Assembly (NCBI RefSeq): GCF_004135365.1
Contig: NZ_CP035492.1
Location: 434,001 to 498,000, forward strand
Direction: 5' to 3'
DNA: 64,000 nucleotides
Origin: Paenibacillus protaetiae
Lineage (GTDB): Bacteria > Bacillota > Bacilli > Paenibacillales > Paenibacillaceae
Made by a program: the position numbers and the translations under genes. Of the stretch, positions 1-64,000 are shown piece by piece; position 1 is the first letter of the stretch, and each line of letters begins with the position of its first letter. The notes beneath the pieces are model-generated. The model worked only from the letters and a program-made list of their open reading frames with translations, had not been told where the DNA came from and did no database searches.

Positions 1-1046
1 TTTTAAACCTGCTGCTCTTCTATTTGCTGCTTGGCAGATGGAGCGGCATTGCAGGCGTACAAGGCAGCCGCTCTGTCAAAAGCGAAGAATCCGCCGCTGG
101 CGAACGTTCGTTATTTGCAGGCCACAGATTGCATGTCAAGCTGCAGATTAAAGTTCCCGGCATTTATCCTATCCCGTATGTAATTGTCCGTGACCGGCTC
201 GTCCGCCATAACGGGCAGCATTTAGAATTTGACGGTTCCTTTATATTGGACTGGCGGCGGACCGGCGAGCTTGCATATGAGACGCCTCCGCTTCCAAGGG
301 GCGAATACCGGTTTGAACAAACGGTTTGCTCGACGTATGATATTTTTGGTTTGTTTAAGCATGAAGGCATTTTCGAATCCGCAGGCAACGTTACGATTTT
401 ACCGCAAGTGGTGCCGCTCCGACGATGGCAAGGCATACAGCGCGGCGCGCGCGGGCCGTTCTCGCATGCGATCGCCCCGCGTTCCTCCAAGGAGACGACA
501 CAAATTAACGGTGTGCGCGAATACTTATATGGCGACCGGTTATCCCGCGTCCACTGGAATGCAACGGCCAAGACCGGCGACTGGAAATCCAAAGAATTCG
601 AGCGGGAGTCGCTACCCCGTACGATGATCATATTGGACCGGTACGCAGGGGCGTATCCGGCCAGCAAGCCGGAGCTGTTCGAACTCGCGGTGTCCATTGC
701 CGCATCGCTTGCGGACAGCGGGCTGAAAGGGGACACCGTTATGGGGCTGCTGTCCGCGGGCGACAAGCCCGTCATCGTGCAGCCTAAGCCGGGAGTGGAC
801 CAGCGCAGCATGGTCATGAAGCATTTGACTAACGTTGACGCTGATGCCAGCCGCAGGCTGTACGCTGCGCTCCAGGCGTCCGAATCGCTGCTCGATGCCG
901 GCACCTTCACGGTATTGATAACAGCTGACGAGATGAAAAATGTACTGCCTTGCATGGAATGGCTGAACCGCCAAGGCATGTCGCCATGTTTGCTGCATAT
1001 TGCAGCGGATGGGGGACGGCTGAAAGAACGCAGTACGAAAAAATGA
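1..1046 (+). CDS. DUF58 protein (YeaD-like), 5' truncated, apparent 3' frameshift
   Basis: The frame is open from the first base, so the start and the usual N-terminal membrane segments lie outside the window; the visible beginning is still hydrophobic (LNLLLFYLLLGRW). A DUF58 core follows, with the family block GVREYLYGDRLSRVHWNATA around residue 170. DUF58 proteins are usually encoded with a MoxR AAA ATPase and a transglutaminase-like membrane protein; the latter follows here, as in Bacillus yeaC-yeaD-yebA. The frame stops at 1046. A -1 shift at the G-run 1011-1015 would give a more typical C-terminus (GWPVFSISQLQDLPKLLEGG), stopping at 1126 in an ATGA overlap with the next gene. Family assignment is firm; the precise role is not known. 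Confidence 0.85.
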   Translation, partial: LNLLLFYLLLGRWSGIAGVQGSRSVKSEESAAGERSLFAGHRLHVKLQIKVPGIYPIPYVIVRDRLVRHNGQHLEFDGSFILDWRRTGELAYETPPLPRGEYRFEQTVCSTYDIFGLFKHEGIFESAGNVTILPQVVPLRRWQGIQRGARGPFSHAIAPRSSKETTQINGVREYLYGDRLSRVHWNATAKTGDWKSKEFERESLPRTMIILDRYAGAYPASKPELFELAVSIAASLADSGLKGDTVMGLLSAGDKPVIVQPKPGVDQRSMVMKHLTNVDADASRRLYAALQASESLLDAGTFTVLITADEMKNVLPCMEWLNRQGMSPCLLHIAADGGRLKERSTKK

Positions 1047-1122
1047 GAGGCAGAGGCTGGCCGGTGTTTTCAATCAGCCAGCTGCAGGATTTGCCGAAGC
1101 TGCTCGAAGGAGGCGGAGCGGC

Positions 1123-3408
1123 ATGAGTACGGTGATGGCGTCATCAGCGCAGCAGGCAGCGGGAACGGCATTAGCCAAAGGCAAACGGATTGTATGGTAC
1201 GACAAGCTCTCCAAACTACTTGTAGCCATTATATTATGGCAGTCGTTATCCGTATTTGATGGCTACTGGTGGAAAGAAACGATGCTGATCGCCAGCCTTT
1301 CCATACTAAGCAGCGCTGTTATTGAGATCGCGGTCCCTGGCGGACGGCGAGTATGGAAATTAATTTTGCAGGTTCTCATCTCTCTTCTTATTATCGTTCT
1401 GATTGCAGATGCTTATCACGATATTACCTGGCTTTCGGCCGATGAGCTTGGCGGGCGGGGAGAATGGCTGCATATCCATTTGTCCCAGCTGAGCAGCTTT
1501 ATCTGGATTTGCGCTTCCTTAATTATCATTTATACGCTGTTTGTTTATTGGGTGTCGTATCCTTCCAGCAAATTCGGCATTATAGCGGCATCACTGACGA
1601 CGTTAACCGTTACCGACTCGTTTACCCCGGTATGGCTTTGGGATAACGTGGCGTGGGTTGTGCTGGTCGGCTTAATTTGGCTCGTCGCCAGCCATTTGGC
1701 CCGTTTTCAGCGGCATCATCCGTCAAGCTGGAAAGAGCTGCTGGAATATCCGTTCCAGCTGTTTGCCCCGATGTCGGTTATTTTGGCGGTGCTGATGATC
1801 GGCGGATTGCTGATGCCAACGATATCGCCTATTCTTCAAGATCCGTATACGATTTGGAGGGAATCCAAAGGGGAGACGGTGCAAACGTTTATCGGGAATA
1901 AAGCGATCAGCAGCGTCCAGCCCGTTACGACGGCCGATACAAGCTCCGGGTATTCGCGGAGCGACAGCAAGCTTGGCGGAGGTTTTAATTTTGACTACTC
2001 GCCGGTCATGGAAGTGACATCCTCTCAGCGCAGTTACTGGCGGGGAGAAACCAAAGATGTTTACACCGGAACCGGCTGGGATGAATCTGATGACAAAAAA
2101 GGGATTGCGGTTACTCCGCATCAACCGTTTTCGTCCAATGAGAACAGAAGCCTTGCTGCCACTGCGCCCGTTGAACAGACAGTCAGAATGATAAGGGCGG
2201 ACCAGTATCCGGTGCTGTTTGGCGCTGCCACAATAGCTAAAGTGAATTGGGTCAATAACAGCGAATCCATCTCCAAACTTCCGATGGACTGGTATCCGGA
2301 CCAATCCGAGCTTCGCCTCGACAAAAACTCGGAATATCCGTTAACGTACTCCATTGAATCGGATGTGATTGTGTTGGACGAAGACGCCATCCGGCAAACA
2401 CATGCCGGATGGGGCAGCCAGTCCGATAATGCCCGGAATGCGGTATATTTGCAACTGCCGGGCAAGCTTCCGTCCCGCGTAGCCGAGCTGGCGAAGCAGA
2501 TTACGGATCCTGCCGCCAACGATTACGACAAAGCCAGGCTGCTGGAGCATTATTTGCAAACGGCTTATCCGTACACCAACCATCCGGATTTAAGCAAGGT
2601 GGCATCAGGCTCCAGCCATGACTTTGTTGACCAGTTCCTGTTTGAGCTGAAGGAAGGTTATTGCGACTATTTCTCTACGGCCATGGCGGTTATGGCGAGG
2701 TCGGTTGGTCTGCCGTCTCGCTGGGTGAAAGGATTTGCGCCCGGCGCTTTGCCGGCTAGTCCCGGTTACAGCGGGGTGCCTGGCGAAGAACCGGTGCCGA
2801 TGCTTAATCCGGACGGTACCGGCACGTATACGGTTCGGAACTCGGACGCCCATTCTTGGGTGGAAATTTATTTTGACGGCTTCGGCTGGATTCCGTTTGA
2901 GCCGACATCCGGTTTCTCGTTCCCTTATTCGGTTGCCGAGAGCAAAGATACGCCAGATGTGCCAGTCCAGCCGGACCTTTCCGACGACCAGACTGAGCAG
3001 CCCGGCGAGAAGGAGCAGTCAGTCTCATTCCCGTTCCGCTTGATCGGCGGCATAGCCGGCTTATTGCTGCTTGCTGCTGCTGGAGTAGTAGGATGGGTTC
3101 GCCGCCAAGCTATTGCGGATGCATGGGAAAGGTACCGATTCCGTACGTTTAGCGCCAATGACCGGATTGTATGGGAGACAGGCCGATTGCTGCGCAAATG
3201 CGAGCGCAAAGGGCTTATTCGGGCGGAGCATGAAACGCTTCGTGAAGCTATCGGCCGCTGGAGCGGGTCAAGAATCCGGCTTAACGGCGAGCTGAACGAG
3301 GTGCTGGACCGGTTTGAACTGGCCAAATACAGTCCGTTTGCCGCGACGGCGGAAGAAGCTGAATTGTTTACGGTGAAGATTAAAACGATAATTGCGGAAG
3401 TCAAATAA
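1123..3408 (+). CDS. Transglutaminase-like membrane protein, YebA/TgpA type, with DUF4129
   Basis: A 761-residue membrane protein. About six hydrophobic segments fill residues 28-240. An extracytoplasmic transglutaminase-like core follows, with the catalytic Cys in ELKEGYCDYFSTAMAVMAR (about residue 515), the His in NSDAHSWVEIYF (about 575) and the Asp equivalent inside GWIPFEPT. One transmembrane helix near 640-660 precedes a C-terminal DUF4129-like helical domain. This order is that of Bacillus YebA. The likely role is peptide or protein processing at the cell surface together with the upstream DUF58 protein; the substrate is unknown. The ATG has GGAGG upstream and overlaps the frame-corrected end of the DUF58 gene, which suggests translational coupling. 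Confidence 0.9.
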   Translation: MSTVMASSAQQAAGTALAKGKRIVWYDKLSKLLVAIILWQSLSVFDGYWWKETMLIASLSILSSAVIEIAVPGGRRVWKLILQVLISLLIIVLIADAYHDITWLSADELGGRGEWLHIHLSQLSSFIWICASLIIIYTLFVYWVSYPSSKFGIIAASLTTLTVTDSFTPVWLWDNVAWVVLVGLIWLVASHLARFQRHHPSSWKELLEYPFQLFAPMSVILAVLMIGGLLMPTISPILQDPYTIWRESKGETVQTFIGNKAISSVQPVTTADTSSGYSRSDSKLGGGFNFDYSPVMEVTSSQRSYWRGETKDVYTGTGWDESDDKKGIAVTPHQPFSSNENRSLAATAPVEQTVRMIRADQYPVLFGAATIAKVNWVNNSESISKLPMDWYPDQSELRLDKNSEYPLTYSIESDVIVLDEDAIRQTHAGWGSQSDNARNAVYLQLPGKLPSRVAELAKQITDPAANDYDKARLLEHYLQTAYPYTNHPDLSKVASGSSHDFVDQFLFELKEGYCDYFSTAMAVMARSVGLPSRWVKGFAPGALPASPGYSGVPGEEPVPMLNPDGTGTYTVRNSDAHSWVEIYFDGFGWIPFEPTSGFSFPYSVAESKDTPDVPVQPDLSDDQTEQPGEKEQSVSFPFRLIGGIAGLLLLAAAGVVGWVRRQAIADAWERYRFRTFSANDRIVWETGRLLRKCERKGLIRAEHETLREAIGRWSGSRIRLNGELNEVLDRFELAKYSPFAATAEEAELFTVKIKTIIAEVK

Positions 3409-3420
3409 CGGAATCTGCAA

Positions 3421-3452
3421 CAAGCCCGGCCTATCCGCCGGGCTTGTTTTTG
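3421..3452 (+). terminator. Rho-independent terminator
   Basis: A perfect 10-bp stem (CAAGCCCGGC / GCCGGGCTTG) with a 6-base loop is followed by TTTTTG. It ends the DUF58-transglutaminase unit. Confidence 0.9.
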
Positions 3453-3544
3453 CTTTGCATTACCTCCTTTAGATTTCATAAAAACGGCAGGTTTCGCCCA
3501 TATTACCAAATAAAGACGATTTCTGCGGATAAAGGGGATTCCTT

Positions 3545-4780
3545 ATGAGTGAAACTTCGTGGTTTCAGGATAAAAAGCAGCGCAGGCTGCTTGTAAATGC
3601 CGGCTTCAGCTGGATGTTTGACGCAATGGATGTCGGCATGCTTTCTTTTATTGTCGCAGCGCTTGGCGCTGCCTGGAGTTTGTCCGCCAGCCAGATCGGT
3701 TCCATATCGGCCATCAACTCCATCGGCATGGCTGTTGGTGCGGCTGCGGCCGGATCGCTGGCGGATCGGATGGGCAGGCGTTCCGTTTTATTATGGACGC
3801 TTGTTATTTTTTCAATCGCGAGCGGCTTATCCGCATGGGCAACCGGATTTGTGATGCTTTGCGTGCTGCGCTTTATTGCCGGCTTTGGGCTTGGCGGAGA
3901 GCTGCCCGTCGCATCCACGCTCGTTTCGGAATCCGTTCCGGTGAAGGAAAGAGGGCGGATTATTGTGCTGCTGGAAAGCTTCTGGGCGCTTGGCTGGCTT
4001 GTCTCCGCTGTTATTTCCTATTTTATTATTCCGGATTACGGCTGGCGGGTGGCATTTATCATCGGGGCGCTGCCGGTTTTTTACGCGGTCTATTTGAGGC
4101 GCTCGATTGAGGATTCGCCCCGTTATAAGGCACAAGCCGGTCGGCGGCTGACGTTTGGTGAACGGATATCAACCGTCTGGGCGAAACAATACCGGCGCGA
4201 AACGATCGTGTTATGGATTCTATGGTTTACCGTCGTGTTTTCCTATTACGGCATGTTTCTTTGGCTGCCCAGCGTCATGGTAATCAAAGGCTTCAGCCTT
4301 GTTAAAAGCTTTCAATACGTGCTCATCATTACGCTTGCCCAGCTTCCCGGCTATTTCACAGCCGCTTATTTGATTGAGAAGCTGGGCCGCAAGTTTGTGC
4401 TTGTGCTGTATCTGCTGCTTACGGCGGCCAGCGCCTTATGGTTTGGAAACGCCAGCACCGAAGGGATGCTGCTCACGGCCGGCGCCTGCTTGTCGTTTTT
4501 TAATTTGGGGGCGTGGGGCGGCATGTACGCCTATACGCCGGAGCTGTACCCAACGCAGGTGCGGGCGACCGGCGTCGGGTTTGCCACCGCCTTTGGCCGG
4601 GTTGGCGGAGTGATTGGCCCGTACCTGGTCGGCTATTTGATTGACCGGCATACTGCTGTCTCTTCCGTATTTACCGTGTTTTTTGCAGCCATTGTGATCG
4701 GCGCGCTGGCGGTGCTCTTTTTTGGCCGCGAAACCAAAGGAATTGATCCGGATACGATCAAGAAGCCGGGGCTTGCCTAA
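3545..4780 (+). CDS. MFS transporter, NiaP-like
   Basis: A 411-residue major facilitator protein with 12 predicted membrane helices. The N-terminal stretch GFSWMFDAMDVGMLSF, the ADRMGRR loop after helix 2 and the PVASTLVSE segment are typical of the sugar/aromatic-acid transporter branch that includes Bacillus NiaP (YceI), a niacin transporter. The start has AAAGGGG upstream. The gene stands alone after a terminator, and a weak hairpin (AAGCCG/CGGCTT) follows it. The transporter class is sure; niacin as substrate is inferred from similarity, and another carboxylate is possible. Confidence 0.8.
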   Translation: MSETSWFQDKKQRRLLVNAGFSWMFDAMDVGMLSFIVAALGAAWSLSASQIGSISAINSIGMAVGAAAAGSLADRMGRRSVLLWTLVIFSIASGLSAWATGFVMLCVLRFIAGFGLGGELPVASTLVSESVPVKERGRIIVLLESFWALGWLVSAVISYFIIPDYGWRVAFIIGALPVFYAVYLRRSIEDSPRYKAQAGRRLTFGERISTVWAKQYRRETIVLWILWFTVVFSYYGMFLWLPSVMVIKGFSLVKSFQYVLIITLAQLPGYFTAAYLIEKLGRKFVLVLYLLLTAASALWFGNASTEGMLLTAGACLSFFNLGAWGGMYAYTPELYPTQVRATGVGFATAFGRVGGVIGPYLVGYLIDRHTAVSSVFTVFFAAIVIGALAVLFFGRETKGIDPDTIKKPGLA

Positions 4781-4899
4781 AAGCCGTGTTCCGGCTTATT
4801 CTGGTATAAATTCCGGACAGCTAATGGTTTTTGCAACAAATTCCGTTTATATGGTAAGCTATCGTAAGGTAGCAGGTAAAAGTAGAGGGGTCAGTGGGA

Positions 4900-5424
4900 A
4901 TGTTCGAGAGATTTATACCTAATATGCGAGTGAATTCGATATACGAAATTCCGTTGCAAGAGCTGAAGGAGCAAGGCATCCGGGGCATTATAACGGATTT
5001 GGATAATACGCTTGTCGGAGCGAAGCAAGCGCTCGCTACACCGGAGCTGACTTTGTGGCTCGATGAGGTCAGGGAGCTTGGCTTCAGCGTTGTAATCGTA
5101 TCGAACAATAATGAAACGAGAGTGTCCAAATTTGCGGTTCCGCTGCAAATTCCGTATATACATGCGGCTAGAAAGCCGAGAACGGTTGCATTCAAACGCG
5201 CATTGGACGAGCTGGGCTTAAAGCCGGAGCAGACGGTCGTCATCGGGGATCAGATGATGACGGACGTATTCGGCGGCAAGCGGACCGGCTTGTTCACCAT
5301 ACTCGTCCTCCCTATATCGCCTGCTGATGAAGGAATAGGAACCCGCGTTAACCGCAAGCTGGAGCGTATCGTGCTCGCCCGCCTGCGGAAAAAAGGGTTA
5401 TGGGTTGAGGGGGAAATGAAGTGA
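4900..5424 (+). CDS. yqeG: YqeG family HAD-IIIA phosphatase
   Basis: A 174-residue HAD-fold protein. Motif I is GIITDLDNTLVG near residue 35, motif II is VIVSNNN near residue 70 and motif III/IV is VIGDQMMTDVFGG near residue 115. It starts the cluster yqeG-yqeH-aroE-yhbY-nadD-yqeK-rsfS known from Bacillus. The ATG at 4900 was chosen over a GTG at 4894 because AGAGGGG sits 9 nt upstream and homologues begin at this point. The stop overlaps the GTG start of yqeH. The physiological substrate is not established. Confidence 0.93.
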   Translation: MFERFIPNMRVNSIYEIPLQELKEQGIRGIITDLDNTLVGAKQALATPELTLWLDEVRELGFSVVIVSNNNETRVSKFAVPLQIPYIHAARKPRTVAFKRALDELGLKPEQTVVIGDQMMTDVFGGKRTGLFTILVLPISPADEGIGTRVNRKLERIVLARLRKKGLWVEGEMK

Positions 5425-6545
5425 CGGAACGACTGAAATTGCAAGAGGAGTCATGCGCCGGCTGCGGCGTGCGCTTGCAAACCGAACATCCGGACAAGCT
5501 GGGTTATGTGCCCCAGTCTGCACTGGAACGCGAACCGGTTATTTGCCAACGGTGCTTCCGGATTCGCAATTATAATGAAGCGGCATCTATAGCCGTTGAC
5601 CAGGACGAGTTTTTGCGGCTGCTGGGCGGCATCGCGGCTACCAACAGTCTGGTCGTCCATATTGTCGACCTGTTTGACTTTGAAGGCAGCCTCATTTCCG
5701 GGCTGCAGCGTTTTGTAGGCAGCAATCCGGTGCTGCTGGTCGTCAATAAAGTGGATTTGCTGCCTAAAGCGATGAATTTGAACCGGATCCGCAACTGGGT
5801 GCAGCAGCAGGCCAAAGCGGAAGGGCTGCGAACCGTTGACGTTGTGCTGTGCAGCGCCAAGAAAAACATCGGCTTCGACCATGTGATCGAAGCATTGGAC
5901 CGATACCGCGGCGATCGCGATGTCTATGTGGTTGGCGCGACCAACGTCGGCAAGTCTACGCTCATTAACAGGCTGATCCGCGATTACAGCGATATGGAAG
6001 AGGAGCTCACCACTTCCCGTTATCCGGGCACAACGCTCGATGCGATCCATATTCCGCTTGATGACGGCAAGTCGATTATTGATACGCCGGGGATCGTCTA
6101 CAGCTCCCGGATGACCGAAATTGTGCCGCGCGGCTTTCTGCAGTCGCTGCTGCCGGATAAGCCGATCAAGCCGCATGTGTATCAGCTGAACGACGGCCAG
6201 ACGCTGTTTATCGGCAGCTTGGCCCGGTTTGATTTTGTGGAAGGCGAACGCCAGTCGTTTACGTTTTACGTATCGAACGCGCTTAATTTGCACCGCACGA
6301 AGCTGGAGCGGGCTGAAGTACTTTATGCGGAGCATCGCGGCGGGCTGCTTGGCGGACCATCGGTCGAGCAGCTGGCGGAAATGCCGGACTGGACGCGTCA
6401 TTCGCTGCGCGTAAGGCGCGGGGAGCAAAAGGATGTCTTTATTTCCGGTCTCGGCTGGATTCAAGTGAACAGCACAGCCGGCGCATTGCTGGATGTATAC
6501 GCGCCAAAAGGCGTTAAAGTGCTGCTCCGCAATTCCATTATATAA
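5421..6545 (+). CDS. yqeH: Ribosome biogenesis GTPase YqeH
   Basis: A 374-residue circularly permuted GTPase needed for 30S assembly in Bacillus. An N-terminal zinc finger (CAGCG ... CQRCF) is followed by the permuted order of G motifs: NKVD (G4) near residue 110, then the P-loop GATNVGKSTLIN near 172, then DTPG (G3) near 219. The GTG start overlaps the yqeG stop by 4 nt, which suggests translational coupling. Confidence 0.96.
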   Translation: MTERLKLQEESCAGCGVRLQTEHPDKLGYVPQSALEREPVICQRCFRIRNYNEAASIAVDQDEFLRLLGGIAATNSLVVHIVDLFDFEGSLISGLQRFVGSNPVLLVVNKVDLLPKAMNLNRIRNWVQQQAKAEGLRTVDVVLCSAKKNIGFDHVIEALDRYRGDRDVYVVGATNVGKSTLINRLIRDYSDMEEELTTSRYPGTTLDAIHIPLDDGKSIIDTPGIVYSSRMTEIVPRGFLQSLLPDKPIKPHVYQLNDGQTLFIGSLARFDFVEGERQSFTFYVSNALNLHRTKLERAEVLYAEHRGGLLGGPSVEQLAEMPDWTRHSLRVRRGEQKDVFISGLGWIQVNSTAGALLDVYAPKGVKVLLRNSII

Positions 6546-6585
6546 AAGGAAGCCGGATTCCGCGGACGAAGGGGAGAAGAGGACG

Positions 6586-7482
6586 ATGGCAACAGAAAGC
6601 GCAGCTGGAGCTGCACTGGCGGCCGAAGCAGGCGAGGGAATTGACAGCCATACCGTGCTGTATGGCGTCATCGGCGATCCGATCCGCCATTCGAAATCGC
6701 CGATTATGCTGAACCGGGCGTTTCGGGAAACCGGAATAAATGGCGTTTATACCGCGTTTCATATTACGGAAGACAAGCTGGCTGATTTTATCGCCGGGGT
6801 GAAAGCGATGGGGATACGCGGGGTCAACGTGACGATTCCTCATAAGCTGAATATTATGAAGCATCTGGACGAGATTGACCCGGGCGCGCTGGCGATCGGG
6901 GCAGTTAATACGATCGTTAACGATAACGGCCGGCTGACCGGCTACAACACGGATGGCGTCGGTTATGTCCGCTCCTTGAAGGAAGAAGCGATGCCGGACA
7001 TCTCCGGCAAACGGGTCTTGGTCATCGGCGCAGGCGGAGCCGCGCGCGGAATTGTCTACGCGCTCGCCGGCGAGCGGCCGGAGCGCATTACAATTGCGAA
7101 CCGCACGATTGACAAAGCGGAAGAGCTGGCTCGTTCCTTCAGCAGCCGCGCCGAGCTGCAGGCGATAGCAAATGACCGCCTGCAGGAAGCATGCGGCGAA
7201 GCGGACCTCGTTATTAATACCACATCGGTAGGCATGTATCCGAACGTTCAGGATACGCCGGTCGGCAAAGGCTGGATACGTGAAGGAGCCGTTGTCAGCG
7301 ATTTGATTTATAATCCGTTAGTTACCCGTTTTTTGAAGGAAGCGGAGGAAAGCGGATGCCGGATTCACGGCGGTCTCGGCATGTTTGTGCATCAGGGAGC
7401 CATCGCTTTTGAATATTGGACAGGCAGGCCTGCTCCCGTTCATGCGATGCGCGAGACGGTAATGGCTTCGCTCAAGAGTTAG
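6586..7482 (+). CDS. aroE: Shikimate dehydrogenase
   Basis: Reduces 3-dehydroshikimate to shikimate with NADPH in the chorismate pathway. The 298-residue protein has the substrate-binding motif SKSPIMLN, the catalytic Lys in NVTIPHKLN, NTDGVGY and the Rossmann motif GAGGAARGI, followed by the NADP-discriminating ANRT. It has about 20 extra N-terminal residues compared with most AroE proteins. The ATG at 6586 has a GGGGAGAAGAGG ribosome binding site; an upstream alternative inside yqeH lacks one. Confidence 0.95.
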   Translation: MATESAAGAALAAEAGEGIDSHTVLYGVIGDPIRHSKSPIMLNRAFRETGINGVYTAFHITEDKLADFIAGVKAMGIRGVNVTIPHKLNIMKHLDEIDPGALAIGAVNTIVNDNGRLTGYNTDGVGYVRSLKEEAMPDISGKRVLVIGAGGAARGIVYALAGERPERITIANRTIDKAEELARSFSSRAELQAIANDRLQEACGEADLVINTTSVGMYPNVQDTPVGKGWIREGAVVSDLIYNPLVTRFLKEAEESGCRIHGGLGMFVHQGAIAFEYWTGRPAPVHAMRETVMASLKS

Positions 7483-7533
7483 TATAATTCGGGGCATAAG
7501 TATATTAGGGAAAGAAAGAAGGAAATGAATAGC

Positions 7534-7833
7534 ATGTTAACTGGCAAACAAAAAAGGTATTTGCGCTCGCTGGCGCATCACCTGACGCCTATTTTTCAAG
7601 TAGGCAAAGGCGGCACTAACGGGCATCTCATCAAGCATATTGAGGATGCCATTGAAGTGCGCGAGCTTATTAAAGTATCGGTACTGAACAACTGTCTGGA
7701 TGATCCGAAGGAAATTGGCCAGGAACTGGCACAAGAATCCCGTTCCGAGCTCGTTCAAGTGATCGGCAAAACGATTGTGTTATATAAAGAATCCAAAGAC
7801 AACAAAAAAATCGAGCTGCCTGCAAAGGCGTAA
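7534..7833 (+). CDS. yhbY: YhbY/YqeI family RNA-binding protein (CRM domain)
   Basis: A 99-residue CRM-domain protein associated with ribosome assembly. The beginning LTGKQKRYLRSLAHHL and the loop VGKGGTNG, matching the GxxG of CRM domains, are diagnostic. A second ATG nine bases upstream (7525) is only 1-2 nt from AAGGA, so the ATG at 7534, about 10 nt away and matching the Bacillus YqeI start, is preferred. Confidence 0.92.
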   Translation: MLTGKQKRYLRSLAHHLTPIFQVGKGGTNGHLIKHIEDAIEVRELIKVSVLNNCLDDPKEIGQELAQESRSELVQVIGKTIVLYKESKDNKKIELPAKA

Positions 7834-7867
7834 CGAAGGAAGATAAACGACAGGAGGCGCTGCGCAA

Positions 7868-8458
7868 GTGGCTGCCATTGGCATCATGGGCGGAACCTTT
7901 GATCCTATTCATATCGGGCATTTGATTGCAGCAGAGACGGCCCGCGATACATGCGGTCTGGACGAAATATGGTTTATTCCGTCCTATTTGCCTCCGCTAA
8001 AGGACAATGAACCAGGCGTGGAAAGTCTGATCCGGTATGAAATGGTCCAGGAAGCCGTCAAAACCAATCCTTTGTATCAGGCTCTGGATATCGAGCTCGT
8101 GCGCGGCGGCACGAGCTATTCTTACGATACGGCGCGGCAGTTGACCGAGCAGTATCCGGAGCATGACTTCTATTATATTATCGGTTCCGACCGGATTAAT
8201 GATTTGCCGAAGTGGCACCGGATCGAGGAACTGTCCGCTTTGGTCGGCTTTATCGGGCTGGAGCGGCCGGATACGCCGATCCGGCTTGAAGGGCTGCCCG
8301 GTTATTTGAACCACAGGCTAAGGCTGGCGAATATGCCGCCGATCGGCATTTCATCTACAGACATCCGCGAGCGCTTGAAGGCGGGGCAGTCGATCCGGTA
8401 TCTCGTCCCGGATAACGTGCATGAGCTGATAAGGAGGAATGGCTGGTATGAATCGTGA
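7868..8458 (+). CDS. nadD: Nicotinate-nucleotide adenylyltransferase
   Basis: Transfers AMP from ATP to nicotinate mononucleotide in NAD synthesis. The 196-residue protein carries the nucleotidyltransferase motif GGTFDPIHIGHL and the C-terminal ISSTDIRERL. The GTG start lies 10 nt after AGGAGG. The 3' end overlaps the start of yqeK, as in Bacillus. Confidence 0.96.
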   Translation: MAAIGIMGGTFDPIHIGHLIAAETARDTCGLDEIWFIPSYLPPLKDNEPGVESLIRYEMVQEAVKTNPLYQALDIELVRGGTSYSYDTARQLTEQYPEHDFYYIIGSDRINDLPKWHRIEELSALVGFIGLERPDTPIRLEGLPGYLNHRLRLANMPPIGISSTDIRERLKAGQSIRYLVPDNVHELIRRNGWYES

Positions 8459-9020
8459 GCAAATGATCGAATCGGTCCGTTCGCAAATGCCGGAAAAAAG
8501 ATGGCGCCATACAGAGGGCGTAATGGCGACAGCTGTAACGCTTGCTGAACGTTATGGCGAAGATCCGGCGAAGGCGGAGCTGGCCGCTATTTTGCATGAT
8601 GTGGCCAAATATTGGCCAACAAGCCGTATGGAGCAGATTATAGTGGAGCAGCACATGCCGAAGGAGCTGCTTTTGTACGACAAGGAGCTTTGGCATGCGC
8701 CGGTTGGCGCTTGGGCTGCGGAGCACGACTACGGCGTAACCGATGCCGAAGTGCTGGATGCGATCCGGTATCATACGTCGGGCCGGAGGCAGATGACGAA
8801 GCTGGACAAAATTGTCTGCCTGGCGGACTATATGGAGCCCGGCCGCGAGTTTCCGGGGGTGGACCGTATTCGTGAGCTAAGCGAACAAAGTCTGGATAAG
8901 GCGCTGCTTGCCGGGTTTGATTCAACGATCGGGTTTTTGCTAGAAAAAGGAAGAAGGATATTTCCGCTGACGGTAGAAGCGCGCAACGGATTAATTGAAG
9001 AGATCAATGAAGGAGGCTGA
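8448..9020 (+). CDS. yqeK: YqeK, HD-domain dinucleoside tetraphosphatase
   Basis: A 190-residue HD-domain hydrolase. The metal-binding residues are visible in RHTEGV, ILHDVAKYWP and the later H of DAIRYHTSG. Characterised YqeK proteins split Ap4A symmetrically into two ADP. The ATG at 8448 is chosen because AAGGAGG ends 10 nt before it; an ATG at 8439 is only 1 nt away. It overlaps nadD by 11 nt. Confidence 0.93.
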   Translation: MNREQMIESVRSQMPEKRWRHTEGVMATAVTLAERYGEDPAKAELAAILHDVAKYWPTSRMEQIIVEQHMPKELLLYDKELWHAPVGAWAAEHDYGVTDAEVLDAIRYHTSGRRQMTKLDKIVCLADYMEPGREFPGVDRIRELSEQSLDKALLAGFDSTIGFLLEKGRRIFPLTVEARNGLIEEINEGG

Positions 9021-9023
9021 GCG

Positions 9024-9371
9024 ATGACGGTAAATTCGGAAAAATTGCTTGAATTGACGGTTGCTGCGGCAGAAGATAAAAAGGCACATGAGCTTGTAGC
9101 TTTAAATTTGAAAGAAATTTCACTGGTGGCGGATTATTTCGTCATTTGCCACGGTAATTCCGATACGCAGGTGCAGGCGATTGCGACGGCAATCCGCAAG
9201 CAAGCCGATGAGCTTGGCGTGCGCATCCGCGGCATAGAAGGAATGGATACGGCCCGCTGGGTTCTGATTGACCTGGGCGATGTCATTGTACATGTATTCC
9301 ACCGGGATGAAAGAGAATATTATGGCATCGAGCGCTTGTGGTCGGATGCGAAAGTTGTGGAATTCGCATGA
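9024..9371 (+). CDS. rsfS: Ribosomal silencing factor RsfS
   Basis: A 115-residue DUF143 protein that binds uL14 and blocks 30S-50S joining during starvation. Diagnostic segments are VADYFVICHGNS, IEGMDTARWVLIDLGDVIVHVF and EREYYGIERLW. It follows yqeK by 3 nt, and its stop overlaps the next gene's start in an ATGA arrangement. Confidence 0.96.
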   Translation: MTVNSEKLLELTVAAAEDKKAHELVALNLKEISLVADYFVICHGNSDTQVQAIATAIRKQADELGVRIRGIEGMDTARWVLIDLGDVIVHVFHRDEREYYGIERLWSDAKVVEFA

Positions 9372-10855
9372 GTTTGACCGCAGGAATGGTGCACAAGCTG
9401 CAGGTGGCCCGCGAGGTGCCGCCTAACGGCTATTTTTTGACGGACGGGGAGTCCGACGTGCTGCTGCACTACAGCGAAATCGTTGGCGAACGGCCTAAGC
9501 CGGGCGATATGGTGGAAGTGTTTATTTTTCACGATACGGAGGACCGTATCGCTTCCACGATGAAACGCCCGTATTTGATGCTGGGCGAGCTTGCCCGGCT
9601 GAAAGTAGCGGATATTCATCCGCGCCTTGGCTGCTTTCTGGAGATGGGGCTGGGGCGTCAGCTGCTGCTGCCTGTATCGGAGCTGCCGGAGCGGATTGAA
9701 TACCGCCCGCTTGTCGGCGACGAAGTGTTTGTTATTTTGGCCCATGACAAAGCAGGCCGCATGATTGCCAAGCTGGCGCGCGAGGACGATCTTGCGGGCC
9801 TTGTATTTCGTGCGCCTTCCACCTGGAACAACCAGTGGGTCGAAGGCTGGGTGACGAAGTCGCTGCAGATGGGCTCGTTTGTGCTGGTGGACGGCGGCGT
9901 GATCGGGTTTGGCGCGTACGGCTTTATTCCGAGTGCAGAACGCTCGCATCCGCTGCGCCTCGGCGAACGGGTGAAAGCGAGAGTGACGTTTATCCGCGAG
10001 GAAGACGGAAGGATCAACCTGTCGATGTCGAAGCGGAAGGAAGTTGGCCGCGTAGAAGATTCGGACGCGATATTTGCTTTCCTGAAGGCGCGCCCGAACG
10101 GCAGCATGCCTTATTCGGATGAGACGCCGGCTGAGGTCGTCAAGCAAAAGTTCGGCATCAGCAAATCGGCCTTTAAACGTGCGCTAGGCAAGCTGATGAA
10201 GGACGGCCTTGTAGAGCAAAAAGGCAGCTGGACAACGTTGACGGAACAAGGCGAAGCGAAGGAAGTGTCTGCAGAGGCAAGCGAGCTGGCGGCCGATCCG
10301 GCGGGCTTTGGCGCAGGTGCAGGCGGTACAGCCGCTGCCGAGGGAGCGTGGCTGCAGCGCCATGACGGCGCCGGCCGCCGCCGCGACAACCAGCCCGGCG
10401 GCCGGTACGGCAGCCGCGGCGCAGGAGCAGGAGCGAGCCGCCGCGAAGGCGAAAGCGGCGGCAGCCGGTATGGCAGCCGCGGCGCAGGAGCGGGAGCTGG
10501 CCGCCGCGAAGGCGAAAGCGGCGGCAGCCGGTATGGCAGCCGCGGCGCAGGAGCGGGAGCTGGCCGCCGCGAAGGCGAAAGCGGCGGCAGCCGGTATGGC
10601 AGCCGCGGCGCAGGAGCGGGAGCTGGCCGCCGCGAAGGCGAAAGCGGCGGCAGCCGGTATGGCAGCCGCGGCGCAGGAGCGGGAGCTGGCCGCCGCGAAG
10701 GCGAAAGCGGCGGCAGCCGGTATGGCAGCCGCGGCGCAGGAGCGGGAGCTGGCCGCCGCGAAGGCGAAGGCGGCAGCCGGTATGGCAGCCGCGGCGCAGG
10801 AGCAGGAGCTGGCCGCCGCGAAGGCGAAGGGCCGGAGCGGGGCGACCGCCGATGA
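9368..10855 (+). CDS. CvfB/YitL-like S1 RNA-binding protein with tandem-repeat tail
   Basis: A 495-residue protein. The first roughly 275 residues follow the CvfB (YitL) plan of several S1-like beta-barrels (GYFLTDGESDVLLHYSE ... GCFLEMGLGRQLLLPVSE ... GFIPSAE ... RINLSMSKRK), then a winged helix (about 240-295: EVVKQKFGISKSAFKRALGKLMKDGLV). Residues 346-495 are seven copies of a 21-residue unit beginning RYGSRGAGAGA and ending RREGESGGS, rich in Arg and Gly like an RGG tail. The ATG overlaps the rsfS stop. It is inserted between yqeL (rsfS) and yqeM relative to Bacillus. RNA binding is inferred; a tail of this kind is not part of the usual family layout. Confidence 0.88.
   Translation: MSLTAGMVHKLQVAREVPPNGYFLTDGESDVLLHYSEIVGERPKPGDMVEVFIFHDTEDRIASTMKRPYLMLGELARLKVADIHPRLGCFLEMGLGRQLLLPVSELPERIEYRPLVGDEVFVILAHDKAGRMIAKLAREDDLAGLVFRAPSTWNNQWVEGWVTKSLQMGSFVLVDGGVIGFGAYGFIPSAERSHPLRLGERVKARVTFIREEDGRINLSMSKRKEVGRVEDSDAIFAFLKARPNGSMPYSDETPAEVVKQKFGISKSAFKRALGKLMKDGLVEQKGSWTTLTEQGEAKEVSAEASELAADPAGFGAGAGGTAAAEGAWLQRHDGAGRRRDNQPGGRYGSRGAGAGASRREGESGGSRYGSRGAGAGAGRREGESGGSRYGSRGAGAGAGRREGESGGSRYGSRGAGAGAGRREGESGGSRYGSRGAGAGAGRREGESGGSRYGSRGAGAGAGRREGEGGSRYGSRGAGAGAGRREGEGPERGDRR
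10403..10840 (+). repeat. 63-bp tandem repeat inside the S1-protein gene
   Basis: Unit starts (CGG-TAT/TAC) lie at 10403, 10466, 10529, 10592, 10655, 10718 and 10778, so the period is 63 bp with one 60-bp unit near the end. Units 2-5 are almost identical. The very GC-rich DNA stays open in a second forward frame (alanine-rich, AAAQERELAAAKAK) and on the reverse strand. That is a by-product of the repeat and is not evidence for extra genes. Confidence 0.95.
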
Positions 10856-11616
10856 GCTCCTACGGGCAGTTTGCACTTGTATACGACCGGCTGATGGCAG
10901 ATATGCCTTACCCGGAATGGCTTCGTTTTGCCGAGTTGTGCTGGGAACGCTACGGCAAACCGGAGACGGTTGTTGACTTAGGCTGCGGCACAGGCAGCTT
11001 GTCCATTCCGCTCGCGCTGAAGGGCTACCACGTGTATGGCATCGACTTGTCGTCCGATATGCTGACGGTTGCCCGCAGCAAGTGGGAGGAATCACCGCAA
11101 AATGCCATGCGGCCAGGAACTGGTTCCGTTCAGTGGCTGCATCAGGACATGTGCGAATGGGAGCTGCTGGAGCCGGCAGATTCGGTTATTTCGTTTTGCG
11201 ACTGCGTCAATTATTTGATCGAAGAAGAAGAGGTGGAGGCGGCATTTCGCGCCACCTTTAACGGGCTGCGCCCCGGCGGGTTGTTTTTGTTTGACGTACA
11301 TCCGCCAAGCACGCTGGTTCGTTATGCAGAAGAGCAGCCCTTTTATTTGGACGAGCAGGACGTTGCTTACATATGGACAAGCGATTTGGACGAGGAGCGC
11401 TGCGAGATCGAGCATAACCTGACGATTTTTTCGCGCGAAAAAGACGGCCGTTTCATCCGGTTTGAGGAAACGCATGTACAACGCGCCTATGACGCGGATT
11501 GGATTGAGCAGGCACTCCGGAGGGCAGGCTTTACACAAGTGGACCGGTATGCCGATTTTCAGCTTCGCCAGCCGGCGGAACAATCCGAACGGCTGTTTTT
11601 TGCCGCAGTAAAATAA
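10852..11616 (+). CDS. yqeM: Class I SAM-dependent methyltransferase (YqeM-like)
   Basis: A 254-residue methyltransferase. Motif I is VVDLGCGTGSLSIPLA near residue 45, followed by GIDLSSDML and a DSVISFCDCVNYL motif IV. Position after rsfS (with the S1 gene between) matches Bacillus yqeM. The ATG overlaps the upstream TGA by 4 nt. The substrate is unknown. Confidence 0.9.
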   Translation: MSSYGQFALVYDRLMADMPYPEWLRFAELCWERYGKPETVVDLGCGTGSLSIPLALKGYHVYGIDLSSDMLTVARSKWEESPQNAMRPGTGSVQWLHQDMCEWELLEPADSVISFCDCVNYLIEEEEVEAAFRATFNGLRPGGLFLFDVHPPSTLVRYAEEQPFYLDEQDVAYIWTSDLDEERCEIEHNLTIFSREKDGRFIRFEETHVQRAYDADWIEQALRRAGFTQVDRYADFQLRQPAEQSERLFFAAVK

Positions 11617-11653
11617 GCGCTGGTGCTGTAAAGCCGGTTTGACCAGCGCCAAC

Positions 11654-11690
11654 AAAAGCCCTTGCGTATGAGCGCAAGGGCTTTTGTTTT
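11654..11690 (+). terminator. Rho-independent terminator closing the yqe cluster
   Basis: A 13-bp perfect stem (AAAAGCCCTTGCG with its complement) and a 6-base loop are followed by a T-rich tail. Confidence 0.9.
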
Positions 11691-11780
11691 AAAGTAGAAA
11701 ACTCAAATGGCGCAGCAAATGGAATCCAATTTGAGAACCTGGATAAATTTGACGATCAAATTCGAACAGCGATGAGCCTG

Positions 11781-12149
11781 TCACTTTCCTGATTGCAGAT
11801 ATTGTTCGTTTGTGTGTACTTCTTGAAGCATTAAGCCTCGAATGGCAATCGAATTTTTATCGTCAATTCCTTTTAGCTTATAAACTCTCCTTCCCCAAAT
11901 GCCATCCCCCTTCACTTTGCCAATCGCTTTGGCTGCTTTTAAATCCCCGCCCATATAATCGCTTGTAAGTTTACTGTTAAATTTGTATATAACACCGTTG
12001 CTGGAAATAACATCTCCATTTGATTCGATTATGTATGTTTCAAGATTCATAAATTTTATATCTATTACAGCTGCAACCGTTGCAATAATGCAGATCGCGG
12101 TTAGCAGGATTATACCGGCTCTCTTTACTTTCTTTCGATTTCCATTCAT
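11781..12149 (-). CDS. Small hypothetical protein with one N-terminal membrane helix
   Basis: A 122-residue protein of unknown function. After a basic start (MNGNRKKVKRAG) comes a single hydrophobic segment (about residues 12-32, IILLTAICIIATVAAVI), then a soluble part with mixed charge. It looks like a membrane-anchored or secreted protein. The ATG at 12149 follows GGGAGG; a longer frame extends upstream but lacks a ribosome binding site. A good promoter lies upstream. The gene is AT-rich relative to its neighbours, which may indicate recent acquisition. Confidence 0.65.
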   Translation of the reverse strand: MNGNRKKVKRAGIILLTAICIIATVAAVIDIKFMNLETYIIESNGDVISSNGVIYKFNSKLTSDYMGGDLKAAKAIGKVKGDGIWGRRVYKLKGIDDKNSIAIRGLMLQEVHTNEQYLQSGK

Positions 12150-12198
12150 AAACTCCCTCCCAATTAGAACTAGGTTAATAATTTCAGATATTATTTCT

Positions 12199-12228
12199 AT
12201 TATACACTGCCCGGCATAGACATTCCAA
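12199..12228 (-). promoter_or_regulatory. Putative sigma-A promoter of the small membrane protein
   Basis: On the minus strand, TTGGAA (12223-12228) and TATAAT (12199-12204) are separated by 18 bp and lie about 50 bp before the start codon. Confidence 0.55.
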
Positions 12229-12279
12229 AATAATCCATAAACAAACATTCCCGCTCCAATGTTGAAAACTTCTCCATAT

Positions 12280-12315
12280 AAAAAAATGACACTCGGTCGC
12301 CGCTCGAGTGTCATT
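12280..12315 (-). terminator. Terminator downstream of tdk
   Basis: Read on the minus strand, an 11-bp stem (AATGACACTCG and its complement, loop of 9) is followed by a run of seven T. It lies after the thymidine kinase gene and before the promoter of the next minus-strand gene. Confidence 0.85.
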
Positions 12316-12382
12316 ACCAATTCGATTTGCAGAACCTTATAACGGTTCCTGTACAGTTAACCGGCGCTCACAGGAGAGCCTG

Positions 12383-13006
12383 TCACTCTGCCGCCTTCCC
12401 TGCGGCCGCCTGCGTCTCCGCTGCCTTGTGCGGGGGCACAAAGCAGCGCCGGCAGCGCGGCTCGTAGCTCTCCGTATCGCCGATTAGAAAAACCGGTCCA
12501 AGCTCAGCGGGCTTGCCGTTCACGATCCGCTGCGTGAAGGATGCGTGGGAATCGCCGCAAACCGCACAATAGGCAGTCAGCCGGACGATCTCGTCCGCTA
12601 TCGCCATCAGGCTGCCCATGCTGCCAAACGGCTGGCCGCGGTAGTCCATATTCAGGCCGTCGCAAATGATTTGCTTCCCGCGGTAAGCCAGCTCTTGTAC
12701 GAGCTGGACGATCTGCCCGGAAAAAAACTGCGCTTCGTCAAAAGCGACCACATCCACTTGCTCCGAATCCGCTGTGATGCGCTCCATCCAAGCGGTTGTC
12801 AGCTCCCTTGGAATACTGGCAGCCGGCAGGCTGTAGCCGATCCGGCTTACAATTTGCTCCGTCCCAAACCGGTTATCCTCTGCCGGCTTGTAGGCTTGAA
12901 CCGTTTTGCGCCCGAATTGCTGCAGCTTCTGGCACCGTTTGATTAACTCGCCTGATTTTTCCGAGAACATTGGCCCGGTGATTACTGTAATGATGCCTCT
13001 TTCCAT
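12383..13006 (-). CDS. tdk: Thymidine kinase, type II, with altered P-loop
   Basis: Phosphorylates thymidine for salvage. The 207-residue protein has the TK1-type fold: the P-loop region TGPMFSEKSGELIKR, the Walker B-like VVAFDEAQFF, the lasso region GLNMDYRGQPFGSM and a zinc site CAVC ... CRRC. The glycine normally found before the P-loop lysine (GKS) is Glu here, and the following Glu-Glu is Gly-Glu. The C-terminus has an Ala-rich tail. The family assignment is sure; full activity is less so because of the P-loop change. Confidence 0.88.
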   Translation of the reverse strand: MERGIITVITGPMFSEKSGELIKRCQKLQQFGRKTVQAYKPAEDNRFGTEQIVSRIGYSLPAASIPRELTTAWMERITADSEQVDVVAFDEAQFFSGQIVQLVQELAYRGKQIICDGLNMDYRGQPFGSMGSLMAIADEIVRLTAYCAVCGDSHASFTQRIVNGKPAELGPVFLIGDTESYEPRCRRCFVPPHKAAETQAAAGKAAE

Positions 13007-13162
13007 CGCCGAACCTGGCTCCTTTACAAGGTATTGTCTTCCGCTTATTTCAAATATGTCGTATAATAGTTTTGTTTGTCGTTTTGTGGCGAAGCAGTCT
13101 TGACGGAATGGATGCGGCTGCTGCCTTGTTCATTCGTGCGCCAAACCGCTCCAAAACAGCTG

Positions 13163-13384
13163 CTATTCCCGCAGCGCATCGTACAATTTGCTGCTCATAA
13201 GGCTTTCGCGGCCTTGCGCCCGTGCCGCCGCAGTCCGGCGGGAACGGAGCTCTTGCGTCAATTCCAGGTTCTCCTTAACCAGCCCTTCTATGTACTCAAG
13301 CAATTCCGGAACGGTGTAGCCGGCATCTATATATAGTTTCTCAAGCGCTTTTTTTGCGCTCTCCAGCGTCATTTGATTTTCCAT
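13163..13384 (-). CDS. Small hypothetical coiled-coil protein
   Basis: A 73-residue, helix-rich protein with heptad-like Leu/Ile spacing (TVPELLEYIEGLVKENLEL). The start at 13384 follows GGAGGTCAAA; an in-frame ATG 12 bases earlier overlaps that ribosome binding site. Function unknown. Confidence 0.65.
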   Translation of the reverse strand: MENQMTLESAKKALEKLYIDAGYTVPELLEYIEGLVKENLELTQELRSRRTAAARAQGRESLMSSKLYDALRE

Positions 13385-13492
13385 TTTGACCTCCATAAAA
13401 TCTATAAAATGCTACTATCTCATCATATCTCTATCTGTTAAAATAGTCGAGTGCGCCAAATCCCGCGCCACGCCTGGGATCCTAATTTTTCG

Positions 13493-13546
13493 TTGACGAC
13501 TCCTATATATTGATGTAAAATCAATCACATCAACTACATATTGATG
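13493..13546 (+). promoter_or_regulatory. nrdIEF promoter with two NrdR boxes
   Basis: TTGACG (13493-13498) and TAAAAT (13516-13521) are spaced by 17 bp. The core CTATATATTG (13503-13512) matches the NrdR core CwATATATwG exactly and fills the promoter spacer. A second box, CTACATATTG (13534-13543), differs at one position and lies 31 bp downstream, three helical turns away, just past the likely start point. Paired boxes at this spacing are the classic NrdR repressor arrangement. The nrdR gene is not in the window. Confidence 0.8.
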
Positions 13547-13588
13547 AATTGCGGCAAAATGGCCTACATACTGAACATTTAAACTGCT

Positions 13589-13627
13589 AGCGCATCTGGT
13601 TAATTTAGATGAACCGGAGCGCTTTTT
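13589..13627 (+). promoter_or_regulatory. Stem-loop with T-run in the nrdI leader (possible attenuator)
   Basis: AGCGCATCTGGTT (13589-13601) pairs, with two or three mismatches, with AACCGGAGCGCT (13612-13623), followed by TTTTT. It lies in the 5' leader between the NrdR-controlled promoter and nrdI. It could reduce read-through or be a partial terminator. Confidence 0.5.
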
Positions 13628-13659
13628 GATTGCTGTAATTCAATAGGAGTGATAGAGAG

Positions 13660-14019
13660 ATGCTGATTGTTTACGATTCCAAAACTGGAAATGTCAAGCG
13701 ATTTATTAACAAACTGAATATGCGGGCAATTCCAATTGAGGAGCACCAGAAGGTGGACGAGCCTTACGTGCTTGTCACGTATACAACCGGCTTCGGACAA
13801 GTTCCGGAGAAGGTCAAATCGTTTCTCTCACGCAATAACAAGTTATTGAAAGGGGTATCGGCCAGCGGGAACCGCAACTGGGGCACCGGCTTTGCCAAAA
13901 GCGCAGACACGATATCCGAAATGTATGGGGTTCCGGTAATTAATAAATTCGAGCTTTCAGGAACGGCTCAAGATATGGAACAATTTGTCGAAAGGGTGCG
14001 GATCATTGAAGCATATTGA
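13660..14019 (+). CDS. nrdI: NrdI flavodoxin-like protein
   Basis: A 119-residue flavodoxin-like protein that supplies the oxidant for Mn-tyrosyl cofactor assembly in class Ib ribonucleotide reductase. The FMN phosphate loop YDSKTGNVKRF, the VTYTTGFG segment and the SGNRNWGTGFA loop are typical. It is followed by nrdE, which starts inside its 3' end. Confidence 0.96.
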   Translation: MLIVYDSKTGNVKRFINKLNMRAIPIEEHQKVDEPYVLVTYTTGFGQVPEKVKSFLSRNNKLLKGVSASGNRNWGTGFAKSADTISEMYGVPVINKFELSGTAQDMEQFVERVRIIEAY

Positions 14020-16090
14020 ATTAAACAACGAATTGATGCAGCGTGGAGCCGATGGCTTCTATCAGCTTGACAAAGATAAAGAAGCGGTTGCGGCCTTTAT
14101 GGAAGAAGTGGAAGAAAAAACGCTGAAGTTCGGATCCTTGCGCGAAAAGCTTGATTATTTGATCGACAACGATTATTACGATAATGTGTTTGAGAGCTAT
14201 ACGTACGAGCAGGTGGAATCGGTATTCAACCTGACAGCAAGCAGCGGTTTCCGTTTTGAGTCGTACATGGCGATTTCCAAATTTTACAAAGACTATGCAA
14301 TGAAAACGAATGATAAAAGCAAATATTTGGAGCAATACCCGGATCGCGTCGCGATTGTAGCGCTGCATCTCGGCGAAGGCGATATCGCCAAAGCGACCCG
14401 CATCGCGGAAGCGATGATCGAGCAGCGCCTGCAGCCGGCGACGCCAACGTTCCTGAACGCGGGCAAAAGCCGCCGCGGCGAGCTTGTATCGTGCTTCCTG
14501 CTGGAGATGGATGACTCGCTCAACTCGATCAATTATGTGATCGGCACTTGCATGCAGCTGTCCAAAATCGGCGGCGGCGTAGCCGTCAACTTGTCGAAGC
14601 TGCGCGGACGCGGCGAGCCGATCAAAGGCGTAGCCGGTGCAGCCAAAGGCATTATGCCGGTGCTGAAGCTGATGGAGGATGCGTTCTCCTATGCCGACCA
14701 GATGGGTCAGCGCAAAGGCTCGGGCGCAGGGTACTACAATATTTTTGGCTGGGACGTTATCGAGTTTCTGGACTCCAAAAAAATTAACGCCGACGAAAAG
14801 CTGCGCATCAAAACGCTGTCGATCGGCCTGATCATACCAAACAAATTTTACGAGCTTGCCGCTCAGAACAAACCGCTTGTTGTATTCGGCCCTTATTCCG
14901 TATATAAAGCCTACGGCAAACATCTGGACGATCTCGACATGGACGAAATGTACGACGAGCTGCTGGCGAACGACCAAGTGACGAAAAAAACCGTTATGAG
15001 CGCACGCGACATGATGACGAAGATCGCTTCGATTCAGCTGGAATCGGGTTACCCGTACATCGTAAACAAGTCCAACGCGAACCGCGTCCATGCGTTAAAA
15101 GATATCGGCCAAATTAAAATGTCCAACTTGTGCACGGAAATATTCCAGCTGCAAGAGACATCTACGATTAACGATTACGGGATTGACGATGTCATCCGCA
15201 GAGATATCAGCTGCAACCTCGCTTCCTTGAATATTGTGAACGTGATGGAAACGGGCAAAATCAGAGATTCGATCCGCGTCGGCATCGAAGCGCTCACGAC
15301 GGTAAGCGACCTGTCGCAAATCGACAACGCGCCGGGCGTACGCCGCGCTAACAGCGAGCTGCATGCGGTTGGCCTTGGCGCCATGAACCTGAACGGCTTC
15401 CTGGCGAAAAACAAAATCGCTTATGAAAGCGCCGAAGCACGCGAATTCGCAAGCACGTTCTTCATGATGATGAATTTCTATTCGATCGAGCAAAGCATGG
15501 AAATTGCCCGCGACCGCGGCGAGACGTTTAAAGATTTTGACAAATCCGAATATGCCAAAGGCACATTCTTCACGCGTTATGTGGACAAAGATTTCCGTCC
15601 GCAATCGGACCGCGTCAAAGCGCTGTTCGAAGGCATCCACGTTCCTTCGCCGGAAGATTGGGCGCAGCTGGCCGAGCAAGTGAAGAAGCATGGCTTGTAC
15701 CATGCGTACCGCCTTGCAATCGCGCCAACGCAAAGCATTTCGTACATTCAGAATTCGACGTCCAGCGTGATGCCGATCGTAGAACATATCGAAACGCGGA
15801 CATATGCGAACTCGACGACATATTACCCGATGCCGTTCCTGAGCGCGGAAACGCAATGGTACTACAAATCGGCGTACAACATCGACCAGTTCCGCCTGAT
15901 TGACATGATTGCGGAAATTCAACAGCACGTTGACCAAGGCATTTCGACGGTGCTTCACGTCAACAGCACAGTATCGACGCGCGAACTTGCCCGCTTCTAC
16001 ATTTACGCGGCGCAAAAAGGGCTGAAGTCGCTTTATTACACGCGTACGAAAAAACTGTCGATCGAAGAATGCACAAGCTGTGCGGTTTAA
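14006..16090 (+). CDS. nrdE: Class Ib ribonucleotide reductase, catalytic subunit NrdE
   Basis: Reduces ribonucleoside diphosphates aerobically with NrdF. The 694-residue protein has the redox Cys in ELVSCFLLEMDDS, the active-site region MSNLCTEIF, the partner Cys in DISCNLASLNIVN and the C-terminal shuttle CTSC. No N-terminal ATP cone is seen, as usual for class Ib. The TTG at 14006 is preferred: AAAGGGTG lies 7 nt upstream and the protein then begins KHIELNNELM like known NrdE. It overlaps nrdI by 14 nt. Confidence 0.95.
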   Translation: MKHIELNNELMQRGADGFYQLDKDKEAVAAFMEEVEEKTLKFGSLREKLDYLIDNDYYDNVFESYTYEQVESVFNLTASSGFRFESYMAISKFYKDYAMKTNDKSKYLEQYPDRVAIVALHLGEGDIAKATRIAEAMIEQRLQPATPTFLNAGKSRRGELVSCFLLEMDDSLNSINYVIGTCMQLSKIGGGVAVNLSKLRGRGEPIKGVAGAAKGIMPVLKLMEDAFSYADQMGQRKGSGAGYYNIFGWDVIEFLDSKKINADEKLRIKTLSIGLIIPNKFYELAAQNKPLVVFGPYSVYKAYGKHLDDLDMDEMYDELLANDQVTKKTVMSARDMMTKIASIQLESGYPYIVNKSNANRVHALKDIGQIKMSNLCTEIFQLQETSTINDYGIDDVIRRDISCNLASLNIVNVMETGKIRDSIRVGIEALTTVSDLSQIDNAPGVRRANSELHAVGLGAMNLNGFLAKNKIAYESAEAREFASTFFMMMNFYSIEQSMEIARDRGETFKDFDKSEYAKGTFFTRYVDKDFRPQSDRVKALFEGIHVPSPEDWAQLAEQVKKHGLYHAYRLAIAPTQSISYIQNSTSSVMPIVEHIETRTYANSTTYYPMPFLSAETQWYYKSAYNIDQFRLIDMIAEIQQHVDQGISTVLHVNSTVSTRELARFYIYAAQKGLKSLYYTRTKKLSIEECTSCAV

Positions 16091-16198
16091 TTCGATTTCG
16101 GTTAAACGCGGTTTATTCCAAAAATAGAGGATGATAAGACAATGAGAGGCGGGCGCTTGCTCGCCCGTTGTCTTCTTATATAAAGGAGCCATTGCCTG

Positions 16199-17149
16199 AT
16201 GAAAGCAGTGAACTGGAACCGGCCAGACGACGATTTTACATTAACGTTCTGGCAGCAAAATATTATGCAGTTTTGGACGGACGATGAGATTCCGCTCTCC
16301 GACGACAAGATGGACTGGATGGCGATGACGGATGACGAGCGCACCGTCTACAAGCATGTACTGGGCGGCTTGACGCTGCTGGACACGCTGCAAGGCGGCG
16401 TCGGCATGCCGAAGGTGCTGGAGCATGTGGAAGGCTTGCAGCGCAAAGCGGTGCTTGGCTTTATGTCGATGATGGAGCAGATCCACGCCAAGTCGTACAG
16501 CAGCATTTTTACGACGCTGGCTTCTACAGAAGAAATCGACGAGATTTTCAACTGGGTGGAGCGCAACGAACAGCTGCAGTTTAAAGCGAAGCTGATTGAA
16601 TCGTGGTACACCAGCATCAGTTCGAAGCAAGACTTGTTCAAAGCAATGGCGGCTTCGGTCTTCCTCGAAAGCTACTTGTTCTACAGCGGCTTTTTCTACC
16701 CGCTTTATTTGGCCGGACAAGGCAAGATGACGAGCAGCGGCGAAATTATCGACCTCATTCTTCGCGACGAAAGCATCCACGGCTTGTACGTCGGTACGCT
16801 GGCGCAGGAGCTGTACCAGGAATTTGCGCCGGACGTGCAGGAGAAGCTGAAAGGTGAGCTGCTGGAGCTGCTGCAAACGTTGTACGCGAACGAAGAGGTG
16901 TACACCGATCAGCTGTATTCGGCTATCGGCCTCCAGGACGAAGTGAAAACGTATGTGCGTTACAACGCTAACAAAGCATTGATGAACCTTGGCTTTGATC
17001 CGTTTTTCCCGGACGAGCCGGTTAATCCGATTGTATTTAACGGGATCAGCACGCATACGAAGCAGCATGACTTTTTCTCGAAAAAAGGCAACGGCTACGT
17101 TCGGGCGATCAACATTGAGCCGTTATCCGACGATGATTTTGTGTTTTAA
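16199..17149 (+). CDS. nrdF: Class Ib ribonucleotide reductase, radical subunit NrdF
   Basis: A 316-residue beta subunit carrying the dimetal-tyrosyl radical. Metal ligands are visible in MMEQIHAKSYSS (E and H), in ESYLFYSGF (E) and in LRDESIHGLY (E and H). The start follows AAGGAGCC. A GC-rich hairpin in the 108-bp nrdE-nrdF gap (around 16147-16170) may tune the ratio of the two subunits. Confidence 0.95.
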   Translation: MKAVNWNRPDDDFTLTFWQQNIMQFWTDDEIPLSDDKMDWMAMTDDERTVYKHVLGGLTLLDTLQGGVGMPKVLEHVEGLQRKAVLGFMSMMEQIHAKSYSSIFTTLASTEEIDEIFNWVERNEQLQFKAKLIESWYTSISSKQDLFKAMAASVFLESYLFYSGFFYPLYLAGQGKMTSSGEIIDLILRDESIHGLYVGTLAQELYQEFAPDVQEKLKGELLELLQTLYANEEVYTDQLYSAIGLQDEVKTYVRYNANKALMNLGFDPFFPDEPVNPIVFNGISTHTKQHDFFSKKGNGYVRAINIEPLSDDDFVF

Positions 17150-17168
17150 GCTACAATAAGAGGCTGGG

Positions 17169-17212
17169 AACCTCAGGACTGCAAGCACAGTTGCAGTCCT
17201 GAGGTTTTTTAT
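17169..17212 (+). terminator. Terminator of the nrdIEF operon
   Basis: A perfect 16-bp stem starting AACCTCAGGACTGCAA, with a 6-base loop, is followed by TTTTATTG. Confidence 0.95.
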
Positions 17213-17265
17213 TGCGGAGAAACATAAATCCGGCGGCTGCCGTCCATAATGGAGGAGGTGATGGG

Positions 17266-17907
17266 ATGCAGAGCAAGCGGAATAGACTGCGCCAACGTGC
17301 GAGACTCCAGGCCAAAGGGATTCAGCTGGCCATGCTGCTGCTTATTATGGCGCTGCTGCTGGCAAGCTGCCGGACTGTAGAGGAGATGGCAGGCACCCCC
17401 ATGAAGGAGACAGAGGAGCATGCGGCTAAGGAGACAGAGGAACAGTCTGCCAAGCGGCCGGAAGGTCAAGCGAATTCACCTATGCCGGCCGAGATGCCGG
17501 ATGATTTTGCTTTTGCCGTTCAGTACGGAGTGACAAGCAAAAACCGGATCGATACGTTTGAGCATCGCGTCACGAAAGATCTGGTGTCGGACGGCACGGC
17601 TGACGCCGAACTTCAGTTAAGCCGGGAAGAGCTGGAGTCCATTTATGCGAAGATGCGGGAAATGAACGTTACCGGGCTGGCGAATTTAAACGTAGAGCAT
17701 CCAAGCTGCCAGCAAATTCCGTACACGGACGACAGCTGGACCATTCGGCTAGGCGGCAAGCAATATTATTTGGCTTGGACAGGGAAGTATTGCGAGCTGA
17801 CGCAGGACGCCAAGTCGCTGCAGGAGCTGCGGGACTACATAGCTGCTATGGTGCAGAAAAAAGAAGCGTACAAGCAATTGCCGACAGCCAGAGGCGGTTA
17901 CGATTAA
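17266..17907 (+). CDS. Putative lipoprotein of unknown function
   Basis: A 213-residue protein with a long basic N-terminus, a hydrophobic stretch and the lipobox LLASC near residue 36. A Glu/Lys-rich linker with a short duplication (KETEEHAAKETEEQSAK) follows, then a globular part with the WTIRLGGKQYYLAWTGKYC motif and two conserved-looking Cys. The ATG at 17266 follows GGAGGAGGTG. Expected to be anchored outside the membrane. No family recognised. Confidence 0.75.
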   Translation: MQSKRNRLRQRARLQAKGIQLAMLLLIMALLLASCRTVEEMAGTPMKETEEHAAKETEEQSAKRPEGQANSPMPAEMPDDFAFAVQYGVTSKNRIDTFEHRVTKDLVSDGTADAELQLSREELESIYAKMREMNVTGLANLNVEHPSCQQIPYTDDSWTIRLGGKQYYLAWTGKYCELTQDAKSLQELRDYIAAMVQKKEAYKQLPTARGGYD

Positions 17908-18028
17908 AAAACGGTTAATGGCGGCCGGTATTACGACTATTCACAGCCATTCATTCATGGTACACTACTGTGGACAATAGGTTTCTATCCAGGCGGTTTA
18001 GCCCCGACCTATCGAAGGAGGAATACGC

Positions 18029-18478
18029 ATGGACAATTGTTCAATTATTACAAGACCTTCACTTAATTTGGTAGGCATCAGCTATTGCGGTCCCTATTCC
18101 ACGCTGCCGGATGAGGCGATTCGCCTGCAAACCGAAATGCTGGCAAAAAAATATTTGCTGGGTGACCATATTCGATCGACTGTCTTGTACAGCCCGTATT
18201 TTGGCAATGAAGTATTCGCCGCCTACTGGGCCTGCTACGAAGTACAGCATATGAGTGAAGTACCGGAAGGAATGGTACAGTTCACGATCCCGGAGCATCG
18301 ATACGCAACGGTTGATTGCTCGAATAAACGGATTGGCGAAGGTTATGAGCAGCTGTTTGCATGGATGCAGGAAAATGAGCTGGAGAAAAACGAACATGCC
18401 GTAGCGCTCGAAATTTTTTATGTGGATGAACCTCATTTGGAAGAAATTCCGGTTGAGCTGCTCATTCCGATCAAATAA
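18029..18478 (+). CDS. GyrI-like effector-binding domain protein
   Basis: A 149-residue single-domain protein of the GyrI/AraC effector-binding (SOUL-like) fold. It ends with the typical IFYVDEPHLEEIPVELLIPIK strand. Such proteins bind small amphipathic molecules or hydrolyse drug-like compounds; no specific ligand can be inferred. AAGGAGG lies just upstream of the ATG. Confidence 0.8.
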   Translation: MDNCSIITRPSLNLVGISYCGPYSTLPDEAIRLQTEMLAKKYLLGDHIRSTVLYSPYFGNEVFAAYWACYEVQHMSEVPEGMVQFTIPEHRYATVDCSNKRIGEGYEQLFAWMQENELEKNEHAVALEIFYVDEPHLEEIPVELLIPIK

Positions 18479-18490
18479 ATGAGATATGAC

Positions 18491-18520
18491 AAAAAGGACT
18501 TTGAAAGTCCTCTTTTTTTT
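18491..18520 (+). terminator. Rho-independent terminator
   Basis: AGGACTTTGAAAGTCCT forms a compact hairpin (arms AGGACTTT/AAAGTCCT) with A-run and T-run flanks (CTTTTTTTT). Confidence 0.85.
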
Positions 18521-18572
18521 CGCTGAATAGACGAACAGGTGGAAGGATCTGAAAGAGATAAAGCCAATCTAT

Positions 18573-19349
18573 ATGGTTGACAGTTTCACGTCAGAGCCGT
18601 TCCGCGGCAATCCCGCGGCCGTATGTTTGCTGGATAAAGCAGAGGACGGGCAATGGATGCAGCAGGTTGCGGCGGAAATGAACGTGTCGGAAACGGCGTT
18701 TGTATATCCGGAAGCGGGATTATGGCGGCTGAGATGGTTTACGCCAGTTGTCGAGGAGCGGCTTTGCGGCCATGCGACATTGGCAGCCGCTCATATTTTA
18801 TGGCAGTCGGGACGGCTGCAGCCGGGCGAGACGGCCCGTTTTATGACGCTGAGCGGGCAGCTGACCGCTCAGCAGAATGGAGCCGGCGGCATTACGCTCG
18901 ATTTTCCGTCAGAGCCGGTACAGCCCGTGGAGACTGAACAGGCGCTAATCGAAGCATTAGGTCTTATTCCGCGATATACCGGGCGGAACCGGCTTGATTT
19001 GCTTGTGGAAGTCGACAGCGAGCAGACTGTGCGCCAGCTGCGCCCGGACATGGCGCTGCTGGCCAAGTTGGACTGCCGCGGCGTTATTGTAACAAGCCGG
19101 GCAGCCGGCAGCGGCTATGATTTTGTTTCTCGTTTTTTTGCGCCAATGGACGGTATTTCGGAAGATCCGGTTACCGGCTCGGCCCATTGCGCGTTAGCTC
19201 CATATTGGGGCAAACGGCTTCGGCGCGATTCGCTGGTCGGGTATCAAGCTTCGGCGAGGGGCGGGTACGTGGCGGTGCAGCTTGCAGGGGACCGCGTCCG
19301 GCTGACCGGGGAAGCGGTAACCGTTATGAAAGGATCATTGGAGGTATAA
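18573..19349 (+). CDS. PhzF family isomerase
   Basis: A PhzF/diaminopimelate-epimerase-fold protein of about 258 residues. The catalytic Glu is in NVSETAFVYPE, with RWFTPVVEERLCGHATLAAAH and EDPVTGSAHCALAPYW also conserved. The fold normally begins with a strand like PIYMVDAFT; here the codons for KPIY are in frame upstream of the ATG at 18573. A CTG at 18549 with AGGTGG 5 nt upstream may therefore be the true start. Substrate unknown. Confidence 0.88.
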   Translation: MVDSFTSEPFRGNPAAVCLLDKAEDGQWMQQVAAEMNVSETAFVYPEAGLWRLRWFTPVVEERLCGHATLAAAHILWQSGRLQPGETARFMTLSGQLTAQQNGAGGITLDFPSEPVQPVETEQALIEALGLIPRYTGRNRLDLLVEVDSEQTVRQLRPDMALLAKLDCRGVIVTSRAAGSGYDFVSRFFAPMDGISEDPVTGSAHCALAPYWGKRLRRDSLVGYQASARGGYVAVQLAGDRVRLTGEAVTVMKGSLEV

Positions 19350-19354
19350 TCAAG

Positions 19355-19615
19355 ATGAATGCGTTTAAACTGCCCCGCGAGCAAAAGGAGCAGCTGATCA
19401 GCAGCTTGCAGCGTTTTTTTGAAATGGAGCGTTCCGAAAGCATCGGCTCCGTAGCTGCCGAACAGCTGCTGGATCATATGCTGCAGGAGCTTGGCCCTTT
19501 TATTTATAATCAAGCTATAACGGATGCCAGACAAACGGTGATGGAACGTATGCAGGCGATGGAAGATGAACTGTATGCGCTGGAGAAAAGCTCTTCCGGG
19601 AGCAAACGTAAATAA
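19355..19615 (+). CDS. DUF2164 family protein
   Basis: An 86-residue protein. The block LPREQKEQLISSLQRFFEMERSE and a DHMLQELGPFIYNQAI helix match the DUF2164 family, whose function is unknown. The ATG follows GGAGGTATAATCAAG, 6 nt after the phzF-like stop, so the two are probably co-transcribed. Confidence 0.85.
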   Translation: MNAFKLPREQKEQLISSLQRFFEMERSESIGSVAAEQLLDHMLQELGPFIYNQAITDARQTVMERMQAMEDELYALEKSSSGSKRK

Positions 19616-19670
19616 TAATCGAGATGAAAATGAAAAGGTGGCTGCATTAGCGAAGGGAGCTGGGAAGACA

Positions 19671-20252
19671 GTGACTCATATCACGCTTGTCCGCCATGGC
19701 ATAACCGCTTGGAATAAAGAAGGCCGGGCGCAAGGGCATACGAACAATCCGCTGGATGAAGAAGGTTTCCGGCAGGCGGAAGCAGTTGCTGCAAGGCTTG
19801 GCGCCGAGCATTGGGATGCCGTCTACTCCAGCGATCTGCTGCGCGCCCGGCAGACTGCGGAAACGATTGCGGCGCGAGCGGGGAATCCGCCCTTATATTT
19901 GGATCAGCGGCTGCGCGAAATGGGCGGCGGGCTCATTGAGGGCACGACGATGGCGGAGCGGATCGAACGATTTGGCCACGACTGGCGGGAGAAGAAGCTG
20001 GGGATCGAGACCAAAACGTCAGGAATGGATCGCGGCGGAGAAGTGCTGGAAGAGATTGCGGCCAAACATCCGGACGGCCGCATCCTTGTTGTCAGCCATG
20101 GCGCCATTATCCGTCACGCGCTGATGAAGCTGCTCCCGGATTTGAATGTGGATGAGCTGCTTGGCAATACTGCCGTTACACGCATACGTAAAACAGCGGA
20201 AGGCTGGCAGTGCGATTTGTACAACTGCACGGATCATTTGAACGAACGATAA
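19671..20252 (+). CDS. Histidine phosphatase family protein
   Basis: A 193-residue phosphoglycerate-mutase-like phosphatase. The catalytic RHG is in TLVRHGITAWN, the second His is in VVSHGAIIRH, with YSSDLLRARQTAE between. The GTG at 19671 begins right at the first strand; a GTG at 19638 would add 11 residues and cannot be excluded. Substrate unknown. Confidence 0.87.
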   Translation: MTHITLVRHGITAWNKEGRAQGHTNNPLDEEGFRQAEAVAARLGAEHWDAVYSSDLLRARQTAETIAARAGNPPLYLDQRLREMGGGLIEGTTMAERIERFGHDWREKKLGIETKTSGMDRGGEVLEEIAAKHPDGRILVVSHGAIIRHALMKLLPDLNVDELLGNTAVTRIRKTAEGWQCDLYNCTDHLNER

Positions 20253-20316
20253 AATAACTGCGTCGAAGACAGTACATAAGCTTGGCAACAAGCAGAAGCG
20301 GAAGGAGGCGCTTTTT

Positions 20317-21042
20317 GTGCAAAAAATAGCGATTATTTCGGATATTCACGGGAATGTGCCTGCGCTGGAAGCCGTTCTTCGCGATGTCGACCTGCGCCGG
20401 GTTGACCGGCTGATTTGTCTTGGAGATTTGATTGGCAAAGGTCCGGGTTCAGATGTGTGCGTGGATCTTGTCCGGAGCCATTGCGATACGGTTGTTATGG
20501 GCAACTGGGACGATTTCATAGCGACGCCAAGCGATATTGACGTTGCAGTCTGGCACCGTTCTTTGCTTGGCGAAGAGCGTCTCGCTTATTTGGCTTCCCT
20601 CCCTTTCTCGGCCGAATTTGTATTAAGCGGCAAATATGTAAGGCTGTTTCACGCTTCTCCGCGCAGCCTGTATGAGCGGATCCAGCCATGGGATGAGGCG
20701 GCTAAACGGCTGTCGCTGTTTGAAGCATCCGAGCGGTGCCAGGAGTGGTGTGCGGCTGATGTCGCCGGTTACGGAGACATTCATAATGCCTATATGCAAT
20801 ACATGGAAGGCAAGCTGCTGTTTAATGCCGGAAGTGTCGGCAATCCGCTGGATGTTCCTAAAGCTTCTTATGTCATCCTGGAAGGCCAATACGGAAGCGG
20901 GCAGGATGCGCCTATTGATCTCCAGTTTGTACGTGTTGCTTATAATATTGAAGAGGCGGTGTCGCAGGCGGAAGCATCCGGAATGCCTCATTTGGAGCCG
21001 TATGTAAGAGAGCTTCGCACAGCCCGTTATGCCCGAAGCTGA
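20317..21042 (+). CDS. Metallophosphoesterase (YfcE-like)
   Basis: A 241-residue calcineurin-like phosphoesterase with the metal-binding series SDIHGN, GDLIGKGP, GNWDD, then late NAGSVGNP. The GTG start follows GGAAGGAGGCG. Probably a phosphodiesterase; substrate not inferable. Confidence 0.88.
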   Translation: MQKIAIISDIHGNVPALEAVLRDVDLRRVDRLICLGDLIGKGPGSDVCVDLVRSHCDTVVMGNWDDFIATPSDIDVAVWHRSLLGEERLAYLASLPFSAEFVLSGKYVRLFHASPRSLYERIQPWDEAAKRLSLFEASERCQEWCAADVAGYGDIHNAYMQYMEGKLLFNAGSVGNPLDVPKASYVILEGQYGSGQDAPIDLQFVRVAYNIEEAVSQAEASGMPHLEPYVRELRTARYARS

Positions 21043-21103
21043 ACGGATGGCTGCAGCGCAGCCCTTAACCTGCTCTTCATCAAATCGAAATGAATGAAAC
21101 ACA

Positions 21104-21135
21104 AAAGCCGGCCCAACAGGGCCGGCTTTGTGTTT
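21104..21135 (+). terminator. Rho-independent terminator
   Basis: An 11-bp perfect stem (AAAGCCGGCCC/GGGCCGGCTTT, loop AACA) is followed by a T-rich tail. Confidence 0.88.
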
Positions 21136-21276
21136 GGATATAGAACAATCCTATTTGTTTATAGAAATGCTTTATGTTCGATTGTGCGAATGGTATGCGG
21201 GTGGTAAAGTGGGTTTAAGTTAATTCTGACAAAACCTATAGGAATAAATTAAAAAGGGAAAAAGGGTGTGGATACG

Positions 21277-22611
21277 ATGAGTACAAAGAGACAAATCAAG
21301 CTGGGAGCTATTATTCATGGAGTCGGAAGCAGCACATCGCTGTGGCGCCATCCGGACATTCAGGCGGATGCCAGCATTAATATTGATTTCTATAAAAAAC
21401 AAGCGCTGAAAGCGGAAGAAGGCAAGTTTGATCTTCTGTTTATCGCGGACGGCTTATATATCAATGAAAAATCGATTCCGCATTTTTTGAACCGGTTTGA
21501 GCCCATTACGATCCTCTCGGCTCTCGCTTCGATTACGACAAATATCGGCCTTGTCGGGACATTGTCCACTTCCTACAGCGAACCGTTTACGGTGGCCCGC
21601 CAGTTCGCTTCGATTGACCATATTAGCGGCGGCCGCGCCGGCTGGAACGTCGTAACGTCTCCGCTGGAAGGCTCGGCTCTTAATTTCAGCAAAAAAGAAC
21701 ATCCGACACATGATCAGCGCTACCGGATTGCAGAAGAGTATTTGGAAGTAGCCAAAGGGCTGTGGGATTCGTGGGAAGATGACGCATTTGTACGGAATAA
21801 GGAAACCGGCGTTTTCTTCGATCCAAGCAAAATGCACCGCTTAAACCATGAAGGCGAGTTTTTCTCGGTGCAAGGTCCGCTTAATATTGCGCGCTCAAAG
21901 CAAGGACACCCGGTCGTATTCCAAGCCGGTTCTTCGGACAGCGGCCGCAGGCTGGCTGCCAAAACGGCGGATGCGGTGTTCACCGGCCATGAAACGATTG
22001 AAGAAGCTAAAGCTTTTTACAGCGATGTTAAGAAACGGGCAGCTGAATTTGGCCGCTCCGCAGACGAAATTCTGATCTTCCCTGGAATTGGTCCGATTAT
22101 CGGGCAAACCGCCGAAGAAGCGGAACGCAAATACCAGGAAGTTGCCGATCTGGTCAGCATCGAGGATGCCCTGCAATATTTGGGCCGTTACTTCGATCAT
22201 TTGGATTTCTCCCAGTTCCCGCTGGATGAACCGTTCCCGGATTTGGGCGAAGCAGGTAAAAACAGCTTCCGCAGCACGACGGACCGGATTAAGCAAAAAG
22301 CGAAGGAAAAGGGGCTTACGCTGCGGCAGGTGGCACGTGAAGCCGCAACGCCGCGCAGCCGGTTTATCGGCACGCCTGAGCAAATTGCCGATCAAGTTCA
22401 ACAATGGTTTGAAGAAGGGGCGGCGGACGGTTTTATTATAGGCGGCGGCGTTCCGAATGCGCTGGAAGATTTTGTGGAGCAAGTAGTTCCAATTTTGCAA
22501 GCACGCGGGTTGTACCGCACCGAATATGAATCAGATACGCTTCGCGGCAATTTGGGGCTGGCTGTTCCGGTGAACCGCTATACGAAGCAGCATGAGAACA
22601 GCCTGATTTAA
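21277..22611 (+). CDS. LLM class FMN-dependent monooxygenase (NtaA/SnaA/DszA type)
   Basis: A 444-residue bacterial-luciferase-like flavin monooxygenase. Diagnostic segments are [40 protein letters not shown] and the late [23 protein letters not shown]. This subfamily oxidises sulfur, amine or nitrilotriacetate-type compounds with FMNH2 supplied by a separate reductase, which is not seen nearby. A five-part oligopeptide-type ABC importer follows, suggesting uptake plus breakdown of the same compound. The ATG at 21277 is 10 nt after AAAGGG; a GTG at 21268 is an alternative. Confidence 0.9.
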
Positions 22612-22645
22612 TGACTTGAATGGATAAGAACTTTGGAGATGGGGC

Positions 22646-24319
22646 GTGTATACAGATATGAAACCATTATCAGCGATATTCAAACATACGGCATGGATTA
22701 CAGCACTAGTATTGGTATTAACGGCATGCTCCGGCAACAGCGGTTCCGGCGGGACTAACACCGGCAGCAAGCCGGATAGCGGACAAAGCCCGGCTGCTAC
22801 GCAAGCAGCTGCGCAGGGCGGAGATTTAAGCTTTGCGCTCGCGACTTCCCCTGATACGCTTGATCCGGCGCGCAGCGGCCTTGCCGTTGCAATCCGGGTA
22901 TACCGCGCATTGTTCGATAATCTGGTCGTCCAGCTGCCGGATAGCTCAATTAAACCATGGCTGGCAACGGAATGGACCATTTCGGATGACGGCTTGGATT
23001 ATACGTTTAAGCTGCGTCAGGATGTCAAATTCCATGACGGGACGCCGTTTAATGCGGATGCAGTCAAATTCAGCTTCGAGCGTATTTTGGATCCTGCTAC
23101 GAAGTCGGGCAACGCGCTGGCGCTGCTGACGCCGCTGGAATCGGTAGACGTCATTGACGATTATACGGTGAAGCTGCATTTGAGCAAACCTTCCCGCGCC
23201 TTTTTAACCAATTTGAGCTCGGCGTCGCTCAGCATCGTCTCGCCGGCTGCAGTCGCCAAATACGGCGATCAATTTGGCCAAAATCCGGTAGGGACCGGAC
23301 CGTTTATTTTCGTCAAATGGGATCAGAACCAGCAAATCGTGCTGAAGCGTAACCCGGACTACAAGTGGGCGCCTGAAACGATCGAAAATAAAGGCGCTCC
23401 TTATCTGGATACCCTTACATTTAAAATTGTAACCGAAGAAGCTACGCGGATCGGCAGCGTACAAAGCGGCCAAGTGCTGGCGGCTGAAACCGTCCCGCCG
23501 CAAAATGTGCTGGCCCTCAAAAACGACAGCAAAACCCAGCTGATTCAAGTGAATACAAGCGGATTGCCTTATACGCTGTTTATTAATGAGAAAAAAGAGC
23601 CTTGGAACGATCTGAAGGCACGGCAGGCGCTTCAATACGGCATTGATGTCGCTACGATCGTCAAAACGCTGTATCTCGGCACTTATGATCAGGCCTGGTC
23701 GGCGCTGGCGCCTGGAATGACCGGCTATGACGCATCGCTTGAAAACGCGCTGAAGCCGGACCCTGCCAAAGCCGGCCAATTGCTTGACGAGCTGGGCTGG
23801 GTCAAAGGCGCGGACGGCATACGCGAAAAAGACGGCAAACAGCTGACGTTAAATTATGTTGACGGCAGCCCGAACCGGGAAAAACGGAACGATATCGCCG
23901 TCATGATCCAGCAGCAGCTGAAAGCGATCGGCATTAAAGTCAATGTGAACATTACAAAAGATACGACAACGGTTGTATATACAAACGGCGATTACGACAT
24001 TTACGGCAACAGCCAGGTCAATGTGGATCCGAACGCGCTGTACCAGTTTTACCATACGCCGGCTCAAGGCGCGCGGCCTACCATTGCGAACTATTCTAAT
24101 CCGGAAACGGATGCGCTGCTGGAACAAGCCGCGGTGGAGAAGGACGATGCCAAACGGGCGGATCTCTATAAGCAAATCCAGCAAAAAATTTCGGCTGATG
24201 CGGTCATCATTCCGATCTATGTATTCCCTTATACAGTGGCAGCTGCCAAATCGGTTCAAGGCCTGAAGTTTGATTTGACCGGATACCCTTGGTTTAACGA
24301 TACATCCATTCAAAAGTAA
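22646..24319 (+). CDS. ABC transporter substrate-binding lipoprotein (family 5, OppA/DppA-like)
   Basis: A 557-residue extracytoplasmic binding lipoprotein. The signal peptide ends at the lipobox VLTACSG. Family-5 hallmarks include TLDPARS, the LRQDVKFHDGTPFNADAVKFSFERI signature near residue 135 and the VGTGPFIFVKW strand. It is immediately downstream of the monooxygenase and 20 nt before the permease genes. Substrate unknown; peptide, nickel or a sulfur/amine compound are possible. The GTG is 7 nt after GGAG; an ATG at 22658 is an alternative. Confidence 0.9.
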   Translation: MYTDMKPLSAIFKHTAWITALVLVLTACSGNSGSGGTNTGSKPDSGQSPAATQAAAQGGDLSFALATSPDTLDPARSGLAVAIRVYRALFDNLVVQLPDSSIKPWLATEWTISDDGLDYTFKLRQDVKFHDGTPFNADAVKFSFERILDPATKSGNALALLTPLESVDVIDDYTVKLHLSKPSRAFLTNLSSASLSIVSPAAVAKYGDQFGQNPVGTGPFIFVKWDQNQQIVLKRNPDYKWAPETIENKGAPYLDTLTFKIVTEEATRIGSVQSGQVLAAETVPPQNVLALKNDSKTQLIQVNTSGLPYTLFINEKKEPWNDLKARQALQYGIDVATIVKTLYLGTYDQAWSALAPGMTGYDASLENALKPDPAKAGQLLDELGWVKGADGIREKDGKQLTLNYVDGSPNREKRNDIAVMIQQQLKAIGIKVNVNITKDTTTVVYTNGDYDIYGNSQVNVDPNALYQFYHTPAQGARPTIANYSNPETDALLEQAAVEKDDAKRADLYKQIQQKISADAVIIPIYVFPYTVAAAKSVQGLKFDLTGYPWFNDTSIQK

Positions 24320-24341
24320 TGCGGAAGGAGGGCTGGCGGCC

Positions 24342-25268
24342 ATGATAAAAGCGATTGCTGTAAAGCTGTTTACCTCGTTGCTTGTTGTTGCAGGCTCCTT
24401 GCTTCTTGTATTTACAATCCTGTACTTGCTTCCGGGCGATCCGGTAGATTCCATTCTGGATCCGACGCAAGCGACGCCTGAAATGATTGCCAATTTGCGG
24501 GCGCAGCTTGGAACCGATCAGCCCTATTACGTGCAGTTGTTCCATTATTTCGGGCATATGGCGAGAGGCGACTTTGGCGAGTCGCTTCTCACCTCCGAAC
24601 CGGTATTGCCCAAAATACTCGACAACTTCCCTGCAACGTTGTCGCTGACACTTACCAGTGCGGCAGTATCGGTTGTTGTAGGCGTGCTGCTTGGCGTGCT
24701 GTCGGCTATCCATCGCAATAAGCCAATTGATATTATCGCGAGAATCGTCGGTTTGTTTGGCATTTCGATGCCGACTTTCTGGTCAGGCATTCTGCTGCTG
24801 CTCGTTTTTTCCATCCATTGGGGCTGGTTTCCTGCAATGGGCTCGGACGGCTGGCGGACGCTCGTGCTGCCTTCCATTACATTGGGCCTTATCGGAGCAG
24901 GTTTTATTGTAAGGATGGTTCGCAACAGCATGCTGGAAGTAATTAACGAAAGCTTTATCGTAACGCTGCGCTCCAAAGGATTGACAGAGCGTGCTGTTAT
25001 GTACCGCCACGCGCTCCGCAACGCTCTGATCCCGGCGGTAACGCTGATGGGAACGCTTGTAGGCGAGATGCTGGCCGGCACTGTCGTCATCGAAACGGTG
25101 TTTGCACGGCAGGGCATTGGCCGGATTATATCGGACGCGCTGATGGCGAAAGATTTTCCCGTTGTACAGGGCGTTATCTTCTTTACGGCTATCATCTATG
25201 TTGCCGTCAACCTGATCGTTGACTTATCGTATTCCTTTATTGACCCGCGGGTCAGAAGATCGGCCTGA
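24342..25268 (+). CDS. ABC transporter permease (DppB/OppB type)
   Basis: A 308-residue permease with six membrane helices. It carries LLPGDPVDSIL after helix 1 and the EAA loop ESFIVTLRSKGLTERAVMYRHALRNALIP that docks the ATPase. Paired with the next permease in the same unit. Confidence 0.93.
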   Translation: MIKAIAVKLFTSLLVVAGSLLLVFTILYLLPGDPVDSILDPTQATPEMIANLRAQLGTDQPYYVQLFHYFGHMARGDFGESLLTSEPVLPKILDNFPATLSLTLTSAAVSVVVGVLLGVLSAIHRNKPIDIIARIVGLFGISMPTFWSGILLLLVFSIHWGWFPAMGSDGWRTLVLPSITLGLIGAGFIVRMVRNSMLEVINESFIVTLRSKGLTERAVMYRHALRNALIPAVTLMGTLVGEMLAGTVVIETVFARQGIGRIISDALMAKDFPVVQGVIFFTAIIYVAVNLIVDLSYSFIDPRVRRSA

Positions 25269-25287
25269 TTGAAAGGAGGAGACGCAT

Positions 25288-26181
25288 ATGAAGCCTTCAG
25301 CTGCCGCAAGCCCTTCTTGGCGCTTTGGTAATAAAGCTGATACGTCTTCCCGCCCGTTAGCGGCGTTGACTGCTTCCCGGCTGTTCGTTTACGGAGCCGG
25401 GCTTGTTTTGCTATTTATCGTGTTGTGTGCGATTGTCCCGGGGTGGATTGCCCCATATTCGCCAACGGAGATGAAGACGGATCAAATTTTACAGGGGCCA
25501 AGTCTGGCTCATCCGTTTGGCATTGATTACTTTGGCCGGGACGTCTTCAGCCTGGTTGTATACGGCAGCCGTGATTCGTTGTTTATCGGCGTAATGTCGG
25601 TACTCGTCGGCGGCATCGTTGGCGGAGCCATCGGCGCAGTATCCGGCTATATCGGCGGCATTATTGACACGGTATTTATGCGGATTATTGACATTTTGAT
25701 GACGATACCCGGCATATTGCTTGCGCTCGCGATTGCTGCTGCCCTTGGGCCGAGCTTGTTTAATATTGTACTGGCGGTAGCGGTCTCGTCGATTCCTGGT
25801 TATGCGAGGGTCATGCGGGGCCAGATGCTCAGCATTAAAAACCGTCCTTATATTACCGCTTCCCGTTCCATTGGCGTATCGCAGTTCGGCATTTTTTGGA
25901 AGCATGTGCTGCCTAACTCATTGTCTCCAATGCTCGTTATGGCGACGCTTGGCATCGGAAGCGCGATATTGGCCGGGTCGGGACTAAGTTTTCTGGGCCT
26001 TGGCGTGTTGCGGGAAATCCCGGACTGGGGCACGCTGCTCGCACAAGGGAGAAGTTATTTGACGGTAGCCTGGTGGATATGTACCTTTCCCGGGCTGGCA
26101 ATTACGCTGTTTGTGCTTGCCGTCAATTTGCTGGGCGACAAGCTGAGGGACCATTGGGACCCGAAAAAAAGCCGCATTTAA
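25288..26181 (+). CDS. ABC transporter permease (DppC/OppC type)
   Basis: A 297-residue permease with six helices, the HPFGIDYFGRDVFS segment and the EAA loop RPYITASRSIGVSQFGIFWKHVLPN, split here by family standard spacing. GAAAGGAGG lies upstream of the ATG. Forms a heterodimer with the preceding permease. Confidence 0.93.
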   Translation: MKPSAAASPSWRFGNKADTSSRPLAALTASRLFVYGAGLVLLFIVLCAIVPGWIAPYSPTEMKTDQILQGPSLAHPFGIDYFGRDVFSLVVYGSRDSLFIGVMSVLVGGIVGGAIGAVSGYIGGIIDTVFMRIIDILMTIPGILLALAIAAALGPSLFNIVLAVAVSSIPGYARVMRGQMLSIKNRPYITASRSIGVSQFGIFWKHVLPNSLSPMLVMATLGIGSAILAGSGLSFLGLGVLREIPDWGTLLAQGRSYLTVAWWICTFPGLAITLFVLAVNLLGDKLRDHWDPKKSRI

Positions 26182-26244
26182 CGAAAGCCGGAACCGGATG
26201 TGAACCCGGGGCCGGTCTGCGCGAGCGGACAGATGGGGGGCGGA

Positions 26245-28371
26245 ATGATGAAGCAATTGCTGGAAATTGAGCGCCTTTCGGTGCAATTTCATACTAAAAA
26301 CGGGCCGCTGCAGGCGCTGCGCGAAGTATCGCTGTCCATCCGGCAAGGAGAAACAGTGTGCCTGGTAGGAGAGTCGGGCAGCGGCAAAACGATAACTTCT
26401 AAAGCGGTAATGCGTCTTATTGATTACGAAAATGGGCGCATTACAGACGGCCGCATTGTGCTGGACGGCATTGATATCGGCTCGTTGCCGCAAAAGGAGC
26501 TTCGCGCGCTTCGGGGCAAAAAAATGGCGATGGTGTTCCAGGAGCCGATGGCGGCTTTTGATCCGGTTTATACGATTGGCCATCAAATGACGGAAACAAT
26601 TATGGTGCATGACCGGAAAAACAAGGCGGAAGCGTGGGAGCATTCCGTCCGGCTGCTGGAGAGGGTAGGGATTCCGGAGCCGGAAATTCGCATGAAGCAA
26701 TATCCCGGCGAGCTTTCCGGGGGCATGCTGCAGCGCGCTATGATCGCTATGGCGTTATGCTGCGGACCGGAACTGCTTATTGCGGATGAACCGACGACGG
26801 CGCTGGATGTTACGATTCAGGCGCAAATTTTGCATTTGCTGCAAAGTTTGAAGCAGGAGCTGGGCATGTCGATTTTGCTTATTACGCATGATCTTGGCAT
26901 CGCCGCTGAAATTGCGGACCGGGTTGTCGTCATGTATGCCGGGAGTGTCGTGGAGCAAGGGGCGACCGGCGAGCTGTTTGAGCAGCCCCGCCACCCTTAT
27001 ACACGCGGCCTTCTTCATTCTGTGGCAACGCTGGATACGCAGCGCGGCTCCAGGCTTCATTCCATCCCCGGCTCCATCCCCAGCTTGTCGGCTTTGCCGG
27101 AAGGCTGCTTGTTTCACCCCCGCTGCCCTTATGCGACGGACAAATGCGGTTCGGAAGCGCCGCCTCTTGTTTCAGACAACGGCAGAGAAGCCGCATGCTG
27201 GCATTCAAATGAACTGATTGCAAGCGAAGGATGGCAGAGGAAGCCGGAAACGCCGGACAGCCGTAAAGAAGCAGCGCGTGTACATGAACAGCCGCTTGTT
27301 CAAGTAAGCGGGCTGGCGGCGCAAGGCAGTACGCCGTATTTGGCGGCTGCTGCAGAGACGGATTACTGGCCGGTATCCGGAGGTGAGCAGGGAGAGGAAC
27401 AGACGGATACGGAGCTGTTTCATATTAAGGGGCTGCGCAAATATTACCCGATTAAAGGGTCGATTCCCGGCCGGAACAAAGGGCATATTCATGCAGTCGA
27501 TGATGTCAGTTTTACGATACGCAAAGGTGAAACATTTGGCCTGGTAGGCGAATCCGGGAGCGGCAAATCGACGCTTGGCCGCGTGCTGCTGCAGCTGGAG
27601 AAGGCGACCGCAGGCGAAGTGAGATTTCAAGATAAGCCGTTGACGGAGCTTGGCCGCAAAGGTTTGCATGGCATGCGGCGGGATATGCAAATGATATTTC
27701 AGGACCCGTACGGTTCCCTGGATCCACGCTGGACGGTTGGAGATATTGTCGGGGAGCCGCTCGCTGTGCACGAGTCCATAAGCAAACGGGAAATAAAGCA
27801 GCGTGTCGAACAGCTGTTGCAGGCTGTTGGGCTGGACCCTGCCGTGGCCGCTCGCCATCCGCATGAGTTTTCCGGCGGGCAGCGCCAGCGTATTGGCATT
27901 GCTAGGGCAATTGCATTAAATCCAAAGTTTATTTTGGCGGATGAGGCGGTGTCGGCTTTAGATGTGTCGGTCCAAGCTCAAATCGTTAATTTGCTGCAGG
28001 ATTTGCAGCAGCAGATGGGCTTGACCTACTTGTTTATCGCTCACGGGCTGCAAGTTGTGCGTCATATCTCGGATCGTATTGGCGTTATGTATCTTGGCAA
28101 ACTGGTTGAAATCGCGCCTAGCGAGGAATTGTTTCTTCACCCGGCTCACCCGTATACCCGGGCGCTTATTGCCTCGATACCGGATCCGGATCCGAAACGC
28201 AAACGCCAGCATACAGCGATTCAAGGCGAGATCCCTTCGCCGGCTAACCCGCCATCCGGCTGCAGATTTCATACGCGGTGCCCGTTGGCAACGAACAAGT
28301 GCCGGGAGACAGAGCCGCCGCTGGCTGCGGTAGGCGCCGGCCATTTGGCCGCTTGCCATTATCCGATTTAA
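26245..28371 (+). CDS. Fused dual ABC ATPase (DppD-DppF type)
   Basis: A 708-residue protein in which both ATPases of an oligopeptide-type importer are joined. The first has Walker A GESGSGKT (about residue 40), signature LSGGM and Walker [13 protein letters not shown], then the oligopeptide C-terminal Cys motif [15 protein letters not shown] roughly 70-residue linker follows. The second has [25 protein letters not shown] and [14 protein letters not shown]. In the second half [14 protein letters not shown] has the H-loop His. The start is one of two adjacent ATG codons (26245/26248) after a G-rich site. Confidence 0.9.
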
Positions 28372-28420
28372 CCGGGTTGTTTCCTTACTTATCCATAAAT
28401 TCCTTGGATATTGGTTGACA

Positions 28421-28450
28421 TTGACTTGCCCGTGCTCAAAATGATATATT
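28421..28450 (+). promoter_or_regulatory. Putative promoter of the YdjO-like gene
   Basis: TTGACT (28421-28426) and TATATT (28445-28450) are 18 bp apart; an overlapping TTGACA lies 6 bp upstream. The transcript leader would be only about 15 nt if the ATG at 28473 is used. Confidence 0.5.
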
Positions 28451-28472
28451 TTTTCGGTATTAGTTTTGAGCG

Positions 28473-28712
28473 ATGAAAGGGTTGTTAATAACAGTGGCAA
28501 CAAAGGAAGACGCACCGGTAAAATTGATTCCTACGAAAATTTGGAGATGTAAAAACCAAGACTGTAAAGCATGGATTAGAGATGAATTCATTAGCACAGA
28601 TCCATTGTGCCCGATGTGCAAAGGGCCGATGGGAAGGAGTATGCGGCATTTGCCTGCGGTTCAAAATAAGGTGAAAGCACAGCCCCGCAAGCCTAAATCC
28701 GAGTATGAATAA
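28473..28712 (+). CDS. Cold-inducible YdjO-like zinc-ribbon protein
   Basis: A 79-residue protein with a CxxxxC ... CPMC zinc ribbon (IWRCKNQDCKAWIRDEF, then PLCPMCKGPM) and a basic tail, as in the YdjO family, described as cold inducible in Bacillus. Two starts are possible: the ATG at 28473 or the GTG at 28494, which has AAAGGG 12 nt upstream and gives MATKEDAPVK. Molecular role unknown. Confidence 0.8.
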   Translation: MKGLLITVATKEDAPVKLIPTKIWRCKNQDCKAWIRDEFISTDPLCPMCKGPMGRSMRHLPAVQNKVKAQPRKPKSEYE

Positions 28713-28720
28713 ACATGCAA

Positions 28721-28764
28721 GGAGCTGTTCCTGGTCATAACGAGCCGGGAAGGCTCTTTTTTTT
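28721..28764 (+). terminator. Probable terminator
   Basis: An imperfect stem (GGAGCTGTTCCTGG with CCGGGAAGGCTC) is followed by TTTTTTTT. Confidence 0.7.
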
Positions 28765-28805
28765 GCAGATTGATTAGGTTTGACATGGGGGCTTGGAGCA
28801 AAGAC

Positions 28806-29069
28806 TTAAGGGTATTGCGGGGAGATAAGCTTACGCCTGGATGCCGCTGCGCGGGATTTGTTCCTTTCGCGGATATGGTGGATAGCGAGCCGTATAGCCA
28901 TCGGACCTGCAATACTGCCGAGGAAAGCGACGGGAAAAGGCAGCAGCGCCTTCCGGATCGCCCAAAAGCAGGCAGAGCCGGCAGCATAATCGATAAGGGT
29001 CCCTTCGATCACTCGCGGGAGATGGATGGCGACGAATACCGGCTTTGCGGTCCTTGTTTCTTGTACCAT
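28806..29069 (-). CDS. Small hypothetical protein, possibly membrane associated
   Basis: An 87-residue protein read on the minus strand. Support comes mainly from an excellent ribosome binding site (AAAGGAGG, 6 nt before the ATG at 29069) and a coherent protein with a moderately hydrophobic middle (SACFWAIRKALLPFPVAFLGSIAGPMAIRL in two blocks) and a basic tail. No family recognised. Confidence 0.5.
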   Translation of the reverse strand: MVQETRTAKPVFVAIHLPRVIEGTLIDYAAGSACFWAIRKALLPFPVAFLGSIAGPMAIRLAIHHIRERNKSRAAASRRKLISPQYP

Positions 29070-29229
29070 TACGGGCCTCCTTTATTATTGTCCTCTCATA
29101 CCTATGCGCCGCAAGGCTTGTTCCAAAACCAGTTTCCTTTCTATTCTTTCGTTCAGTTGCAGCGATGCTGCGAATATAATGAAACCAAATATGTCATGCC
29201 AGCCGGCATGCGGAAGGGAGCATCTTAAG

Positions 29230-29600
29230 ATGCGTTGTCCTTGGTGTCATGAAGAAGTGGAGCTTCGGAACGACAGGACTTGCCCCGCTTGTAAAAATGA
29301 CGTACCGGCAAATATGGATTCGGTTCATGCGCACGCTGAAGAGGTCACCCCAGCTGAAAATTTGGAACAGCTTATTGAACAGAAATTCCGCTGCTCCAAA
29401 TGCAGGGGGCTACTTGTTCGGTTAATGAAGTGGCGATGACAGGCGCCGGCATCAGCAAATGGCTGGATATTCAGCATCGCCATTATTTGTTTGTATCCTG
29501 CTTAAGCTGCGGCTATGTAGAAGTGTACAACCCGGATATTCTGGCAGGGGACGGAAGAGGAAGGGCCAGCACGATACTCGATATTTTGTTTGGCGGCTAA
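29230..29600 (+). pseudogene. Zinc-ribbon protein, broken by an apparent -1 frameshift
   Basis: The ATG at 29230 opens a zinc ribbon (MRCPWCHEEVE ... CPACKNDV), then reaches FRCSKCRG and stops at 29439. The conserved continuation (CSVNEVAMTGAGISKWLDI, then LFVSCLSCGYVEVYNPDIL) lies in the -1 frame and ends at 29600. The second ribbon's Cys pairs are split between the frames, so one protein of about 123 residues is expected. The break is at the G-run 29405-29409, where one more G restores the frame. Likely a sequence error, not decay. Confidence 0.75.
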
Positions 29601-29628
29601 CACAACGCATACAGGATGGCAAAACGAA

Positions 29629-29667
29629 AAAACAAGGCGTTCCGCTGAGCGAGGGACGCCTTGTTTT
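29629..29667. terminator. Bidirectional terminator
   Basis: A perfect 15-bp stem (AAAACAAGGCGTTCC and its complement) with A-run and T-run flanks lies between the convergent zinc-ribbon and GGDEF genes and can serve both. Confidence 0.85.
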
Positions 29668-29673
29668 CTTTGC

Positions 29674-30863
29674 TTATCCGGAAACCGACGCGGAAGATGA
29701 ACGCGTTCTGACACCTGGCATTTTGCTGTATAACGTTACTTTATTTTTGCCGGTTGTTTTCGAATGATACATCGCCTGATCGGCGAGCTTGACCATCTCC
29801 TGCACGGTTTTTGCATCCTTCGACGTACCGACGCCCACGCTTACTGTAACGATGGTTTCCATCTCGACCCGCTTGCGGATCGCTTCCGCTACTGCCTCCG
29901 GCTTCACACGATCATGTGTAATGCAGGCAAGCAGCTCTTCGCCGCCGTACCGGCCGGCTGTGCCGATTCCGCTTGATTCTTCTTTAATAATTTCCGATAC
30001 CTGCTTCAGTACACCATCCGCTTTATGGTGGCCTTGTGTGTCGTTTAATTTTTTGAAATTGTCAATATCGCAAAAAATAACGGCAACGCCCTTGGATCGC
30101 TTCAGCAGTTGATCTGCTTTGGACTGAAAATGCCTGCGGTTGTACAAGCCGGTTAACCCGTCCGTGATCGACGACTGATACGTCGTGCGCAGCCGCTCGA
30201 TCACCCATTCGAATAGAAGCAGGAACAGCAGCGAGAAATAAACGACAGGCAGCACGCCGTCCAGTATGATCAAGCCGTCCGCTTCGCCGTGAAATACATA
30301 ATCGTTTGCAAGCTTCGCAAGCTCATAAATGAAATACACAATTAAAGAAGCCGAAAATTTAAGGTTTAGCTCTACGCCTCTAGTATCCAGCAAGATCATA
30401 AACGTTACGATCAGCCCATAGAAATTAAGCGCCAAAAAATGAAGATCGCTTGCTTCGCTTAACGGGCGGCCGCCCGGAGGGCGAAAAACAGCTGTGCGGC
30501 TGCAATCAGGAACGCAGCGGCGGTCATCACAATAAAAGGCGTTGCCTTCAAGCGGGCGGACCGCTGGGCGTAAAGCCTCAACAATACATAGTTGATATTG
30601 ATGAAAGCGGCGGTCTGCAGCAGCGAAGCCGACAGCTGCAGCCATGGATGCGCATCATGGCCGCTGTAAGGAGCAGCCGTAACCAGAATGCGCTGGATCA
30701 TGAATACCGGTATGGATAAAATAAGCAGCCTGTAATTTTTTTTGTTGCGATAGCTGGCGTAAAGCCGGATGGACATAAAAAGCATAAGCACTAAAATCGT
30801 GATAGCAGAAGCGGAGCAAAAAATTTGCCCATTTGGACCTGCCAGCCATGTTATAATTGTCAT
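29674..30863 (-). pseudogene. Membrane GGDEF diguanylate cyclase, broken by an apparent -1 frameshift
   Basis: The N-terminal frame from the ATG at 30863 encodes four hydrophobic helices and runs into a stop just after ALRAAAR. The -1 frame continues with PLSEASDLHFLALNF, three more helices and a GGDEF domain (DGLTGLYNRRHF, VIFCDIDNFKKLNDTQGH, active-site RYGGEELL, VTVSVGV). Joined, it is a seven-helix sensor with a catalytically competent-looking c-di-GMP synthase. No RxxD inhibitory site is obvious near the active site. The break is at a C-run on the coding strand (complement of 30464-30466). One added base restores the frame. Confidence 0.8.
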
Positions 30864-30989
30864 GAGCAACCACCATTACTTCATTTGATAATGTTGCAAT
30901 AATAGAAACATATGTTCTACTATATCATAGTTATATTTGAACAGCCACTATAGGCTGCGATTATTCGCCTGATCAAGGAGGTAGGAACG

Positions 30990-32150
30990 TTGAATATTTT
31001 ACAAGCTTTGTTTTTTCCCCCGGAGCAGCCGGGCGGCGTGTCCTCCATGGTCCCTTACATTCAAGAACGCTTTAACAAGCTGGGCTGGGAGATGGAACTG
31101 TTCTCCTTGCCGAAACGAGTGCGCGGCAAAGGACAAGAAGAAGTCAAATTTGAAACGTTCGACCATACTCCCTTTATCGGCAGCAGTCCGATAATTGATA
31201 AGTATTTGCAGACGTATCGGGATTACGTATGGTGGACCAAGCTGCGCCTCAAAAAATCGTACGATATCATTCATGCCCATCATCCGATCGCGGCGCTCGT
31301 TATGAAGCAGCTTTATCCGGATACGCCGGTGATGATGACCATCCATTCCAGCTTTGAAAGAGAGCTGATTCTGAACGGCCGGATTAAAGAACACGGCGTG
31401 GAGCATCAATTTTTAACCGCGATATATGGCGAGCTGGAAGCGAAAATGGATAAAATTTTAACCGTCTCCGAATCGTTCCGGAGTTACGTCGCGCCTTATA
31501 TTAACGAGCCGGATAAAATCAAAGTGATCCCTAACGGATTTGATGAGAAGCGGTTTAAGCCAAGTCCGCATGAGAATGCTGTTACGCAGTTTATTACGGT
31601 GTGCCGGCTCGTTCCCGCAAAAGGGATTGATGTTTTGCTGAAAGCTTGCGCGGAGCTGAAGCGCAAAGGTCATCCGTTTGTCCTCCATATTATCGGCGAC
31701 GGGCCGATCCGTCCGGAACTTGAAAAAATGGCGGTTGAACTCGATCTGTACGACGATATTATTTTTTACGGCTATATGCTTCATCCGGAGGAATTTATGC
31801 CGTTTTTCGACGTGTTTGTGCTGCCTTCTCGTGCGGAAGCATTTGGTTCGGTGTTTGCGGAAGCGGCGCTTTGTTTTCTCGCGCTGATCGGCACCAACGT
31901 CGGCGGTATTGCGGAGCAAATCGAAGACAGCGTAAACGGCTTGCTTGTGCCGCCGGAAGATCCGGAAGCGCTGGCCGATGCTATGGAGAAAATGGTAGTG
32001 GATCCTTCATTCCGCTACGAACTGGCGCGCTCCGGATGGGACCGGGCCAAAAAAGCCTACTCGCTTACAAGAGTCATTTCACAGCTGAAGAAGGTTTACT
32101 TGTCATTGAACCAAGCGGAGATTTCTGCTGCGGAAGATCCGGAAACCTGA
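30990..32150 (+). CDS. Glycosyltransferase family 4
   Basis: A 386-residue GT-B glycosyltransferase. N-terminal features are FFPPEQPGGVSSMV and YDIIHAHHPIAALV. The C-terminal donor site has VCRLVPAKGIDVLLKA, IIGDGPIRPEL and the motif LPSRAEAFGSVFAEAALC with the conserved EX7E. Likely acts in surface polysaccharide or glycolipid synthesis. The TTG start follows AAGGAGG. Confidence 0.88.
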   Translation: MNILQALFFPPEQPGGVSSMVPYIQERFNKLGWEMELFSLPKRVRGKGQEEVKFETFDHTPFIGSSPIIDKYLQTYRDYVWWTKLRLKKSYDIIHAHHPIAALVMKQLYPDTPVMMTIHSSFERELILNGRIKEHGVEHQFLTAIYGELEAKMDKILTVSESFRSYVAPYINEPDKIKVIPNGFDEKRFKPSPHENAVTQFITVCRLVPAKGIDVLLKACAELKRKGHPFVLHIIGDGPIRPELEKMAVELDLYDDIIFYGYMLHPEEFMPFFDVFVLPSRAEAFGSVFAEAALCFLALIGTNVGGIAEQIEDSVNGLLVPPEDPEALADAMEKMVVDPSFRYELARSGWDRAKKAYSLTRVISQLKKVYLSLNQAEISAAEDPET

Positions 32151-32171
32151 TTAACATGAAGCATAAAGCAT

Positions 32172-32227
32172 AAAAACGTCTGCTAGCCTCCGCTGTTGAC
32201 TCGGAGCGCTTGCAGACGTTTTTTTTT
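32172..32227. terminator. Terminator between convergent genes
   Basis: AAAACGTCTGC (32173-32183) pairs with GCAGACGTTTTT (32212-32224) around a second small stem (CCTCCG/CGGAG), followed by a long T-run. Confidence 0.85.
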
Positions 32228-32262
32228 AGTTGTGTGCGGCAGCTGCATTTATCTCTTATAGG

Positions 32263-33306
32263 TTAAACGCGTCTTGCCATTCGTTTGCGGATCATTAGGT
32301 ACAGCCAGCCCATGCTGATAAAGCCGAATACAGGGTAAAGCGTCGAGAGAAGCGGGCCGAAGCCAATTTGGCTGGCCAAATAACAGATCATCAGAATGCT
32401 GAATGTAATCAGGCTGCGCGAGCCTCCCGTCCGCTGCTGCAGCTGAAGGGCAAGGCCGTATATATCTGCAATTAGCGTTGTGAAAATTTCGGCGAAAATA
32501 AGAAACGTATATACAAGCTGCACACCGTAGCCAAGCTGTTTGGCAATGCCGCCCATGGGGATTTCGTATTGCGTGACGCCGGGCATATGCGCCGATAAAG
32601 CAATGTGGCCTGCCAGCAGCAGAAACCCGATGCCCGCTCCTCCGACCCAGGAGCCGATTATGATCGCCTTGCGGTCGTTTACTTCTGCGCCAAGCGGGAC
32701 GAGCACCGCCTGCGACATGGACAAGTTAAACGCGGTGTATAAGAAAGGAGCGGCAAGCGCGGACCAGAACGGCTGGTCGGTCGGCAGCGTCAGGAACCGG
32801 TCCGATTCCGGCATATGAAACGTATTTGTCATGACAAGAAAGGTGAACAGCAGCATAAGCGGGACAATAACCGCATTAACGGCCAATATGGCCTTCATCC
32901 CTTTACGCAGCAGGAAGAAGCAGCCGACCATCGTAATAAGCAGCCCGGATTGGTAAGATATATTCCAGTTTTCATAAAAAATTGTACCGGCTCCGGCCAG
33001 CATAACAGCAGTTACGCCAAGCAAAATAAAGAGCATAAAGTGACTGATCCATCGTCCGTAACGTTCGCCAAACAGCACTTTGTTCAAATCCTCATATGAT
33101 TTGGCTTTAATTTCACTGGAGAGCAGCATCATCTTCATGCCCAGCCAAACAAACATCACGGTGGCGACTGCAATCATCGCCGTCCCCCAGTAGCCAAACC
33201 GGGTAAAAAACTGAATAATTTCCTGGCCCGTAGCAAAACCGGCGCCAACCACCGTACCAATATAGGTGGCTGCAATTTGAAGCACCTTACCTGTTCGTCC
33301 CAGCAT
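32263..33306 (-). CDS. YkvI-like membrane transporter family protein
   Basis: A 347-residue protein with about ten hydrophobic helices. The start TYIGTVVGAGFATGQEIIQFF and the FLYTAFNLSMSQAVLVPLGAE segment are characteristic of the YkvI family, which resembles amino-acid/APC-type transporters. Substrate unknown. The ATG has GAAGGA upstream. Confidence 0.82.
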   Translation of the reverse strand: MLGRTGKVLQIAATYIGTVVGAGFATGQEIIQFFTRFGYWGTAMIAVATVMFVWLGMKMMLLSSEIKAKSYEDLNKVLFGERYGRWISHFMLFILLGVTAVMLAGAGTIFYENWNISYQSGLLITMVGCFFLLRKGMKAILAVNAVIVPLMLLFTFLVMTNTFHMPESDRFLTLPTDQPFWSALAAPFLYTAFNLSMSQAVLVPLGAEVNDRKAIIIGSWVGGAGIGFLLLAGHIALSAHMPGVTQYEIPMGGIAKQLGYGVQLVYTFLIFAEIFTTLIADIYGLALQLQQRTGGSRSLITFSILMICYLASQIGFGPLLSTLYPVFGFISMGWLYLMIRKRMARRV

Positions 33307-33394
33307 AGCGAGCCCGTCCTTCCTTCAAGCTTTCATTTAAGCATATGAAAGCAGTTGGACGGGCATGACAGGTTGTTGAAGCAGGAACATGCCA

Positions 33395-34075
33395 TTAATC
33401 GGAAAGCAGTTTCAACGAGACGACGGCGCCGGCTTCCGGATCCAGATCAAGCAGCAGACTTGCGCCTTTAGCTTCGTAGGTTAAACGGTAAGCAGTCTGG
33501 GAAGAAGGCTTGCCCAGCGTTTGAATGGCGGCTTCCGGCGTTGAACCGATTTGAAGTTCGCCGATGCCGCTCGGAATGAGGCTGCTATGAATTTCAATAA
33601 ATTGAACGTGCTGCTCGCTGCTGACGCCAACAGAATATCCCTCATATTCGTAAACGGTAACCGTTTTGTCGCCGTCCGGGAGGTCGTAGCTGTCCGAAGG
33701 GTTCCCGAAACGCTCCTTCAAGCTGCCGAAGAATTCCCCGATGGCTATATTCATAAGGGCGGGCTTGTCCTTATTCCAAGCAGAGGCGTCGCTTGCACCG
33801 GGATGAAGCTGTTCAGCGGCAGCGCCGCTGACGGGTTCCTGCTCGCCGCTTTTGGGCGTCTGGCCCGGACCTGTTGCATGGACGCCCTTCTCCTCGTTGT
33901 GAACATTGGCCAAATACGATTTTTGCGGGCTGTCGGTCACCGGGTATACCTCATGATCGCCTATCATAACGGAGCTTTCAGGAAGATAGCGCGGACTGCT
34001 CTGACAGCCGGCTGCCGCCAGCAGCAGGACCGCAGAAGAACCTATGAGCAGATGCTGCAAGGCGATACGTTTCAT
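33395..34075 (-). CDS. Putative lipoprotein of unknown function
   Basis: A 226-residue protein. The signal peptide ends in the lipobox LLAAAGC near residue 24. A low-complexity Gly/Ser/Glu region (about 60-95) leads to a globular C-terminus with repeated IGSTPEAAIQTLGKPS-type and FFGSLKERFGNPS-type segments, resembling duplicated small beta modules seen in Bacillus secreted proteins. Good AAGGAGG upstream of the ATG. Role unknown. Confidence 0.78.
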   Translation of the reverse strand: MKRIALQHLLIGSSAVLLLAAAGCQSSPRYLPESSVMIGDHEVYPVTDSPQKSYLANVHNEEKGVHATGPGQTPKSGEQEPVSGAAAEQLHPGASDASAWNKDKPALMNIAIGEFFGSLKERFGNPSDSYDLPDGDKTVTVYEYEGYSVGVSSEQHVQFIEIHSSLIPSGIGELQIGSTPEAAIQTLGKPSSQTAYRLTYEAKGASLLLDLDPEAGAVVSLKLLSD

Positions 34076-34271
34076 CTCTTCCTGCCTCCTTAATCATCAG
34101 TTAATGCCGTTTCTCATTAAACGTCCAAAGATGGAAAAAGTTTCTTTTTTTGAAGCGATTTGAAAAGGTTAAGCTGCTGTAAAGCGGGTTCTATGATTCC
34201 GGTTGCTTATATCGCACGAATTGTGGTACGTTATCGAAAAGGAATTTGTAGTCGAAGGGAATTGGATAACG

Positions 34272-34841
34272 ATGGACATTTTAAAACAAAAAATTATCGA
34301 ACATGGCGATGTATTGTCAAACGACGTATTGCGTCTGGATGCTTTAATCAACCATCAGGTTGATCCAAAGCTGGTGATGGAGATGGGCAAGGAGTTTGCG
34401 CGCATATTTGCCGGAGAACAGATTACAAAAGTTATTACGATTGAATCGTCCGGTATCCCTGCTGCTTTCGCAACGGCTTTGCAGCTGGAGGTGCCGATGG
34501 TGTTCGCCCGCCGCAAAAAAACGCTCATTGCCGATCCGGATGCTTATTGCGAGCGTGTGCCTTCCTTCACGAAAGGCATCGTAACCGATATTATGGTGTC
34601 CAAAGAGTATCTGTCCCCGAATGACCGGCTGTTATTTATTGATGACATTATTGCCAATGGAGATGCTGCGCGGGGGCTGGTGAAAATTATCGAGCGTTCG
34701 GGCGCGCATCTGGTCGGGCTTGGCGTTGTGGTAGAGAAAACATTCCAATCCGGAGGGAAATCGCTGCGTGAGCAAGGCGTTCGGCTGGAGCCGCTCGTTC
34801 GGATTTCTTCCTTGAGCAACGGCGAAATTACATTTGAGTAA
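34272..34841 (+). CDS. xpt: Xanthine phosphoribosyltransferase (first copy)
   Basis: A 189-residue type I phosphoribosyltransferase of the Xpt family, forming XMP from xanthine and PRPP. The PRPP-binding motif is LLFIDDIIANGDAARGL. ITKVITIESSGIPAA and the DALINHQVDP start are family specific. A paralogue sits at 58378. No purine aptamer consensus (TTTCTACC core) is seen before this copy and no permease follows, so it may serve a different base or be regulated differently. Confidence 0.88.
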   Translation: MDILKQKIIEHGDVLSNDVLRLDALINHQVDPKLVMEMGKEFARIFAGEQITKVITIESSGIPAAFATALQLEVPMVFARRKKTLIADPDAYCERVPSFTKGIVTDIMVSKEYLSPNDRLLFIDDIIANGDAARGLVKIIERSGAHLVGLGVVVEKTFQSGGKSLREQGVRLEPLVRISSLSNGEITFE

Positions 34842-34919
34842 CAAGTACCAATTAGAAATTCCTTTTCCCGTATGCCGTTTTCGCTTATAATGTAGAAGTG
34901 ACGAGGGGAGGCAGAAAAA

Positions 34920-35249
34920 ATGATGGAGAACATGTCAAACGATTTTATGAATACGAAACTGTCCGACGCCAAAGTTCACTTTGAACGCGCGCTCGACTGT
35001 AAGCATACGGAATTTGACGATCTGTATCCGTACATGATTGAACATCCGCAATTTTTCTGGTATAAACGTTATGTGGCCTGGTCGGAGCTTCTTACGATTG
35101 TGAAGCTATGCAATGAATTGGATATGGAATGGCGTTCCGAATTTACCGAACGTCAGGCGGAATACATTGACAAACGCGTTATGTCATCGCGCGTGCTGGA
35201 TGAATGGTACGAAACCGAAACCAACGATTCCAAAGAACATGTTGGTTAA
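34920..35249 (+). CDS. Hypothetical protein, Paenibacillus type
   Basis: A 109-residue acidic, helix-rich protein with aromatic clusters (HPQFFWYKRYVAWSELL). GGGGAGGCAG precedes the ATG, and a TATAAT (34886-34891) lies 34 bp upstream of the start. A terminator follows. Function unknown. Confidence 0.72.
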   Translation: MMENMSNDFMNTKLSDAKVHFERALDCKHTEFDDLYPYMIEHPQFFWYKRYVAWSELLTIVKLCNELDMEWRSEFTERQAEYIDKRVMSSRVLDEWYETETNDSKEHVG

Positions 35250-35266
35250 CTCGCATTCTATATAAG

Positions 35267-35305
35267 ACCCCGTTTAGCCGCCCTGGCTAAAGCAGGGGTT
35301 TTTCT
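35267..35305 (+). terminator. Rho-independent terminator
   Basis: ACCCCGTTTAGCC (35267-35279) pairs with GGCTAAAGCAGGGGT (35285-35299) and is followed by TTTTCTTTT. Confidence 0.85.
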
Positions 35306-35358
35306 TTTACATAACCCGCTTCAATATGCATTGGGGCTAAGCCTAAGGAGGAATCGCA

Positions 35359-35553
35359 ATGATTACAGAGGAAGAGCTGGACGGCTATCGTCAAAGCGGC
35401 GAAACGGTCCGTGTTATCCGTGATGAGATGGAAGTCAATGATGTATACGGCATTATCGTGGCTTGGGATGAGGAGTCCGTTGTCATCCGGAAGCCAAGCC
35501 GGCGTGTCGTCAAGCTGAGCAGGGGCTACCGCTACGTTCCGGCCGGTCAATAA
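35359..35553 (+). CDS. Small hypothetical protein
   Basis: A 64-residue protein with a likely small beta-barrel pattern (DVYGIIVAWDEESVVIRK ... VVKLSRGYRYVP), reminiscent of an SH3- or Sm-like fold. AAGGAGG stands before the ATG. A hairpin without a T-run (AGCGGAAGC 35568-35576 with GCTTCCGCT 35608-35616) follows it. Function unknown. Confidence 0.7.
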   Translation: MITEEELDGYRQSGETVRVIRDEMEVNDVYGIIVAWDEESVVIRKPSRRVVKLSRGYRYVPAGQ

Positions 35554-35641
35554 ACCAAGCAGCCAATAGCGGAAGCTCCGGGTTTTGTTCCGACAAACGA
35601 CCTGTGCGCTTCCGCTTGCCGCTTCTCTATCGCAAAGCCCA

Positions 35642-35693
35642 AAAAGAGCCGCCCTCTAAGCAGCTGAAAACCTGCGTTGAGGACGGCTCTTTT
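35642..35693 (-). terminator. Terminator of the tRNA-Leu transcript
   Basis: A 14-15 bp stem with one mismatch (AAAAGAGCCGCCCTC with GAGGACGGCTCTTTT) lies 10 bp beyond the tRNA 3' end and has a T-run on the minus strand. It could also act on the plus strand. Confidence 0.8.
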
Positions 35694-35702
35694 GGTTTAG
35701 GA

Positions 35703-35787
<85 letters not shown>

Positions 35788-35958
35788 ATAAACAATAAAC
35801 TGACATTTATTAATATAGCACCGGGGTGGACAAGCAGTCAAGCTTTCATTTTGCGACTTGCTGCGAGCGCTCAAGAAAATAATGGCATAATTTTAGGCGG
35901 ATGCACAAACACTGTAAAGGCGGCTTTGCCGCGATACGGAAAGAGGAAGGTGCCATAT

Positions 35959-36807
35959 ATGAAGCAGGGTACATTACGCCATAAAGGGCAGAAGCGAGAA
36001 GGGTTCAAGCAAGCGGCTCGCCTGATCGCGGCTGCGGCGGCTGTGTTGATGCTGGGCTGCGGCGGACAAGCCTATGCAGCACAACCAAACGAACCGCAGG
36101 CCAAACGGCAGGTGGCGATCGTAATCGATGACTTCGGCAACCGGATGGACGGAACGGAAGAAATGCTGAAGCTCCCGGTCAAAATTACGGCGGCCATTAT
36201 GCCTTTTATGCCCACGACGAAAGAGGATGCGGAGCTGGCCTACCGGCTTGGCCACGATGTCATTGTTCATATGCCGATGGAGCCTAACAAAGGGCTTAAA
36301 TCCTGGCTTGGCCCCGGTGCGATTACAGCCGATCTGAGCGATGCCGAAATTCGCAGCCGGGTGGAAAATGCGATCGATAACGTGCCGCATGCGATTGGGA
36401 TGAACAACCACATGGGCTCCAAAATCACCGCCGATGAGCGGATTATGCGCATCATACTGACCGTATGCAAGGAAAGAGGGCTGTATTTTTTGGACAGCCG
36501 CACCACTTGGAAAACGGTCATTCCGAAAGTAGCCGGGGAGATAGGCGTACCGCTCGTATCCAATGAGCTGTTTCTGGATGATATTTATTCGGAGCAGCAT
36601 ATTTTTAAACAAGTCGGCCTGCTGAAGAAACATCTGGAATCCCATTCCAGCTGCATTATAATCGGGCATGTCGGCGTTCCCGGCAAAAAAACAGCCGGGG
36701 TACTGAAACAGTCGATCCCCGGCATGATGAATTATGTTAACTTTGTCAAAGCATCCAGCATGCTGCCGGCTTCACCGGGTCAGCCATTTGTATTGCCGGA
36801 TGCCTGA
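35959..36807 (+). CDS. Divergent polysaccharide deacetylase family protein (secreted)
   Basis: A 282-residue protein with a signal peptide (hydrophobic 22-37, cleavage near AYA-AQP). The mature part begins with QVAIVIDDFGNR and holds HVIVHMPMEP, AIGMNNHMGSKIT and GLYFLDSRTT, all diagnostic of the divergent polysaccharide deacetylase (YibQ-like) family acting on cell-wall or envelope glycans. The ATG at 35959 is used; a longer frame begins inside the tRNA and is not credible. Its 3' end overlaps the convergent amidase gene by 36 bp. Confidence 0.88.
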   Translation: MKQGTLRHKGQKREGFKQAARLIAAAAAVLMLGCGGQAYAAQPNEPQAKRQVAIVIDDFGNRMDGTEEMLKLPVKITAAIMPFMPTTKEDAELAYRLGHDVIVHMPMEPNKGLKSWLGPGAITADLSDAEIRSRVENAIDNVPHAIGMNNHMGSKITADERIMRIILTVCKERGLYFLDSRTTWKTVIPKVAGEIGVPLVSNELFLDDIYSEQHIFKQVGLLKKHLESHSSCIIIGHVGVPGKKTAGVLKQSIPGMMNYVNFVKASSMLPASPGQPFVLPDA

Positions 36808-37536
36808 AGCAATGGCAGCGGCAATACGATTCTGCTGAAGCGGATCGGTCAGCATATGGCGATCCGCTTCATTGCTGAGAAAACCCATTTCCACAATAAC
36901 GGCTGGCTGCTGAACGCGCCGCAGCAGGTAGAAAGGTTTGCCCTCCCGCGGCAGTGTGCGGGATTGCTGCTGGCGGTTCAGCGCATCCTGAATGCAAAAT
37001 GCGAGCAGGGCGCTTTCGCCGCTGCTTTGGTGCAAGACCAGCGGCCCGCGTTCCGAGCGGTCTTTAGTCCAGTTCACATGAAGGCTGACGAGCAGCTCGG
37101 TCGGAATTTCCTCCGTCAGCTGACGCCGCTGGGACAGATCTTTACGGTGACGCGATGAAGAGGCATGCCAGCGGTTATCGTCGCTTAACGCATAATCGCC
37201 CGTCCGGTTCAGGACGGTAATGATACCTTGGCTGCGTAATAACAGATACAGTTTTTTGGCAATGACGAGGTTTATGTCTTTTTCTAAAATCGTGCCTGTT
37301 AATGTTCCGCTGTCAATTCCTCCATGGCCGGCGTCAATAAGCACAACCGCAGAAGGCAAATGAAGCTGCAGTCTTTCTCTGCTGTCAGCTCCATTATTGT
37401 GTCCGCTTCCCTGCACCTCGCTGCTGCCCGCTGTTCCGCTTTCCGGAGTAGCGGCTGCAGCCTTGCTTGGCGCGGTGCCAAAGGTAAACAGCAGGCATAA
37501 CGCCATCAAGGCGTTTGCCATTGGTTGATATCGCAT
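36772..37536 (-). CDS. N-acetylmuramoyl-L-alanine amidase (Amidase_3, CwlD-like)
   Basis: A 254-residue secreted zinc amidase that cuts between muramic acid and the peptide. It has a signal peptide (about 1-28), then VVLIDAGHGGIDSG (zinc His), EKDINL (zinc Glu), LLVSLHVNW (zinc His) and the catalytic Glu in PAVIVEMGFLSN. The size and lack of a wall-binding domain resemble CwlD, the amidase needed for spore cortex muramic lactam; another Amidase_3 role is possible. Confidence 0.88.
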   Translation of the reverse strand: MRYQPMANALMALCLLFTFGTAPSKAAAATPESGTAGSSEVQGSGHNNGADSRERLQLHLPSAVVLIDAGHGGIDSGTLTGTILEKDINLVIAKKLYLLLRSQGIITVLNRTGDYALSDDNRWHASSSRHRKDLSQRRQLTEEIPTELLVSLHVNWTKDRSERGPLVLHQSSGESALLAFCIQDALNRQQQSRTLPREGKPFYLLRRVQQPAVIVEMGFLSNEADRHMLTDPLQQNRIAAAIASGIRQYKWLTR

Positions 37537-37639
37537 TTTGGTTCCTCCGCCATGATGAAGTCAATGGTTGTAGCGTGGCTTTTCGGAGGCAAACTCATAC
37601 ATGTTTACGGCAAGCGGCTTCGGGGAATGCTCTAAATAA

Positions 37640-37700
37640 ACAAAAAGCTGCCGTCAGAGATTCCGCGCCTCGAGCGCGGGCGCCTCTGCCGGCAGAGAAA
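37640..37700. other. Hairpin between the amidase and yqzE genes
   Basis: An extended, imperfect inverted repeat (CTGCCGTCAGAG ... CTCTGCCGGCAG around a CGCGCCTCGAGCGCGG core) flanked by A-runs. It may be a structured leader or part of a terminator; both neighbouring genes point away from it. Confidence 0.45.
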
Positions 37701-37716
37701 AAAGGCGGTGAAAATA

Positions 37717-37911
37717 ATGGCAGGCGAAAACGAATATATCAAATATTTGACCCAACGGTTCGTCACCTATATGGACACGCCGCGCGTGGAGCGCAAGCAA
37801 ACGAAAGTGCAGGAGAAAGCCGAACGCGAGCATTGGGTGACAAGATGGTTTGGCGTCGGGGCATACGGCGTCGTGTTATGGTGGAGAAGGCAAGTTCACC
37901 GTCAAAGGTAG
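37717..37911 (+). CDS. yqzE: YqzE family protein
   Basis: A 64-residue protein. The block YIKYLTQRFVTYMDTP followed by a basic stretch and WFGVGAYGVVLWWRR matches YqzE, found beside the comG region in Bacillus. Role unknown. The start is the ATG at 37717 after AAAGGCGGTG. It overlaps the convergent gene by 10 bp. Confidence 0.85.
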   Translation: MAGENEYIKYLTQRFVTYMDTPRVERKQTKVQEKAEREHWVTRWFGVGAYGVVLWWRRQVHRQR

Positions 37912-38801
37912 AAGCCGCCTAGTTCATGGAGCAGCTGAAGCGGAATATAACGCTTGCTGCCGTCTGCTTCCGCTGCTTCAAGAGCGGCATACACCGTTTG
38001 ATTGGCCCACTGCTGATATCCTGTAACCGCCCACACATAGCGGTATGCCTGATCGAAGCTTTCGGATGTATAAATAAGCTGTTTATGCTCCTTTAACAAC
38101 ATCTTCAGCTTGTCTTCCCCGGTATCGGGCAATGGTTGGCCGAGCAGCCAGGGCAGTGTGTAATAAGGGTTAAAAGAAGAATTCGCCGCTGAATCGGTTA
38201 TATCGGCCAGCCCGATAGCCGGGAGTTGAAATAACAATTCGCTCCAGCGCTGCTGTTCTTCGCTTTGTGCTGCCGCCCAGGTTTGGCTGTCTACCGGCAG
38301 CCCTTCTCCGCTAAAAGCATCCGCATATTTCCCGTCCAGCTTCCAAGCCGCCATTAAAGGATGAACATAGATTTGATCCTGAACAGCCGCAGATGAAGGA
38401 ATAAGTTCAAGGCGCTTTAGCGCCAGCTCAAGCATTGAAGCATCAAATGGGGGACGGCCAAGCCCATATTCGCCTAATTGGTATTGCTGTACATTATTGT
38501 TGGCAACCGCATTGACGACCAGGTAACCGACGCTGCCGTTGTCCTTCCGGACAATAACCAGCCAGCCATGCGTGCCTGGCCCGAGCGGATTAATGGAATA
38601 AGACGCGTTCTTCCAGCTTGCAAATTCAGGCTGCTTGGCGATGGCGGCGATCCATTCTTTGGCCGATTGCTCCACCTCGGTAGGGATGCTGCCTGTATTG
38701 TCCGGCGCGGCGTAAGTTGTCCAATTGAAGGGAGCGCTTACCGTTCCGAGCAGCAGCAACAACAACATTACCGTAAACCGGTATCGCTTCGAAAGGCTCA
38801 T
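37902..38801 (-). CDS. Hypothetical secreted protein
   Basis: A 299-residue protein with a signal peptide (MLLLLLLGTVSAPFNWTTYAA). The mature part has GTHGWLVIVRKDNGSVGYLVVNA followed by a helical, Trp/Tyr-rich region. AGGAGG precedes the ATG at 38801; an upstream in-frame ATG lacks such a site. No recognised family. Confidence 0.78.
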   Translation of the reverse strand: MSLSKRYRFTVMLLLLLLGTVSAPFNWTTYAAPDNTGSIPTEVEQSAKEWIAAIAKQPEFASWKNASYSINPLGPGTHGWLVIVRKDNGSVGYLVVNAVANNNVQQYQLGEYGLGRPPFDASMLELALKRLELIPSSAAVQDQIYVHPLMAAWKLDGKYADAFSGEGLPVDSQTWAAAQSEEQQRWSELLFQLPAIGLADITDSAANSSFNPYYTLPWLLGQPLPDTGEDKLKMLLKEHKQLIYTSESFDQAYRYVWAVTGYQQWANQTVYAALEAAEADGSKRYIPLQLLHELGGFYL

Positions 38802-39013
38802 TCGACTTAACCTCCTGTCTCTATAAATCGCTGTAATGGGCATATCCGGTCTAAAAAACGGGAAGCAGCGCTTGTCCGCTTCTCCGCTGTTGTCTCATTG
38901 TAGCAATTCGTCAGAAAGAATACTGTTGCAACCTGTCAGGCACGAAGCGAAGCTTCGGGTTCTATTTTTGCCGTATCGGTGCGAATCGCGTCTCATTCCG
39001 TCTGATCGCCTCT

Positions 39014-39957
39014 TTATTCGATGCCTTCCAAATGAAAGATGCCGCAATTAATGGCGGATGCCGTCACGCGCGGCTCGTATTGCCAGCGGATTTCCGCCAC
39101 GCGCTGATCATATTGCTCTTGAATGGCGTCTTTTCGCTCGCCTTCGGCATGCTTCAGCAGCGGTTCGTAATAAGAGTCAACCTGCGACAGCTCTTCGGCG
39201 AGCCTTGCCGATGCGCTTTCCGCCCAGCTGTAATCGTAATCCCTCAGCTTGCGCTCCAATGTCTGTTCAATTATGCTTAACGCTTTGCCGAAGGATAAGC
39301 CGTTTTTCGTCACATAAATATTGGCGGGCAAGCGGGGGTAAGCTTCAGTTCCAGCAGCCGGTCATGAAACCGCTCCATCAGCCGGCCTGTCGCCAGTGAT
39401 ACGCCAAACGAGTGAATCTCCTCGCGTTTGCGGTCGCAAGCGAATTCGACGCGTATATTAACGCCAAGCCATGCCGTATAAGGCGTTGATTGCAGCGGGA
39501 ACTGCTGCCGTCTATCCGGTTCCTGAAACAAATAGACGTAGCTGCCTTGGGATCTGGCCGCGCCAAACAGCTGCTCCAACTTGCGCGAGCCGAAATAAAC
39601 GTCCTCACGCGGAACCCGCGAATGCTGGAGAGCCGACGGGTTCAAGAAACCAAACGATCGGGATAATGCCGATTCGGCAGCGGCGTCAGCAGTGCCGGAT
39701 TCCGCTTGCTTTTGCTGCCCTTGCTGCTCCTGAACCGCATCATATTTAGCTTTATCCGTCACGAACAAAAAAGTCATCGTTTCCGGTTCGGCGCCGGTCC
39801 GGTCGACAAAACCCCAATAATACGGCCGGTTGGTCAGCTCGCGGTCCGCTTGCGGCGACAGCTTCGCCACCAAGTGATGCGGGGATTTCTCAAGCACTTG
39901 GCAGCCAGTTGCATCTAAATAACGCTGCACGAATTTGTGTACCTGCTTCTCGTTCAC
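39014..39957 (-). pseudogene. yqhG: YqhG family protein, broken by an apparent -1 frameshift
   Basis: The upstream frame covers the YqhG N-terminal two thirds (FVQRYLDATGCQVLEKS, NRPYYWGFVDRTG, ACDRKREEIHSFGVSLATG) and stops soon after LLELKLTP. The -1 frame continues with RLPANIYVTKNGLSFGKAL and ends with the family C-terminus (YEPRVTASAINCGIFHLEG). Together they give a protein of about 314 residues. The break is at a C5 run on the coding strand (G-run 39334-39338); a sixth base restores LTPRLPANIY. It follows yqhH with a 4-nt overlap, as in Bacillus. Function unknown. Confidence 0.82.
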
Positions 39958-41756
39958 GGCTGCACCTCCACCGTTTGTCCCAAACCGTCGAAAGCGCGGA
40001 ACGTGGATGGATTAAGCACGCCGCTGTGGCTTTCTTCTTCCCGGAGCCGGGAGGAGATTGATGAGCCAAGCTGACTGATTTTCTCGCGCAATTCATTGTT
40101 GTCGCCGGCTTCCAGCATCGCTCTGGCAAGCCGCTGCTCAATGGATTCGTCTCCGTGCTCCAGCTTCTCCAGAATATGATCCAGCTCGCCGATCACCAGC
40201 TCAAACAGATTAATTTTCTCATGCAGCAAATGGACGATATGCTCCTCGATCGTGCCGAGCGTGCACAGGTTGTAAATTTTGACGTCTTCCGTCTGGCCCA
40301 GCCGGTGTACGCGTCCGATCCGCTGCTCTACCCGCATCGGATTCCATGGCAGATCGAAGTTGATCATATGGTGGCAAAATTGCAGGTTAATGCCTTCGCC
40401 GCCGGCTTCCGTTGCGATCAGCACCTGGGCGCGGCCGCGGAACAGATCCATCATCCAGTCCTTTTTGCCTCGGTTCATGCCCCCCCGGTAAGGCACGGCG
40501 ATCATGCCTTTCTCCCGGAAAAAGTTAAGCAAATATTCCTGTGTCGCCCGGTATTCCGTAAATATGATCACCTTCTCGTCCATCTGCTGAATAAGCTCCA
40601 TCGTTTTTTCCGCTTTCGTATTCGCTTGTATTTGGCGGATAAACTCGACCAGCTCCCATATACGCGGACGGAGCGGAGAGTCTTCGGCGGTCTTTTTGAA
40701 CAGATTGACCAGCGTCAGGAATACGGCATCCCTGCTGCTGCACACCTCCCGCTGCAGCGTTACCAGCGACAGCATGCTCGTCAGATCGCCGCCGCTTTCG
40801 TCGAACCGCTCCCGGACAAACCCGGTCACCGCGTTATATAACGCCTGCTCCTCAGGCGACAGGGTAAGCGGGATGTTTTTGACAAAGCGCCTTGTAAAAT
40901 GAATATCCCCATCACCCCGTCGGTTGCGGATCATAATGCCGGACAAAGCTTCCTGCAGCTGGTCTTCGTTTTTGGGCAGCCGTTTGTCAACGACGAAATT
41001 GGCGGCAAAATCGCTTTGTCCGCCCAGTTGTCCCGGCTTCAGCAGCGTAATAAGGTTGTACAGCTCGTCCAGATCGTTTTGCATCGGCGTCGCGGTCAGC
41101 AGCAAACAATATTTTTTGCGCAGCTGACAGGCAAACTGGTAGTTGGTCGTTTTTTTGTTTTTCAGCTTATGCGCTTCATCAATAATAATGAGATCATAAT
41201 CGGTGCCTAACACGATATCGCGATGAGGATCCCGTTTGGCCGTGTCGATGGACGCAACAACGATGTCATTTTGCCAGGTATATTCTTTTTTCTGGGCGAT
41301 GGCGGGTATGCCGAACTTCTGGTTCAGCTCGCGCACCCATTGCAGCACAAGCGATGCCGGAACCAAAATGAGCGCGCGGCGAACGAGGCCGCGGACCATA
41401 TATTCTTTCAGCACGAGTCCGGCTTCAATCGTTTTGCCCAGGCCGACCTCGTCCGCGAGTATCGCCCTGCCGCCCATTTCGTGAACCACTTTGCGAGCGG
41501 TATTGATTTGATGCGGCATCGGTTCGATGGCAGGAAGCAGGCGAAGGGATTGCAGCTGGTCAAAGCTTTCAATCAGCTTGGCTTGTTCCGCTTCTACCGA
41601 CAGCTGGTACAAGCTCCAATCGTCCCACGGGCCATTTTTGGCAACACGGTTTTGCAGCTCTTCGAACCAGCCACGGTCGCATTGCAAATCCACGAGCGGA
41701 TGGAGCTTTTTCTGGACAAAAGATGTGCCTTGCGGAGGCGTTGCTGAGTTAGTCAT
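39954..41756 (-). CDS. yqhH: SNF2 family DEAD/DEAH-box helicase YqhH
   Basis: A 600-residue Swi2/Snf2-type ATPase. Motif I is ILADEVGLGKTIEAGLV (about 95), Ia LILVPASLVLQW, II LIIIDEAHKLKN, III LLLTATPMQND, then helicase C-terminal motifs VLIATEAGGEGINLQ and RIGRVHRLGQT. It likely translocates on double-stranded DNA or remodels protein-DNA complexes; its role in Bacillus is not settled. The partner gene yqhG overlaps its stop. Confidence 0.92.
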   Translation of the reverse strand: MTNSATPPQGTSFVQKKLHPLVDLQCDRGWFEELQNRVAKNGPWDDWSLYQLSVEAEQAKLIESFDQLQSLRLLPAIEPMPHQINTARKVVHEMGGRAILADEVGLGKTIEAGLVLKEYMVRGLVRRALILVPASLVLQWVRELNQKFGIPAIAQKKEYTWQNDIVVASIDTAKRDPHRDIVLGTDYDLIIIDEAHKLKNKKTTNYQFACQLRKKYCLLLTATPMQNDLDELYNLITLLKPGQLGGQSDFAANFVVDKRLPKNEDQLQEALSGIMIRNRRGDGDIHFTRRFVKNIPLTLSPEEQALYNAVTGFVRERFDESGGDLTSMLSLVTLQREVCSSRDAVFLTLVNLFKKTAEDSPLRPRIWELVEFIRQIQANTKAEKTMELIQQMDEKVIIFTEYRATQEYLLNFFREKGMIAVPYRGGMNRGKKDWMMDLFRGRAQVLIATEAGGEGINLQFCHHMINFDLPWNPMRVEQRIGRVHRLGQTEDVKIYNLCTLGTIEEHIVHLLHEKINLFELVIGELDHILEKLEHGDESIEQRLARAMLEAGDNNELREKISQLGSSISSRLREEESHSGVLNPSTFRAFDGLGQTVEVQP

Positions 41757-41949
41757 GGATGAGCGCTCCTTTCAATGCTGTAAAATGACTCGAATTTCAA
41801 TTGGTCTAGTATGTGCGTCTTTTCCCAGTTTTACTAAGAAAGAGATGAAATAAACCTGCTGTGGCATCCCGGCTGTCCGCGAACCCGAACAGCTCGTTCC
41901 GCCTGGCGCAGATTTAAATGGATAAAAGCGGAAAAAGAAGGATGAAAAT

Positions 41950-41996
41950 CAATATGCAGTATAATATAATAAGATGAAGACACAATATATTGATTA
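41950..41996 (+). promoter_or_regulatory. Putative nrdJ promoter with NrdR box
   Basis: CAATATATTG (41983-41992) matches the NrdR core CwATATATwG exactly inside ACACAATATATTGATT. A weaker copy, CAATATGCAG (41950-41959), matches 8 of 10 and starts 33 bp earlier. Two overlapping TATAAT (41960-41965, 41965-41970) lie between them; no clear -35 is seen. Inferred NrdR control of the class II enzyme. Confidence 0.6.
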
Positions 41997-42035
41997 AAAT
42001 GGATGGCCAAGTCGAAGTTCGGGAGGTAGCATGGG

Positions 42036-44825
42036 ATGGAGAAACGGACGAGTGCAGGCAGAACGAAACTGGCAGGTTTAAGTGAAAAAATATTTTTGGA
42101 CCGGTATGCCTTAAAGCAGCAAGGTGCGAAACAGGTGGCTCCGGGCGACGTCGTGCTTGTAACGACCAAAGAGGATTCGAAATTCCCGGCCAAAGAGGTT
42201 GGCGAAATTGCGGCAATAAACGGGCGGACGGCAGAGGTGCGGCTGCGAAGCGGCGAAACGGTCCAGGCGGAAGTGGAGCGGCTTAGCGTAACGGCCGAGC
42301 AGTCGCCCGAGCAGATGTGGGACCGGCTGGCGGCGACGATGGCGGAAGTGGAGCCGGACGCGGAGAAGAAGGCGCTATGGCGGGAGAAGTTCCGTTATGC
42401 GCTGGAAGACTGGAAGCTGGTACCAGGCGGACGTATTGCAGCAGGTGCAGGCGCTGGCGAGGAACTGACACTGTTCAACTGTTACGTTATTCCTTCGCCG
42501 CTAGACAGCCGCGGCGGCATTATGCAGACGTTAAGCGAAATGACGGAAATTATGTCGCGCGGCGGCGGCGTGGGCATTAACTTGTCCAGCTTGCGCCCGC
42601 GCCGGGCGAACGTCGTAGGCGTCAACGGCAAATCCAGCGGAGCGGTGTCATGGGGCGGCTTGTTCAGTTATGCGACCGGTCTGATCGAGCAGGGGGGCAG
42701 CCGCCGCGGCGCTTTAATGCTTATGCTGAACGATTGGCATCCGGATGTGCTGGAGTTTATTACAGTGAAGCAAACGATGGGTCAGGTGACCAATGCGAAT
42801 CTGTCGATTTGTGTCAGCAACGGTTTTATGCAAGCGGTGAAGGGTGATCTGGATTGGGAGCTGGTGTTCCCGGATACAACCGATCCGGAGTATGACGAGC
42901 TGTGGCGAGGCGATTTGCAAGACTGGCGGAGCAGAGGGAAGCCGGTTATCCCGTACAAAAAGCTGAAGGCACGAGACATTTGGCATCAGATTATCGAATC
43001 GGCATGGAAATCGGCCGAGCCGGGCGTCGTATTTATGGAGCGCTACAATGAGCTGTCGAACAGCTGGTATTTTAACCCGATTATCAGCACGAACCCGTGC
43101 GGCGAGCAAGGACTGCCGGCGTGGGGGGTGTGCAATTTGTCCGCAATCAATTTATCGCGGTTTTACGATGAGGCTGCACATGATGTGGACTGGAGCGAGC
43201 TGGCGACGATTACGCGTTATGCCGTGCGTTTCCTCGACAATGTGATTGACGCGACGCCGTACCATTTTGAGCAAAATGAACAAAACCAGAAGCGCGAGCG
43301 GCGGATCGGGCTTGGTTCGATGGGCCTTGCGGAGCTGATGATCAAGCTGGGCATCCGGTACGGCAGCCCGGAATCGCTTGATTTTCTGGACCGGCTGTAC
43401 CGCTTTATTGCGCGTGAGGCCTATCTGGCTTCGGCGGATATTGCGGCGGAGAAAGGTTCTTTTCTCGCGTTCGACGAAGCAAAGTTTGTGCAAAGCGGCT
43501 TTATGAAGCAGATGATCGGACAGTTCCCGGAAGTAGGGGAAGCGATCGGCCGCAGCGGTATGCGGAACGTGACGGTGCTGACACAAGCGCCGACCGGAAG
43601 CACGGGTACGATGGTCGGCACATCGACAGGCATCGAGCCGTATTTTGCGTTTGAATATTACCGCCAGAGCCGGCTTGGCTTCGACAAGCAGCTGGTGCCG
43701 ATTGCGCAGCAATGGCAGGATGCCCATCCTGGCGAAGAGCTGCCGGATTATTTTGTGTCGGCAATGGAGCTGTCGGCGAAGGACCATATCCGCGTGCAGG
43801 CGGCAATCCAGCGCTGGGTGGACAGTTCGATCTCGAAGACGGCTAACGCGCCGCATGATTTCACTGTAGAGGAAACGAAGGAGCTGTATGAGCTTGCTTT
43901 TGATCTGGGCTGCAAAGGCGTCACGATCTACCGCGACGGCAGCCGGGATGTGCAGGTGCTTTCGACCGCGAAGGAGGAAGCGCAATCGGCCGATGCCGTC
44001 ACGAGCGGAGGCGGCGAAGCCGGAGCTGCGGTTGCGATATCCAGAGCCGGTGCGAGCAGCAGGCGTGACGAAGCTGGGGCTGCAGGGGCGCGCAGCGCGG
44101 GCGCGGGCGTAGATGGCACAGTACCGGGAAGCGGCGGAACGGGAGCTAGCGCGGTCATCGAAACCGCAGCTGCAAATACTGCAGCAGGAGCGGGCAGCGG
44201 TGCAGCCTTGGCTTATGCGGGCATTGGCGCTAGCGGCCAGGTGCTGGACAAGGAATATAGACGCCGGCCGCAGGTGCTGCGGGGAGCGACCTATAAGCTG
44301 AACACCCCGTTCGGAATGGCATACATTACGATCAACGATATTGACGGGACGCCGGGAGAAATATTCCTTAACGTAGGCAAAGCCGGATCGGACGTATTCG
44401 CTATGGCGGAAGCACTGGGCCGGGTATGCTCGCTGTTTCTGCGATACGGCAATCACGGCAGCAAAGTTAAGCTGCTGGTGAAACATTTGAAGGGCATAGG
44501 CGGAACCGGCGCAATTGGTTTCGGTGCAAATCGCGTCGAATCGATTGCCGATGCAGTAGCCAAAGCACTGGAGATGCATATGGAAGCCGGGCCTTCTCCG
44601 GAAGCAGCCGCCTTCGACGCATCCGCGGCAAAAGTTGTAGCGGCTACCGCCGAAGCGGCAGCTGCCGTGCATTTGAAGGAAGGCGATGAGCTAAGTTATC
44701 AGCATCATCACGGCAGCGGGAGCTTAACATCGCTGGATCTGTGCCCTTCCTGCGGCGCTGCGGCGCTGATCAATACGGAAGGCTGCAAGCAATGCAGCAA
44801 TTGCGGTTACAGCAAGTGCAGTTAA
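42036..44825 (+). CDS. nrdJ: Class II (B12-dependent) ribonucleotide reductase NrdJ
   Basis: A 929-residue adenosylcobalamin-dependent reductase that needs neither oxygen nor a radical subunit. Catalytic segments are TLFNCYVIPSP, SRGGGVGINLSSLRP, NPCGEQGLPAWGVCNLSAINL and VLTQAPTGSTGTMVGTSTGIEP. Residues of about 640-738 are a low-complexity Ala/Gly/Ser linker. Then follows a TSCPD-type domain (FGMAYITINDIDG, AEALGRVCSLFLRYG) and a C-terminal zinc-ribbon/redox tail (CPSCG ... CKQCSNCGYSKCS). The ATG follows GGGAGGTAGC. Confidence 0.94.
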   Translation: MEKRTSAGRTKLAGLSEKIFLDRYALKQQGAKQVAPGDVVLVTTKEDSKFPAKEVGEIAAINGRTAEVRLRSGETVQAEVERLSVTAEQSPEQMWDRLAATMAEVEPDAEKKALWREKFRYALEDWKLVPGGRIAAGAGAGEELTLFNCYVIPSPLDSRGGIMQTLSEMTEIMSRGGGVGINLSSLRPRRANVVGVNGKSSGAVSWGGLFSYATGLIEQGGSRRGALMLMLNDWHPDVLEFITVKQTMGQVTNANLSICVSNGFMQAVKGDLDWELVFPDTTDPEYDELWRGDLQDWRSRGKPVIPYKKLKARDIWHQIIESAWKSAEPGVVFMERYNELSNSWYFNPIISTNPCGEQGLPAWGVCNLSAINLSRFYDEAAHDVDWSELATITRYAVRFLDNVIDATPYHFEQNEQNQKRERRIGLGSMGLAELMIKLGIRYGSPESLDFLDRLYRFIAREAYLASADIAAEKGSFLAFDEAKFVQSGFMKQMIGQFPEVGEAIGRSGMRNVTVLTQAPTGSTGTMVGTSTGIEPYFAFEYYRQSRLGFDKQLVPIAQQWQDAHPGEELPDYFVSAMELSAKDHIRVQAAIQRWVDSSISKTANAPHDFTVEETKELYELAFDLGCKGVTIYRDGSRDVQVLSTAKEEAQSADAVTSGGGEAGAAVAISRAGASSRRDEAGAAGARSAGAGVDGTVPGSGGTGASAVIETAAANTAAGAGSGAALAYAGIGASGQVLDKEYRRRPQVLRGATYKLNTPFGMAYITINDIDGTPGEIFLNVGKAGSDVFAMAEALGRVCSLFLRYGNHGSKVKLLVKHLKGIGGTGAIGFGANRVESIADAVAKALEMHMEAGPSPEAAAFDASAAKVVAATAEAAAAVHLKEGDELSYQHHHGSGSLTSLDLCPSCGAAALINTEGCKQCSNCGYSKCS

Positions 44826-44848
44826 GGAGCGCGCGAGCGCTCCTTTTT
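44824..44848 (+). terminator. Terminator after nrdJ
   Basis: AAGGAGCGC/GCGCTCCTT stem with a GCGA tetraloop and a T-run; it starts at the stop codon. Confidence 0.9.
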
Positions 44849-45602
44849 ATTTTAGGCTATGTTATAAATGCTAAAGTTGAGAATTTTGTCCAAAAGAATA
44901 CCGACTTTGTGAAAAACGGCCAGTTAATTGGCACTATCATCTCCGATAGCTCAGCAATTTTAACGTATTAAACTGATCAAGTGTACTGATGCACCCACCA
45001 GCCACGAAGGAACAGTTCATTACGAGAGGCTCTCTCGCGGGCATGTTATGACACTTACAATTGTCAAGGAGAAGGATTTCGACTATGTGGACTCTTGAAA
45101 CCGAGCGCTCTCGATGGCTTTGGCCCATGGGCGACATTCAGAGAATGGGTTAACCGATTTCAAGCCCGGGCTTGCTGGTTAGGATGCTTGGGTGCGGGCT
45201 TTTGAAACACGGTCGGCTGATCCGCTTGGAAACAGCACAAGAGTTTGGGGCTGCAGCGACGGCTATTCGCTTACTGAAACGAGCCAAGGCGTCGGAGGAG
45301 CAGAGGCTTCGGAGCTTGGCTTGAATGTAATGAAGTTAATGCGCTGGCGTGTAGCGGAGACTTGAGGTTGTGGTGAGGATGAAGGAGTGTATTCTTTATA
45401 AATTAAATTTCTTCTTGAGCTCAGCATTACAAAGTTCTCCAACAACCAGTAGTTCAGTATAAGGATTCCCATCAATATGAAAGTGTTTACCGAAGGCAGG
45501 CTCGGTTTTTAAACCGAGCCTTTTTAATTGACGGATGCTATCCCGTGCGTCCATCCCTGCCAATCCAATTGATATTCACTAAATAGAGCTCCCCATAATT
45601 GC
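44849..45602. other. Gene-poor stretch with degenerate coding traces
   Basis: No gene with a credible start, ribosome binding site and family could be found. A plus-strand stretch near 45200-45324 reads as a coherent helical peptide (LIRLETAQEFGAAATAIRLLKRAK) with no start. An inverted repeat (TTTCAAGCCCG ... CGGGCTTTTGAAA, about 45159-45212) resembles a terminator, and a proven-looking hairpin lies at 45499-45527. The pattern suggests remnants of lost genes; no insertion sequence was recognised. Confidence 0.5.
45499..45530. terminator. Terminator hairpin
   Basis: An 11-bp perfect stem (AGGCTCGGTTT/AAACCGAGCCT) with a 2-base loop and TTTTT. It may end the minus-strand HAD gene's neighbour or an upstream decayed gene. 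Confidence 0.75.
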
Positions 45603-46304
45603 CTAATCTCCTAAAAAGGCGGTGATAGTTCTCAAACTGTCAATAACATACTTTGGGCGAACATTATTATCAACAGGGCTGCCGTTTCGATTGTAATAAC
45701 AAAAATCTATCCCGGCATTTATTGCTCCGTTGTAATCATCGTGCAAGGAATCGCCTATAAACAATGCCTCTGTACGTTTTATGTCTAGCCGCGTAAGCGT
45801 CTCATCAAATATCTTCTTATCAGGCTTCCAGTAACCTACCTCATCAGAAATAATCAATGCATCAAAAAAATGATTAATGCCTCCCGCCGCAAGTCTATTT
45901 CGTTGAGCTTCACCAATTCCATTAGAAATAATTGCCAACTTATACTTGCCATGTAAATGGAATAAAACTTCCTTTGCATAGTCTTCAAAATCACAAGCGC
46001 GACAAAAAGTATTCCAGTATAATTTGGCAAGTATGCCTGATTCGGAAGGATCTAATCCAAGATCTTTGAGCGTGTCTTGAAAGGAGTGCTCTAAAATTTG
46101 ATAAATATTGTAGCCGGATGTCTGGCGGTTGCTCCAATAATGGAGGTTTACTCTGCTGAAAAGGTTCCAAAACATATTCCAAGAGAAAGTCTCTTTATGA
46201 ATTAGTCCATGCTTTTCCACGGTTTTTTGCATTGATTTTATTTCACTTACAGAGTAGTTCAACAGAGTATTGTCTAAATCAAAGAGAATAGCTTTATAGT
46301 TCAC
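45603..46304 (-). CDS. HAD-IA phosphatase, YjjG/YfnB-like nucleotidase
   Basis: A 233-residue HAD phosphatase. Motif I is ILFDLDNTLLNY (nucleophile Asp 10, acid Asp 12), motif II LAIISNG, motif III the Lys of YWKPDKKIF and motif IV FIGDSLHDDYNGA. Length and cap match the YjjG/YfnB group of noncanonical pyrimidine nucleotidases. The GTG start follows GGAGGTAATCT. Confidence 0.85.
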   Translation of the reverse strand: MNYKAILFDLDNTLLNYSVSEIKSMQKTVEKHGLIHKETFSWNMFWNLFSRVNLHYWSNRQTSGYNIYQILEHSFQDTLKDLGLDPSESGILAKLYWNTFCRACDFEDYAKEVLFHLHGKYKLAIISNGIGEAQRNRLAAGGINHFFDALIISDEVGYWKPDKKIFDETLTRLDIKRTEALFIGDSLHDDYNGAINAGIDFCYYNRNGSPVDNNVRPKYVIDSLRTITAFLGD

Positions 46305-46316
46305 AGATTACCTCCA

Positions 46317-46656
46317 TTAAGTCGTAGATTCTGCTAATTGCTTAAGCATTGAAAGCACAGATTGGCTGTCGCCCTCGTCTTCCGGGTTATCATGACTGCT
46401 AATGTCAGAGCCCGGCCGATTGTCGTGCTGTTTAATCGTAAGCAAGGTACCTTCTTTTTTTGCTTAAGATATAACTCATCTTGAAGTCATTCTCGGGCTT
46501 GTTCTTTATGCCGGGACGCGGGGCGAAGAGAGAGCAACTGAGAGACCAACAGGGTGAAAACTCTAACACCGTATCCCACACTCGTTCTGCAGGCGCTTGA
46601 ATAAATATGCGAGACGTACTGGTGGACAACTGTTCTCTCTCCTCAAAAAGATTCAT
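46317..46656 (-). pseudogene. Decayed SRPBCC (AHSA1-like) domain protein
   Basis: The reading from the ATG at 46656 begins with the SRPBCC strand RIFIQAPAERVWDT and jumps directly to VLEFSPCWSLSCSLF and KPENDFKMSYILSKK, segments that normally lie about 50 residues later. It then hits a stop at 46432. A +1 shift at the A7 run (46455-46461 complement) continues with EGTLLTIKQHDN and SVLSMLKQLAEST to 46317, the usual C-terminal helix. An internal deletion plus an inserted A make this a true pseudogene, unlike the G-run breaks elsewhere. It lies 13 bp before the HAD gene. Confidence 0.6.
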
Positions 46657-46859
46657 TTACCAAATATTTGTAGTATTCGGCGCTTTCACAGTAAAATCCT
46701 TCCATAATTTATATCAGTTAAAGCTATAATATTTGAGGCTGCATGCAGCGACTGCCGATTGATGTTATGCTAGCGTGTTCTCTGTGCATCCGGCTTTTTC
46801 TCTTCTTGAAATCAGTTGCTGCACAAAAGAGATTTAACCTTACTAATTTGACGGCATTT

Positions 46860-47101
46860 TCATGATACAGCAAAACTCGCAGTTTTTATTTTTGGATAAA
46901 CCTTGGTGAACTTGAGCAAAGTGCGAGTCGGGGTGCGAGTAAGAAGTGCACATGTTTTTCTTGGGACATTCGCACCATTTTTGTGGTATGATTTTCCTTG
47001 AAACGAATCGCGGAAATACACTATTTTTCGTTTTGTGAAAATTTCTGTCAAAGTTCTGATCTTTTTTATCAATTTCGAACGGTTTTTAGCATGAAATCGG
47101 T
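46860..47101 (+). promoter_or_regulatory. Leader of CRISPR array 1
   Basis: AT-rich DNA upstream of the first repeat. It holds two direct GTGCGAGT words (46921-46928 and 46933-46940) and a 45-bp element (46932-46976) that starts GGTGCGA and ends TCGCACC. A close copy of the element is found upstream of array 2. The degenerate repeat at the other end of the array supports this side as the leader. The region 46657-46859 before it holds nothing recognisable. Confidence 0.75.
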
Positions 47102-47605
47102 GTCGCACCTCGCTGAGGTGCGTGGATTGAAATTTCGTAGGGGCGCTCATCTACGCATACAACGCTTGAGTCGCACCTCGCTGAGGTGCGTGGATTGAAA
47201 TAAGGCTTGAACGCGAGGCGTGCCCACGTAGTTCAGTCGCACCTCGCTGAGGTGCGTGGATTGAAATCCTTTAAAACGCCCCAGCTCTCCGACGTCTTAA
47301 CGTCGCACCTCGCTGAGGTGCGTGGATTGAAATCCGGTTTTTATTTTACAAGCATATAGCGCCTATATATCGTCGCACCTCGCTGAGGTGCGTGGATTGA
47401 AATTGCAGGAGCATTATACCCCTGCGCGAATATGGCGGCGTCGCACCTCGCTGAGGTGCGTGGATTGAAATCTCCAGCTGCTCCCGGGCAGCGCGCTCGT
47501 TGTGGAGTCGCACCTCGCTGAGGTGCGTGGATTGAAATGCGACTGTCGTAGGCGCATAAACGAATGGCAGGGCAGTCTCACCTCATGAGGTGCGTGAATT
47601 GAAAT
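47102..47605 (+). CRISPR. Type I-C CRISPR array 1 (8 repeats, 7 spacers)
   Basis: Repeats of 32 bp begin GTCGCACCTC, have a palindromic core (CGCACCTC-GCT-GAGGTGCG) and end GTGGATTGAAAT, the usual type I-C end that becomes the crRNA 5' handle. Starts: 47102, 47170, 47236, 47302, 47372, 47440, 47507, plus a degenerate 31-bp last copy at 47575 (GTCTCACCTCATGAGG). Spacers are 34-38 bp. The array ends 60 bp before cas3 with no terminator between. Confidence 0.98.
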
Positions 47606-47664
47606 CTGCCAAAAAATATAGTGTAATTCTAATAGACTTCCTATATCAAAGGAGACAGGTGAGG

Positions 47665-50106
47665 ATGAAGGACTATATTGCGCATATTCGTTCAAGTGAC
47701 GGCGAGATTCAAACAGTTGAAGAGCATCTACTGGGAGTGAAACAATTAGCCGAATCGTATGGGGAGAAGCTGGGTGTTAAGCATATAGCCGGACTGGCTG
47801 GTATGTTGCACGACATGGGGAAATATACGAATACTTTCAGGACATATATTCTGGAAGCGGTGAAGAATCCGAATAATCCTCCCAAACGGGGGAGTGTTGA
47901 TCATTCGACTGCCGGCGGAAAATTACTCTATGAGAAGTTTCATCAGGGGAAGTTTACGCAGTTCCATGGGGTTCTTGCCGAGATCGTAGGCAATGCCATC
48001 ATATCCCATCACTCTTATTTGCATGATTTCCTCAGTACTGATCTGGAAACCCCCTATTTGAACCGTATGCGTAAAACGGAACCGGAGCTGCCGCAATATG
48101 AGATGTCGAAACAATTGTTTTTCGAACATGTTATGCCGGAATCAGAATTTTTGTCCTATGCGGGTGCAGCTGCTAACGAGCTGGAAGCTTACTTGAGAAA
48201 ACCTTCAAAGGAAAGCACTGGTACGAGATTAATGTTTCTAAGTAAATATATTTTCAGCACATTAATTGATGCTGACCGGACGAACACCAGGATCTTCGAG
48301 GAAAAAGCGGCTGCCGAGCCGGAACTGGACAGTGCTCGCCTGTTCACCGTATATTACGATCGGCTAATGAGAAGGATTGAGAGCTATTCGGAGCGGGCTG
48401 ATGCAATTTCACCTATAAACCTACTGCGGAGAGAAATGTCAGAACAATGTGACAAATTCGCCGAACGGCCATCCGGCATTTATTCCTTGTCGATTCCAAC
48501 GGGAGGCGGAAAGACGCTGGCTAGTTTGAGATACGCGCTAAAACATGCGCTTTCTCCATCACACCCGAAGAAACGAATCATCTATGTGGTCCCTTTTACG
48601 ACTATTATTGAGCAAAATGCGGAAGAGATTCGCCAAATCCTGCAGGACGATGTTCATATTCTTGAACATCATTCGAATGTAATTGACGATGACCATGATG
48701 ATGATGAGCTTGAGGATGGCATCATCAACACTCGTCAAAAGCTGAAGCTCGCTAAGGACAATTGGGACTCACCAATTATTTTCACAACGCTCGTGCAATT
48801 CTTGAACGTGTTTTATGCCAAAGGGAGCCGTAATATTCGTAAACTACATAATCTGTGTGAATCTGTCATCATATTTGATGAAGTGCAAAAAGTACCGGTC
48901 TCTTGTGTATCGCTTTTTAACCATGCGCTTAACTTTCTAAAGACGCACGGTCAGTCAAGTATCGTATTGTGCACGGCAACGCAGCCGGAGCTGGGTATTG
49001 TTGAACACAACCTGCATGTGGAGCCGGATATGGAAATGGTATCTGACTTGGACGAGGTTGCTAGAGCATTCAAGCGTGTAGAGATCGTAGACCGAGCCAC
49101 GGACGAGAAGTGGGACACGGCGATGCTGGCAGATTTTGTTGAAGAGAAAATACATGATGTTCGGAGTTTGCTAGTTATTTTAAATACCAGATCGGTTGTT
49201 AAACGGTTGTATCGATATCTGAAGGGCAAAGGCGGCAGTATTCCGATTTATCATCTAAGTACATCCATGTGTGCTGCCCATCGCACCTCTATTCTTGATG
49301 CTGTTCGAGGGCATCTGGATAAGGAGGAGCCGGTGCTCTGTATTAGCACACAATTAATTGAAGCAGGTGTAGATATCAGCTTTGATGGTGTCATACGTTC
49401 ATTGGCTGGCTTGGATTCTATTGCACAAGCTGCCGGACGCTGCAATCGTCATGGCAAGAATGGGGTTCAACAGGTGTTTGTTATTGATCATATTGAAGAG
49501 AAGCTGGACAAACTTAAAGAGATTGAAGTGGGGAAAGCGGAGTCTCGGAATATATTAAGCTATATGAAGCGCGATCCGGAATCGTTTGGCGGTAATTTGT
49601 TGTCGGCTTCAGCAATTAAACGATATTTTCAAGCCTTTTATGCTGACTTTGAGACGAGCTTGAATTATGCAGTTTCGGGGTTAGACATAAGCATGACGGA
49701 ACTTCTAACTGTTGAGAAGCAGAACAGCGAATTAGTAAGATCCTATACCGCAAATAAGCAAGCCAAACTGCCGCTTTTTATTGCGCAAAGCTATAGGACG
49801 GCCGCTGAACATTTTAACGTCATTGAGGATAATGCTGTGTCTGTTATTGTGCCATACGGTTACGGTAAGGAGTTGATTGCAACGCTGAACGGAGGAGAAA
49901 CAATAGCTGAGTTGTCCCGGGAGTTAAAACGGGCACAGCACTATTCCATTGGGTTGCTTCCTTATGAACGGGATATTTTATCCCGAAATGGCGGCCTTGT
50001 CCCGCTGCTCGATGGAAAAGTATTTGCCCTGCGAGAGAGCGCTTATAGTGATGAATTTGGTTTAAATTTAGACAATGACAGCGAGTTTGAGCTGGGTTTT
50101 ATTTGA
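47665..50106 (+). CDS. cas3: CRISPR-associated nuclease/helicase Cas3 (type I-C)
   Basis: An 813-residue protein. The HD nuclease is N-terminal (AGLAGMLHDMGKYTNTF near residue 50; later SHHSYLHDF). The superfamily 2 helicase has Walker A SIPTGGGKTLASL near 280, the DExx box FDEVQKVPVS near 415, and CISTQLIEAGVDISFD and SIAQAAGRCNRHG (motifs V-VI). It degrades target DNA after Cascade binding. The ATG at 47665 follows AAAGGAGACAGGTGAGG; earlier in-frame starts lie inside the CRISPR repeat. A hairpin ends this gene before cas5. Confidence 0.96.
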   Translation: MKDYIAHIRSSDGEIQTVEEHLLGVKQLAESYGEKLGVKHIAGLAGMLHDMGKYTNTFRTYILEAVKNPNNPPKRGSVDHSTAGGKLLYEKFHQGKFTQFHGVLAEIVGNAIISHHSYLHDFLSTDLETPYLNRMRKTEPELPQYEMSKQLFFEHVMPESEFLSYAGAAANELEAYLRKPSKESTGTRLMFLSKYIFSTLIDADRTNTRIFEEKAAAEPELDSARLFTVYYDRLMRRIESYSERADAISPINLLRREMSEQCDKFAERPSGIYSLSIPTGGGKTLASLRYALKHALSPSHPKKRIIYVVPFTTIIEQNAEEIRQILQDDVHILEHHSNVIDDDHDDDELEDGIINTRQKLKLAKDNWDSPIIFTTLVQFLNVFYAKGSRNIRKLHNLCESVIIFDEVQKVPVSCVSLFNHALNFLKTHGQSSIVLCTATQPELGIVEHNLHVEPDMEMVSDLDEVARAFKRVEIVDRATDEKWDTAMLADFVEEKIHDVRSLLVILNTRSVVKRLYRYLKGKGGSIPIYHLSTSMCAAHRTSILDAVRGHLDKEEPVLCISTQLIEAGVDISFDGVIRSLAGLDSIAQAAGRCNRHGKNGVQQVFVIDHIEEKLDKLKEIEVGKAESRNILSYMKRDPESFGGNLLSASAIKRYFQAFYADFETSLNYAVSGLDISMTELLTVEKQNSELVRSYTANKQAKLPLFIAQSYRTAAEHFNVIEDNAVSVIVPYGYGKELIATLNGGETIAELSRELKRAQHYSIGLLPYERDILSRNGGLVPLLDGKVFALRESAYSDEFGLNLDNDSEFELGFI

Positions 50107-50127
50107 ACTGACTTCAAGAAATGGAAT

Positions 50128-50163
50128 GAAACCTATCTATATTAGACCAGATAGGTTTCTCTC
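50128..50163 (+). terminator. Hairpin between cas3 and cas5
   Basis: GAAACCTATCT (50128-50138) pairs with AGATAGGTTTC (50149-50159) and is followed by TCTCTT. A moderate terminator separating cas3 from the remaining cas genes. Confidence 0.65.
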
Positions 50164-50263
50164 TTCAAACAATATATTTTTCAATCCGCGCTTTGCAGCG
50201 ACGTCCTATTCTAACATATGCTGCTGAGGAAAATAAATATTTCATATATTGTTTCAAGAGATA

Positions 50264-50292
50264 TTTACAAATGGAATTTAATACAATAAAAT
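50264..50292 (+). promoter_or_regulatory. Putative promoter of the cas5-cas2 operon
   Basis: TTTACA (50264-50269) and TAAAAT (50287-50292) are 17 bp apart, 40 bp before the cas5 start, in AT-rich DNA after the cas3 hairpin. Confidence 0.5.
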
Positions 50293-50331
50293 GGAAGTAG
50301 AGTGTTGAGTGAAATGAAAGGAGGTGATGCG

Positions 50332-51051
50332 ATGCGAAATTCGATCGAATTTGAGGTATCGGGACCTTATGCTCTATTTACTGATCCTCTGACTAAACTC
50401 GGCGGGGAAAAGTTGTCCTACCCTATTCCAACCTATCAGGCGTTGAAGGGGATTATTGAATCCATATATTGGAAGCCGACACTTCTGTATTACATTGATG
50501 AAGTTCGGATTATGAATCCGATTCGCATGGAATCCAAGGGGGTTCGTCCTTTAGATTATAGTGGCGGCAACACTTTAGCGAATTATACATACTTGCGTGA
50601 CGTGTGCTACCGGGTTAAGGCTCATTTTGAGTTTAATCTTAACCGCCCGGATATGGCATTTGATCGTAATGAAAATAAACATCATAACATCCTTAAGCGC
50701 TCCTTGAAAGCAGGCGGTCGCAGAGATATTTTTCTTGGAACGCGTGAATGCCAGGCTTATGTCGAGCCATGTGAATTCGAGGCTGGCAAGGGATTCTATG
50801 ACCATTACGGCGATATTCATTTCGGTACGATGGTTCATGGCTTGAATTACCCGGATGAGACGGGACGAAATCAGCTGGAGGTTCGCCTATGGCAGCCGGT
50901 TATGAAGGACGGCGTCATATGTTTTATTCGGCCGGAGGAGTGCACTCAAGTGAGGGTTATTTCCGAGATGCTTCCGAAGCGTTTCGACGAAACGAATGTA
51001 GAGTCGGCAATCGAGCTGGACGCACAGTTGGATAGAGAGGTGAATCTATGA
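50332..51051 (+). CDS. cas5c: Type I-C Cas5 (Cas5d), pre-crRNA endonuclease
   Basis: A 239-residue RAMP protein. In type I-C there is no Cas6 and Cas5 cuts the precursor RNA in the repeat; none of the cas genes here is a Cas6, in agreement. The start [36 protein letters not shown] splits into the standard first strand and loop, and RGTREC-like [13 protein letters not shown] is also typical. The ATG at 50332 follows AAAGGAGGTGATGCG. It overlaps cas8c by 4 nt. Confidence 0.93.
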
Positions 51052-52976
51052 GCTGGCTATTGAGTTTATACGAGACCTACGAAGCCAATATCGAGCAGGC
51101 TGGGAAAATGGAAAAGAAGATTAACAAGAAAAATCAAACGGAACAGGAATATACGCTGCTGCCTGTATCGCATACGACTCAAAATGCCCATATCGAAGTG
51201 ATTGTAACGGAAGATGGAGAATTTCTAACCGCATCCGTCATTGATAAAAGCGATGTGAGTACGCTGATTCCTTGTACCGAGGACTCGGCCAACCGGGCTG
51301 GCTCCAAGGTCGCTCCATACCCGCTGCATGATAAGCTCAGCTATGTTGCCGGGGATTTTACCGCTTATGGCGGTGAAATCAAGAAAGAAGATCCTTATGC
51401 GGCATACATCAAGCAGCTTGGCGAATGGGCTGAATCACCGCATGCGGTTGCAAAGGTGAAAAGCATCCATCGGTATCTTAGCAAACAAACGCTTATACAG
51501 GATTTGATCAGTGAGCGAGTGCTGTTTGTGGATTCGTCCAACAAGCTGATTGACCGGTGGGACGACGCGGCCAAAGCACTCTACGGCGAGAAGCCGGCGA
51601 TTTATTCTTTGCTCCCGGGCGATATTGCGGCTGCCTTTATCCGTTTTGATGTGTACTCACCGGACAAGCCGCCGGTAAAAGTATGGAGAGATCCGGAGAT
51701 GTATCAATCATTTATCCAGTTCTACAGCGGTCAGCTGGGTAAAGAAGATTTATGTTATGTGACCGGACAAAATCTGCCTCAGACGGAGAAGCATGCAAAT
51801 AAAATTCGTAACGCAGCAGATAAGGCAAAATTAATTTCGGCAAACGACACAAGCGGATTTACTTTCCGGGGGAGATTTAATGCCAGTCAGGAAGCAGCAA
51901 GCATCAGCTACGAAGTATCCCAGAAGGCACATAATGCACTGAAATGGCTTATTATCCGGCAGGGGAAGATCATTGATGACCGGGTATTTCTTATCTGGGG
52001 TAATGACGATCTGAACCTTCCTGGTATTGAAGAAGACAGCTTCACACTTGTGCTTTCTCCATCCGCAAGCGAAGAGATGCCGTCTCAAGTATCGTTTACA
52101 AACAAAGAATTTGCCCGCGAAGTGATTAAAGCAATTGACGGTTATCGCAACCGGCTTGCCAGTTATAACGAGGCGAAAGTCAATATTATGATTCTGGATT
52201 CGGCGACAACGGGTCGGATGGCTGTGTTATATTATCGCAATTTGAATAAGGAATTTTATTTGGATAGACTGAAGAACTGGCATACTACCTGCGTCTGGGA
52301 ACACCGATACCGCAAGAGCAGCGATGGAGAGTTCATAGCCTTCTACGGAGCTCCGGCTACTAAAGACATCGCGTTTGCTGCATACGGTCCCCGGGCGAGC
52401 GATAAGGTTGTTAAAGGATTGATGGAACGGATGCTGCCTTGCATTGTGGACGAGCGTCCTATTCCTTCAGATATTACAAACAGTGTATTTCGTCGTGCTT
52501 CCAATCCAGTTAGCATGGACAAGTGGGAATGGGAGAAGACGCTTAGCATTGCTTGCGCTCTAATTAAGAAAAACCTGAAGGAGGAGTACGACGTGGCGCT
52601 TGATCAAACAAACGAACATCGGGATTATTTATTTGGGCGATTGTTAGCAGTAGCAGATGTGCTGGAGCGGCGTGCGCTAGGTCCAGAGGAGAATCGAGCT
52701 ACAAATGCAATTCGTTATATGAACGCATTCGCCAGTCACCCGGCGAGAACGTGGGCAACCATACAGTCCAGATTACAGCCTTATCAGGAAAAAATGGGAG
52801 CAAAGGCTTCGTATTTGTCACGGGTCATTGATGAAATTGGCGATAAAATTCTAGTGAATGACTTCAACGACAAGCCTCTCTCCGGTGTATATTTGCTTGG
52901 TTTTTATAGTCAGCGGAACGAGCTTTATAAGAAGAAAAATGTCGAGGATGACTCTGAAGAATCGCCTATTCAATAA
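51048..52976 (+). CDS. cas8c: Type I-C Cascade large subunit Cas8c (Csd1)
   Basis: A 642-residue Csd1-family large subunit, responsible for PAM recognition and R-loop stabilisation. It begins [18 protein letters not shown], with [21 protein letters not shown] and the C-terminal [17 protein letters not shown] that are family signatures. The ATG overlaps the cas5 stop in ATGA. Confidence 0.94.
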
Positions 52977-53027
52977 AAAGCTAGCTGCAGAACGAATCTA
53001 ACAAAGCAAATTAAGGAGGAGAGATTT

Positions 53028-53890
53028 ATGGCTGTATTAGGAAATAAGATTGATTTCGCAGTTGTGTTGTCAGTAACGAAGGCGAACCCGAATGGTGATC
53101 CGTTGAACGGTAATCGTCCTCGGCAAAATTTTGACGGACACGGTGAAATTTCGGATGTGGCTCTCAAACGTAAAATCCGCAATCGCCTGCAAGATATGGG
53201 AGAAGCAATCTTTGTGCAATCCAATGATCGTAAGACAGATGATTATGGCAGCTTGCGCGAGCGTGCGGAGGCGAATGCCGAGCTCGAGCGAATCTTTAAG
53301 GCGAAAAACGGTTCAAGCGATGAATTTGCGGCCGTTGCTTGTCGGGAGTGGATCGATGTCAGAAGCTTTGGACAAGTATTTGCCTTCAAATCCGATAAGG
53401 CCGGATCAGGCGTATCCGTAGGCGTTCGGGGCCTGTGTCGATTCACACGGCAACGAGCCTGGAGCCGATTGATATTACCAGCATGCAAATTACCAAAAGC
53501 GTCAATTCAGAACCTGGAGCAAGCCGGGGATCGGATACGATGGGACTCAAGCATCGTGTTGATTCTGGTGTCTATGTGTTCTATGGCAGCATAAACACGC
53601 AACTGGCAGAAAAAACCGGATTTACCTATGAAGATGCTGCAAAATTCAAAGAAGCGCTGGTGTCGTTGTTTGAAAACGATGTTTCCTCCGCCAGACCGGA
53701 AGGCAGCATGGAGGTTCATAAGGTTTACTGGTGGGAGCATTCCTCCAAACTAGGTCAATATTCATCAGCGAAGGTACATCGTTCGTTAAAGATCCGTAAG
53801 CTTGTAGAGGAGCCACGTAGTTTCGAGGACTACGAATGTGAAGTACAGCCGTTGGAAGGCTTACAGGTTCAAGAACTTGATGGAAGATAA
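53028..53890 (+). pseudogene. cas7: Type I-C Cas7 (Csd2) backbone subunit, split by an apparent -1 frameshift
   Basis: The first frame encodes the Csd2 N-terminus (DFAVVLSVTKANPNGDPLNGN, CREWIDVRSFGQVFAF, SGVSVGVRG) and then loses similarity, stopping at 53594. The -1 frame resumes at once with PVSIHTATSLEPIDITSMQITKS, MGLKHRVDSGVYVFYGSIN and VYWWEHSSKLGQYSSAKVH and stops at 53890. Joined, it gives a normal Csd2 of about 287 residues. The break sits at CGGGGCC (53427-53433); one more G or C restores RGPVSI. All other cas genes are intact, so a sequence error is more likely than loss of Cascade. Confidence 0.88.
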
Positions 53891-54536
53891 CGAAGATGAA
53901 TATTTAATGCTGTCTGGTATACAGCACTTTCAATTTTGCAAGCGCCAATGGGCATTTATACATCTGGAACAGCAATGGGTTGAAAATGTAAAGACGATCG
54001 AAGGTTCTCACTTGCATCGGAAAGCCGACCAGCCTTTTACACGTGAGAAACGCGGGGATAAACTGATCGTGAGAGCGATGCCGGTGAAGTCTGTGAGCCT
54101 TCGAATTTCTGGCGTATGTGATGTTGTCGAGTTTATTCGGGACGAGCGAGGCGTGAATATTAGCGGCGGAGAAGAAAAATACGCTGTTTATCCGGTAGAG
54201 TATAAGCGCGGGAAGCCGAAGCGGGGAAACGAGGATATTCTGCAATTAGCTGCTCAAGCCATCTGTTTGGAAGAGATGTTAGTGTGCGAAGTGGACACCG
54301 GTTATCTGTATTACAACGAAATCAAACATCGTGTTGAAGTGCCGCTCACCGAAGAAATCAAGCGGAAGGTGAGGGCAATCGTTGCCGAGATGCAGGACTT
54401 GTACAAACGTCAGCATACGCCAAAGGTAAAGACAGGAGCTTTCTGCAAGAGCTGTTCTCTTCAGTCCATATGCTTGCCTGAACTGATGAGCAAGCGTTCG
54501 GTTCGCAGCTATATTGAAGGGAAGTTGAAGGAATGA
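53880..54536 (+). CDS. cas4: Cas4 exonuclease, adaptation
   Basis: A 218-residue RecB-like nuclease that trims prespacers and helps select the PAM in type I-C. The four cluster cysteines are in HFQFCKRQW near residue 20 and CKSCSLQSIC near residue 195. The nuclease core has VCDVVEF and PVEYKRGKPK. The ATG at 53880 overlaps the end of cas7 by 11 nt; the 3' end overlaps cas1 by 4 nt. Confidence 0.93.
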   Translation: MEDNEDEYLMLSGIQHFQFCKRQWAFIHLEQQWVENVKTIEGSHLHRKADQPFTREKRGDKLIVRAMPVKSVSLRISGVCDVVEFIRDERGVNISGGEEKYAVYPVEYKRGKPKRGNEDILQLAAQAICLEEMLVCEVDTGYLYYNEIKHRVEVPLTEEIKRKVRAIVAEMQDLYKRQHTPKVKTGAFCKSCSLQSICLPELMSKRSVRSYIEGKLKE

Positions 54537-55564
54537 AGAAGCTGCTGAATACACTGTATATCACCCAGCCGGATGCTTATTTATCATTGGACGGAGACAA
54601 TATCGTCGTACTGAAGGAACAGGAACGAATCGGTAGAGTTCCGCTGCATAATCTCGAGTCTATCGTTTCCTTTGGCTATCATGGCGCAAGCCCTGCTTTA
54701 ATGGGCTACTGCGCGGAACGCCATATTGCACTTCTTTTCTATACGGCAAGCGGCCGTTTTCTGGCAAAAGTGATCGGGGAAAGCAACGGGAATGTACTTC
54801 TAAGGAAGAAGCAATATGCGATATCTGAGGATGAACATCGGTCTGTCGGGATCGCTCGAAATTTTATTATTGGCAAGCTGTATAATCATAAATGGATTCT
54901 TGAACGTATGACACGGGATCATCCGATGAGGATTAATGTCGCGCAATTCAAAGAAGTCTCGCAACATCTGTCGGAGCTGCTTCTGGAGATTAGAGCATGT
55001 AATAATTTGGCGCGTTTGCGGGGACTCGAAGGTCAGGCAGCCTACAGTTATAACAAGCTGTTTGACGCAATGATTTTGCAGCAACGTGAGGATTTCTATT
55101 TTCATTCGCGTTCCCGAAGGCCTCCGCTCGACAACGTGAATGCTATGTTATCGTTTGCCTATTCCTTGCTTGCGAATGATATGGCAGCTGCCTTAGAAGG
55201 TGTTGGACTTGATGCTTATGTCGGGTTCTTGCACCGTGATCGGCCGGGACGGGTATCATTGGCGTTAGATGTCATGGAGGAGTTACGCGGCGTCTACGCG
55301 GACAAATTCGTCCTTTCTCTTATCAACAAGAAGGTTGTAAGTAAAAACGATTTTGTCAGGAAAGAAAACGGGGCTATTTTGTTGACAGAAGATGCGAGGC
55401 GAACTTTTTTGTCAGCGTGGCAAAGCAAAGAGCAGGAGATCATCACGCATCCTTTTCTTAATGAGAAGATACCTTGGGGACTTGTTCCGCACGCGCAGGC
55501 GCTGCTCCTTGCACGATTTCTGCGAAGTGATATGGATGAGTATCCGCCATTCCTGTGGAAATAG
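54533..55564 (+). CDS. cas1: Cas1 integrase
   Basis: A 343-residue Cas1 (type I-C). Conserved residues are visible in LRGLEGQAAYSYNKLF (metal Glu), SFAYSLLANDMAAALEGVGLDAYVGFLHRDRPGRVSLALDVMEELR split as family motifs with His and Asp ligands. Integrates spacers together with Cas2 at the leader end. The ATG overlaps the cas4 stop. Confidence 0.96.
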   Translation: MKKLLNTLYITQPDAYLSLDGDNIVVLKEQERIGRVPLHNLESIVSFGYHGASPALMGYCAERHIALLFYTASGRFLAKVIGESNGNVLLRKKQYAISEDEHRSVGIARNFIIGKLYNHKWILERMTRDHPMRINVAQFKEVSQHLSELLLEIRACNNLARLRGLEGQAAYSYNKLFDAMILQQREDFYFHSRSRRPPLDNVNAMLSFAYSLLANDMAAALEGVGLDAYVGFLHRDRPGRVSLALDVMEELRGVYADKFVLSLINKKVVSKNDFVRKENGAILLTEDARRTFLSAWQSKEQEIITHPFLNEKIPWGLVPHAQALLLARFLRSDMDEYPPFLWK

Positions 55565-55577
55565 GAGAGTGACATGG

Positions 55578-55868
55578 ATGCTGGTGTTAGTCACCTATGA
55601 TGTAAGTACACTAAGCAGCGCAGGTCAACGCAGACTAAGACTGGCATCGAAACTGTGCCAAAGTTACGGTCAACGTGTTCAGAACTCTGTATTCGAATGC
55701 GTAGTGGATGCAGCCCAGCTTACTTTATTAAAAATTAAGCTAGGTGAAATTATTAACCCGGACGAAGACAGTTTACGTATCTATCAGCTTGGCAACCATT
55801 ACAAGAACAAGGTTGAACATATTGGTGTAAAGCCATCATTAGACTTGGAAGGGCCGCTAATTATGTGA
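55578..55868 (+). CDS. cas2: Cas2, adaptation
   Basis: A 96-residue ferredoxin-like protein. It starts MLVLVTYDVST and has RRLRLASKLCQSYGQRVQNSVFE as in type I-C Cas2. The ATG at 55578 is 13 nt after the cas1 stop with AGGAGAGTGAC upstream. The leader of array 2 begins only 20-30 bp after its stop. Confidence 0.95.
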   Translation: MLVLVTYDVSTLSSAGQRRLRLASKLCQSYGQRVQNSVFECVVDAAQLTLLKIKLGEIINPDEDSLRIYQLGNHYKNKVEHIGVKPSLDLEGPLIM

Positions 55869-56079
55869 TGGAAAGCGAGTCGTTGGGGGTGCGAATTAGT
55901 GGTGCGAATGAGAAGCGAACATCGTTTTCCTAGGGGATTCGCACCACATTTTTTTTGAGAATCCTCCTATCAAGCTTCTACAATGTGATAGAATGATCGT
56001 TAATATCATTATTTGAAAATTTATTTCATAATTTTGACTTTAAAAAATATATTTATTCTCTTTTTGCGTAAAATCGCAG
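55869..56079 (+). promoter_or_regulatory. Leader of CRISPR array 2
   Basis: AT-rich DNA between cas2 and the array. Two GTGCGAAT words (55890-55897, 55903-55910) and a 45-bp element from GGTGCGAAT to ATTCGCACC (55902-55946) are shared with array 1's leader. The element ends 133 bp before the first repeat. The rest is A/T-rich, with candidate promoter hexamers such as TTGACT (56035-56040) but no convincing pair. Confidence 0.75.
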
Positions 56080-57867
56080 TCGCACCTCGCTGAGGTGCGT
56101 GGATTGAAATCGGATCGTGACCGCCTTGTCGTGATCGACGAGGACGGTCGCACCTCGCTGAGGTGCGTGGATTGAAATTTCTGGTTTTGATACCATGTAT
56201 GATACCGAAACCCGTCGCACCTCGCTGAGGTGCGTGGATTGAAATGTCCGGAGCAGCATCCAATAGCGCCGGCATAAACGTCGCACCTCGCTGAGGTGCG
56301 TGGATTGAAATACCTTTATTTCCAATCTGTTCGGCGGTTTGTTTAAGTCGCACCTCGCTGAGGTGCGTGGATTGAAATTATTTTGTCGTTAAGCTGATCG
56401 ACAATTTCTTTCAGTCGCACCTCGCTGAGGTGCGTGGATTGAAATCCGGGTACATCATCTACATTATAAAATTTTATACCAGTCGCACCTCGCTGAGGTG
56501 CGTGGATTGAAATATTCAAATCCACCGCGCCACCGATCCCGGCGACAACGTCGCACCTCGCTGAGGTGCGTGGATTGAAATATATCGAAGTGCCTGAACT
56601 CAACATTAACCATGAGTCGCACCTCGCTGAGGTGCGTGGATTGAAATTCTTCCCTCTTCTCTGATGCCGGCTACTTGGCCAGTGAGTCGCACCTCGCTGA
56701 GGTGCGTGGATTGAAATTATGTCCATAAGCGCCGGATCCCGAAAGCCGTATGGTCGCACCTCGCTGAGGTGCGTGGATTGAAATAACCTGGACGATCCAG
56801 ACGAAACGGACGATTTGGCGTCGCACCTCGCTGAGGTGCGTGGATTGAAATTTACTGGCTTGAATTTGTTGGCCAAGCCTTTAGGGTCGCACCTCGCTGA
56901 GGTGCGTGGATTGAAATTGCAAAAAGAACTGTATGCTCCCTCAAATCTGAGTCGCACCTCGCTGAGGTGCGTGGATTGAAATTAATCGAATACCGCTTCA
57001 AAAAAACGCCACGCTGTCGCACCTCGCTGAGGTGCGTGGATTGAAATTTTATGAGTGAATTGGAACAAATTGCTGACGAAAGAGGTCGCACCTCGCTGAG
57101 GTGCGTGGATTGAAATAGCATCTTGGATGAAAGAGTGAACGAAAGAAAAATGTCGCACCTCGCTGAGGTGCGTGGATTGAAATAAGTCAATGCTGCTGTA
57201 CGTTTCAAGGTCGATTGTCGCACCTCGCTGAGGTGCGTGGATTGAAATCTTGTACCGTGATACGGGCATAGATCGGTACAGAGTCGCACCTCGCTGAGGT
57301 GCGTGGATTGAAATTTCTGATACGGCCTGCGCCACGTTTTCCATGTATTCCGTCGCACCTCGCTGAGGTGCGTGGATTGAAATCAGAAGCCGCCACAAGA
57401 TGGCGGCGAGGGGATTAATATCGTCGCACCTCGCTGAGGTGCGTGGATTGAAATTCGTCATTCAGTCTTCTGGATTTGTTACCGTGATATCAGAGTCGCA
57501 CCTCGCTGAGGTGCGTGGATTGAAATTTGTGGGAAAAATGCATCTCCAATCCAACTGAACCGTCGCACCTCGCTGAGGTGCGTGGATTGAAATCCTTCTT
57601 ACCGGACGCGCGGAGAAACAGGCATATGCCGTCGCACCTCGCTGAGGTGCGTGGATTGAAATCCGGCGCTTGATTTTTGTAGCTGGAAAAGCAAAGGCGG
57701 TCGCACCTCGCTGAGGTGCGTGGATTGAAATTGCACCTGAATCAGCCGTCCTGCCCAGCGCCATGTAGTCGCACCTCGCTGAGGTGCGTGGATTGAAATC
57801 GTACGTGATGCCAGTACGCAGTCAGGTAAGCCAAGGTCGCACCTCACTGAGGTGCAGTAGATGAAAT
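56080..57867 (+). CRISPR. Type I-C CRISPR array 2 (27 repeats, 26 spacers)
   Basis: The same 32-bp repeat as array 1. Starts include 56080, 56147, 56214, 56280, 56347 ... 57700, 57768, and a degenerate last copy at 57836 (GTCGCACCTCACTGAGG ... ATGAAAT). Spacers are 33-40 bp. Twenty-six copies appear perfect, which suggests an array kept active until recently. The degenerate end marks the distal side; the leader is next to cas2. Open frames across the array come from the repeat and are not genes. Confidence 0.98.
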
Positions 57868-57883
57868 AAAGATGATTTTGCAT

Positions 57884-57906
57884 AAGCGCCCGAGCGCTTT
57901 TTTTGT
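57884..57906 (+). terminator. Terminator after CRISPR array 2
   Basis: AAGCGC/GCGCTT with a CCGA loop and TTTTTTTG, 17 bp after the last repeat. Confidence 0.8.
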
Positions 57907-57948
57907 TTAGCTCAAATAAGAAATTTGTCGAAAAATATTATTTCCCAC

Positions 57949-57978
57949 TTGCCGCGGTTCCGGCCTATAGTGTACTAT
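57949..57978 (+). promoter_or_regulatory. Putative promoter of xpt-pbuX
   Basis: TTGCCG (57949-57954) and TACTAT (57973-57978) are 18 bp apart, about 75 bp before the riboswitch aptamer. Confidence 0.5.
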
Positions 57979-58060
57979 AAGCTTTATATTTGAAGAGGGC
58001 GGCTTTGGCCGCTTGCGTTAACATCCCGCTTGTGCATGAAGCAAAGGCGGGCATATAACT

Positions 58061-58278
58061 GCTCATATAATTATGGGAATAAGGCCCATTAGTTTCTACC
58101 GGATGACCATTGCAATTATCCGACTATGAGCGAGACCGCAATCCGCAGAAAGAACGTCTGCTTCCGGCTTTGGCAGGGCCGTCAGACCTTTGATGCGGCG
58201 CGGTGCTCCGGTCATGGTTTTAAAATCCGTAGGGACAAACTTCGCTTAAGCGCAGGCTTAAGAGGTTTGTCCTTTTTT
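58061..58278 (+). promoter_or_regulatory. Purine (guanine-type) riboswitch with terminator
   Basis: The aptamer at 58061-58131 has P1 arms GCTCAT/ATGAGC, the conserved ATATAAT, the TTTCTACC junction and CCGACTATG. The base that reads the ligand is C (GACTAT), as in guanine/hypoxanthine aptamers; adenine types have T. Downstream an intrinsic terminator (GGGACAAACTT ... AGGTTTGTCC, 58232-58272, then TTTTTT) forms the expression platform. Guanine should switch off xpt-pbuX. Confidence 0.93.
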
Positions 58279-58377
58279 AATTCCGTATCGGCGAATGACA
58301 AAGCTGCCATTGCCTGGTTGTCAGGGAAGCAAGCAGCAGACGCTGCATGAAATCAATTAAGGAGCTGTGAACGAGAA

Positions 58378-58983
58378 GTGAAAGTACTGGAAGATCGCAT
58401 ACGCCAAGAGGGACTCATTTTATCCGAGACGGTGCTGAAGGTGGACTCTTTCTTAAACCATCAGGTCGACACCGAGCTAGCGCTCGAGATTGGCCGGGAG
58501 TTCGGCCGCTTGTTCGCGGGCCAAGGCATTACGAAGGTGCTGACGATCGAAGCCAGCGGCATTCAGTTTGCCATGGCGGCGGGAATCGCACTGAAGGTGC
58601 CGTTCGTGTACGCCAAAAAGAAGAAAGCGGTCACGCAAGCCGAGCAGATGTATACGGCTCCGGTCACTTCTTTTACACGCGGTGAGACGTATCAAGTCAG
58701 CATCTCCCGCCATTATTTGGGGCCGGATGATAAGGTGCTGATCGTCGATGATTTTCTGGCTACGGGAGCCGCGCTTGTCGGCTTGGTCACCATCGTTCGT
58801 GAAGCTGGCGCTCAGCTTGCCGGCGTCGGTTGTGTCATTGAAAAAGGATTCCAGGAAGGCCGAGGGCTGCTGGAAGAGATGGGCGTCCGCGTCCATTCGC
58901 TGGCCCGGATTTCCTCGATGGCGCCGGGCGAAGTCCAATTTGTGGATCATAACGATCCGATTCGTATAAAGGAGAAGGTATAA
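58378..58983 (+). CDS. xpt: Xanthine phosphoribosyltransferase (riboswitch-controlled copy)
   Basis: A 201-residue Xpt. The PRPP motif is VLIVDDFLATGAALVGL; DSFLNHQVD and ITKVLTIEASGIQFA are typical. It lies behind a guanine riboswitch and 2 nt before pbuX, the classic Bacillus xpt-pbuX operon for xanthine salvage. The start is GTG at 58378 after AAGGAGCTG. A second Xpt gene is at 34272. Confidence 0.95.
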   Translation: MKVLEDRIRQEGLILSETVLKVDSFLNHQVDTELALEIGREFGRLFAGQGITKVLTIEASGIQFAMAAGIALKVPFVYAKKKKAVTQAEQMYTAPVTSFTRGETYQVSISRHYLGPDDKVLIVDDFLATGAALVGLVTIVREAGAQLAGVGCVIEKGFQEGRGLLEEMGVRVHSLARISSMAPGEVQFVDHNDPIRIKEKV

Positions 58984-58985
58984 GC

Positions 58986-60275
58986 ATGCTTAGCAAGAAA
59001 AAGGTTTTTGCTCTCGGATTGCAACACGTGCTCGCCATGTATGCCGGCGCGGTCGTCGTGCCGCTGATCGTGGGAGGGCAACTTGGTTTTAACGCTGCAC
59101 AGATGGCGTATCTGATCGCCGCTGACTTGTTTACATGCGGCCTCGCAACGCTGCTGCAAGCTATGGGGACTAAATATTTCGGCAGCCGCCTGCCGGTAGT
59201 TCTAGGCTGTACGTTTACGGCAGTTGGACCGATTATTGCCGTGGCATCCGGTTCTAATCTGGCGACGGTGTACGGGGCGATTATTATAGCCGGTTTATTT
59301 GTTGTGCTGGCTGCGCCGTTGTACGGGAAGCTGCTGAAGTTTTTCCCGACGGTCGTAACCGGATCGGTCGTTACGGTCATCGGCTTGTCTCTTATTCCCG
59401 CAGCCTTGAATAATGTGGCGGGCGGCGACGGCAGTGCCGATTTTGGCGCTCCGCGCAATTTGCTGCTCGCATTGTTTACGCTGATCGTCATTTTGCTTGT
59501 GAACCGGTTTGGGAAGGGATTCCTGCGGTCGATTTCCGTACTGGTCGGCCTTGTCGCCGGTACGCTGGCAGGCTGGGCAATGGGGATGGTTAACTTCGCT
59601 TCGGTTGGGGATGCATCTTGGTTCAGCATCGTGAAACCTTTCTATTTCGGTACGCCGCAGTTCAGCATAACCGCGATCGTTACGATGATTATCGTCAATA
59701 TTGTCAGCATGGTGGAATCGACAGGCGTTTATTTGGCAGTTGGCAAAGCGACGAACCAGAAGGTCGAGCAGCGGCAGATTGTTAACGGCTTGCGTTCGGA
59801 AGGCGCCGCGATTATGTTAGGCGGCATATTTAACGCCTTCCCGTATACGGCTTTTTCGCAAAATGTCGGCCTTATTACATTGACCAAGGTGAAAACGCGC
59901 AATGTTATTTTTGCGGCAGGCGGCATCATGGTCGTGCTGGGCTTGCTGCCGAAGCTGGCCGCCATTACGACTATCATTCCGAATGCTGTGCTGGGTGGGG
60001 CTATGATTGTCATGTTCGGTTCGGTGGCTGCTTCCGGCATCTCCATTTTGTCCGAGGTCAACCTGCGCGAAGAGCGAAACTTGCTGATCGTCGCTTGCAG
60101 CATCGCCGTTGGTCTTGGTTCGGCAGCTGTTCCCGCAGTGTTTGAGAAGCTGCCTGATTTTGCAAAGATGTTGACCCAAAGCGGCATCGTAACCGGCTCG
60201 TTGACTGCCATCGTGCTTAACTTGCTGATGAGCCGCAAACCGGATGAAACTTCACAGGCTTCTACAGAAGCATAA
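58986..60275 (+). CDS. pbuX: Xanthine permease PbuX (NCS2 family)
   Basis: A 429-residue NAT/NCS2 purine permease with 12-14 membrane helices. Markers are GLQHVLAMYAGAVVVPLI at the start, the family motif region ESTGVYLAVG and FSQNVGLITLT. It takes up xanthine for the adjacent Xpt enzyme. Co-transcribed with xpt under guanine control. Confidence 0.94.
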   Translation: MLSKKKVFALGLQHVLAMYAGAVVVPLIVGGQLGFNAAQMAYLIAADLFTCGLATLLQAMGTKYFGSRLPVVLGCTFTAVGPIIAVASGSNLATVYGAIIIAGLFVVLAAPLYGKLLKFFPTVVTGSVVTVIGLSLIPAALNNVAGGDGSADFGAPRNLLLALFTLIVILLVNRFGKGFLRSISVLVGLVAGTLAGWAMGMVNFASVGDASWFSIVKPFYFGTPQFSITAIVTMIIVNIVSMVESTGVYLAVGKATNQKVEQRQIVNGLRSEGAAIMLGGIFNAFPYTAFSQNVGLITLTKVKTRNVIFAAGGIMVVLGLLPKLAAITTIIPNAVLGGAMIVMFGSVAASGISILSEVNLREERNLLIVACSIAVGLGSAAVPAVFEKLPDFAKMLTQSGIVTGSLTAIVLNLLMSRKPDETSQASTEA

Positions 60276-60322
60276 AAAAGAAATCGCCCTGGCGCATGGA
60301 TGCGCGGGGCGATTTCTTTTTT
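60275..60322 (+). terminator. Terminator of xpt-pbuX
   Basis: AAAAAGAAATCGCCC (60275-60289) pairs with GGGCGATTTCTTTTTT (60307-60322); the loop contains GGCGCATGGATGCGC. Possibly bidirectional. Confidence 0.88.
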
Positions 60323-60396
60323 GCGCCGACAGCGGGGGATGGCAATAAAGCCTGTTGGATTATACATCGTTATGCCTTCCGTACAGGCCGATTCAA

Positions 60397-60963
60397 TTAT
60401 TTTAAATCAATGGATACGTCTCCCTGTATGGTGTGAAATCGTACACTTGTATCGTTAGGCCATACAGGGTTATGAAGCCCAAGCGCTTCTTCGGACGATG
60501 GGAGATCATCTTGATAGGGGAGGAAAAAGCTGAATGCTTTAATTTCCTTGATGAATGCCCCCCATAAATACGGTTCCTTCAAATAAATGGTGTAAAGATA
60601 ATTCGTTTCTCCTAAAGTTGTCGTCCTATGTTCGACGTATATCGTAGTATGGCCGGGCGAAGTGACCGTGCTTATTGCAGCATCCGCTGCTAAGTGAATG
60701 AATAGGGCTCCAGCCAGACAAATAGATAGAAACAGGGATAGCCCCATTGCCATTGTACTCAAAAAATAAAGTCTCGATTTAATCCATAAGACGCATAACA
60801 CCACCAACAAGAGGATATTGAAGCTTAAGGGATAAATAAGCCCGCTTGATTTTAAAAAGTTTATTTTGTACCCATTTATATTCAATGCCCAAAGCGCTAA
60901 GTCAGCCAGCGCTACTGCTAACCCTATATAAAACGTTGCTCGCTTTATTTTGTTATTCAACAT
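60397..60963 (-). CDS. Hypothetical membrane protein
   Basis: A 188-residue protein with three or four N-terminal hydrophobic helices (about 12-30, 43-62, 65-85) and a soluble C-terminal half that includes TIYVEHRTTTLGETNYLYTIYLKEP. AGGAGGATCT precedes the ATG at 60963; the longer frame upstream has no such site. Function unknown. Confidence 0.72.
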   Translation of the reverse strand: MLNNKIKRATFYIGLAVALADLALWALNINGYKINFLKSSGLIYPLSFNILLLVVLCVLWIKSRLYFLSTMAMGLSLFLSICLAGALFIHLAADAAISTVTSPGHTTIYVEHRTTTLGETNYLYTIYLKEPYLWGAFIKEIKAFSFFLPYQDDLPSSEEALGLHNPVWPNDTSVRFHTIQGDVSIDLK

Positions 60964-61189
60964 AGATCCTCCTGCGAAGTTTGGATTGTCTGCGTGCCGG
61001 AACCGATGATAGGGAATGGACGGGCTCTTTATAAATAATGATGGGATCTTCTTCCTCTTTGTGAATGTTACGTTTATGACGAGGCGATGAATGGGAAAGT
61101 TGCAAGCAAAATCGTGTATTGATGACGGATATCCTTTAATCCGAACTTCAAGGATTAGGCATTGCGAACAAATATATTCCAAATTTATA

Positions 61190-61218
61190 TTGACGATGCA
61201 TATACACCATGCTAATAT
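61190..61218 (+). promoter_or_regulatory. Strong putative promoter before the aldo/keto reductase leader
   Basis: TTGACG (61190-61195) and TAATAT (61213-61218) at 17-bp spacing. Transcription would start near 61225. Confidence 0.65.
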
Positions 61219-61264
61219 CGTTATAGCTTATCGGATTGATCGGAAATAAAATAATCTACCGGAT

Positions 61265-61319
61265 AACCGGAGACAAACTTGCTGCATCTTATTGCGGCAA
61301 TTGTCTCCGGTTATTTTTT
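61265..61319 (+). terminator. Intrinsic terminator inside the leader (attenuator or sRNA end)
   Basis: AACCGGAGACAA (61265-61276) pairs perfectly with TTGTCTCCGGTT (61301-61312), with an internal TTGC/GCAA pairing, and is followed by ATTTTTTT. It lies 45 bp after the predicted start point and about 36 bp before the reductase gene. Confidence 0.75.
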
Positions 61320-61354
61320 TCATATTATCTGCAAGTCATGAGGAGGAAACAGGA

Positions 61355-62323
61355 ATGGAATATCGTAAATTGGGCCGAACAGGCTTGAAAGTATCCGCGG
61401 TGAGTCTCGGCACGATGGCTTTTGGCCGCTGGATCGACGAGGAGGCGTCAGCCTCCATACTGGATGCGGCGCTGGATCACGGCATCAATCTGGTTGACAC
61501 GGCCAACGTATATGGAGAAGGGGCTTCAGAAGAGATTTTAGGAAATTTGCTTAAAGCACGCCGGCGCGACATCGTGCTCGCAACGAAAGTGCATGGCAAG
61601 GTCGGCCCGGGGCCAAATGACGGAGGGCAAAGCCGTTATCATATTTTTAAAGCGGTAGAAGACAGCCTGCGGAGACTGCAAACGGATTACATAGATCTAT
61701 ATCAAGTGCACCGGTTCGATCCGGCCACACCGCTCGAAGAAACATTACGTGCGCTCGACGATCTGGTACGTCAAGGCAAGGTCCGTTATATCGGCGCTTC
61801 CAATTTTGCCGCTTGGCAACTGGCGAAAGCCCATGGTATCAGCAATCAGCACGGCTTGGAGCGTTTTGAGAGCCTGCAGCCGGAATACAGCCTTATCTCC
61901 CGGGAAATCGAACAAGAAATCATCCCGTTCGTTCAATCGGAACAGGTTGGCGTTATCGTCTACAGCCCGCTCGGCAGAGGGGTGCTGTCAGGCAAATATA
62001 AGGAAGGCGAAGCTCCTCCTGCAGGGTCCAGGCTGGCGGCGGGAGAGCAAAGGCTGGAGCAGCTGTTGAAAAAGAACGCGCTGGCAGTCGCCGACGCTAT
62101 TAAGCCGCTTGCCCAGCAGCATGGCCTGACGCCGGCGCAATATGCGCTGTCATGGGTGCTCAGCCGGTCGGGCATTACATCAGCTATTCTTGGCGCTTCC
62201 AAGCTCGAACATATCACCGACGCAGCCAAAGCTTGGGATACAAGGCTGAGCGAAGCGGATTTAAAACAAGCGGACGAAGCGACGGAGCAAGTCCGAACGA
62301 AAGAAAAAGCACTGATCAAATAA
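61355..62323 (+). CDS. Aldo/keto reductase
   Basis: A 322-residue NADPH-dependent (beta/alpha)8 oxidoreductase. The catalytic set is visible: Asp in LVDTANVYGEG with Tyr, Lys in IVLATKVHGK and His in YQVHRFDP. The YSPLGRGVLSG segment and late SAILGASKLEH contact the cofactor. GAGGAGGAAACAGGA precedes the ATG at 61355. Substrate unknown. Confidence 0.92.
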   Translation: MEYRKLGRTGLKVSAVSLGTMAFGRWIDEEASASILDAALDHGINLVDTANVYGEGASEEILGNLLKARRRDIVLATKVHGKVGPGPNDGGQSRYHIFKAVEDSLRRLQTDYIDLYQVHRFDPATPLEETLRALDDLVRQGKVRYIGASNFAAWQLAKAHGISNQHGLERFESLQPEYSLISREIEQEIIPFVQSEQVGVIVYSPLGRGVLSGKYKEGEAPPAGSRLAAGEQRLEQLLKKNALAVADAIKPLAQQHGLTPAQYALSWVLSRSGITSAILGASKLEHITDAAKAWDTRLSEADLKQADEATEQVRTKEKALIK

Positions 62324-62349
62324 TAAAAAATTATGATTTCTACCCTGCC

Positions 62350-62393
62350 AAGGAGGATATCGAAGTTTACTTGCGATATCCTTCTTTTTTTAT
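62350..62393 (+). terminator. Terminator after the aldo/keto reductase
   Basis: AAGGAGGATATCG (62350-62362) pairs, with one bulge, with CGATATCCTT (62374-62383), followed by CTTTTTTT. Confidence 0.8.
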
Positions 62394-62414
62394 TACTCGA
62401 ACCGGGGGTGCAGC

Positions 62415-63524
62415 ATGGCCAGCGTCAGCATCAAACATTTGTATAAAAAATACGGCAAAGAAAAACATGCGGTTGTGCAAGATTTCGATCTTGAAATCAA
62501 GGATAAAGAGTTTATCGTATTCGTCGGGCCATCCGGCTGCGGCAAATCGACAACGCTGCGCATGATTGCGGGGCTGGAAGACATTACGGAGGGCGAGATT
62601 TATATCGGTGACCAGCTGGTGAACAAGCTGCCGCCGAAAGACCGCGACATCTCGATGGTTTTTCAAAACTATGCGCTGTATCCGAACTTATCCGTCTATG
62701 AGAACATCGCCTTCGGCCTGCGCATGCGCAAGCTGCCGAAGCACGAAATTGACCTCGCGGTGAAGCAGGCTAGCCGGGTGCTGGAAATCGAGCCGTATTT
62801 AAGCCGTAAGCCAAAGGATCTGTCCGGCGGACAACGGCAGCGCGTTGCGCTCGGAAGGGCGATCGTCCGCAATCCGAAGCTGTTTCTTATGGATGAACCG
62901 CTGTCGAATCTGGATGCCAAGCTTCGTTCAACGATGCGGATGGAGATTACGAAGCTTCATAAAAAACTGGGTACGACGTTCATCTTCGTCACCCACGATC
63001 AGATAGAGGCCATGACGATGGCGGATCGGATCGTCGTTATGAAAAACGGCGTTATTCAGCAATGCGATACGCCGGAGAAAGTGTATTCCAAACCGGCCAA
63101 TACGTTTGTAGCCGGCTTTATCGGATCGCCGCAAATCAATTTCATCGAGGGAAAGATCGAAGAGAATGCATTTGGGCGGCTGGAGTTCAAAACGAATCGT
63201 CTTCAGCTCAAGATTCACGAAGCGACGGAGGCTGTTTTGCGGCTTAATAACCAAGTAAACAAATATGTAATATTGGGAATTAGGCCGGAACATATCAAAC
63301 TGGAAGGGCTGTATTCCGAGACGGTAATAACCGGCATCTATACGGATAATGAGCTGATGGGAGCCGACCGGTTTATTTATTTGAACATCGGGCAAGAGAA
63401 GCCGTTGATCGTCCGGGTCGAGCCGGAAAATCAATTCGAGGAGAATGAGAAACTGAAAGTAGAGCTGGACTTGTCTAAAGCTCACTTTTTCCATAAGGAA
63501 ACGGGCGTCCGGTTAACCGACTGA
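62415..63524 (+). CDS. Carbohydrate ABC transporter ATPase, UgpC/MsmX-like
   Basis: A 369-residue ATPase of the CUT1 type. It has Walker A GPSGCGKST, Q-loop VFQNYALYPNLSVYEN, signature LSGGQRQR, Walker B LFLMDEPLSNLDAKLR and H-loop FVTHDQIEAMT, then a C-terminal TOBE/MalK-type regulatory domain with LGIRPEHI. Such ATPases energise several sugar importers in Bacillales. A binding lipoprotein follows 34 nt later. Confidence 0.92.
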   Translation: MASVSIKHLYKKYGKEKHAVVQDFDLEIKDKEFIVFVGPSGCGKSTTLRMIAGLEDITEGEIYIGDQLVNKLPPKDRDISMVFQNYALYPNLSVYENIAFGLRMRKLPKHEIDLAVKQASRVLEIEPYLSRKPKDLSGGQRQRVALGRAIVRNPKLFLMDEPLSNLDAKLRSTMRMEITKLHKKLGTTFIFVTHDQIEAMTMADRIVVMKNGVIQQCDTPEKVYSKPANTFVAGFIGSPQINFIEGKIEENAFGRLEFKTNRLQLKIHEATEAVLRLNNQVNKYVILGIRPEHIKLEGLYSETVITGIYTDNELMGADRFIYLNIGQEKPLIVRVEPENQFEENEKLKVELDLSKAHFFHKETGVRLTD

Positions 63525-63558
63525 CCGGTTGTGCGCAGCAAGGGAGGGGCGTCGGTTC

Positions 63559-64000
63559 ATGAGGAGCAAGAAACGGCAAGCAATATGGTTTACCCTGGGC
63601 ATTGCAGCAGTCGCGCTGCTGACGTCCTGCGGACAGGATTCCGTGAAACAGGCGAGCGCAATATCCGCAGATGATGAAGGGCTGTTCAACAAGCTGGACC
63701 ATTCATTCGAGTTCGAAACGGACCCTTATTACAGCGCCGTGCTTGCAGACTGGAAGCAGCAAGGCATACCGGCAGCCGGAACAACGGTTAAGGTACAGGG
63801 AGCAAAACCTTCGAAGGTTTCAGATGCTTCGGCGATTAAAACCGGTACATATGAAAACAGGGACAACGTTCTCCTCTGGCAGACGCCGGATGAAGGATGG
63901 GTTGAATACGAAGTCGACGTCGCGGAAGACGCCTTATACGAGATTCACGCTGTGTATGATCCGCTCAAGGAAACGGACAGCAAGCGCCCGGTTCAATGGG
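63559..64000 (+). CDS. Secreted lipoprotein, 3' truncated; probable sugar-binding component
   Basis: The ATG at 63559 follows AGGGAGGGGCG and the frame remains open to the window end (147 residues seen). A signal peptide ends in the lipobox LLTSCG. The part after residue 85 (GTYENRDNVLLWQTPDEGWVEYEVDV in two blocks) resembles the beta-sandwich carbohydrate-binding modules placed at the front of large Paenibacillus extracellular solute-binding proteins. With the UgpC-like ATPase upstream, a sugar importer is likely. Confidence 0.72.
   Translation, partial: MRSKKRQAIWFTLGIAAVALLTSCGQDSVKQASAISADDEGLFNKLDHSFEFETDPYYSAVLADWKQQGIPAAGTTVKVQGAKPSKVSDASAIKTGTYENRDNVLLWQTPDEGWVEYEVDVAEDALYEIHAVYDPLKETDSKRPVQW

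Follow-up and report, generated by a model that had tools for sequence, protein, structure and literature searches.

In type I-E and type I-F CRISPR systems, motifs in the upstream leader dock the Cas1-Cas2 complex once IHF has folded the leader. Upstream motifs in a subset of type I-C leaders, together with a dependence on phase, were reportedly described by Santiago-Frangos et al. in 2021 (Curr Biol), and Buyukyoruk et al. are said, to go by the title of their 2025 article in CRISPR J, to deal with diverse leader motifs and subtype annotation. Another subtype, type I-D, likewise has conserved leader motifs that reportedly set the level of acquisition, if the title of the 2019 study by Kieper is followed. 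Upstream leader motifs that dock the integrase and depend on phase are a known kind of element, and part of the motif finding in type I-C may already be in print. The element to be described bears on how, in Cas4-containing type I systems of Gram-positive bacteria, Cas1-Cas2 may locate the end of the leader when IHF is absent. For type I-F the accessible part of one report describes contacts of Cas2 with conserved inverted-repeat motifs of the IHF-folded leader (PMC12259127), and according to the accessible part of another a leader-anchoring sequence specifies the integration site in type II-A systems that work without IHF (PMC9456107).

The 45-bp element described here is a conserved component of the leaders that precede type I-C CRISPR arrays. 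It resembles the sites of types I-E and I-F in lying far upstream of the first repeat and in that its phase to the leader-repeat junction matters, and those of type I-F also in being built of inverted-repeat motifs. Unlike both, it belongs to type I-C, occurs in a genome without IHF above cut-off, lies 104-157 bp away from the repeat and is accompanied by a lattice of A/T-rich stretches. As in type II-A, a leader sequence would specify the integration site in a system lacking IHF, and the I-C leaders, too, have a conserved end (CGC at -4 to -2 in 127 of 205 leaders), but the II-A signal is at most about 10 bp away from where integration takes place. The literature searched, which includes few subscription journals, yielded no account of I-C leaders that mentions spacing classes or an A/T lattice; these two features may, with some reserve, be unpublished.

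The window, i.e. the whole stretch of 64,000 nucleotides from Paenibacillus protaetiae, contains a locus that was assigned to type I-C by NCBIfam protein models, with Cas5c, Cas8c, Cas7/Csd2, Cas1c, Cas4, Cas2 and Cas3 all matched. Its repeats have the length of 32-33 bp and the ending GTGGATTGAAA[C/T] which we take to be the defining motif of type I-C repeats. The arrays and the cas genes lie on the forward strand. Between array 1 (47102-47538, seven identical 32-bp repeats) and array 2 (56079-57867, 26 exact repeats and a degenerate last one) sit cas3 (open frame 47590-50106, TIGR01587/TIGR01596, scanned as 47659-50103), cas5c and cas8c (open frames 50302-52976, TIGR01876 and TIGR01863), cas7, cas4 (open frame 53838-54536, TIGR00372, scanned as 53859-54533), the type I-C cas1 (54533-55564, TIGR03640) and cas2 (55578-55868, TIGR01573, scanned as 55584-55865). 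The cas7 (Csd2) region at 53028-53890 is frameshifted as read, its two overlapping frames matching the two halves of TIGR02589, each below the cut-off for the whole protein; the interference complex may thus be broken in this strain, or a base call is wrong.

In front of array 1 the element (E1, 46932-46976, +) consists of a polar core between the inverted arms GGTGCGA...TCGCACC and sits exactly where an earlier note on this DNA had placed it. Its counterpart before array 2 (E2, +) has the 45 bp given there but lies at 55901-55945, one base to the left of the reported 55902-55946, and the gap from the cas2 stop codon to it is 32 bases. The claimed likeness of the two is well founded, as they are identical at 35 of 45 positions without gaps, while order-1 Markov shuffling of the two upstream regions (401 and 209 bases), repeated 500 times, gave a best 45-base match that was 25.0 on average and never above 29. 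From the ends of the elements it is 125 and 133 bp to the first repeats (repeat starts 47102 and 56079), just as the note had it. The leader between E1 and array 1 (46977-47101, +, 125 bp) is the region in which averaged leaders carry the A/T lattice, and the one between E2 and array 2 (55946-56078, +, 133 bp) is 2.5 bp off the nearest position of the spacing lattice described below, which places it among the less well phased ones. A recent duplication of the whole leader, raised beforehand as a possible source of the likeness, is absent: the element-to-repeat segments of the two arrays are 0.65 identical to each other, about as much as to leaders of other species (best identity 0.66 and 0.67), all somewhat higher than shuffled leader pairs (mean 0.57, 95th percentile 0.62). 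A DNA search of the own genome with a 211-base query recovered only the query itself. The second direct GTGCGA word is indeed present 12 and 13 bp upstream of the elements (46921-46926 and 55889-55894, both +), but it is found in only 17 of 205 leaders and hence is not a general component.

Leaders for comparison were collected by means of Cas1. In the family set a search of 394 genomes gave 137 matches, from which the own genome and 118 places were used (those left out had mostly a Cas1 under about 61% identity or a partial one), and in the phylum set 398 genomes gave 106 matches, from which 60 places were taken; the named neighbours Paenibacillus and various Clostridia are within the searched set. 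All loci together comprised 309 array starts. Dropping 25 with less than 150 bp upstream left 284, removing 39 named or non-phylum rows left 245, and a further 24 with a badly anchored repeat or a masked leader reduced these to 221 usable same-phylum leaders. The scoring matrix was trained on the exact-arm elements of the same leaders with the scan length fixed at 45 columns, and the cut-off of -25 was set after the scores had been seen, with a best score of -34.9 among 150 shuffled leaders as null.

Above this cut-off the element is present in 208 of the 221 leaders, two of which are the window's own, so that most leaders of the subtype in this phylum contain it; outside the phylum the comparison covers seven arrays. 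Since the matrix was trained on these very leaders, a count that is independent of it is given as well: exact GTGCGA/TCGCAC arms occur in 168 of the 205 leaders used for spacing statistics, i.e. the 208 without three whose distances to the repeat are 11, 88 and 179 bp. The consensus is GGTGCGAATGTGAAGCGCACATGAATTCCCCGGGAGATTCGCACC; two inverted GCGAA half-sites flank the core, and the arms together with what they enclose span 43 bp. Polarity of the core is evident from the forward score, which exceeds the reverse one in all 205 leaders (mean 57.8 versus -14.6), and the length is nearly fixed. Element and distance are conserved together among relatives, the distances falling into discrete classes, as the alignment suggested in the earlier note was meant to reveal.

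Thirteen usable leaders scored below the cut-off. A variant is recognizable by eye in four of them (L099, L219, L251 and L259), including one shorter by 10 bp and one shorter by 1 bp; in L221 just the left arm is present, the L078 leader is truncated, and L110, L111, L138, L214 and L230 resemble by eye putative pieces of arrays behind other DNA. No element was seen by eye in L032 and L232, which have arrays of 5 and 10 repeats. Thus the possibility that arrays of relatives lack the element holds for a few of them, and for these two in particular. In L099 the core is short by about 10 bp while the arms and the rest are kept in front of an array of 22 repeats; this variant is a whole-turn deletion inside the element. 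L179, L181 and similar loci possess a variant leader (GTGCGAACCCCAAGC...) with CTTGC...CAAGGG words that follow the element and recur close to the repeat, as well as a further GCAC-containing word in the middle of the leader.

The arms use the same words as the repeat stem of the window, which had been taken as an echo of the repeat. This is a coincidence because the arms stay constant while the stems vary: exact GTGCGA/TCGCAC arms accompany 123 of 148 repeats that do not start with TCGCACC and 45 of 57 that do. Clostridial arrays with the unrelated stems GTCGGGCTCC, GTCTCCGCTA and GTCTCGCCCC keep GGTGCGAA...TTCGCACC or close variants. A crRNA-like or antisense function of the arms was considered and rejected, as they do not track the repeat.

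In the places examined the element keeps company with I-C arrays. The arm pattern GTGCGAA-29 bases-TTCGCAC occurs in 202 of the 394 family genomes, against three for the reversed control. Among 30 pattern loci (the first in the list, several of which overlap leaders of the Cas1 set), 29 have an I-C-type repeat downstream, some of them being remnants with one or two repeats, and the remaining one, L176, shows only degenerate repeat copies. With a slightly looser pattern all three copies in the own genome precede arrays, namely E1, E2 and the element of a third array (L272, at C1:777827) which has a different repeat and lies 137 bp behind its element. By eye this third array is preceded by a short open reading frame resembling a fragment of the cas3 HD region and by the last codons of cas2; it is probably the remnant of a second I-C locus that has retained its array and leader element. 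Additional I-C arrays, all of them with an element of their own, were also observed in L059, L128 and L130, and some family genomes hold up to 12 copies of the arm pattern.

Outside the phylum the sample comprised seven I-C arrays on plasmids, an eighth region (Leptolinea) having ended before the array. The arms are visible by eye in six of the seven leaders (Desulfovibrio, Zymomonas, Deinococcus, Phocaeicola, Rhizobium and Thermus) and not in that of Streptomyces; four of the seven pass the same matrix and cut-off. Such similar arms in I-C leaders of other phyla make a partner encoded by the I-C system itself the simplest assumption.

The distances from the end of the element to the first repeat are grouped. 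The 205 leaders fall into classes at 104-105 (3 leaders), 114-116 (15), 120 (1), 122-127 (106), 133-138 (51), 144-147 (25) and 154-157 bp (4), with centres near 105, 115, 125, 136, 146 and 157 bp, and not one of them lies at 106-113, 117-119, 128-132, 139-143 or 148-153 bp. A lattice of 125 + 10.5k, whose period and reference were chosen after the distances had been seen, accommodates 202 of 205 leaders within 2.5 bp and 197 within 2 bp. Because the main class (120-130 bp) inflates a Rayleigh test run over the full set of leaders, the following figures exclude that class: 98 of 98 leaders are within 2.5 bp and 93 within 2 bp, and after clustering at 0.7 identity, with one value per class per leader cluster, 28 of 28 are within 2.5 bp (nominal binomial p 9.5e-10) and 26 within 2 bp (nominal p 1.9e-9). 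The three exceptions, which miss the lattice by more than 2.5 bp, are L245 at 120 bp, with two repeats, and two leaders at 122 bp, all inside the main class and therefore outside the binomial test. Arrays upstream and downstream of the cas genes exhibit the same distance classes. With few exceptions the element is thus in helical phase with the leader-repeat junction, about 12 turns upstream of it (10 to 15 in the variants) and mostly on the same face of the helix. A phase fixed over 10 to 15 turns implies a constraint that keeps element and junction facing the same side of the DNA.

Between element and repeat the averaged leaders have peaks of A+T near -7, -17, -28, -38, -48, -58, -69, -79 and -88. 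In 161 leaders, clustered at 0.8, the A/T power at 10.5 bp is 6.76 versus 0.50 ± 0.27 in randomly shifted ones (0 of 2000 as high), with a best period of about 10.2 bp in register with the first repeat and a phase that agrees within 0.6 bp across the four distance classes tested. Leaders of the family (159) and those from elsewhere in the phylum (42) both show the lattice, and so does the two-site class when the last 12 bp are omitted (169 leaders). No A/T periodicity was detected in 4103 spacers (power 0.06, a value reached in 96 of 500 shifts). A point against the lattice is that at 10.5 bp the 100-bp stretch preceding the element likewise exceeds its shifts (1.31 versus 0.35), at a fifth of the power of the leader and with a main period of 16.0.

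Some leaders contain a third site, GTTCGC or GATTCGC at -55/-54 from the repeat (22 of 205), and in the three-site class (29 leaders) the A/T lattice is weaker, 10.6 bp being only the third peak. Of 35 loci whose Cas1 is less than 0.565 identical to that of the window, 24 have TTCGC at -56 to -52, against 6 of 129 above this value (164 loci with Cas1 and leader; Fisher p 4e-15, for a cut made post hoc and with ancestry uncorrected); these six fall in the Cas1 group that is mostly devoid of the third site. As the third site is also present in Desulfovibrio, Zymomonas, Phocaeicola and, at -56, Deinococcus, the three-site form may be the older design.

We consider that the element probably serves to dock the I-C adaptation complex, which it would reach because the leader bends or wraps without IHF, and assign a probability of about 0.66 to this reading of the sequence comparisons. 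The element would be a double-stranded DNA site of type I-C leaders, and a leader with A/T-rich stretches at each helical turn would bend or wrap and so bring the element into contact with the adaptation complex (Cas1-Cas2, perhaps Cas4) at the junction. Such contact would single out that end of the array for integration and assist in orienting the complex. Partner, folding of the leader and a purpose in spacer acquisition are all three what we infer here. The adaptation complex is the likeliest partner in view of the company of I-C arrays across phyla and of a site variant associated with a Cas1 clade. Searching the own genome for IHF alpha or beta gave no match above cut-off and only two HU-family matches below it. 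For this reason the A/T lattice may stand in for IHF, and the element is not placed in the IHF-dependent family of leader sites but is regarded as working like them.

In the accessible part of a study on Bacillus halodurans, the I-C Cas4-Cas1-Cas2 complex was assembled in vitro on a hairpin target whose leader part measured only 10 bp, and mini-arrays took up the cleavage products in vitro (PMC6519985). If 10 bp of leader suffice in vitro, the element is not needed for catalysis itself and should rather affect where and how often integration occurs. Element, whole-turn spacing and A/T lattice predict that insertions of half a turn abolish acquisition and that insertions of a whole turn spare it. 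More tentatively, and at somewhat below even odds in our estimation, I-C leaders may be IHF-free self-folding platforms, in which a 10.2-bp lattice wraps 10-15 turns in a nucleosome-like fashion and the GCGAA element, the third half-site (at -54, in some clades) and the leader end touch the integrase.

The earlier note had left the choice between a site for spacer integration, leader architecture and an operator that controls the locus. Leader architecture has stood up, and the phase with the first repeat fits spacer integration better than an operator. Nevertheless, a regulator that recognizes the inverted arms and, through a promoter in the leader, controls transcription of the array or the cas operon has to be weighed as the foremost rival, unlikely but not negligible, since both window leaders carry promoter-like sites and the 10.5-bp steps could arise from phasing to a promoter: if the promoter were fixed relative to the repeat, this would look the same as phasing to the repeat. 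Promoter-like hexamers lie downstream of or overlap both elements (46963-46992, 46998-47027, 55955-55984 and 56025-56053) and are somewhat more frequent than in shuffles (3 versus 0.3 and 2 versus 0.7, one of the three being on the other strand), and inverted repeats are typical of operators. However, with similar sites ranging from Bacillota to Desulfovibrio and Thermus, the same regulator would have to operate in every one of these groups, the lattice is set relative to the repeat, and A/T peaks over about ten turns exceed the reach of one promoter. An operator of the cas operon as such is contradicted by elements that precede arrays without intact adjacent cas genes or, as E2, follow cas2.

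Distinctly less probable is a general nucleoid protein of the HU type that binds or bends the leader while the element itself does not touch Cas proteins directly. The helical period of the A/T lattice would suit it, and so would the own genome with its two HU-family matches and no IHF above cut-off. But a long, polar and specific sequence alongside I-C arrays is unlike the site of a general protein, and the association of the third site with a Cas1 clade is at odds with it.

A neutral origin, in which slippage between A/T stretches recurring at each turn shifts the leader by about 10 bp and the phase is not selected, appears very improbable to us. Related leaders (identity 0.72 or more) that differ in distance by at least 4 bp do differ by 9-10 bp in 7 of 9 pairs, and the A/T stretches do recur at a spacing of about 10 bp. 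Slippage, however, leaves unexplained why the lattice is fixed to the repeat, and leaders of little residual similarity should have drifted off phase by other indels, yet none of the 205 is found in the gaps.

A structured RNA (the 5' end of pre-crRNA, an attenuator or a terminator) can be practically dismissed, because the inner pairs of the element are poorly kept and its inner folds differ. Both E1 and E2 do fold into one hairpin each (z -3.6 and -2.9), E2 follows cas2, and T-rich DNA comes after both elements. Yet the three folded sequences, the third shifted by one base (z -2.0), share only the arms; four of five inner pairs are kept in just 51 to 133 of 186 distinct elements (the fifth in 166), so covarying inner stems are lacking, and helical phasing has no reason in RNA. 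Neither window leader, including the one after cas2, contains an intrinsic terminator-like site, and a search of 46000-57000 against Rfam gave a single sub-threshold match, inside array 2.

For practical purposes the element indicates on which side the leader of an I-C array lies and how the array is oriented, including remnants of one or two repeats, and it could therefore serve as a detector of such arrays. Finally, near position 2744 of the oriented strand of L138 a CRISPR array with chimeric upstream repeats (GTCGCACTCCGTATGGAGTCGCACTCCGTAT) was observed.
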